This document shows positions 1 through 34,572 of a stretch of 34,572 nucleotides of DNA, piece after piece. Each line of letters begins with the position of its first letter. Positions within the stretch are counted from its first letter, which is position 1. The notes below the pieces were generated by a model. That model made no database searches, had not been told where the DNA came from, and worked only from the letters and a program-made list of their open reading frames with translations. The DNA lies in NCBI GenBank assembly GCA_020072965.1, contig JAIQFY010000059.1, positions 1 to 34,572 of the forward strand. Direction: 5' to 3'. The position numbers were made by a program, and so were the translations under genes. Origin of the DNA: Terriglobia bacterium. GTDB lineage: Bacteria; Acidobacteriota; Terriglobia; JAIQFV01.

Positions 1-1455
1 AGATGCCTCATCGAGGGTCAGGGACGATCAAAATGTTCGGCACCGCGATGCCGTCATCCGGAGATTGCCCTTACAGGGCAAGGCTAAAATATGAAATGCC
101 GATTGATCCCAGGGCGCTGCCCTGGGCTTTTGAAGATTGCCCTTGCAGGGCAACGGGACCGCGATGCATCACCGACAGACTTGGAGTTTAATCCAACGAT
201 CGTCCTCGAGCCCTGAAAGGGCCGCCTTCAAGAGCCCAGGGCAACGCCCTGGGTGAAGACGACGCCCCCACCCCCCGAACCCGCCGTGACGGGTTCTCTA
301 AACGGGTGAATCCGGGATGCGCCCTCGAGGGTTGAAGGGTCTCAAAATCTCCGGTGCAAATAGCGCCCTCACCACAAGATTGCCCTTACAGGGCAAGGCT
401 AAAATATGAAATGCCGATCAGTCCCAGGGCGACGCCCTGGGCTCTTGAAGGGTGCCCTTACAGGGCAATGGGACCGCGATGCATCGCCCACCCGTTTAGG
501 ATTCAAACCCAAGATTGCTCTTACAGGGCAAGGGAGGAAAAATGAAGGGGCATTGGTCCCAGGGCGCTGCCCTGGGCTGTTGAAGATTGCCCTTACAGGG
601 CAATGGGACCGCGATGCATCACCGACAGACTTGGAGTTCAATCCAACGATCGTCCTCGAGCCCTGAAGGGGCCGCCTTCAAGAGCCCAGGGCAACGCCCT
701 GGGTGAAGACGACGCCCCCACCCCCCCCGAACCCGCCGTGGCGGGTTCTCTGTATTGGGGAATCCGAAATGCGTCATCGAGGGTCGAGGACGATCAAAAT
801 TTTCAGCACCGCGATGCCGTCATCCGGAGATTGCCCTTACAGGGCAAGGGAAAAACATGCCATGCCGATCAGTCCCAGGGCGTTGCCCTGGGCTCTTGAA
901 GGATGCCCTTTCAGGGCAACGGGACCATGATGCATCACCCGCCAGTTTAGAATTCAGTCCCAAGGTTGCCCTTACAGGGCAAGGGAGGAATGATGAATGG
1001 CCATCAGTCCCAGGGCGTTGCCCTGGGCTTTTGAAGGGTGCCCTTACAGGGCAACGGGACCGCGATGCATCGCCCACCCGTTTAGGATTCAAACCCACGA
1101 TTGCCCTTGCAGGGCGACGGCACCTCGATGCATCACCGACAGACTTGGAGTTCAATCCAACGATCGTCCTCGAGCCCTGAAAGGGCCGCCTTCAATAGCC
1201 CAGGGCAACGCCCTGGGTGAACACGACACACACACGTCCCAAGAACCCGCCGTGGCGGGTTCTCTGAATGGGTGAATCCGGGATGCGCCCTCGAGGGTTG
1301 AAGGGTCTCAAAATCTCCGGTGCAAATAGCGCCCTCACCACAAGATTGCCCTTACAGGGCAAAATTGTAATAAACGGTGGCCTTCAATCCCAGGGCAATG
1401 TCCTGGGCTGTTGAAGGGTGCCCATTCAGGGCACCAAGAGCTCGATGCATCACGC
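1..1455. repeat. REP-like palindromic repeat array, left block
   Basis: A dense array of short hairpins with no convincing gene. Hairpin A is TTGCCCTTACAGGGCAA, with a 7-bp stem and a variable 3-nt loop. Hairpin B is CCCAGGGCGCTGCCCTGGG, with an 8-bp stem and a 3-nt loop. The usual unit is B, a short linker like CTTTTGAAG, then A. Hairpin B starts at 108, 423, 558, 874, 1009 and 1389 on the plus strand, and at 235, 685 and 1199 inverted. A third hairpin, near GAACCCGCCGTGGCGGGTTC, recurs around 277, 729 and 1248. Longer blocks are also duplicated: 1-168 nearly equals 2373-2540, and about 163-397 nearly equals 1128-1362. Many short open frames cross this block, but they are repeat translations rich in SPGQRPG-like peptides. 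The array runs off the left edge of the window. Confidence 0.9.
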
Positions 1456-1536
1456 CGGGGGCACACGTCGCCTACACCTAACGAATGTGCAGTGATTCGA
1501 TCCAGCCTCAGCGGTGATGCAATCCTTCAAAACACC

Positions 1537-1992
1537 TCAGTCCCATAGATACCGTTCGTTGTATGCGACGCCGTGTTTCTTGAGGATTCTTCGAAACTCC
1601 TCCTGAAACGTGATCCGCCGGTGATGTTGGTCTTGATTCTGAATATACCGCCGGACGGCGGCGACCTGCGAGGGGCTCACCGAAAATGCCCCGTACCCGC
1701 TTTGCCAATGAAACTTGGTAAGGAGCCCACCTTTCGTCTTGATCCATTTCGAAGAGGCCTTCTTGACGTCCTCGATCAGTTCGGCGACCGAGAGAGTTTT
1801 CGAAAGCGAGCACAATGCATGGATATGATCGGCGGCCCCACCCACCTCGAGCGACGGCGATTCATAGGTCCGGAACACCGTAGTGAGATAGGCGTGCATC
1901 TGTTGACGGACATCAGGGTCCCCCAAAAATTTGTATCGGGATTTGGTGGAGAAAACGATATGGAGCAGTATTTGTGCAAGTGATTGTGGCAT
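1537..1992 (-). CDS. IS200/REP-associated (RAYT-like) Y1 transposase
   Basis: A 151-residue protein of the Y1_Tnp (PF01797) fold, which cuts and rejoins single-stranded DNA through a phosphotyrosine. The HUH metal motif is H56-I-H58 in GGAADHIHAL. The likely catalytic tyrosine is Y116 in VRRYIQ. The N-terminal strand LLHIVFSTK (9-17) and WQSGYGAFSVS (96-106) are typical of the subfamily. An open frame runs further upstream to 2211 through repeat DNA, but the family start is the ATG at 1992 (MPQSLAQ), so that start is chosen. No clear ribosome site is seen. It looks intact and full length. It lies inside the hairpin array with repeat units on both sides, which fits a REP-associated tyrosine transposase better than a freely moving IS. 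No tnpB is present. Confidence 0.88.
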   Translation of the reverse strand: MPQSLAQILLHIVFSTKSRYKFLGDPDVRQQMHAYLTTVFRTYESPSLEVGGAADHIHALCSLSKTLSVAELIEDVKKASSKWIKTKGGLLTKFHWQSGYGAFSVSPSQVAAVRRYIQNQDQHHRRITFQEEFRRILKKHGVAYNERYLWD

Positions 1993-2114
1993 GCAAATGA
2001 TCTCGGGGGGAGGGTCAGGAAACAAATTCAAGCGTTGGGAAATGATGATAGCACCATTCGTCATTCGGGCCAAGACCCAGGGAGGAAGATTCCTGGGATG
2101 GCGGTCTCCGTCAT

Positions 2115-2880
2115 CCCCCAGATTGCCCTTACAGGGCAAGGGAAAAACATGCCATGCCGATCGGTCCCAGGGCGACGCCCGGGGCTGTTGAAGATTGCCC
2201 TTACAGGGCAATGGGACCGCGATGCATCACCGACAGACTTGGAGTTCAATCCAACGATCGTCCTCGAGCCCTGAAAGGGCCGCCTTCTAGAGCCCAGGGC
2301 AACGCCCTGGGTGAAGACGACACACACGTCCCAAGAACCCGCCTTGGCGGGTTCTCTGTATTGGCGAATCCAAGATGCCTCATCGAGGGTCAGGGACGAT
2401 CAAAATTTTCGGCACCGCGATGCCGTCATCCGGAGATTGCCCTTACAGGGCAAGGCTAAAATATGAAATGCCGATCGGTCCCAGGGCGCTGCCCTGGGCT
2501 TTTGAAGATTGCCCTTACAGGGCAACGGGACCGCGATGCATCGCCCACCCGTTTAGGATTCAAACCCAAGATTGCCCTTGCAGGGCAAGGGAGGAAAAAT
2601 GAAGGGGCATTGGTCCCAGGGCGATGCCCTGGGCTTTTGAAGATTGCCCTTACAGGGCAAGTTGGAAATGAATGATGGCCATCAGTCCCAGGGCGTTGCC
2701 CTGGGCTTTTGAAGATTGCCCTTTCAGGGCAATGGGACTGCGATGCATCGCCCACCCGTTTAGGATTCAAACCCAAGATTGCCCTTACAGGGCAAGGCTA
2801 AAATATGAAATGCCGATCAGTCCCAGGGCGATGCCCTGGGCTTTTGAAGCGTGCCCTTGCAGGGCACTCGGCTTCTTATC
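2115..2880. repeat. REP-like palindromic repeat array, right block beside the transposase
   Basis: The same hairpin family continues after the transposase. Hairpin B starts at 2166, 2480, 2615, 2687 and 2822 in plus orientation and at 2293 inverted, with hairpin A units between them. The last unit (about 2849-2872) carries GTGCCCT paired with AGGGCAC instead of TTGCCCT with AGGGCAA, a two-sided change that keeps the stem. The stretch before the first unit (CCGTCATCC then AGATTGCCC) matches the equivalent stretch near 50 and 810, so the transposase gene with about 650 bases sits between two ordinary array members. Confidence 0.88.
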
Positions 2881-3456
2881 GCGAGAACCCTCCCGGCCAG
2901 TCTTTCCCGAAACCGAAAATCCAATCATCCGCAGCGCCCTCGTCAGGAGAATTTTTCTTAGAGGCTGGGCGCCGCGAGGGCCATGTGCAGGAAGTGATCC
3001 CGACATCTCAGACCATAAACCATTTCTCCTTTTCCATGTCTAAAGACTGTGGAATGCCGCCCAAAAATCAACGAATGCCGCTCTGCGAAAAAGCAGGAGG
3101 GTAGAAGCATCATGCACCAGCAGGATCGGCTTGTTTACTGCCGACGGCAGACGCAGTGTCGATCATCACACGGTGACGCCGGGACCCCCTTGTGTCTGTG
3201 TCCCGCGGGGTCTTAGCGTGCGGTGGTAGATGAGGGCAACGGGAACCGGGGAATCCGGCCATAACGGCTTCGCATCGCTCGACGCCAGCACTCCGGTTCG
3301 TCAAAGGAGGCGATTCTCCCTGAAACAGACTGTATCTAACTCTTTTTAAAAGCCATATCGCCACCTGAACTGAGCGGACCGGGAAGGTCCCCGGGTACAC
3401 TGACACAGCAAAAAGTTCATTTGGACGGCCCTTGGAGACCCTTGGCTGTGTATAGA
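2881..3456. other. Non-coding stretch between repeat array and EPS promoter
   Basis: No convincing gene on either strand. A 172-codon minus-strand frame with a GTG start covers 3110-3628, but it has no recognisable domain, no ribosome site, and runs antisense across the predicted promoter and leader. Small inverted repeats occur, for example GCCGACGGC near 3142. Otherwise nothing can be assigned. Confidence 0.5.
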
Positions 3457-3485
3457 TTGACAAAGGGGAGCGAACGGGGGATAAT
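3457..3485 (+). promoter_or_regulatory. Predicted sigma70-type promoter for the EPS operon leader
   Basis: A perfect -35 hexamer TTGACA (3457-3462), a 17-base spacer, and a -10 hexamer GATAAT (3480-3485, five of six consensus bases). It points toward the EPS genes. Transcription would begin near 3491-3493, about 585 bases before the first start codon. This is the best promoter-like sequence noticed in the window. A second TTGACA at 3601 lacks a good -10 at the right distance. Confidence 0.6.
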
Positions 3486-3659
3486 ATAGAAGCGTTTAAC
3501 CCAGCCGCATTCGCTCTGAGAGCGAGTAATCTTTCATGTAAAGAGAGCCAAATCAGACCAGTAAATGAACCCGAAGGGAGTTGTGTCGATTGTAAAGATT
3601 TTGACACATTGTTGGGGTAATAATTCACATTGAAATACTTTCAAGGGAAGATGACAAAA

Positions 3660-3774
3660 CCCGGTCGACTCCCGCAAGAGAAGTAGCAGCACCTTGGAGG
3701 TTCACCGTGACTGGGAAACCCGGACAAGATCGGCAGGGAGTCCGATGTCCGGAGGTTTGGCTTACGAGACCGGG
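3660..3774 (+). ncRNA. Candidate structured RNA element in the EPS leader
   Basis: Outer strands CCCGGTC (3660-3666) and GACCGGG (3768-3774) are perfectly complementary and enclose about 100 bases. Inside is an extended hairpin at 3716-3758: AAAC pairs with GTTT, CCGGAC with GTCCGG, and ATCGG (3729-3733) with CCGAT (3742-3746). CTCCCG (3669-3674) could instead pair with CGGGAG (3771-3776), which would exclude the outer stem, so two folds are possible. The conserved cores of c-di-GMP-I, cobalamin, TPP, SAM and glycine riboswitches were not found. The fold was judged by eye only. Confidence 0.35.
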
Positions 3775-3929
3775 AGCTCAAATAGCTGTCCGTTCTTTGG
3801 GGGCTTGTTAATTGGGAATGGGTTTTGGGGATGTCTGAGGGTAGCGGCAGAACTATGAACTCATGCATCTTGAGCTGGCTGGGTCTACATCCGAGTGCAG
3901 AGCAGGCTTTTTGTTGTGTGTTCAATTAG

Positions 3930-3971
3930 GATCTGATCGCGAATTGGGGAGCGATTAAGATCAGTTTTTTT
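3930..3971 (+). terminator. Intrinsic terminator-like hairpin upstream of the EPS genes
   Basis: GATCT (3930-3934) pairs with AGATC (3958-3962) and ATCGC (3936-3940) with GCGAT (3951-3955). The bulges are one and two bases and the loop is ten bases. Seven T residues follow at 3965-3971. It lies downstream of the predicted promoter and about 105 bases before the first EPS start codon. It could end a leader transcript (attenuation) or simply insulate the operon from upstream transcription. Confidence 0.5.
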
Positions 3972-4076
3972 CCGTCCCATTAAACCAGCTTGTCCAAACC
4001 CAGGGAAGAGGTGTGCCAGCGGTGTTCCTGGGTCGTGTCAGGGGGCAAAAGTGTATTTTGCAAGTGGAGGCCGTGA

Positions 4077-4718
4077 GTGAAGCGGATTCTTTGGATTTTG
4101 ATTTTATTCTTAGTTTTTACAGGCGGGACGTCGGCCGGGGCCAAAAAGGAAAAGGACAACAAGACGAAAGGCAAGACCGACGCCTCGACACCGGCCCAGG
4201 CAGCCCCGGGATCCGGTCAGACAACGGAACCGGGCCAGGATTTCGTAATCGGACCGGAAGATACATTGGTTATTAATGTCTGGAAAGAGGCCGAACTTTC
4301 GACCACGGTGGTGGTTCGGCCCGATGGCAGGATTTCTCTTCCACTGATCAATGAAGTCCAGGCGAGCGGGTTAACGACAAAACAGCTGCAGGACCGGATT
4401 GCAGAGAGATTGAAAGATTTCATCGCTTCGCCTGTGGTGACCGTGATGGTCAAGGAGATCAAGAGCCAGTCGGTCACCATCATGGGCGAAGTGACAAGAA
4501 CAGGTGTATACCCTTTCGGCTCACCGATGACGGTTGTGGAGTTGATCGGGCGCGCCGGCGGATTTAAAGACTACGCGAAAACCAAAGGGATTCGAGTTCT
4601 GCGGAACGAAAATGGCCAGCAACTTCAGTTCCGGTTTAATTACAGGGATTACATCAAGGGGAAGAATCCTGAGCAGAACATCGTCTTGAAGAACGGTGAT
4701 GTCGTGATTGTTCCTTAG
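4077..4718 (+). CDS. Polysaccharide export protein (Wza-like, small XrtA-type)
   Basis: A 213-residue periplasmic/outer-membrane export protein that would form or dock to the exit channel for the polymer. Residues 1-22 are a Sec signal peptide (KR, a hydrophobic core, cleavage near TSA-GA). There is no lipobox cysteine, unlike Wza. Residues 55-125 fit the Poly_export domain (DFVIGPEDTLVINVW, RPDGRISLPL). Residues 130-175 fit one SLBB domain (VTIMGEVTRTGVYPF, VVELIGRAGGF). It is about half the length of Wza and matches the short export proteins of PEP-CTERM/XrtA loci (TIGR03027-like). The GTG start has GTGGAGG six bases upstream. It is the first gene of the operon, 73 bases ahead of the barrel gene. 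Confidence 0.9.
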   Translation: MKRILWILILFLVFTGGTSAGAKKEKDNKTKGKTDASTPAQAAPGSGQTTEPGQDFVIGPEDTLVINVWKEAELSTTVVVRPDGRISLPLINEVQASGLTTKQLQDRIAERLKDFIASPVVTVMVKEIKSQSVTIMGEVTRTGVYPFGSPMTVVELIGRAGGFKDYAKTKGIRVLRNENGQQLQFRFNYRDYIKGKNPEQNIVLKNGDVVIVP

Positions 4719-4791
4719 GCCCATGGCTTTTTGTGGAGGGAGGCTCACAAACGCTTGGCTGTCCCGGGGGATGGCTTGGAGGGTAGAAGTC

Positions 4792-6114
4792 ATGAAAACA
4801 GCTTTTTTCCAGAGAATCACCAGCTTACTCATTTTGATTCTGGCATGCTCCGGATTCGTGTGGGCTCAAGAGAGTCAGACCTCAGGGACTGCGACTGTCG
4901 ACCAGGAAAAAAAAGAGCAGGATGCGAAACTGAAAGCAAAGAAGGACGCTGACGAGGCCAAGCGTAGAGATCGGCTTGGAATGTTCTCGGAAGTGAGAAA
5001 CAACGCGACGCTGTCCTTTGGAATCTCCGAGGCTTACGACAGTGACGTCTTCGGGACTATTAACGCCAGGCAGGGAGATAGCTACACCCTGCTCTATCCG
5101 AGGTTTTTTGCAAACGTTGAAAGAGCTACGGTCCAGCTTACATTCAATTACGCCGGGGGGTATCGGTTCTATAACAAGTTCACTGATCTGAACACCGCGA
5201 TGCACAATGGGGGAATCGAGTTCCGTTATCAGCCGTCCACCCGGAGTGTTTTCTTTGTGGCGGATCGAATGTCTTATTTTCCGCTTGACATCCAGGTGGC
5301 AGGGGGCCAGGTGCTTCTGCCCGGTACCGGATCCGAAGTGCCTCCCCCAGTGGTCCTCTTTAACAACAAACCTGTGTTTAGAAACATGTTTGAAGGCTAT
5401 TGGAATTACCTGTTAAGCGGCCAGACCAGCATCCGTCTTTCCGGAACCTATAGCCCGATCCGGTACCCTGATCTCCCCAGACAAGATTCAGACGGCTACA
5501 CAGCGGGCTTTGAACTGAATCATCGGCTGACCCCGAAATTTGCGTTCACAACTGAGTATAATTTTCTCTACTCCCGCTTCGACAATATATTCTCATCTCT
5601 TTCGACGCACCGGACCGGGATTGGATTCACGTATGACGTGCGGCCCTCTTTTTCCGTTTTTGCGTCAGGTGGGCCGGAGATGACGACGAATCTCGGCGTG
5701 AGCCGGGTCGATTTTTATGCGCGCGGTGGAGTAAGAAGAACCGCCCAGGCGGCCACCTTTACGGTACAGTATGAGCAAAGTGTTCAGAATTATTCAGGCC
5801 TGGCCGCTCCCTTGGCCAGCCAGTCGGTCGGCTTTGACATCTCCCGCAGTTTCGCTGGACGGTTCGTCGTTGGAGCGGGGGGGTTGTATTTTTGGAGCCA
5901 TGCATTAGGCACATCTGCCGATAGTCTCAATGGGCTTCAAGTGGGGCCAAGAATGATTTATAAAGTGAAGCCCAATATGTCATTTACGGTGAATTATTCC
6001 TATATCAAGCAGACCGGTAGTTCGTTGGCGCTCGCGCTCGGGCCACCGAGTCTTAGCCGTCATCTTGTTAATTTCGGTTTTGAGTATCGCTTGCCGCCGT
6101 TGCTCCGCCGGTAA
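4792..6114 (+). CDS. Outer-membrane beta-barrel protein of the EPS locus
   Basis: A 440-residue predicted outer-membrane protein. The ATG at 4792 is preferred because GGAGGG lies eight bases upstream and it begins a signal peptide (MKTAFF, hydrophobic core, cleavage near VWA-Q). The open frame extends to 4708 but overlaps the previous gene. After the signal comes a short lysine-rich charged segment (about 40-65), then alternating aromatic strands to the C-terminus (NNATLSFGISEAYDSDVFG, FNYAGGYRFYNKF, LVNFGFEYRLPP), as in transmembrane barrels. Position between the export protein and the chain-length protein matches the PEP-CTERM-associated barrel family (TIGR03016-like). It is probably the outer-membrane exit pore or its accessory. 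Confidence 0.75.
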   Translation: MKTAFFQRITSLLILILACSGFVWAQESQTSGTATVDQEKKEQDAKLKAKKDADEAKRRDRLGMFSEVRNNATLSFGISEAYDSDVFGTINARQGDSYTLLYPRFFANVERATVQLTFNYAGGYRFYNKFTDLNTAMHNGGIEFRYQPSTRSVFFVADRMSYFPLDIQVAGGQVLLPGTGSEVPPPVVLFNNKPVFRNMFEGYWNYLLSGQTSIRLSGTYSPIRYPDLPRQDSDGYTAGFELNHRLTPKFAFTTEYNFLYSRFDNIFSSLSTHRTGIGFTYDVRPSFSVFASGGPEMTTNLGVSRVDFYARGGVRRTAQAATFTVQYEQSVQNYSGLAAPLASQSVGFDISRSFAGRFVVGAGGLYFWSHALGTSADSLNGLQVGPRMIYKVKPNMSFTVNYSYIKQTGSSLALALGPPSLSRHLVNFGFEYRLPPLLRR

Positions 6115-6176
6115 GGCTAGTATAAGGGTCCGATGTCACAGCGGGCGTACGTCTTGAAGAAGGATGAGCTATTGCG

Positions 6177-7721
6177 ATGAAAGATTTTTCCAGTTTTCGG
6201 ATTGAAGACTACGTCAGCATGTTCTGGAGACGGAAGTGGTACGCCATCGTTACCGCCGTTGTCATTACAGCGGCGGGAGTGCTTTATGCCCTTCACATGC
6301 CAGCCATCTATAGATCAGAAACTACGATTCTGGTTCAGGCCCAGGGCATCTCGGAGGGCTATGTGAAGCCGACCGATACCAGCCGGCCTGAAGACCGGCT
6401 GGCGGTGATCTCTCAGGAAATAAATAGCCGGAGCCTGCTGGAATCGATTATCAGGGACTTCAAACTTTTTGGCTATGGGCAGGACGGTACTATCTCGATG
6501 GACCAGGCCTTGTCCTGGATGAGGGGGCAAATAGAGATCAGGCTGGGCTCCGTCAATACCTTTACGGTGGCTTATTACGCGCGGCGTCCGACACTGGCCC
6601 GCGATGTGACCAAGCGTCTGGCGAACGACATGATGCGGACGAGGACCTCCTCGCGCGAGGAACAGGCAAACGTAACAGACCAGTTTCTTGATGATCAACT
6701 CCGCCAAACAGAAAGGGACCTGGCGACCCAGGAAACAAGATTAAAGATTTTTAAGACACAAAACCTGGGGGCACTTCCTGAACAGAACAGTGCCAACCTG
6801 GCGGCAATGAACGGACTGCACAACCAGCTCATTGCCAACGAGAGCGCCATTCAGCGGGCCCAGGACCAACAGTTAATTCTTGAACAGCGTCTGGTGGATG
6901 TGAAACGCATGGACTCGTTTTCTCAGGAGGTGATTTCGAAAGTCGGCGGCAAGAACGGATCCGGACCGGTTTCTTCCAATTCCCGGGCGGGTCTGCTGGC
7001 CCAGTTGGAATCAAAACGGAAAGACCTGGCGGATTTGTCCCTGAAGTATACCGACAAATTCCCCGACGTCGTCCGGCTCCGGCGTGAGGTCCAGGATTTG
7101 GAGCAACAGATCAGTCGACTTCCCGCACCGGTGGAAGGGGAGGGGGACTCCACGCAGGGAAGCACGAGCACAGCCTCTTCAGCGGGAACGGACAGCGATA
7201 CCTCTGCGGTCAAGTCTCAGTTGGCCATCCTAAAGAGGGATATTGCTGCCCGTCAAAAGGAACACGAGGATATCCTGCAGCAAATCAGAATCTACCAGGG
7301 TCGCCTGAATCTTTCGCCGCGCATCGAGCAGGAATTGCTCTCGATTAATCGCGACTATGAGGCCGCCAAGGAACACTATAGGAGTTTGCAGGACAAGAAG
7401 TTTAACGCTCAAGTCTCGGCGAATCTGGAAAAGAGCAATAAGAACGAGGTGTTCAAGGTGCTTGAAGAAGCAAACCTCCCGGAGACACCTGTGAAACCCA
7501 ACCGGCGCCAGGTGGCGCTTATGGGGTTGTTTGCGGGCGTCGTTTGTGGACTGGGATTGGTTTTCGGCATCGAGTTTCTTGATCCGACTTTGGGCGATGA
7601 AGCTATCGCGGGCGCCCAGTTGAAGCTGCCGGTCTTGATCTCACTCCCCGAGATAAGAGAAGACGACCGGGCGGTGACCAGGGCAGCGGAGCGGGGCACC
7701 CGGTTGGCCAGGCGTGCTTAG
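6177..7721 (+). CDS. Wzc/GNVR-type polysaccharide chain-length determinant (no kinase domain)
   Basis: A 514-residue inner-membrane co-polymerase that controls polymer length and links synthesis to export. It has a Wzz N-terminal domain, a transmembrane segment at about 21-39 (WYAIVTAVVITAAGVLYAL), and a large periplasmic coiled-coil region with repeated Q/E/R heptads (about 160-420). A GNVR-like end with PETPVKPNRR leads to a second transmembrane segment at about 446-465. A short cytoplasmic tail follows with no Walker motifs, so the kinase is encoded separately by the next gene. The length fits the XrtA chain-length subfamily (TIGR03007-like). The ribosome site is weak (AAGGATGAG). The Q- and S/T-rich stretch around 320-345 looks like a loop. 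Confidence 0.9.
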   Translation: MKDFSSFRIEDYVSMFWRRKWYAIVTAVVITAAGVLYALHMPAIYRSETTILVQAQGISEGYVKPTDTSRPEDRLAVISQEINSRSLLESIIRDFKLFGYGQDGTISMDQALSWMRGQIEIRLGSVNTFTVAYYARRPTLARDVTKRLANDMMRTRTSSREEQANVTDQFLDDQLRQTERDLATQETRLKIFKTQNLGALPEQNSANLAAMNGLHNQLIANESAIQRAQDQQLILEQRLVDVKRMDSFSQEVISKVGGKNGSGPVSSNSRAGLLAQLESKRKDLADLSLKYTDKFPDVVRLRREVQDLEQQISRLPAPVEGEGDSTQGSTSTASSAGTDSDTSAVKSQLAILKRDIAARQKEHEDILQQIRIYQGRLNLSPRIEQELLSINRDYEAAKEHYRSLQDKKFNAQVSANLEKSNKNEVFKVLEEANLPETPVKPNRRQVALMGLFAGVVCGLGLVFGIEFLDPTLGDEAIAGAQLKLPVLISLPEIREDDRAVTRAAERGTRLARRA

Positions 7722-7809
7722 CGTCCCCTGTTTTGGGCCTTGTGTGAAATTCTGCTGAAGGGTTAGGTAGAGGGGCCAGAGTAAAATCCAGCTTAGGTGA
7801 GCAGCTGAA

Positions 7810-8700
7810 ATGTCAGAGATACTGAAGGGATTGAAAGAGGCGAGGAAAGAAGGTCGGGACGCGGCTCCTTTGGGGTTAAACGGTCCGGCCGAGCTGAACC
7901 CTCGCCGGATGGAGTTAAGAACACCCAACACAGCGGAGATCCGCGGGGAAAATCATTTCACCCCGGCGCAGAAGCCGTTGAATACTGATCCGGTGTTCAA
8001 TCTGGACACCGCGGACCATCGGGTGAAGACCATCCTCGATCCTCACACCATTGTGGGTGAACAATACCGTTTGCTGCGGACGAAGCTTTCCGCCATGCAG
8101 AAGGAGAAGGGTCTCAAGACGCTGCTTATCAGCAGTACTGTGCCGAATGAGGGGAAGACTCTGGTGTCATGCGGGCTCTCTGTGATCCTGGCGCAGGAAC
8201 CGGGGAAGCGCGTACTGCTGATCGACGCCGATCTTCGGAAGCCGGATGTTTCCCGCACCCTGGGCTTGACCGAAGAAGATCGTTTTGATGGCTTGAGCCG
8301 TGTGCTGAGCGGTGAGGTGAGTCTTGAGGAAGCGGTTTTGCCGTGTTCGGAAGAGGAGCTGTATTTCCTGCCCGCCGGGCCGGTTCCACGCAACCCTGCG
8401 GAGTTACTCAGCTCCCGCCATCTTGAACTGGCGCTGAAGACAGCTGCCAGACTCTTCAACTGGGTGATCATTGATTCCCCGCCGGTGCTCCCGCTTACGG
8501 ACACGAGCATCCTGGTCCCTCACTGTGATGCTGCATTGCTGGTAGTTCACGCGAATTCAACGCCGGCCAAGCTGATCCAGGGCGCCATCGAGGCCATTGG
8601 GCGGGAGAAGCTCTGCGGCATCGTTCTCAATCGCGTGCGCCATATCAGAACCTCGACCTATTACTATTATCATCACCATCAAATGCGGCGGAAGAAATAA
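7810..8700 (+). CDS. BY-family tyrosine autokinase (CpsD/CapB-like)
   Basis: A 296-residue cytoplasmic tyrosine kinase that pairs with the preceding membrane protein. Phosphorylation cycles of this pair control polymer assembly. Walker A is SSTVPNEGKT (108-117), Walker A-prime is VLLIDADL (135-142), and Walker B is VIID (219-222) followed by SPPV. Residues 84-91 (EQYRLLRT) are the usual oligomerisation/activation motif. The C-terminus has a tyrosine cluster, Y284-Y287, followed by HHH and a basic end; this is the expected autophosphorylation tail. Residues 1-75 form a polar N-terminal extension typical of XrtA-locus kinases (TIGR03018-like). The gene ends four bases before the next start. Confidence 0.9.
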   Translation: MSEILKGLKEARKEGRDAAPLGLNGPAELNPRRMELRTPNTAEIRGENHFTPAQKPLNTDPVFNLDTADHRVKTILDPHTIVGEQYRLLRTKLSAMQKEKGLKTLLISSTVPNEGKTLVSCGLSVILAQEPGKRVLLIDADLRKPDVSRTLGLTEEDRFDGLSRVLSGEVSLEEAVLPCSEEELYFLPAGPVPRNPAELLSSRHLELALKTAARLFNWVIIDSPPVLPLTDTSILVPHCDAALLVVHANSTPAKLIQGAIEAIGREKLCGIVLNRVRHIRTSTYYYYHHHQMRRKK

Positions 8701-8704
8701 ACTT

Positions 8705-10096
8705 ATGTGGCACGTATTTCGACAATACCTCGCTTTTCGAAAGTTTGGAACTATCGCCATTGAGCATATGGCCCTGGTGTGCTGCGTCCTGGGCGCCATC
8801 CAGATCCGCCTGCTTCAGGAGCATTATTCCTTCAGTGAGTTTGAGTACCCCTTTCTCAAGGCCGTCGTGTTTGGCCTGGTCTTCCAGTACTGCATGCATT
8901 TGAGAGACGTCTACGATTTTCGCAAGACCTATTCCAGCGCCCACTTCTTCGGAAGACTGGCTCAAGCGCTCCTGGCCGCCACCGTTGTGCTCAGCATCCT
9001 CTACTATATCTTTCCTGCCTCCAGCCTGGAGCGGAGCGTCTTCGTCCTGAGCCTTCTTCTGGGTTCGGTATTCCTGACGCTGTGGCATGTTCTGCTTCGA
9101 TTCTATTTTGACGTCCGGACTCCGCGCACCAATCTCCTCGTGATTGGGACCGGCCGGTTGGCTCGAGAGATGGTCTCCGAGATCCTGCGTCACCCGGAAA
9201 TGGGAATGAAGGTCTGTGGTTTTGTCGATGACGATCCTTCACTGCTCAATGTTTCGGTGGTGAACCCCAAGGTGGTCGGCGCCTCAGCGGATCTGCCCAA
9301 AGTCGTCAACGACTATGGGGTGGATCAAATTGTTGTAGAACTGGAAGACCGCCGCGGGAAGCTCCCTATCCACGAGCTGCTTTCGATGAAAATGCGCGGG
9401 GTGGGAATAGAGGAAGCCACCAGCCTTTACGAGAAGGTGACGGGAAAGATTGCGCTCGAAAACCTCAAGCCCAGTTGGATGATTTTTAACACCGGGTTCA
9501 GCGCCTCCCGGAGCATGCTGGTCCATAAGCGGATTCTTTCAGTGGTCCTCTCCTCATTGCTCCTCCTGGTGTTTAGTCCGGTCATCCTGCTGATTATGGC
9601 TCTGATCAAGCTGGACTCGAAGGGTCCGATCTTCTTCGGCCAGGAACGGGTGGGGCAGGAAGATAAAATCTTCACGCTGTGGAAATTCCGTTCCATGCGG
9701 GACAAGGCGGAGCAGGAATCCGGCCCTGTATGGGCGTCTGCCAATGACAATCGTGTCACGCGGGTGGGGAAGATCTTGCGGCGAACAAGATTGGACGAGC
9801 TGCCGCAGCTCTGGAACGTGCTGCGAGGCGACATGAGTCTGGTCGGCCCGCGTCCGGAGCGTCCCTGCTTTATTAAAGAGCTGGCGGCGTTGATCCCCTT
9901 CTACAATCTCCGGCACTCCGTCAAACCCGGCGTGACGGGCTGGGCGCAAATCAATTATCGCTACGGGAGCTCGGTGCGGGACGCCGTCGAAAAGCTCCAG
10001 TACGACCTCTTCTACATCAAGCACATGTCCTGGCTGCTGGATTTCGTGATCGTGTTTGAGACCGTGAAAACGGTCCTGGTCCGGAGAGGATCGTAA
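8705..10096 (+). CDS. Undecaprenyl-phosphate sugar phosphotransferase, TIGR03013-like (WbaP/EpsE type)
   Basis: A 463-residue polyprenol phosphate sugar-1-phosphate transferase that starts the repeat unit on the lipid carrier. The N-terminal half has four or five membrane segments (about 15-135), then a Rossmann-like region (NLLVIGTGRLAREMV, about 143-157). The C-terminal catalytic domain follows a membrane hairpin at 276-301 and contains FGQERVGQ, FTLWKFRSMR and TRLDELPQLWNVLRGD, ending in LVGPRPE (to 385). LKPSWMIFNTGF (254-265) is typical of TIGR03013 proteins in XrtA EPS loci. The open frame begins earlier at 8597, inside the kinase gene; the ATG at 8705 is the sensible start. It is the last gene of the first tight cluster. 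Confidence 0.92.
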   Translation: MWHVFRQYLAFRKFGTIAIEHMALVCCVLGAIQIRLLQEHYSFSEFEYPFLKAVVFGLVFQYCMHLRDVYDFRKTYSSAHFFGRLAQALLAATVVLSILYYIFPASSLERSVFVLSLLLGSVFLTLWHVLLRFYFDVRTPRTNLLVIGTGRLAREMVSEILRHPEMGMKVCGFVDDDPSLLNVSVVNPKVVGASADLPKVVNDYGVDQIVVELEDRRGKLPIHELLSMKMRGVGIEEATSLYEKVTGKIALENLKPSWMIFNTGFSASRSMLVHKRILSVVLSSLLLLVFSPVILLIMALIKLDSKGPIFFGQERVGQEDKIFTLWKFRSMRDKAEQESGPVWASANDNRVTRVGKILRRTRLDELPQLWNVLRGDMSLVGPRPERPCFIKELAALIPFYNLRHSVKPGVTGWAQINYRYGSSVRDAVEKLQYDLFYIKHMSWLLDFVIVFETVKTVLVRRGS

Positions 10097-10606
10097 ATTC
10101 GCGGTGTTTGATACTGTTGAGAACAAGCCCGTTTGATTTCGGATTGCGGATTTCGGATTGCGGATTTGGGAATTGAACATCGGTTTTTGTACTCGTCAAC
10201 CTGCAGTCTTCCTCCCGGTTTCAAAAAGTTCAGCTTGGCTCCATCCTGGATCGCTTGCTGATTTTTCTCTGTTTTGACGTAAGAGGATCTTGCATTTTTT
10301 GAGGGTGATCACACAGGGTGACAATTTGTGTACGTTCGATGAAGGTAAGCGGCTTTGCCGCAGTTTATTGCGGTAAGCCTTCGGCTTACCGTCAGGCTCC
10401 CCCACCTTCCCTTATTAATGGGCTTCTGTGGCCCGCCGCCTGCGGCGGCGGGCCACAGTCTCGAAAAATGGGAAGTAAAGATCGACCTTCGTTGGAAAGG
10501 CAAAGCCTTTCCACAATAATGAGCGGCAGAGCCGCAAGTCGCTGTGATTGCCGGTTTCACATTCTTTACCAGCAATCTACCATTTCATCCTCGTTAAGAT
10601 AAATCC
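10097..10606. other. Intergenic region rich in stem-loops and a 14-bp tandem repeat
   Basis: No gene. At 10135-10170 the unit GATTTCGGATTGCG is repeated twice plus a partial third copy. From 10345 to 10535 there is a run of hairpins: GCGGC-TTT-GCCGC, CGGTAAGCC-TTC-GGCTTACCG (10371-10391), a 15-bp perfect stem at 10426-10458, TGGAAAGGC-AAA-GCCTTTCCA (about 10493-10513) and GCGGC-AGA-GCCGC. None is followed by a T-run, so they do not look like terminators. They differ in sequence from the REP-like family at the window ends. Confidence 0.75.
10426..10458. repeat. Perfect 15-bp inverted repeat with 3-base loop
   Basis: Arm CTGTGGCCCGCCGCC (10426-10440), loop TGC, arm GGCGGCGGGCCACAG (10444-10458). 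A very stable hairpin on either strand, with no T-tract next to it. It belongs to the stem-loop cluster between the phosphotransferase and deacetylase genes. Confidence 0.85.
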
Positions 10607-11470
10607 ATGCTGAATGTGCTGACCATCGATGTGGAAGACTACTACCAGGTTTCGAATTTTGAACCGGTGGTGGGTTTCGAAAACTGGGGCCGATACGAGA
10701 GCCGGGTGGAGAAAAACACCCACCGGCTGCTCGATCTCCTGGATCGTCACCACACCAAGGCAACTTTTTTTGTGCTGGGATGGGTCGCCGAACAGAATTC
10801 CTCATTGGTCCGCGAGATTCACGAGCGGGGACACGAGGTGGCGTCGCACGGATATTCCCACCGGCTCGTGTACACCCAGACACCGGAACAGTTCCGCGAA
10901 GAGACGCGGCGATGCAAAGGGATTCTGGAGCAGCTCATCGGTCGATCGATTCAAGGCTACCGTGCGGCAAGCTATTCCATCACCAAAGAGAGCGCCTGGG
11001 CCCTCGACGTCTTGAGGGAAGAGGGATTTGCTTATGACTCGAGCATTTTCCCGATCCACCATGACCGCTACGGGATCTCAGACTCTCCACGGTTTTGCCA
11101 TGCCCTGGACGGGCAGTACGGGAAGGGATTGGTCGAGGTCCCGCTGTCAACCCTGCGCATCGCAGGCCAGAACGTTCCGATCGCAGGCGGTGGATATTTC
11201 CGCATCTTTCCTTATGCCATTACCCGTTGGGGAATCAGGCGGCTTAATCTCAAGGAGCACCAGCCGGCCATCGTCTACCTCCACCCGTGGGAAGTGGATC
11301 CCCGTCAGCCCCGCATTCAAGCCGGGCTGCTCTCCAGATTCCGGCATTATAGAAACCTGGATAAAACCGAATCCCGGTTGACCCGTCTGCTTCAGGGATT
11401 TCAATTCGGTCCGGTGCGGGAGATGTTGAGGGAAAAAGGACTGATGGAGCCATCCGGCACGGCCTATTGA
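10607..11470 (+). CDS. XrtA-type polysaccharide deacetylase (TIGR03006/DUF3473-like)
   Basis: A 287-residue CE4/NodB-fold deacetylase that would remove acetyl groups from N-acetyl sugars of the EPS. The metal/catalytic motifs are IDVEDYY (7-13), SHGYSH (80-85, H81 and H85) and GYRAAS (117-122). ATFFVLGWV (52-60) is the usual strand after motif 1. The C-terminal extension with GGGYFR (194-199) and YLHPWEVD (224-231) is the DUF3473 hallmark of deacetylases in PEP-CTERM/XrtA loci. No signal peptide is seen, as is usual for this subfamily. It follows a 510-base repeat-rich gap and has no strong ribosome site. All catalytic residues appear present. Confidence 0.93.
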   Translation: MLNVLTIDVEDYYQVSNFEPVVGFENWGRYESRVEKNTHRLLDLLDRHHTKATFFVLGWVAEQNSSLVREIHERGHEVASHGYSHRLVYTQTPEQFREETRRCKGILEQLIGRSIQGYRAASYSITKESAWALDVLREEGFAYDSSIFPIHHDRYGISDSPRFCHALDGQYGKGLVEVPLSTLRIAGQNVPIAGGGYFRIFPYAITRWGIRRLNLKEHQPAIVYLHPWEVDPRQPRIQAGLLSRFRHYRNLDKTESRLTRLLQGFQFGPVREMLREKGLMEPSGTAY

Positions 11471-11825
11471 GGACAATCGAAAGAACGACGCGAGCAATGA
11501 GTTTGATGAGGACTTGCGCCTTTGTCATAAGGCCCGGAGGGCTGTCAGAATGTGGCCCCACCTGAGTCCCGTCCGCCGTAGGCGGAGGACGAGGGTGGGG
11601 TAGGAATGTACTGACCGCCAAAGCCGCGGAGCGGCGACAGAATCATTTCATATACCTTCGGTGATTCTTTCGCCCCGCAAGCGGGGCTCTGACCTTTTAT
11701 TAACCGGTACCCCACCCTTGCTCCGCAAGGAACGCGGAGCTTCAGGTGGGGCCACATTCTGACAGCCCTCCGGGCTTCTTGGCGCCTCCTTGGCGCCCTT
11801 TGCGGTTGATTGGGTTTCCCATCTT
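11471..11825. other. Intergenic region mostly filled by an inverted-repeat element
   Basis: No gene. Most of the gap is the 244-base palindromic element at 11532-11775. The rest is a short direct repeat, TTGGCGCCTCCTTGGCGCC, just before the glycosyltransferase start. Confidence 0.7.
11532..11775. repeat. MITE-like element with perfect 34-bp terminal inverted repeats
   Basis: The left arm (11532-11565, beginning GCCCGGAGGGCTGTCAGAAT) is an exact reverse complement of the right arm (11742-11775). The 176 bases between hold further hairpins: GCCGC-GGA-GCGGC, GAATCA/TGATTC enclosing about 16 bases, GCCCCGC-AA-GCGGGGC (11672-11687), and GGGTGGGGTA paired with TACCCCACCC. It has no open frame of its own. 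No clear target-site duplication is seen. Sequence relatives without the left arm occur at 20571-20781 and 22109-22306. It may be a non-autonomous mobile element or a complex intergenic palindrome. Confidence 0.8.
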
Positions 11826-12974
11826 ATGGACATTCTCCGATATCTGTTTTGGATCTTTCTCGCGGTCATCGCCTATGTCTACATCGGGTATCCGCTGCTC
11901 GTTTTTCTGTTATCAAAGATATTCTCGAAAGAAGTTCGAAAGGCCCCATTTGAACCGACCGTTTCGATTCTGATTTCCGCTTACAATGAGGCGGAGCACA
12001 TCGGCATAACCCTGGAGAACAAGCTGGCCCTCGATTATCCCGGAGACAAGATGGAAATCCTCGTCATCTCCGATGGCTCCACCGACGGCACAGATGACGT
12101 GGTGGGACAGTATTCAGAGCGGGGTGTCCGATTCTTCCGAGAGGAACCGAGAAGGGGCAAAACCGCCGCCCTGAATTTCGCGGTCCCCCAGGCAACGGGT
12201 GAAATCCTGGTGTTTTCAGACGCCAACTCCATTTACGAAAGAGGGGCGGTTCGAAACCTGGTGAAGAACTTCAGTGATCCCAAGGTCGGATACGTGACCG
12301 GAAAGATGATTTACGCCAACCCGGACGGGACGGTTTCGGGCGAAGGGTGTTCCACCTACATGAAGTACGAAAACTTCATCCGACGATGCGAGACGAGAGT
12401 CGGCTCGATCGTGGGGGTCGACGGCGGGATTGATGCCGTGCGGAGATCGCTATACCAGCCGATGCGGCCCGATCTTCTGCCCGATTTTGTGCTTCCGCTC
12501 CGGGTGGTGGAGCAGGGATTCCGTGTGGTGTACGAGCCGGAAGCGATTTTGCGGGAAGAGGCGCTGGCCTCCTCCGCCGACGAGTACAGGATGCGGGTCC
12601 GCGTTTCGTTGCGGGCCTTCTGGGCACTCCATGAAATGAAACAACTTTTGAATGTCTTTGCTCATGGTTTTTACAGCATTCAGTTAGGGTCCCACAAGAT
12701 CCTCCGTTATCTCGCCTTTGTCTTTGTGGGGATCGTATACATGTTAAATTTGGGCCTGTTGGTCGATGGGCCTTTGTACCAGGCTCTTTTTGCACTCCAG
12801 ACCCTTTTCTACATCTGCTCTGCTCTGGGTTACTACACTCAACGGAGGGGTAAAGGGCCCAGGCTTTTAGGCGTGCCTTTCTATTTCATTCTGGTTAATG
12901 TGGCCAGTGCGCATGCGTTTCTGAAATTTCTGAAAGGAACCCGGCAGGCGGTGTGGAGCCCGCGGACGGGTTGA
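11826..12974 (+). CDS. Membrane glycosyltransferase, GT2 family
   Basis: A 382-residue inverting transferase anchored in the inner membrane that would extend the EPS unit. There is an N-terminal membrane segment (about 5-30). The GT-A domain shows ISAYNEAEHI (50-59), ISDGSTDGTDD (81-91), GKTAALNFAV (111-120) and the DxD-like SDANS (131-135). GVDGGIDAVRRSLY (197-210), a likely base region LPDFVLPL (218-225) and RVRVSLRAFWAL (257-268, similar to the R/QxxRW motif) follow. Two or three C-terminal membrane segments lie at about 285-360. The frame is open from a TTG at 11790, but the ATG at 11826 starts the membrane segment and is preferred; neither has a clear ribosome site. It ends four bases before the next gene. 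Confidence 0.88.
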   Translation: MDILRYLFWIFLAVIAYVYIGYPLLVFLLSKIFSKEVRKAPFEPTVSILISAYNEAEHIGITLENKLALDYPGDKMEILVISDGSTDGTDDVVGQYSERGVRFFREEPRRGKTAALNFAVPQATGEILVFSDANSIYERGAVRNLVKNFSDPKVGYVTGKMIYANPDGTVSGEGCSTYMKYENFIRRCETRVGSIVGVDGGIDAVRRSLYQPMRPDLLPDFVLPLRVVEQGFRVVYEPEAILREEALASSADEYRMRVRVSLRAFWALHEMKQLLNVFAHGFYSIQLGSHKILRYLAFVFVGIVYMLNLGLLVDGPLYQALFALQTLFYICSALGYYTQRRGKGPRLLGVPFYFILVNVASAHAFLKFLKGTRQAVWSPRTG

Positions 12975-12978
12975 CGCG

Positions 12979-13971
12979 ATGGACTTTCGTGGACTACTGA
13001 GAAGGGCGTGGCAACGGGGCGCCCCATTCTTTAAGGGATCCCTTTCCCGGCAGCGGGGGCCTCACGACATCCTCGTCCTCATGTACCATGAGGTCCTAAA
13101 GGATGCGGAGGAGATTGAGGCCTGGACGGTGGTCAGGGAAAGCGCCTTCCGTGAGCAGATGGAATACCTGAGCCACCATTACAAAATCGTTGCTTTGGAC
13201 GAGGCGCTTCAAGGAATGAACTCTCCCCGGGGAAAAAGAGAAGGCCTCGCCGTCGTGACCTTCGATGATGGCTATTCCGGCAACTACCGGACTATGCTGC
13301 CGATTATTGAATCGATGAAGATCCCGGTCACGGTCTTTGTCGCGACCGGCGCGGTTCAAACTCAAACCCGGTACTGGTATGATCGCCTGATCCTGGCGCT
13401 TCAACCCGGCAGCACTGGGACCGTCACCATCAATCTGAAGGAATTCGGTTTGAAAAAATATTCGCTGGGTCCAAAGGATCGGGAAGAGGCGGGATGGACC
13501 GGAATTCAGAGGCTGTTGACTGATCTCAAGACCCTTTCCCCGGCCTCAAGAGAAAAGGCCGTGGCATCGGTGCTCAGCCAGGCGAACGGCCGTTCTCACG
13601 AGACGCCCGGGATTCTTTCGCCCTTGTCAGTGGATGACTTGAAGGCATTGGCCGCGTCGCCCTGGGTCACCCTCGGGGCCCACTCTCATTGTCACAACCT
13701 CCTGGTCCAACTCAGCAGGGAGCAGATGTCAAAAAGTATTCAGACCTCCAAATCGCTTCTGGAGGATTGGACCGGGCGACAGGTCACTCATTTCGCCTAT
13801 CCCAATGGAGATTACAACGCGGAGGTCATGGAGTGCGTCCGCAGGGCCGGGTTTGCCTCCGCGATGGCCATCCACCCTCGCGCCTGGAATGAATCAGATT
13901 CCGTGTATGCCATCCCCCGGTTGGGTGTCGGCCGGTATGACTCGACGGAGTCTTTCAAGGCAATGTTGTGA
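12979..13971 (+). CDS. Polysaccharide deacetylase, CE4/NodB family (second copy type)
   Basis: A 330-residue NodB-fold hydrolase distinct from the DUF3473-type enzyme upstream. Its motifs are TFDDGY (94-99), HSHCHN (235-240) and FAYPNGDYN (272-280). MYHEV (35-39) is the usual opening strand. A long insertion (about 128-215) separates motifs 1 and 2, as in deacetylases that have a lid between them. No signal peptide or membrane segment is obvious, so it probably acts on lipid-linked or nucleotide sugars in the cytoplasm. It begins four bases after the GT2 stop and overlaps the next start by GTGA, so it is likely translated with both neighbours. Confidence 0.9.
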   Translation: MDFRGLLRRAWQRGAPFFKGSLSRQRGPHDILVLMYHEVLKDAEEIEAWTVVRESAFREQMEYLSHHYKIVALDEALQGMNSPRGKREGLAVVTFDDGYSGNYRTMLPIIESMKIPVTVFVATGAVQTQTRYWYDRLILALQPGSTGTVTINLKEFGLKKYSLGPKDREEAGWTGIQRLLTDLKTLSPASREKAVASVLSQANGRSHETPGILSPLSVDDLKALAASPWVTLGAHSHCHNLLVQLSREQMSKSIQTSKSLLEDWTGRQVTHFAYPNGDYNAEVMECVRRAGFASAMAIHPRAWNESDSVYAIPRLGVGRYDSTESFKAML

Positions 13972-15101
13972 ATGACATGCGAAATGCCCCTATCAAGGTG
14001 ATCTATCTGATGGATTTTCTGGGTGGCTCCGGAGGAGGGACCGAAAATCAGTTGCTTCAGCTCATCAACCGCCTCGACCGGGGTCGGTTCGATCCCTCCC
14101 TGCGCGTATTTCGTTCGACACCCTTTGTCGAGGAGAAAGCATTCCCCTTTCCCGTGAAAGTCCTGAATATTCCCAACCTGCTGCGCTGGAATACCCTGAA
14201 ACAACTCCTGCGCTTGAAGGATTTCATCCGCGAGTCGGACACAAAGATCGTTCATATCCTTTTTAACGACGCCTCCATCGTGGCTCCCTTCTTTTGCAAG
14301 ATGGGAGGGGCCAGGGTGATTGTGGCCAGGCGGGACATGGGTTTTTGGTATGATTGGAGCAACCTCGCCCTGCTGCGCCTCAGTAACCTGTGCATCGATC
14401 GGTTGGTGGCGAACAGCGAGGCGGTCCGCAAAAACGCCATTCGCAAAGAAGGTATATCGTCTAAAAAGAGCCTGGTCATCTTCAACGGACACGACCGTGA
14501 GCGGTTTGAGGCACCGCCCTCTTCTGATTTCCGGGGGGCGATCGGAATCGGAAGGGACGATCCCATCGTTGGCATGGTGGGCAGGTTGACGACGATCAAG
14601 CGGCAGAGCGATTTGATTCGAGCATACAAGATTGTTCAGGAAAGTCATCCTCACCTGCATCTTGTGTTTATTGGCGACGATCGAGAAAAGAGCTCGTTGA
14701 TGGAGTTAGCGCGAACACTTGGCCTCCTTGAAAGGGTTCATTTCCTGGGGAGCGTTCAAGAGACCATCCCGATCATCAAACATTTCACCGTCGGTGTTCA
14801 TTGTTCCGAGTCTGAAGGACTTTCAAATGCCGTCATCGAATACATGGGCTGTGGGAAGCCGGTCGTCTGCACCCGGGCCGGAGGAAATCCGGAACTGGTG
14901 GAAGACGGGCATAACGGTTACCTGGTCGAAGTGGGCGACGTCGAGGGGCTGGCCGACCGGATCATTCGAGTGTTGTCCGATCCTTCACTCGCCCGCGAGA
15001 TAGGGTTGCGTGCGCAGAAGCGCATTTTTGAGGAATTCTCGGTGGATCGGATGGCGAACGCTTACATGAAGCTGTATGAAGATTTGGCGAACGGAGCTTA
15101 G
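13968..15101 (+). CDS. Glycosyltransferase, GT4 family
   Basis: A 377-residue GT-B fold retaining transferase. The N-terminal acceptor loop is FLGGSGGGTENQLLQL. The C-terminal donor domain begins at VGMVGRLTTIKRQSDLI and carries the E-x7-E signature in ESEGLSNAVIEYMGCGKPVV, then TRAGGNPELVEDGHNGYLV. The GTG start at 13968 overlaps the previous stop (GTGA) and has AAGG seven bases upstream; an ATG three codons later is the alternative. It closes a three-gene translationally coupled group (GT2, deacetylase, GT4). The sugar specificity cannot be told. Confidence 0.9.
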   Translation: MNDMRNAPIKVIYLMDFLGGSGGGTENQLLQLINRLDRGRFDPSLRVFRSTPFVEEKAFPFPVKVLNIPNLLRWNTLKQLLRLKDFIRESDTKIVHILFNDASIVAPFFCKMGGARVIVARRDMGFWYDWSNLALLRLSNLCIDRLVANSEAVRKNAIRKEGISSKKSLVIFNGHDRERFEAPPSSDFRGAIGIGRDDPIVGMVGRLTTIKRQSDLIRAYKIVQESHPHLHLVFIGDDREKSSLMELARTLGLLERVHFLGSVQETIPIIKHFTVGVHCSESEGLSNAVIEYMGCGKPVVCTRAGGNPELVEDGHNGYLVEVGDVEGLADRIIRVLSDPSLAREIGLRAQKRIFEEFSVDRMANAYMKLYEDLANGA

Positions 15102-15934
15102 GGGTGATGGATCGAGCCCGGTCCGGTGTTCGGGTGCCGCAGGCCTTTGGTTTATGACAGGTATGCTGGAGGTGGGGTGCCGCAGACATGTGTTTTGTGC
15201 ATGTCTGCGATGGAAGCCTCTTGAGGTCTCGGTCGTCGGAGTGGCCCAGACATACGTTTTGTGCGTGTCTGCGCTGGAAGGCGCATGAAGCCTCGGTCGC
15301 GGATATGGAAAAACGGAAGGGGAAGCGCAGGGATGATCGATTCTGTCCGGGAGTTCCCTTGGGGCATGTGGAAACGGCAGCGCCAACGTCGCTGCGTCTC
15401 AAAGCCCAACGTTGTCCCGATCTTCGGGGCTACGTTGGGAACCTGGGCCCGCCATGCTTTCACAACCCCGATGGGGTTGTGGCCGACGGGCCACGCGGAC
15501 CCAGCGTAGGCCGCAAGGCGGCCAACGCTGGGCTCCGTTCCTCAGCGCCTTCGGCGCAGGCAAGGACCTTCCCTGCGAATGTTGGGTGCCGCAGACATGT
15601 CCGCGAGGAGAGGGACGAGAGGTTTCAGTCGTGGGTTTGGATGTACAAGAGGTCAAACGCAGGCATGTCCGCCGCGGCGGACACGCTTGCGAGGGAAGAC
15701 CCACGAAGTCTCGGTAGTTGGGTTGGAAGAACTGGAGAGGGAAGCGCAGGCATACCTGCGGCACCCGGCATTAAATCAAAGTTGAAGGCGTTGGTGTGCG
15801 GGAGCAATGAGGCAGTGCTACCGGGAAAACAACCGATGCAATCGAGAGAAAGGCACCCCGAGTCTCGCGGTCGTCTGGATTGAAGCCATGCATGTATGAT
15901 CCTGAAAGCTTAAATTAGAAATAAGGAGGAGTGC
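15102..15934. repeat. Hairpin-rich intergenic region (third repeat family)
   Basis: About 830 bases without a credible gene; the open frames here are repeat translations. Two related stems occur near the start: CGCAGACATG paired with CATGTCTGCG (15181-15209) and a CAGACATACG/CGTGTCTG version (15247-15272), both with TTTTGTG in the loop and TGGAAG after. Further on are ACAACCCC-GAT-GGGGTTGT (15462-15480), a long stem at about 15500-15532 (CCAGCGT with ACGCTGG around GGCCGC/GCGGCC), GCGCCTTCGGCGC and TGTCCGCCGCGGCGGACA. AAGGAGGA at 15923-15930 is the ribosome site of the next gene. Confidence 0.7.
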
Positions 15935-17434
15935 ATGGTGAATGAGAACGGACTTCGGGTGCTGCTGAAGCACTTCGTCGTCTACGGCGCAGGATTTGTT
16001 CTGTTAAACGCAGTAGGCTTCTTCCTTATTCCCATTTACGCGCGGTACTTATCAACGGGAGAGTATGGAATCCTCGAGGTCCTGAGTCGGTGCTTGGATG
16101 TAGCGGTCATCATTTCTGCTTCTTTCCTCGGCATCACCAGCATCAGTTTCTATTCTCAGGAGAAAGATGAGAGACGAAAGAAATCAGTCATATCAACGGC
16201 GATTATTACCCTTTTTTGTTCCTCTGTGATTGGCTTGGTTGTATTTCTGATGGCAGCGAACTCCCTCAACCGATATTTTTTCGGTAATCAAGGTTATCTT
16301 CCCTTATTCTGGATGACAGGATTCATCCTGTTGGCTGAATTGAATTCCACTGTCCCTATGGCTTTTCTTCAGGCCCGCATGCAGTCCAGATTGTATATTC
16401 TAATTTCAATAATCAAGTTCCTGGTCGTTATTGGTCTTACGGTCGTGGCGGTTGTGGTTTTGAAACAAGGCGTCAAGGGGGTCATATTCTGCAATATGGT
16501 AACTGGGATCCTATTCGCCGGCATCCTGATGGGATACACCTTGTCTAAGACGGGCCATGGGTTTGACCTGGGCCTGTTCAAAGGTATGTTACGGTTTGGA
16601 TTGCCATTTGTCCCGGGTTCTGCTTTTCTTTTTGTGTTGAACAACGGGGACCGATTTTTTATTTCCCGACTACTCGATAACTCCACTTTGGGCGTCTATG
16701 CCCTGGGCTACAAGATTGGATTGGTGGTGGCAACCTTTGTGCTGGGACCCTTCTTAAAAGTGTGGGGCCCGTTCATGTTCAAGTTGGATGAGGACTCAGA
16801 TTCCCGTAAGTCATTTGGAAGGTATTTTTTATATTTTACAATTGCTTATTGCATCACAGCCCTGCCGCTCGCGATTTTCTCAAGAGAGATCTTCAGAATA
16901 ATATCGGCTAAGGGCTATTGGGATGGATACAGGGTGGTTCCTTATGTCCTGGTAGCTTACCTGTTCTGGTCAATCGCGGCCTTCTTTGACAGTGGCTTTT
17001 ACATTACACGGAAAACAATTTACAAGCCGCTCATTTTGGGGAGTGCCGCGGTGCTGGCCTTCATACTGTATTGGACACTCATCCCCACTTTTGGGATGAT
17101 GGGGGCAGCATACGCCACGGTGATTTGTTTTGCGGTTTTTTCTGGCTTGACCTGGTTTTTCGCCGACCGTATCTACCCCGTGAATTATCCCCTGGGGAAG
17201 TTCGTCTATGTCCTTGGACTCGGAATAGCGCTTTATCTCATTGGGATCACATTCCTCGCGGGGCTGAGCCCCTGGCTGCAGGTGATCCTGAAGTGTGTCC
17301 TGGCACTGGTTTACCCGGGCCTGATCGTTGCATCCCGGGTGCTGGACAAAGGCGATTTGGTTGCTGCAAGGCTCTATGTCATTACGATGTGGGGAAGGAT
17401 TACTCGAAGCGGTGATTCTGTTCCTGCGAGCTAA
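15935..17434 (+). CDS. Wzx-type lipid-linked polysaccharide flippase
   Basis: A 499-residue polytopic protein of the MATE/MVF/MurJ-like PST superfamily that flips undecaprenyl-linked repeat units across the inner membrane. The first segment has the family pattern (VVYGAGFVLLNAVGFFLIPIYARYLSTGEYGILEV). About twelve to fourteen hydrophobic segments span the whole protein, separated by short basic loops. LNNGDRFFISRLLDNSTLGVYALGYKIG is the conserved central stretch. The ATG start has a strong AAGGAGGA four bases upstream, the best ribosome site in the locus, after a long repeat-rich gap; this suggests a new transcription unit. The gene reads as more AT-rich than the export module, a possible sign of separate origin. 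Confidence 0.92.
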   Translation: MVNENGLRVLLKHFVVYGAGFVLLNAVGFFLIPIYARYLSTGEYGILEVLSRCLDVAVIISASFLGITSISFYSQEKDERRKKSVISTAIITLFCSSVIGLVVFLMAANSLNRYFFGNQGYLPLFWMTGFILLAELNSTVPMAFLQARMQSRLYILISIIKFLVVIGLTVVAVVVLKQGVKGVIFCNMVTGILFAGILMGYTLSKTGHGFDLGLFKGMLRFGLPFVPGSAFLFVLNNGDRFFISRLLDNSTLGVYALGYKIGLVVATFVLGPFLKVWGPFMFKLDEDSDSRKSFGRYFLYFTIAYCITALPLAIFSREIFRIISAKGYWDGYRVVPYVLVAYLFWSIAAFFDSGFYITRKTIYKPLILGSAAVLAFILYWTLIPTFGMMGAAYATVICFAVFSGLTWFFADRIYPVNYPLGKFVYVLGLGIALYLIGITFLAGLSPWLQVILKCVLALVYPGLIVASRVLDKGDLVAARLYVITMWGRITRSGDSVPAS

Positions 17435-17489
17435 CTTTATTGGCTTCGGCCGACCACAACACTATGCGGAATGAAACCGAGGTGGAAAC

Positions 17490-18878
17490 GTGACAGCAAG
17501 GTGGATAAGACAGGCGCTCCTGCGCCTGGATGATTACAGGAATGGCGACAAACGTCTGAGTTACCTTCCGGAGGTGGAACGGGAATGTGCGCTTCCCCGG
17601 AAAGAGTTGCTCTCGCGGCAGTGGGACCGGCTCGCCAAAACCCTTGATCTGGCATACGAGCAGGTTCCGTTTTACAGGAAACGATTCCAGGAGGCTGGAA
17701 TCACTCCGAAATCCATCCAGGCCCCCTCTGATCTTCCAAAGATTCCATTTCTCACCCGCGAAGATTTGAGAAACCATCAAAGCGAATTGATGAATTCATC
17801 AATAAGACCAGAAGACTTGATTGAAACCGCCACGGGAGGAACAACCGATTCCCCGGTTCATCTGTCCCTCGATCGTGAATGCCTTGCCAGGCGGCGGGCC
17901 TGCACCCTCCATTTCCAGCAATGGTGGGGAGCAGGCCTGGGAGACCGCGTTGCATCTCTGTGGGGGGCCGAGCAGGACTATCCCAGGACCGAATCTTTCA
18001 AGAGCCGGGTGCGTGGATGGGCGCTCGGAAGGGCACTCTATTTGCAAAGTTCGTATCTCAACGATGGCATTATGCAGGGCTACTACAAGAAACTGGTGGA
18101 GTTTCGTCCTAAGACCATTCAGGCCTACCCAACGCCTTTGTACCTGTTTGCGTGTTTTCTTGAAAAGAACAATCTCCGACTCCCGATCCACTCCATCAAT
18201 GTGGCGGCGGAGTATTTATACGGTTATCAGCGGGAGAAAATCGAATCGGTCTTCTCCACCCGGATCTACAATTGGTACGGGGCCAGGGAAGTGGGACATA
18301 TTGCAACCGAATGCAGTATCCATCAGGGGATGCATTTGAACTGTTATGGACTCTATGTCGAGGCAGTCAAAGATGGAAAGGTAGTGGAAAACGAACCTGG
18401 CGACCTGATCTTCACCGATCTTTTTAATAGAGCGATGCCCATCATTCGATACAGAATCGGAGATCTGGGAGTCATCTCGGCTCGGGCGTGCGCTTGTGGT
18501 TCGGCCCTTCCGCTGCTCGAGGAATTGACGGGCCGGAGCACGGATGCGTTTTGGAAGAGGGACGGATCCTTCACTGCCGGTGCCTCGTTTTGTGGCCGGA
18601 TCATTAAGGAATGCCAGGGAATCAAGCAACTTCAGATCATTCAGAAGGACTTTGAGCGTTTTCAGTTGAATGTTGTGAAGGGAGCAAGTTTCCGGGAAGA
18701 GGAGGTCGAAGAGCTAAAGCAGCGAATCGGCGATTTCTTGCATGCACAATTGACATTTGACGTCGTTTTTGTGGATGAGGTCTTGCCGGAGCCATCAGGG
18801 AAAGTGATTTTCTGCAAATCGGAGGTCGGGCGCGCTTCGATTCCGGATCATGAGGGGGGCCATACCACCTCAGTTTGA
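17490..18878 (+). CDS. PaaK/CapK-like adenylate-forming enzyme (first of two)
   Basis: A 462-residue ANL-superfamily enzyme of the phenylacetate-CoA ligase/CapK group, which activates a carboxylic acid with ATP. The P-loop is ATGGTTDSP (114-122), then YGAREVGHIATEC (263-275), YRIGDLG (321-327), and a C-terminal PEPSGK with the expected catalytic-lysine context. C275-x2-H278 and C334-x-C336 could form a zinc site (inference). The substrate is unknown. Members in capsule and EPS loci are usually annotated CapK without proven function; an acyl or amino-acyl decoration of the sugar is plausible. The GTG start has GAGGTGG just upstream. It is followed after 76 bases by a paralogue. Confidence 0.85.
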   Translation: MTARWIRQALLRLDDYRNGDKRLSYLPEVERECALPRKELLSRQWDRLAKTLDLAYEQVPFYRKRFQEAGITPKSIQAPSDLPKIPFLTREDLRNHQSELMNSSIRPEDLIETATGGTTDSPVHLSLDRECLARRRACTLHFQQWWGAGLGDRVASLWGAEQDYPRTESFKSRVRGWALGRALYLQSSYLNDGIMQGYYKKLVEFRPKTIQAYPTPLYLFACFLEKNNLRLPIHSINVAAEYLYGYQREKIESVFSTRIYNWYGAREVGHIATECSIHQGMHLNCYGLYVEAVKDGKVVENEPGDLIFTDLFNRAMPIIRYRIGDLGVISARACACGSALPLLEELTGRSTDAFWKRDGSFTAGASFCGRIIKECQGIKQLQIIQKDFERFQLNVVKGASFREEEVEELKQRIGDFLHAQLTFDVVFVDEVLPEPSGKVIFCKSEVGRASIPDHEGGHTTSV

Positions 18879-18954
18879 CGGCAGGAGGCGCCGGGGAGTT
18901 TCCACCTCTCTACGATCCAATTGTCTCGTGCAGTCACAGAAACAGGAGCCCATG

Positions 18955-20325
18955 ATGGATATTTATGCCGGGATCGTCAGGTATGCCGTTCACCCGCTCT
19001 GGGTGCTCAAGGATGGCAAATGGTCACTGTTCAGGTACCTGCGGGAATTTGAGGAATTTCAATACCGGGACCCACAGACCATCAAAGAATCGCAGTGGAA
19101 GAAGTTAAACCGATTGATGAGTCACGCCTATGAAAATTGCCCGTTCTACCGCTCACGGTTTGACGCGGCGGGCCTGAAACCGTCAAGCATACAAGATCCA
19201 TCCGACTTCCGGAGAATTCCCTTCCTCACGAAGAAAGACATCCAGGAAAACCTGCCGGCCCTGGTCGCCACTAATTACAATCTCAACGACCTTGTCCCCA
19301 ACAAGACCGGAGGCTCAACGGGCTCTCCTCTGCACTACTACCACGACCGCGAAAGAATCATTTCCATGGAGGCTTCAGCGATCCGCCATGACCGATGGAC
19401 CGGCTATAAGGTTGGTGACAAGATGGCCGGGATCTGGGGGAGCCGGACTGATTTGTCCGGGGTGCGGGGATGGAAAGGGAGGATCCAGAGACTGCTTTTT
19501 AGAAGCGGTGCAATCCTGGACAGTTCTTCGATTACTGATGAAAGGCTGGCCCATTTTGTCGAGGTGTTGCGGGAATTCAAGCCTAAGAGCATTTTGGCCT
19601 ATGCGAATTCGGTTTATGTGTTTGCCCAGTACTGCAAGGAACACGGAGTGAGGGACATCCACCCGGCGTCGATCATCACCTCGGCCGAGGTGCTGCACGA
19701 TCACGAACGGGTCCTGATCGAAGAGGTATTTCGCTGCAAGGTTTTCAACCGGTATGGTTGTCGCGAGGTGTCGGTCATCGCCAGCGAATGCAGCGGGCAT
19801 AGCGGTCTGCACATCAACGCTGACACACTTTATGTGGAATTCGTGGATGACAACGGCCAGGCGGTTTCTCCGGGACAGCAGGGGAACATCATCATCACCG
19901 ACCTGCTCAATTTCGGGATGCCTTTCTTGCGCTACAAGATTGAGGATATCGGCAGTCCGTCCGAGACGGTGTGCCCGTGCGGACGAACGCTCCCGCTGAT
20001 GCAGATGGTGGCCGGGCGAACCACGGACTTCATCGTGACCCCTGACGGCAAGCGCGTGTCGGGCGCGGCCCTGACCATCTACCTGATCTCCAATGTTCCG
20101 GGGATCCGCCAGGCTCAAATCATCCAGGATGTGCTCGATCATGTCACGTTTAAGATCGTTCCCGGTCCAGAATTCAAGGACAGTGGGCTGGCCCTTTTGA
20201 AACAGAAGGTGCCCGAGTTTTTTGGAGAGGGAATGCGCTACGATATCACGTACGTGGATTCGATTCCCAAAGAGCCGTCGGGGAAGTACCGCTTCACCAT
20301 CTCAAAGATTGGGAGTCGGGGCTGA
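18955..20325 (+). CDS. PaaK/CapK-like adenylate-forming enzyme (second of two)
   Basis: A 456-residue paralogue of the preceding gene, alignable end to end (for example NCPFYRSRFDAAGLKPSSIQ here and QVPFYRKRFQEAGITPKSIQ there). The P-loop TGGSTGSP (118-125) is closer to the family consensus than in the first copy. YGCREV (267-272), YKIEDIG (327-333), C279-x2-H282, C340-x-C342 and a C-terminal KEPSGKYRF are present. The open frame reaches back to 18850. AGGAG at 18944-18948 favours the second of two adjacent ATGs (18955) over 18952. The pair may activate two substrates or divide activation and transfer. It ends at a repeat-rich gap. Confidence 0.85.
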   Translation: MDIYAGIVRYAVHPLWVLKDGKWSLFRYLREFEEFQYRDPQTIKESQWKKLNRLMSHAYENCPFYRSRFDAAGLKPSSIQDPSDFRRIPFLTKKDIQENLPALVATNYNLNDLVPNKTGGSTGSPLHYYHDRERIISMEASAIRHDRWTGYKVGDKMAGIWGSRTDLSGVRGWKGRIQRLLFRSGAILDSSSITDERLAHFVEVLREFKPKSILAYANSVYVFAQYCKEHGVRDIHPASIITSAEVLHDHERVLIEEVFRCKVFNRYGCREVSVIASECSGHSGLHINADTLYVEFVDDNGQAVSPGQQGNIIITDLLNFGMPFLRYKIEDIGSPSETVCPCGRTLPLMQMVAGRTTDFIVTPDGKRVSGAALTIYLISNVPGIRQAQIIQDVLDHVTFKIVPGPEFKDSGLALLKQKVPEFFGEGMRYDITYVDSIPKEPSGKYRFTISKIGSRG

Positions 20326-20917
20326 AAATGAGGGAGTCGAAGGAGAATTGATTTTCGGTGAGCCCCCGTCAGGGGGCGTAGGACCTTTAGCCCACGGCGC
20401 CAGCCGTGGGATGAAAGGATAAAATCTCGAATCAGCCCCCTTTAGGGGGCGAAATAGAATAAAAGAGCGGGGCATGGATTGTTCAAGGTTTGATCTCTCT
20501 AAAGCCCCCGTCAGGGGGCATAGGACCTTTAGCCCACGGCGCCAGCCGTGGGATGAACGTGATGAAGGGAGAGAGCCGCGGAGCGGCGACAGACGGGATC
20601 CAATTCCAAACGCACCTTGCATCAAATTTGAAGGATTGTTTCATGTGCCTTCGACGATTCTTTCGCCCCGCAAGCGGGGCTCAAATGCCTTTGAACATCC
20701 CATACCCCACCCTCGCTTCGCCCCGCAAAGAGCGCGGGACGAAGCTTCAGGTGGGGCTACATTCTTCAGGCCCTCCGGGCCACGGACCGATTGCGGGGCT
20801 CCCGCCGCGGCGGATCTTCGACAGGTGGGGCTATGCGCCGCGGCGCACTGGCCCTTCGGGCCATGGATCGATTGCGGGACTCTTGTGCGGACTTGAGATC
20901 GCGTGCCCCTGACGAAG
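20326..20917. repeat. Repeat-rich gap: GCCCCCGTCAGGGGGC family and palindromic element copy 2
   Basis: No gene. The hairpin GCCCCCGTCAGGGGGC occurs at 20362-20377 and 20504-20519, with a TTTA-loop variant at 20435-20450. Each GTCA copy is followed by a second hairpin, CCCACGGCGCCAGCCGTGGG, at 20391-20410 and 20533-20552, giving a two-hairpin unit of about 50 bases. From 20571 a relative of the 11532-11775 element follows (GCCGCGGAGCGGCGACAG, CGCCCCGCAAGCGGGGC, ACCCCACCCTCGC, CAGGTGGGGCTACATTCT, GGCCCTCCGGGCC). Two diverged GGCCC-type stems lie further on, up to about 20870. Confidence 0.75.
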
Positions 20918-21982
20918 ATGGACCCATTACGCCTCACCGGAAGAATCGATGGAGGGAACCCGCAAGACGAAAGTGCCATATGCCAGACCGCCGACCGGAA
21001 TTTTCTGATCAAGCCTTACAGCGAGGATGGCGACGCCGGCTACAAATTCCGTCTGGATGTGGATGTGGAGAACCCTGAAGGGTGCGAAGCCGATCTGAGC
21101 TTGATCATCGACTGGGGGGAGGCGCAATACAATCAATATCGGGACGTGGTTTATCTCGGAACTGGCGGGGACGATTGGCAACCCTTCGAAGGGAGAATTG
21201 AGGATTCAAGAGTTCTCCTGGATTTGAAGGTCCCTGCCGGGAAGAGTCATCTGACCCTGAATCCGAGCTATAACTACTCGCGGTACATGGAGCTGATCGG
21301 TCGCCTCGATGAGGGCGCTCCATTTTCCAAATCCCTCCTCCATACGACCGACCGTGGCAGAAAAGTCTATCTTCTCAGGGCCGGGGGCGAACGGAGGACA
21401 TCGAAGCGCATCCTGGTCACGGGCAGGACACATCCATATGAATCGGCCGGTTCGTATGCGGTTGAGGGGATCGTGGAGGGCATGGTCGATGGACTTTATC
21501 GGGAGCAGTTGAAAGACTCTGACGTGTGGATTCTCCCTATGATGTGTCCCGACGGCGTGGCGGACGGAATGTGCAGGTTGAATGGGCCCGGGGCCCCTGA
21601 TTTGTCGCGGGAAATCGATTCTGGAAACCCGCTTTGCCAGGCTTACATGGACCTGATCAATGAAATCAAACCCACCTTCTTTCTGGAGTTCCACAATTGG
21701 ATGTTAAGGAATAATGATGGCATTTTTTACCTCTCATGGTGGCCAATGATGGCGACGATCTGGCGCTTGCGCCGGAGGATTCCTGAAACCAGGAGGAAGC
21801 CAATGATCAGAGGGCTGGATCGATGGATCATGAAGCGGCGAGCCGCGGGGTTAAAGGGGTATGCCGCTGAGCACCATTCCGCGCGGTGCATGACCGTCGA
21901 GTATCCGTGGTACGGGCGCAATGTCGCGGACATCAAAGGACTGGGAATGCAGACACTCCTGGCGGTTGTCCCCATTGCATGA
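20918..21982 (+). CDS. M14-family zinc carboxypeptidase-like protein
   Basis: A 354-residue protein with an N-terminal beta-rich domain (about 1-125) followed by an M14 metallopeptidase-like domain. The zinc motif is HPYE (H172, E175) in TGRTHPYESAGS, and the third ligand is probably H259 in FFLEFHNWM. RLNGPGAPDLSRE (220-232) resembles the arginine/asparagine substrate-binding motif of M14. E328 in MTVEYPWYG is the likely catalytic glutamate. No signal peptide is seen, so it is probably cytoplasmic. M14 enzymes cut C-terminal residues or, in the AstE/aspartoacylase branch, hydrolyse N-acyl amino acids. In this setting it may process an amide-linked decoration or its precursor (inference). Starts at GTG 20903 and ATG 20918 are both possible; neither has a clear ribosome site. 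Confidence 0.75.
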   Translation: MDPLRLTGRIDGGNPQDESAICQTADRNFLIKPYSEDGDAGYKFRLDVDVENPEGCEADLSLIIDWGEAQYNQYRDVVYLGTGGDDWQPFEGRIEDSRVLLDLKVPAGKSHLTLNPSYNYSRYMELIGRLDEGAPFSKSLLHTTDRGRKVYLLRAGGERRTSKRILVTGRTHPYESAGSYAVEGIVEGMVDGLYREQLKDSDVWILPMMCPDGVADGMCRLNGPGAPDLSREIDSGNPLCQAYMDLINEIKPTFFLEFHNWMLRNNDGIFYLSWWPMMATIWRLRRRIPETRRKPMIRGLDRWIMKRRAAGLKGYAAEHHSARCMTVEYPWYGRNVADIKGLGMQTLLAVVPIA

Positions 21983-22717
21983 CACGCGCTGGATTCTTGG
22001 TTTTCATCTCAGCCCCGGTACGGGCTTATTGAGGATGAAATCTTGATTCAGCCCCCGCCAGGGGGCGAAATAGAAAGCCATAGAATGAACAAAGCAATAG
22101 AAGGGTCAGAGCGGCGGAGCGGCGAAAGAACGCCTTCAATTCCCAATGGACCTTGTGTTTTTTTGGGAAGATTGTTTCATGCACCTTCGACGATTCTTTC
22201 GCCCCGCAAGCGGGACTCAATTACCTTTGGGTATCCAGCACCCCACCCTCGTCCCGCAGAAAACGCGGGACACGGGTGGGGCTACATTCTTTTGGCCCTC
22301 CGGGCCATGGATCAACCGCGGGACACTCGCCACGGCGGGAGCCGTGGGATGGGAGGATGAAATCTTGATTCAGCCCCCGTCAGGGGGCGCAGGACCTTTA
22401 GCCCACGGCGCAAGCCGTGGGATCGGAATGGGCGGCGCGATTGAAGCCCCGTCAGGGGCGCAAGAAGGCTAACCTGTATCCAAAAGGAGCGCTCATCTAA
22501 TACAAAGGTTGAAATTGGAGTTCCATGGGGTGATTGTGGAATCTTCGCAGTAGGGGCGTCCGCCATGGCGGACGCCCCTACGTTGAATCATGCACGATTT
22601 TGTAGCATTTTCTATGACGTCCGTATTAGTTTGGCTTCATGAGTTATCAGAAGGGTATGATGCCTGGGGATGAGATTCTCGTTTTGAGATAGAGTACGAT
22701 ATTTATTTTTCCGCCTC
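21983..22717. repeat. Repeat-rich gap: palindromic element copy 3 and further hairpins
   Basis: No gene. A GCCCCCGCCAGGGGGC hairpin lies near 22051-22066, then the third copy of the composite palindromic element (about 22109-22306). Another GCCCCCGTCAGGGGGC with CCCACGGCGCAAGCCGTGGG follows (about 22373-22422), then a perfect 32-base palindrome at 22550-22581. Near the downstream gene, TTGGCT (22631-22636) and TATGAT (22656-22661) could be a weak promoter, but the 19-base spacing is poor. Confidence 0.75.
22550..22581. repeat. Perfect 32-base palindrome
   Basis: GTAGGGGCGTCCGCCA is followed directly by its exact reverse complement TGGCGGACGCCCCTAC. There is no spacer at all, so it can be read as a cruciform or a hairpin with a CATG turn. 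It stands alone, about 140 bases upstream of the O-antigen ligase-like gene. Confidence 0.88.
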
Positions 22718-23968
22718 ATGGAAAATTTATCTTATAGAGTCTATTTGCTTTTCATCGTGAGCTATTTCGTTCACTTGCCGGCGCGATATCCTATCCTCGG
22801 CGCCATCCGGTTCGACCTGCTCCTGGTCGCCTTGATCGGAGCTACACTTTTCTTCAGCAAACCGAAGCGGACGGGTGAAGGGCTGAGCCTGACCAGCAAA
22901 ATCCTGATCGTTCTCTGGGTTGACATCCTGGTGGGCATCCCATTCGCGGCCTGGCCGGGCACCGTCATTGGAGCGGGAATTCCAAACATGATTGCGTCCG
23001 CGATCTTTTATTACTACACCATCACCCTCATCAACAGCGAGAAGCGATTAAAGATTTTTGTCCTGGTCTTCATCGCCTGCCAATCGTTGCGGGTTTTCGA
23101 ACCCTTGTATCTTCATTTTACAACCGGCTACTGGGGCGATTCGACCAACATGGGAGGGGCGAAGCTTCTCATGATGGATCGATTGGCCGGCGCCCCGACC
23201 GATACCGTCAATCCCAACGGCCTGGCTGCTATCATTTGTACCATAGTTCCCTTGTATCACTTTCTGGGCTTTCAATCTTCGTGGAAGAGCAAGCTTGTCT
23301 ATCTGTGCGCGATGCCGCTCCTGGCCTACGCCCTTGTGCTGACGGCATCGCGTTCCGGGTTTCTTGCTTTTGTGGTGATCCTGATCGGAATTCTCATTAA
23401 ATCGAAGAAAAAGGCGGTCATGGTCTTGGCACTGCTTGTTTGCGGGGTGATATTTGTGTCCAGTCTGGACCCCCTTCAGCGGGACCGGTACCTCTCGATC
23501 GGTGAATCCGACGTCCGGGGCGGCGAGACAGCACAAGGGAGGGTTGAAGGAGTAATCGCGGATTTCAAGGCCGGCATGGAGAGGCCTGTTTTCGGATCCG
23601 GCCTGGGTACGTCGAAAGAGTTGAACTATCACACCCGGGGAATCGCCATGCCGTCGCACAACCTGTACATGGAGACTTTCGAGGAACTGGGAGTGATCGG
23701 ATTGATAATTTTGCTGACCTTTATGGGGACCATCATTTCAAATTTCCGGGTCGTTGTCAAAACGACAAGCAATCTGTTGGATAAGAAGGGTTACTTGTCG
23801 AGGCTGGGCAATGCCCTCCAGGTCTGGCTGTGGATGAATTTGCTGTTTAGTTTTGCCAGTTACGGCCTGAGCACTTACTCGTGGTATCTCTTTGCAGGAT
23901 TGTCGGTGGTGGTCAGGAAGCTGGCATTGGAGATCCCGCGCCAGGTGGAGGAAGCGCAGGCACCATGA
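22718..23968 (+). CDS. O-antigen ligase/Wzy-type polymerase (PF04932-like)
   Basis: A 416-residue polytopic inner-membrane protein with about ten to twelve hydrophobic segments. The family hallmarks are present: LTASRSGFLAFVV in the middle, a large periplasmic loop with GRVEGVIADFKAGMERPVFGSGLG, and SHNLYMETFEELGVIGLI. These fit the Wzy_C/WaaL superfamily, which transfers or polymerises undecaprenyl-linked glycans. With a Wzx flippase and a Wzc-like co-polymerase in the locus, the polymerase role is most likely. The ATG start lacks a clear ribosome site. Its stop overlaps the next start (ATGA), so the two genes are coupled. Confidence 0.88.
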   Translation: MENLSYRVYLLFIVSYFVHLPARYPILGAIRFDLLLVALIGATLFFSKPKRTGEGLSLTSKILIVLWVDILVGIPFAAWPGTVIGAGIPNMIASAIFYYYTITLINSEKRLKIFVLVFIACQSLRVFEPLYLHFTTGYWGDSTNMGGAKLLMMDRLAGAPTDTVNPNGLAAIICTIVPLYHFLGFQSSWKSKLVYLCAMPLLAYALVLTASRSGFLAFVVILIGILIKSKKKAVMVLALLVCGVIFVSSLDPLQRDRYLSIGESDVRGGETAQGRVEGVIADFKAGMERPVFGSGLGTSKELNYHTRGIAMPSHNLYMETFEELGVIGLIILLTFMGTIISNFRVVVKTTSNLLDKKGYLSRLGNALQVWLWMNLLFSFASYGLSTYSWYLFAGLSVVVRKLALEIPRQVEEAQAP

Positions 23969-25152
23969 CCAAGAAAATTAAGATCTTGACCGTCATCAGG
24001 CATCCAGTGGGAGGTATTCGAACCTACCTGAAGTACACATATGGGCATCTGGATGAACAGAAGTACGAGTTCACCATCCTCACGGTTGGAGGGGACGAAG
24101 GGAGGCTCATACTCAAGGATCTTGAGAAATTCGGCGTTAATCTGATAGAGGTCGAAGCGCGGCGCCCGTTGGTGGGGATGATCTGGAGGATGTTCCTAAT
24201 GATGAGAGGTCGAAGGCATTGGGACCTGATCCATTCCCAGGGTTACACCGCCGCCGCGGTGGTTGTTCTGGCAGGTGTCTTCTCACGGATTTGTCATGTG
24301 GTGACGCCTCACGAAGTTCTCAGGCAGGACCAATTCGACGGTTTGCTCGGCCCAATCAAAAGGAAGATTCTGGGTTTCCTGCTTTCGCGCGCTGACGTGA
24401 TTCAATCGGTGAGCCATGACGCGCAGCAGAATCTGGTTGAGTATCTTCCCGTTCTGCGAAAGCATCCCTCAAAGCTCACGGTCATCATGAATGGAATCTC
24501 AGTTGAGGAATTCGATCAAGGTCCGAGCGAGGGAGATTCCACGTTCAGAAAGGGCAATGGATTTGGGGATGAGGTGGTGTTGTTTGGCTTTTTTGGCCGG
24601 TTCATGCCGGCCAAGGGATTCACGGTCCTCATCGACGCGGTCGAGGAGATCTCAAAGAACAACGGGATCAAGCGGGACTTCAAGGTGGTGGCTGTTAACG
24701 ACGGGGCCTTCATTCGGGAATACAAAGCCATCATTGCTCAAAAGGGGCTGTCGAATTACTTCCTGTTCTCCGGTTTCATCCCCAACGTCGCTCCTGTGAT
24801 GAAGGAGATGGATGCGGTCGTCATGCCATCGCTCTGGGAGGCGTTTGGGCTTTTGGCAGTTGAAGGAATGATCGCGGGGGTTCCCGTGATCGCGTCAAAC
24901 TGTATTGGTCTGCGGGAAGCAGTCAAGGATACCCCGGCGATTATCGTCGAATCGGGGGATTCGCATTCGATTGCTGAAGGAATGCGCAGATTTGTGAGCG
25001 ATGAAATCAGGTATAAAGATGAAGCAAGGCAGTTCATTCCGGTTGCGAAATCGAGATTTGATTCTAAGGTGACGGCTGCGAAACTCGACGTTCTGTTTGA
25101 TGAGGTAATCAACCATCGCAAGAAGGGGACCTTTCCTACCGGTGCAGGTTGA
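23965..25152 (+). CDS. Glycosyltransferase, GT4 family
   Basis: A 395-residue GT-B transferase. The N-terminal loop is RHPVGGIRTYLKYTY. The C-terminal domain starts at GFFGRFMPAKGFTVLIDAV and has the E-x7-E signature in SLWEAFGLLAVEGMIAGVPVIAS. The open frame extends upstream to 23881, but the ATG at 23965 overlaps the polymerase stop by four bases (ATGA) and begins the usual MTKKIKILTVI strand. It is followed by a 310-base gap. The acceptor and donor are unknown. Confidence 0.9.
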   Translation: MTKKIKILTVIRHPVGGIRTYLKYTYGHLDEQKYEFTILTVGGDEGRLILKDLEKFGVNLIEVEARRPLVGMIWRMFLMMRGRRHWDLIHSQGYTAAAVVVLAGVFSRICHVVTPHEVLRQDQFDGLLGPIKRKILGFLLSRADVIQSVSHDAQQNLVEYLPVLRKHPSKLTVIMNGISVEEFDQGPSEGDSTFRKGNGFGDEVVLFGFFGRFMPAKGFTVLIDAVEEISKNNGIKRDFKVVAVNDGAFIREYKAIIAQKGLSNYFLFSGFIPNVAPVMKEMDAVVMPSLWEAFGLLAVEGMIAGVPVIASNCIGLREAVKDTPAIIVESGDSHSIAEGMRRFVSDEIRYKDEARQFIPVAKSRFDSKVTAAKLDVLFDEVINHRKKGTFPTGAG

Positions 25153-25462
25153 CCGGCCTTTGATAACGGATGAGGTGTAACTAATTAGAATCCGAATTGT
25201 AGGAGGCCAAGCAAAGATATTGGGTTGGTTTTCGAAGAGTTTGATTGACTGTCATTGCTTCATGAAAAATTACCTCCGCCGATTGACCCGTGGGGATACA
25301 GTCTCGTCATCCTGTGGACACGGGATGATCGATTGAGGGATAGGTAGGGCCGCAACGTCCTTGACTGTAAACACAGGAACTCCCTTTACACTTGTTGGAC
25401 AGGACCCGATGAGTGTTCTATGACACGCCTGCGCGGTCACTCCTGCTTGCATGAGATCTAGG
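25153..25462. other. Intergenic gap with no recognised feature
   Basis: About 310 bases with no gene and none of the hairpin families seen in the other gaps. An imperfect inverted repeat lies around CCCGTGGGGATACAG and CCTGTGGACACGGG (about 25289-25326). Nothing else can be assigned. Confidence 0.5.
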
Positions 25463-26617
25463 ATGATGAACACCGTTACTATTCTGTTCCTGCGTGCAAG
25501 CCCATTTTTGGGAAGCCCGGAGAAGTTGATACTGAGCCACCTGAAATACATTGCGGCTCATGACTGCAAATATGTCGTGGGTGCCTTCAACGAGCAAATG
25601 GATGGGGGAAATGATTTCCTCGAGGCGCTTTCTCGTTGTGGTGTTAAGGCGTATGCGTTGAAGGAGAGTCCGATCAACTTTTTTTCAACGCTGAGAAAAA
25701 TCATTCGCGTTGTCCGAGACGAAAACATAGAGATTATTTGTACTCAGGACTATAAATCCGATTTCTTTGGCTTGCTTGCGAGGCTGGTGTTAAAGATACC
25801 CATTGTGGCTGTCTTCCATGGGCGGACATCAGAGAGCGCCAGAATGCACTTATACGAATCGATAGATGATCACTTGTTGAGATACTTCGATAGGGTCATT
25901 GCGGTGTCACACGAGAGCGGAAAGAAATTGGCAAGGATCGGCGTGAAGCCGCTCCGGATGAGGGTCATACCGAACGGAATCGATGCGGACCTCAGCACAG
26001 ATGAAGTATTCAGCGACATCCGCCGGGAGTTTTCACTAGATGACTCCGATCCGCTGGTGATCTTTGCCGGAAGGTTGAGCAAAGAGAAAGGGTTAGATGT
26101 TTTGATGGAGGCAGCCGCCAGGGTTGTCGAGTCGTTCCCAAGTGGCAGGTTTATGATCCTGGGGGATGGCCGGGAAGCGCCATTCCTCAAGGCCCGTGCT
26201 CGCGAACTTGGCTTGGAGAAAAATGTCATCTTTCCTGGATTCAGGAGGGATATCCAAGCCTTCTATTCCCAAATGGATTTGTGTGTCCTCCCTTCGTTCA
26301 CTGAGGGGATGCCGCTTGTCATTCTCGAAGCCTTTGTTCATAAGAAGCCGGTTGTGGCCTCGAACGTGGGGGGAGTCCCCGAACTAGTCGAACAAGGCGT
26401 CAGCGGCTATTTGGTCGAGCCCGGGGATGCGAGAGCCCTGGCAGAACGGATCCTCGATCTGCTAAGGGATCCGGAAAAGGCTCGTCACTTGGGAATGGCG
26501 GGATACGAGCGAGTCCGTGCGAAATTTGGTGTGGATCGGCAGGTAAAGGAATACACAGGGACGTTTCGAGAGCTTGCCAGAAGACGTACCCGACAGACTC
26601 TTGGCACAAATTCATGA
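25463..26617 (+). CDS. Glycosyltransferase, GT4 family
   Basis: A 384-residue GT-B transferase. The donor domain shows VIFAGRLSKEKGLDVLMEAA, GDGREAPFLKARARELGLEKNV, the E-x7-E signature in SFTEGMPLVILEAFVHKKPVVAS, and NVGGVPELVEQGVSGYLVEPGD. The N-terminal loop PFLGSPEKLILSHL replaces the commoner GGAE. Starts at 25463 and 25466 are adjacent; AGG just upstream gives no strong preference, and an ATG at 25451 is also in frame. The stop overlaps the next gene by ATGA. Confidence 0.9.
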   Translation: MMNTVTILFLRASPFLGSPEKLILSHLKYIAAHDCKYVVGAFNEQMDGGNDFLEALSRCGVKAYALKESPINFFSTLRKIIRVVRDENIEIICTQDYKSDFFGLLARLVLKIPIVAVFHGRTSESARMHLYESIDDHLLRYFDRVIAVSHESGKKLARIGVKPLRMRVIPNGIDADLSTDEVFSDIRREFSLDDSDPLVIFAGRLSKEKGLDVLMEAAARVVESFPSGRFMILGDGREAPFLKARARELGLEKNVIFPGFRRDIQAFYSQMDLCVLPSFTEGMPLVILEAFVHKKPVVASNVGGVPELVEQGVSGYLVEPGDARALAERILDLLRDPEKARHLGMAGYERVRAKFGVDRQVKEYTGTFRELARRRTRQTLGTNS

Positions 26618-27582
26618 GCCAGTGGATATGGATCAGTTGGGAAAAACATCGGAGAACGCAGTGTCTATCCGCGGACCTGGGAATAAGACTCTTTGAAAAA
26701 TCGATTGATCTGCCCAGATGGATCAAACATCCATATTTATTGTTGTGGACACTTCAGGTTCTTATTAGGAATCGACCAAGTGGAGTTGTCGTCCAGAATC
26801 CATCCGTCGTTCTTGGGGCGTGGGCAGTGTTATTGAAGAGAGTGTTTCGGTATGTCCTGGTTGTGGATGCCCACAATGAAGGAATAGCCCCCTTCCTCCC
26901 GAGGTGGAGTCGGCTGTATTTTATCTATCGTTTTATTCAGAGGGGCGCCGAGCTTACCATCGTGACCAATTCGCGTTTGGCAGAAACGGTCGAGCGGCAA
27001 GGAGGCTCCCCGTTTGTTCTCGAAGATAAACTACCTGCTTTTCCAATTGGGAAAGGGATGGATTTGGAAGGGAAGGTCAATATTGTATGCATTTCAACCT
27101 TTGCAAAGGACGAGCCCTACCGAGAGGTCATCGAAGCCTCAAGGATGTTGGTCGGTCATTGCCATATTTATATGACTGGAAATTTCCGAAAGATCCCAGG
27201 TATTCAGACCGACCGCTTACCTTCGAATTTGACCTTGACAGGGTATTTATCGAACGGCGATTACATCATGCTACTAAGAAGTGCTGACATCATCCTGGAT
27301 CTGACTTACATGGACGATTGCCTTGTCTGTGGCGCCTATGAAGCGGTATCGTCGGAGAAGCCAGTGATCCTGACCGACACGGCTGCGCTCAGGAATTACT
27401 TCCACCAGGGGACCGTGTTTACAAGGAATACTGCGCAAGAGATTTCTGAGGCCGTAAGGTTGGCGATTTCACAGTTGCCAAGCCTCAGGGAAGATGTCAA
27501 AGCTCTTAAAAAAGGATTGGAGATTCAGTGGGCCGCTCGGAGAAATGAGCTTGTTTCGCGTTTAAGCAGCTTGGTGCATTAG
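26614..27582 (+). CDS. Putative glycosyltransferase, GT-B fold (GT4-like)
   Basis: A 322-residue protein with a two-domain GT-B appearance but weaker signatures than its neighbours. VVVDAHNEGIAPFLPRWSR-like residues (about 85-102) end the N-terminal domain. The C-terminal domain has TLTGYLSNGDYIMLLRSADI, then ILDLTYMDDCLVCGAYEAVSSEKPV, in the place of the usual E-x7-E region. It is about 60 residues shorter than typical GT4 enzymes. The start overlaps the upstream stop (ATGA), so it is co-translated with the preceding transferase. It may add a modified or unusual sugar. Confidence 0.7.
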   Translation: MSQWIWISWEKHRRTQCLSADLGIRLFEKSIDLPRWIKHPYLLLWTLQVLIRNRPSGVVVQNPSVVLGAWAVLLKRVFRYVLVVDAHNEGIAPFLPRWSRLYFIYRFIQRGAELTIVTNSRLAETVERQGGSPFVLEDKLPAFPIGKGMDLEGKVNIVCISTFAKDEPYREVIEASRMLVGHCHIYMTGNFRKIPGIQTDRLPSNLTLTGYLSNGDYIMLLRSADIILDLTYMDDCLVCGAYEAVSSEKPVILTDTAALRNYFHQGTVFTRNTAQEISEAVRLAISQLPSLREDVKALKKGLEIQWAARRNELVSRLSSLVH

Positions 27583-27617
27583 TCTGGAATCTTCGTCACG
27601 GCAACCATTTAAATGCT

Positions 27618-29507
27618 ATGTGCGGAATCGTCGGATCTTACCAATTTGATCAACAGAAAAGGGCCGATCCAGCCCTTCTCTTGAAGATGTGCGATAGGCT
27701 GAGACATCGGGGTCCAGACGACCAGGGACAATACACCTGGCAAAATGCCGGGCTGGGGGCAAGGAGGTTGAGCATTATCGGAGTTGAAACAGGACACCAA
27801 CCCATCCCGAACGAGGACAAATCACTATGGGTCGTTCAGAATGGAGAGATTTATAACTACCTCGAAATCAAAGATGAGTTGGTCAAGAAAGGACACAAAT
27901 TCACCACTACCTCCGACACGGAGTGCATTGTCCACCTCTACGAGGAATATGGTGAAGACTGCGTCAGGCACTTGCGGGGGATGTTTGCCTTTGCCATATT
28001 GAACCAGAGAGAGAACAGCCTGTTCATTGCCCGCGACAGATTGGGCATTAAGCCTCTCTTCTATTCCATGCAAGGAGACAGGATCCTCTTCGCATCCGAG
28101 ATGAAGGCTCTTCTCGAGGACGAGACTTTGTCGCGGGAAATTGATTTTTCGGCTCTGGATGCCTTCTTCACTTATTCCTACATCCCCTCTCCATTGACCA
28201 TATTCAAGAACATCAGGAAACTCGAGGCTGGCCAGTGGATTCGATGCGATTCGAGCGGCATCAAAATCGAGAGGTACTGGGATTTTGAGTTCCATCCCGA
28301 CCTTAGGAAGAGCGAAGCGGACTTCACCCATGAATTCACTCATTTGTTCGATGAAACGGTCAAATCCCACCTGATGAGTGAAGTACCATTGGGGGTTTTT
28401 CTGAGCGGGGGAGTGGATTCCGGGATGGTCGTCGCCTCCATGGCGCGCAGCAGCTCTTCTCCAGTGCGCGCTTTCACGATGGGATTTGGCGGCCGGATTG
28501 GCGGCTATCTGGACGAGCGCGCGTTTGCCAAGCAGGTTGCCGGAAGATACGGAGTTGAATACCACGAATTTGAGGTCCAGCCTCACTTGGAGGATATCAT
28601 TGACTTCATCGTCGAGTCGTTTGACGAGCCGTTTGCCGATGACTCCGTGATTCCCACTTATTACATCTGCAAGTTGGCAAAGCAGCATGTGACGGTTGCT
28701 TTGACCGGGTTGGGAGGGGATGAGCTGTTCGGGGGCTATGAGCGTTACCTGGGGCTGGCCTTAAGCGATCATTATCAGAGGATCCCAGCGGTGCTGAGGC
28801 GCGGGATTGTCCGGCCTCTGATCGGTATGCTGCCAGAACAGTCAAGTGGTCACTACCGAATCAATCACCTCAAACGCTTTGTCCGTTCGGCTGACGAGAA
28901 TCCTGCGGACCGGTACGGGGGCTACTTGTCTGTGCTGGACGAAAAGACGAGACGCGAGTTTTATTCCGAGGAGGTTTTGGAACAACTGCGGCCGGCAGAG
29001 ACCGAACGTCTGGCCACCCAGCATTTTGCTTCATCGAACGCGAAGGATCTGCTGGATCGGGCCATGTACCAGGACTTGAAAATGTATCTTCCGGACGATA
29101 TCCTGGCGCTCTCTGACCGTCTGAGTATGCACCATTCCCTGGAGTTGAGGGTTCCTTTCGTGGACCACAAGCTGGTCGAATTTTGTGCCACCATCCCCTC
29201 CGGCATGAAGATTCGTGGACTCAAAAAGAAGTATCTCCTGAAGAAGATGGCCAGGGAATTTTTGCCCCCGGAGGTGATCAATCATAGAAAACAAGGATTC
29301 GGTTCCCCTATGGCTTCGTGGCTGAGAAATGATCTGAAGGACTATTCAGAAGAACTGCTCTCTCCGAGCAACTTGCGCAAGCATGGGTTGTTTAAACAGG
29401 ACTTCGCGAAGAAGATTCTCCAAGAGCACATTGGGGGGCGGGAATTGAACGACAAGCTCATCTTTTCGTTGATGATTTTTCAGAAATGGTACGAGATGTA
29501 TTGCTAG
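27618..29507 (+). CDS. AsnB-like glutamine-dependent amidotransferase
   Basis: A 629-residue class II amidotransferase with an asparagine synthetase domain. Cys2 (MCGIVG) is the glutaminase nucleophile, with RLS (50-52), NGEIYN (75-80) and D100 for glutamine binding. The synthetase PP-loop is LSGGVDSG (262-269), and LTGLGGDELFGGY follows. The length and context match the XrtA-associated amidotransferases (TIGR03108-like). Related enzymes in O-antigen loci (WbpS, WbtH) amidate uronic acids, so here it probably forms a carboxamide on an EPS sugar. It starts 35 bases after the transferase gene and has no clear ribosome site. It is the last plus-strand gene of the main run. Confidence 0.88.
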   Translation: MCGIVGSYQFDQQKRADPALLLKMCDRLRHRGPDDQGQYTWQNAGLGARRLSIIGVETGHQPIPNEDKSLWVVQNGEIYNYLEIKDELVKKGHKFTTTSDTECIVHLYEEYGEDCVRHLRGMFAFAILNQRENSLFIARDRLGIKPLFYSMQGDRILFASEMKALLEDETLSREIDFSALDAFFTYSYIPSPLTIFKNIRKLEAGQWIRCDSSGIKIERYWDFEFHPDLRKSEADFTHEFTHLFDETVKSHLMSEVPLGVFLSGGVDSGMVVASMARSSSSPVRAFTMGFGGRIGGYLDERAFAKQVAGRYGVEYHEFEVQPHLEDIIDFIVESFDEPFADDSVIPTYYICKLAKQHVTVALTGLGGDELFGGYERYLGLALSDHYQRIPAVLRRGIVRPLIGMLPEQSSGHYRINHLKRFVRSADENPADRYGGYLSVLDEKTRREFYSEEVLEQLRPAETERLATQHFASSNAKDLLDRAMYQDLKMYLPDDILALSDRLSMHHSLELRVPFVDHKLVEFCATIPSGMKIRGLKKKYLLKKMAREFLPPEVINHRKQGFGSPMASWLRNDLKDYSEELLSPSNLRKHGLFKQDFAKKILQEHIGGRELNDKLIFSLMIFQKWYEMYC

Positions 29508-29656
29508 AATTGAGGGCGGGGTGGCCAAATGACGACGGGCCGTGGCATCGCTCTTCCAAGATGTTGAACAGATGTTTCAGCCTATGGTTCACTTGAGAGT
29601 GCTAAGCGGAATGTTTGATAATCGGGTGGCTCAGGAGGATTAAGTTCTCGGCTCCT

Positions 29657-30751
29657 TTATTGCACCGTAAGGTGGGCGGGGATTTGCACTCCTCCGGTTG
29701 ACGTCAGTTGGAATCCGCTGGGGTTCACGTTGTTGCTGGAATCAAAAACATACAAATACTTGTTCGTCAAGGAAGTCAGCGCTCCCTGGTTTAATGTGAC
29801 CGTAATTGAACCCGAACCCCAGGCTGTCGGCAATTGAATTGTCGGGTCAGTGCAAGCCGCATAGGTGGAGGCGCTGCACACCATGACTCGAGCCCATGTC
29901 ATGTCGCCATAGATATCTTTCGCCCATACCCTGTTATTGTTTGACCAGGCAGGATTCCAGGGATCAGCGAGCATGTTTTCATTTTCCATCAGATAAACAT
30001 AATTACGAGTCAGTGGTTTACTTCCGGTAGCGGAGGAACATGTATTAAAACCCGATACGCTACATTTGAGCGCCCCGTCTCTCCTGAAATTGAATTGGCC
30101 ACCGCCAGAGCCACATGCACTGCCCCCTCTGAGAAAGTACTCTTCAGCATGCCAATTGGTGTCTGAGAGTGCCATGTTTGGATTGAAGTCTCCGGTACAG
30201 TACCCACCCACTGTTTGCTCCAACTCAACAATGAACGCCCCTTCGTAATTATGTGCTCCGGCGTCGGGAGTCGCATTTCCACCCCTCCCGTTATCGGCCC
30301 AGATTCTAAAATCCTTCTGGTTTTGACTCGATTGGCTTGCCGTGAAGTTCGCCATCTGTCGACGATAGGTATAAACGAAAGATGATCCAGTCGTCGCTAC
30401 CCATGTATCGGTAAGCTCAAGTCCCCATGCCAGTGAATTTCCATCGGGTGCTACTCCCGTGCTGGCTTTGCATGTTCCACCGTTATCACTGGACCAAGCC
30501 ATGTTTTCAACCGAATTCCATGCTCTGGCAATACTGGGCCCATCAGGATTCAGGCTAGTCCTGCAACTCGCATAGACTTTAGGGGCCGCAGGACTCTTGG
30601 CACCGAAGTTGGCACCCGCGATCGTCAGTGTCGCTCCATCCGCCGGACTGCCAGACACAGAATCAATCCTCGGCTGGGCGAGCGTCAGACTGCAAGCTGA
30701 TACAAGGCTGATGAACAATCCGGTCACATGCTTGAATCTCAGCAATGACAT
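29657..30751 (-). CDS. Secreted protein, IPT-like N-terminus plus polysaccharide-lyase/lectin-like domain
   Basis: A 364-residue exported protein of unknown function. Residues 1-26 form a signal peptide (cleavage near LAQ); VSAC (17-20) could also be a lipobox. Residues 28-60 (RIDSVSGSPADGATLTIAGANFG) look like the start of an IPT/TIG domain. The body has YTYRRQM (128-134), DTNWH (197-201), YGDMTWARVMV (281-291) and KYLYVFD (331-337), resembling the beta-sandwich of heparin-lyase-like (PF14099) proteins; that fold is inference. It aligns end to end with the plus-strand protein at 32021-33061. The ATG at 30751 has AGGA five bases upstream and is preferred over the ATG at 30763. It is convergent with asnB. 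Confidence 0.7.
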   Translation of the reverse strand: MSLLRFKHVTGLFISLVSACSLTLAQPRIDSVSGSPADGATLTIAGANFGAKSPAAPKVYASCRTSLNPDGPSIARAWNSVENMAWSSDNGGTCKASTGVAPDGNSLAWGLELTDTWVATTGSSFVYTYRRQMANFTASQSSQNQKDFRIWADNGRGGNATPDAGAHNYEGAFIVELEQTVGGYCTGDFNPNMALSDTNWHAEEYFLRGGSACGSGGGQFNFRRDGALKCSVSGFNTCSSATGSKPLTRNYVYLMENENMLADPWNPAWSNNNRVWAKDIYGDMTWARVMVCSASTYAACTDPTIQLPTAWGSGSITVTLNQGALTSLTNKYLYVFDSSNNVNPSGFQLTSTGGVQIPAHLTVQ

Positions 30752-30780
30752 TTGAGTCCTCATCTCATTGTTATCGAAAG

Positions 30781-30805
30781 TCTCGAATCAGGGGCTCATT
30801 CGAGA
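30781..30805 (-). promoter_or_regulatory. Hairpin in the 5' region of the minus-strand secreted protein gene
   Basis: TCTCGAAT (30781-30788) and ATTCGAGA (30798-30805) form a perfect 8-bp stem with a 9-base loop, 30 bases upstream of the start codon. On the minus strand, TATATT (30823-30828) and TTGCAT (30845-30850), 16 bases apart, are a weak promoter candidate, so the hairpin would lie at or near the start of the transcript. It could be an operator or RNA hairpin. No T-run follows. Confidence 0.3.
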
Positions 30806-31829
30806 GCATCCGATCCCTGATGAATATAGCATCAACGATTTGAAATGCAACCATGACGCGCTGATCAGCTTAATGGCCTAATGGAAATCGATGAGTGACA
30901 CGCGTCACAGGTTCCCTGAAATTTCTCGGTTGGCAGAAGGCAACAAGACCAGGATCGTCTCACGACCCGCGGTGGCCCTCCCGACTTACAAGCTGACTTC
31001 CTGATGGCTTCATTACGGCCTCGACCACACTACTATACTTGATGGATGATGAAATTCAAACCGCTCTTACACTGTTCTTCGCGTTCTTGTTCATCACGTG
31101 GGTAGAAGGAGTCTTACCAGGCAAAACTGGAATCCCTGAGGAAAAAACACACTGACCCTTTTTGAGTCTCAACGAGAATTGCATTTTTTGAGCCAAAACA
31201 TCGATTTTAGTAAATCATGTTTTATCAACGTGATGTGAGACTTTCAAAATGCGCTTCAGTATTCGCCGGAAGTGAAAGGGGAAGAATTCCCTGATTCTTG
31301 CGCCGGTGCGTAAAACATCAGCACAGCATAATCTTTGATAGGAGACAATATCAAGGTAAATGCTAACTCTGAATGGCAGCGGGGGGGGATCGGGTGCCAC
31401 TGCGTATGAAGAGACCCCCGGAATCAAGCGGGTCGACAAATGAGACCTTGCTTGAACGGAGGCTGCGGATAACTGGGATTAACTCCGGCCTGATGATGGA
31501 GTATTCTTTGCTGATTAGGCTGGATGGTTGTCGGAGACCCGTGCGGGCGCGAATTCTCAATACCAGGCATCTTATTTAGAAAACCCTTACAGGGTTTGGG
31601 TGCCCCATGTGATGGGTCGCCCCAGGGCGCTGCCCTGGGCTCTTGAAGGTTGCCCTTTCAGGGCATGGGCGCTGGAGCAGCCACCCTTGGCGTTGAGAAT
31701 TTATTACGTGTTGGCTCGGGGTTCTAGGTGGTGACTCTTCGAACCCGCCCCCGCGGGTTCGCTCTTTATGCACGCCATTTCCGGAGCGCCCTTATTTGCA
31801 TTGTTAAAAATTTGCAAAGATTCCAAGAT
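30806..31829. other. Gap between the two secreted-protein genes, partly repeats
   Basis: No convincing gene in about 1 kb. An inverted repeat GTGAC-ACGC-GTCAC (about 30895-30908) could be an operator. The REP-like family reappears at 31581-31665: an AAACCCT-TAC-AGGGTTT stem (31581-31597), hairpin B at 31621-31639, then a TTGCCCTTTCAGGGCA hairpin. AACCCGC-CCC-GCGGGTT (about 31742-31758) is a form of the third hairpin of that family. TTTGCA and TGCAAA at about 31796-31818 are an inverted repeat before the downstream gene. Confidence 0.6.
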
Positions 31830-32024
31830 ATGTTGATAAGGAGAAAAGCACCTGCAGCTTCAAGAGAGTCTCGGGAGAGGATACTTTCTCGTCGTGGTGA
31901 AAGAGCATTGGCGAACTCAACCGATGTTATGATACCGCAGCCTGTCGTGGCGGGTGAATTCAGAAGCGCGGGAGACTGGGCTGGAATGCTTGAGGCCAGG
32001 AAAAGGGGGGGTGGATATTCTTGA
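31830..32024 (+). CDS. Possible small protein coupled to the secreted-protein gene
   Basis: A 64-residue open frame (MLIRRKAPAAS..., basic N-terminus, no recognised domain) whose TGA stop overlaps the TTG start of the secreted-protein gene (TTGA). The overlap suggests translational coupling, but there is no ribosome site before the ATG and the composition is unremarkable. It may be chance. Not recognised. Confidence 0.2.
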   Translation: MLIRRKAPAASRESRERILSRRGERALANSTDVMIPQPVVAGEFRSAGDWAGMLEARKRGGGYS

Positions 32025-33061
32025 AGGACATTAGAAGATCAGCGTTGGTTCTTATAGGAATGCTAGGGCTGGCTTCCCAGACGTTTGCGGGACCAGTTAT
32101 CACCCGAATCGTTGGGACTCTGACGCCCGGGGAAAGTCTTCGTATTATAGGAAATGGTTTTGGGACAAAGGAGCCGGCAAAGCCCTATGTTTGGGCCGAT
32201 TTTTCAAAAGACATCAATCCCAGCCCTTTGGGTATCAAGACGCGATGGGATTTGATTCAGAATATCGGCTGGTCTCCGGATGATGGAGGCACGGCCAAGT
32301 CCAATAATGGCAAGTGGGCGAGCTGGACGCTGCGGGCCGACTTCAAGTATTGGACCGATGACGGCAGAAGGATTTACCTCTACAGGCGAACGAGGATGAA
32401 CTTTGTGATTACAAACGTCACGCAAAGCTGGGTCACCTGGATGATGTGGGCAGATATGAAAACCCCTGCTTTTGCCGTCGGTGCCAGCAGCGGAGGAGCG
32501 GGTACGATAGGTCTAACCCCGATGGCCCCGACCGGCTTCTGGTGCAATGAGCGGAATCCGACCACCCGGATCCCTGATACCAACTGGCACACCGAAGAAT
32601 TTATCTTTAAGTCCTCTTCAGCACCCGGTGTTTTCGATGGCTCGCTCGATATTCGTATGGATGGCCAATCCAGATGCAGTGGGAGTGTTATGACCCGAGA
32701 CGGACACAATCCCGGATTGATGAATAACAACTTCGTGGTCCATATGGTTGGAAATAACGTTGAAGGGTGGAATCCCCCCTGGGACCCAAATAATACGGGC
32801 TGGGCCGATGATGTGTACGCCGACACGACGTGGGCAAGAGTAATGGTTGGGAATGCTCCCAGGTATCAGGCATGCACCCGTTTAGTCCCGCAGATTCCAA
32901 CGGGGTGGTCCGATACTTCAATTACTGTGATTGTAAATAAAGGCCCATTTAAAGACCTGTGCAGTTCCTACCTGTATGTGGTCGATGAGAAGGGGGATGT
33001 TAACAAAGAGGGATATCCTCTCTCTTCGAATTGCGAGAACTCAATGCCATCCAATCACTGA
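32021..33061 (+). CDS. Secreted protein, paralogue of the 29657-30751 product
   Basis: A 346-residue exported protein. The TTG start has GGGGGTGG six bases upstream and opens a clean signal peptide (MKDIRRSALVLIGMLGLASQ, cleavage after TFA). Residues 27-60 (ITRIVGTLTPGESLRIIGNG then FG) match an IPT/TIG-like strand pattern. The body carries YLYRRTRM (119-126), DTNWH (186-190), GSLDIRMDG (207-215), YADTTWARVMV (266-276) and SSYLYVVD (315-322), all shared with its paralogue on the minus strand. The fold resembles heparin-lyase-like beta-sandwich proteins (inference). It may bind, cut or remodel the EPS outside the cell. No catalytic residues can be assigned with confidence. Confidence 0.75.
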   Translation: MKDIRRSALVLIGMLGLASQTFAGPVITRIVGTLTPGESLRIIGNGFGTKEPAKPYVWADFSKDINPSPLGIKTRWDLIQNIGWSPDDGGTAKSNNGKWASWTLRADFKYWTDDGRRIYLYRRTRMNFVITNVTQSWVTWMMWADMKTPAFAVGASSGGAGTIGLTPMAPTGFWCNERNPTTRIPDTNWHTEEFIFKSSSAPGVFDGSLDIRMDGQSRCSGSVMTRDGHNPGLMNNNFVVHMVGNNVEGWNPPWDPNNTGWADDVYADTTWARVMVGNAPRYQACTRLVPQIPTGWSDTSITVIVNKGPFKDLCSSYLYVVDEKGDVNKEGYPLSSNCENSMPSNH

Positions 33062-33338
33062 GGGGTTCGGTTATGAGAGAAACTTAAGGGAGTCTAGTGC
33101 CGCGAGGCGCATTGGTTTCCCTCTGCTGATATTCCTGTAATTCCCCGAGCCTTGGGCGCCAACCCGGCTGAGCTTTGGATTGAGGCCGGATTTGTCAATT
33201 CCGTGAAGAATAGAAGCCCCATTTTGCATGCTTCTTCTGGTTCATTGATCCTCGCGCACTTTTCCAAAGGTTTCTACTTTAGTCCGGTCTCTCTGTACCT
33301 GTTCAACAAACCTGCAATGGGAATAGGAGGAACTATTC

Positions 33339-33875
33339 ATGAGAGAAGTACTATTCAAGGCCCTGGGTTATTTGAACATTCTCTTCTATGCGCCAAGATT
33401 GACAAAATATTAACCAATCAGAATTCACGGTTTCTTGAGGCTGAAGAAATATAATGGGCTGGTTGAGATCGGGTACAGAACAACCATATGGCCCAGTGTA
33501 AAGTTTGCTGTGGGATCAAGCATTCCAGGGAGTCCTGCCAAGATCACGATTGGAGCCGGTTGTTCAATCGGCGACCGCACAGAGATTCATTGCTGCAGGA
33601 GCGTAAGTATCGGTAATGGAGTCCTGATTGCTTGGGAAGTGAATATCCTTGAGAATAACTATCACACCAATCTCGAGGGGACGATAAAATCGAAACCGAT
33701 TCGGATTGAGGACGCCGTCTGGATCGGCTGTAGAGCGATTATCCTCAGCGGGGTGACCATCGGTAAAGGGTCGATCGTCGGGGCTGGTTCGGTGGTAACA
33801 AAGGATGTTCCAGCTGGAAGCCTGGTCGCGGGGAATCCCGCAAGATTTGTTCGGACAACTGGCCCCTGGCGGTAG
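33339..33875 (+). pseudogene. Hexapeptide (left-handed beta-helix) acyltransferase with an in-frame stop
   Basis: ATG at 33339 has an excellent AGGAGG eight bases upstream and opens MREVLFKALGYLNILFYAPR, typical of the N-terminus of sugar O-acetyltransferases. Codon 25 is TAA (33411-33413). The frame then continues without a shift (PIRIHGFLRLKKYNGLVEIG) into a complete left-handed beta-helix with IGAGCSIGDRTEIH, a likely catalytic His in NNYHTNLEG, VWIGCRAIILSGVTIGKGSI and GNPARFV. A TTG at 33435 could restart translation and give a 146-residue protein with the whole catalytic core. It would acetylate an EPS sugar. This is either a recent nonsense mutation, reinitiation, or a sequencing error. 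Confidence 0.65.
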
Positions 33876-33879
33876 CCAC

Positions 33880-34572
33880 GAACGCGGAGCTCCCGCCACG
33901 ACGGGTTCACCTTCACGTCCTCAAATTCCGGATTAATCAATGAGGGTTTTCTGGGGGTTGTGTGCGTCACGGAAGGTGATGCATGCGCTGTTGCCCTGCA
34001 AGGGCAATCTTCAAGAGCCCAGGGCAACGCCCTGGGGGCGGCGCCCAGTGATTGATTCATGGTTTGCCCTGCAAGGGCAATCTTCAAGAGCCCAGGGCAA
34101 CGCCCTGGGGGCGGTGCCCAGTGATTGATTCATGGTTTGCCCTGCGAGGGCAATCTTCAAAAGCCCAGGGCAACGCCCTGGGGATGGCGCGCAAAGTTTG
34201 ATTTGTGATTTGCCCTGAAAGGGCAACCTTGGTTGTTCATTGCTGGCGCCGGGTTGTACAGGTCTGTCGCCCCGCCAGCGGGGCTTGGGATCTATTTTTT
34301 CAAGCGAAGCGCATCTCGACCCAGGGCGTTGCCCTGGGCTGATGAAGGAATCCCTTTCAGGGATTTGGTAATTCAGATTGTCCAGCCCCCACCTTATTGC
34401 CATTCGTGTGTGTCCCTTTTGCTAATGAGGGCCTTCTGGGAGGTGTATGCCGGAAGGAGGACAATGCCGTGTTGCCCTGCAAGGGCAATCTTCAAAAGCC
34501 CAGGGCATCGCCCTGGGGATGGCGCGCAGTGATTGATTCATGGTTTGCCCTGTAAGGGCAATCTGCACCTTC
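33880..34572. repeat. REP-like palindromic array, right end of the window, with 73-bp tandem units
   Basis: The same hairpin A and B family as at 1-2880, mostly in inverted orientation. Hairpin B lies at 34018, 34091, 34164 and 34499 (inverted) and 34320 (plus). Units begin with TTGCCCTGCAAGGGCAA-type hairpins at 33991, 34064, 34137 and 34210, an exact period of 73 bases, and again at 34472 and 34545 (73 apart). The spacer GTGATTGATTCATGGT recurs in most units. The lead-in near 33940 (ATGAGGGTTTTCTGGG) is repeated in diverged form near 34424. One plus-oriented unit has AATCCCT-TTC-AGGGATT. A degenerate CCCGCCACGACGGG hairpin lies near 33891. The array runs off the right edge. Confidence 0.9.

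Follow-up and report, generated by a model that had tools for sequence, protein, structure and literature searches.

The XrtA/PEP-CTERM-type EPS operon of a Terriglobia bacterium raises the question of what lies in the long leader between its promoter and its first gene, and whether that leader decides if the operon is transcribed at all. The operon occupies ~25 kb of the window (the whole 34,572-nt stretch of DNA that was analysed) from position 4077 onward. It encodes an export protein, a PEP-CTERM-associated outer membrane protein, a chain-length determinant, a tyrosine kinase and an EpsB-type transferase, together with deacetylases, glycosyltransferases and an amidotransferase. Two neighbouring genes for DVU_1553/PaaK-like AMP-dependent ligases are also found within it, at 17490-20325.

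An earlier sequence-only reading had placed a near-consensus promoter about 585 bases ahead of the first EPS gene, followed by a multi-stem element (3660-3774) with two mutually exclusive outer pairings and by a hairpin with a T7 tract (3930-3971). Rfam describes no control element for these leaders. The features discussed below are collected in Table 1. Comparison within the genus was made with one sister genome (G001), and the order is represented by three genomes in all. The window genome and G001 are 92-95% alike, so that the test of the multi-stem element between them is low in power.

Table 1. Features of the EPS leader and its surroundings in the window.
Feature	Position	Strand	Remarks
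IS200-like (Y1) transposase gene	1537-2211	minus	
Promoter TTGACA-17-GATAAT	3457-3485	plus	11/12 consensus matches; kept in relative; recurs
Block with 81% identity to the C76 leader copy (C76:7598-7763)	3509-3673	plus	Own-genome search
CTCTGAGA box	3514-3521	plus	28 nt after the -10 in this leader and in two leaders of the matrix-protein gene
Longest substitution-free stretch in the comparison with G001	3557-3643	plus	EPS leader pair; contains the shared element
Shared element GTGTCRAYYGTRAAGNNTTTNNCACA	3583-3608	plus	In all leaders
Multi-stem element of the sequence-only reading	3655-3780	plus	Structure unsupported
GGTAGCG, partial likeness to the RfaH ops core	3840-3846	plus	Within GGGTAGCGG
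Intrinsic terminator, bulged stem and T7	3931-3971	plus	Shuffles, conserved fold, relative
First EPS gene, XrtA/PEP-CTERM-type polysaccharide export protein (TIGR03027-like, Poly_export/SLBB)	4077-4718	plus	

Promoter and terminator of the EPS leader

The EPS leader carries a real promoter and a real intrinsic terminator. TTGACA-17-GATAAT is the sole promoter of its kind between 2500 and 5000, where shuffled sequences give 1.3, and its occurrence alone is not above chance. It is kept in G001, with GATAAT changed to AATAAT, and the similar TTGACA-17-AAGAAT recurs in both genomes before a second gene, which encodes a matrix protein. At the matrix-protein gene, identity between the genomes is ~30-60% upstream of the promoter and ~60-90% from the promoter on, with some lower stretches, and this rise in conservation supports a transcription start there. 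Conservation in G001 and recurrence before the matrix-protein gene bear out the near-consensus promoter that had been proposed. Transcription of the EPS leader probably starts near 3492; the first gene starts with GTG at 4077, which agrees with the gap of ~585 nt that had been estimated.

The terminator consists of a stem at 3931-3963 and a T7 tract at 3965-3971. In a scan for hairpins followed by T6 or more, it reached -11.6 kcal/mol, and none of 200 dinucleotide-shuffled versions of the 585-nt leader matched that strength. A simpler hairpin scanner left it unlisted, probably because of the bulged stem and a loop above its length limit. In G001 the stem is kept and the loop is altered: of the seven substitutions found there, six leave the pairs untouched and one gives a G-U pair, and the T7 tract is intact. 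The conserved-fold test gave z -2.6 (P 0.02). Shuffles and conservation in G001 thus support the earlier claim of a leader with a promoter and a T7 hairpin ahead of an XrtA-type EPS operon, and, as far as can be judged from the DNA, conditional termination remains the most economical reading of this leader.

Promoter and terminator also bracket a discrete unit, and 3492-3971 could instead be an independent small RNA that ends at its own terminator, the EPS operon starting elsewhere. Against this, a scan detected no promoter-like site between 3971 and 4077, and the module described below leads elsewhere towards genes without a detected terminator. A free-standing small RNA is accordingly considered very unlikely.

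The proposed multi-stem sensor

In the sequence-only reading, 3660-3774 was the sensor: a riboswitch-like element whose alternative pairings govern the terminator. The order of promoter, element, terminator and gene fits this, and the pairings are present in the sequence, with ACCCGG at ~3659 and ~3718 each able to pair with CCGGG near 3770. The mutually exclusive outer pairings are therefore possible on paper, but the fold of 3660-3774 is no better than that of shuffled sequences (z -0.33), and the pairwise conserved-fold test of 3655-3780 gave P 0.16. The stems had been expected to be conserved or to covary in relatives; in G001, substitutions fall in three pairs, of which only one still pairs, the other two being broken; no pair shows double compensation. 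The element was not seen in related leaders, similarity to which ends near 3673, and it has neither an Rfam match nor a homologue beyond the genus. As the sensor, this region is without backing from folding, covariation or recurrence, and the part that does recur lies upstream of it, within 3457-3643. The multi-stem element is thus unsupported, in a two-genome test with little power to exclude it, and the riboswitch-like reading is given little probability.

A leader module shared with matrix-protein and kinase genes

A search of the leader against its own genome returned two other significant places, on contigs C76 and C22. The C76 copy lies ~500-600 nt ahead of a histidine kinase gene (HisKA_3/HATPase_c), and the genes following it on that strand encode a NarL-type response regulator and a large secreted protein. 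The other copy, C22:1490-1748, lies ~300 nt ahead of a secreted-protein gene that runs off its contig. The G001 orthologue of this protein (contig C25, at least 1317 aa, likewise running off the contig) has the same leader, and is a giant secreted matrix protein with bacterial Ig and cadherin-like domains. In both genomes the matrix-protein gene is divergent from phosphopantetheinyl-transferase-like and NRPS-like genes, as judged by eye from the translations.

Besides the promoter, the module has two parts. The first is a box with the consensus CYCTGAGA, which lies exactly 28 nt past the -10 of TTGACA-17-RAKAAT in three leaders (window EPS, C22 and C25); in the G001 EPS leader, one base has been lost from the spacer between -10 and box. 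The second is the shared element, which is followed in most leaders by a GGTATTAGTTC-like tail. Positions 3583-3607 can fold into a hairpin of 7 bp whose loop is 11 nt long, and as DNA they constitute an imperfect inverted repeat. A four-way conserved-fold test of this hairpin gave z -2.63 (P 0.027); in C76 and C25 the stem carries mismatches that are not compensated. The longer stems surrounding the hairpin did not pass the substitution-placement test, and folds of the C22 and C25 leaders gave P 0.07 (5' part) and P 0.71 (3' part) in the conserved-fold test. RNA covariation between the window and C76, in the form of compensatory changes, was striking by eye but was rejected, as the substitution-placement test gave P ~0.07 and broken pairs were as many as expected by chance.

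No promoter could be recognised ahead of the box in the C76 copy, and a promoter-like site follows the element; this copy may therefore be decayed or rewired. No full orthologue of the C76 kinase was found in G001, which yielded only a partial match of 47%.

A sequence model of the five leaders, run over the three genomes of the order, found five places with E < 1e-33 and next matches at E 0.08 or worse. The five places are the model's own training sequences, and the informative part of this result is that nothing else scores. One weak match (E 0.08) in the window's genome, at C1:269279-269423, just before the gene of a putative exported protein, is probably due to chance. Beyond the genus, no homologues of the leader were found in 60 relatives or at 28 EPS loci of class relatives. 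In a search of 299 class genomes, perfect occurrences of the core pattern were confined to the two genomes from this genus, and class genomes outside the genus gave matches with two to three mismatches only, near the level of a reversed-pattern control. A slightly shorter pattern had four scattered exact matches in a wider collection of genome contigs, about as many as expected by chance, and none in viral contigs. As far as can be seen, the shared element appears to be lineage-specific. An origin of the repeated block as a mobile element was rejected: the copies are few, all point the same way towards genes, and both genomes keep two of the three.

Possible recognition of the module as RNA or DNA

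The explanation preferred here, tentatively and with somewhat less than even confidence, is that the leader combines a 5' module recognised by a trans-acting factor, most likely on the nascent RNA, with a conditional terminator before the EPS operon. Transcription would be initiated constitutively near 3492 by the near-consensus promoter. The first ~150 nt would then form a module common to the EPS operon, the giant Ig/cadherin-like protein and, in one genome, the copy at the kinase/regulator pair. This module would serve as a putative recognition site for the factor, most likely through the hairpin 3583-3607 of the nascent RNA. The terminator would stop EPS transcripts unless overridden, and the ~25-kb operon would be expressed only with the shared signal on.

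The terminator, the conservation of the promoter and the recurrence of the module are direct observations, those on the module coming from two genomes and four independent leaders. Its recurrence before functionally related genes, the fixed spacing of the box and the conserved-fold result for the hairpin count for the explanation above; the mismatches in the hairpin stem, the C76 copy's want of a promoter ahead of its box and the position of the UpxY-family gene described below count against it. We infer that RNA is recognised and not DNA, that read-through is conditional and that the factor exists. A scan found no terminator in the C22 leader and none comparable in the C76 leader; the shared module thus cannot act via a leader terminator alone. 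The recurring module is probably a small shared on/off control.

The main rival is a DNA operator, in which the imperfect inverted repeat TGTCRATTGTRAAGATTTTGACA would be bound by a transcription factor, possibly of the NarL type as near C76. This factor would control the genes for EPS, the matrix protein and the kinase, and the terminator would be incidental. The arms of the repeat are present in the window and C22, and the C76 copy, in which the promoter-like site follows the element, has a gene for a NarL-type regulator downstream of it. In C76 and C25, however, the arms are broken while the centre GTRAAG is invariant, and the C76 kinase has no full orthologue in the sister genome, which still has the element. 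Moreover, the site lies downstream of the start, and its distance from the -10 varies by ~60 nt (about 98, 158 and 151 nt), as would be expected of a transcribed element more than of a promoter-phased operator. An RNA element is favoured, and the operator is regarded as rather unlikely.

Alternatively, a translated leader peptide (MSIVKILTQ-like) might begin at the element and control the downstream gene through its translation. Its frame (GTG TCG ATT GTA AAG) is open in all leaders, a purine-rich stretch precedes the GTG and third positions differ twice as often as others. The codon differences, however, are 12 non-synonymous against 6 synonymous, counted over few independent sequences, the stops are at differing places and the Shine-Dalgarno spacing is short, which makes such a peptide highly improbable.

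A bolder form of the preferred explanation, recognition of the nascent RNA, would be that a new RNA leader element, made up of the promoter-proximal box and the hairpin with its conserved 11-nt loop, couples the exosortase-type EPS operon and the giant matrix proteins of one lineage via elongation control. This is distinctly doubtful. More generally, a leader shared by the EPS operon, the giant matrix protein and perhaps a sensor kinase would mark them as a small biofilm regulon of a lineage about which little is known, and it would add to the few known cases in which polysaccharide operons are controlled during elongation through their leaders.

Comparison with known leader systems

Rfam 15 covariance models were run on the window and the related leaders, and no family matched. 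This covers c-di-GMP switches and EAR to the extent that Rfam contains them. The sole weak match, to mir-204 on the minus strand, is a chance one. This agrees with the earlier statement that no known regulatory core was recognisable, which had overlooked the 7-nt ops-like GGTAGCG at 3840, itself a partial match only. The EAR RNA of the Bacillus eps operon provides RNA-based termination control in an EPS operon; it differs from the present leader in its position within the operon and in being a larger structured RNA.

GGTAGCG, which we take to be the centre of the RfaH ops site, is present in both the EPS and C76 leaders as part of GGGTAGCGG (window 3839-3847, and ~7480-7490 of the examined C76 stretch, minus strand). 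GGGTAGCGG occurs nowhere else on either strand of the 109 kb examined and is absent from C22 and C25. The likeness of the EPS leader to ops is limited to the 7-nt core, ~8 of 12 positions of the consensus. The ops-like core was noticed after the fact and may serve as a lead only. RfaH is weak against intrinsic terminators (PMC7819879).

LoaP leaders, those of the dfn and mln operons of Bacillus velezensis, contain a hairpin common to the two operons and a terminator (PMC12691694). The present case resembles them in that at least two long operons have a common 5' leader hairpin and an intrinsic terminator precedes the first gene, here in the EPS leader only. Unlike in the LoaP system, no NusG paralogue adjoins the EPS operon. 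UNCG tetramers are present in the leaders; from a listing of these tetramers alone, no UNCG-tetraloop hairpin was identified, and none was noticed as a shared hairpin loop.

UpxY prevents premature termination in the 5' leaders of capsule operons in Bacteroides fragilis (PMC7819879, PMC7593976). The EPS leader is likewise predicted to contain a point of premature termination, and a UpxY-family NusG paralogue is encoded in the window's genome, so that this type of machinery is present. In contrast to the upxY genes, which sit in their target operons, neither of the only two NusG-domain genes of the genome, those for NusG and the UpxY-family paralogue (C44 and C5), lies in the window. The UpxY-family gene is found at ~48.7 kb of contig C5, and another EPS cluster follows it within a few kb. 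By analogy, the best reading is that the EPS leader would work like LoaP, UpxY and EAR leaders, and membership of none of these systems is claimed.

Two other kinds of control were considered and rejected. CsrA, a candidate for control of the EPS leader, is absent from the genome. For sigma-54/PrsR control, as for PEP-CTERM genes, there is no -24/-12 site better than chance, and matches to the PrsR family are all below the cut-off.

Repeats at the start of the window

Positions 1-2866 hold several copies of a repeat of 140-310 bases, which one stretch of the sister genome matches many times. They come with TTGCCCTG/CAAGGGCAA hairpins around the IS200-like (Y1) transposase gene, and together the repeats and the transposase look like a REP/RAYT array.
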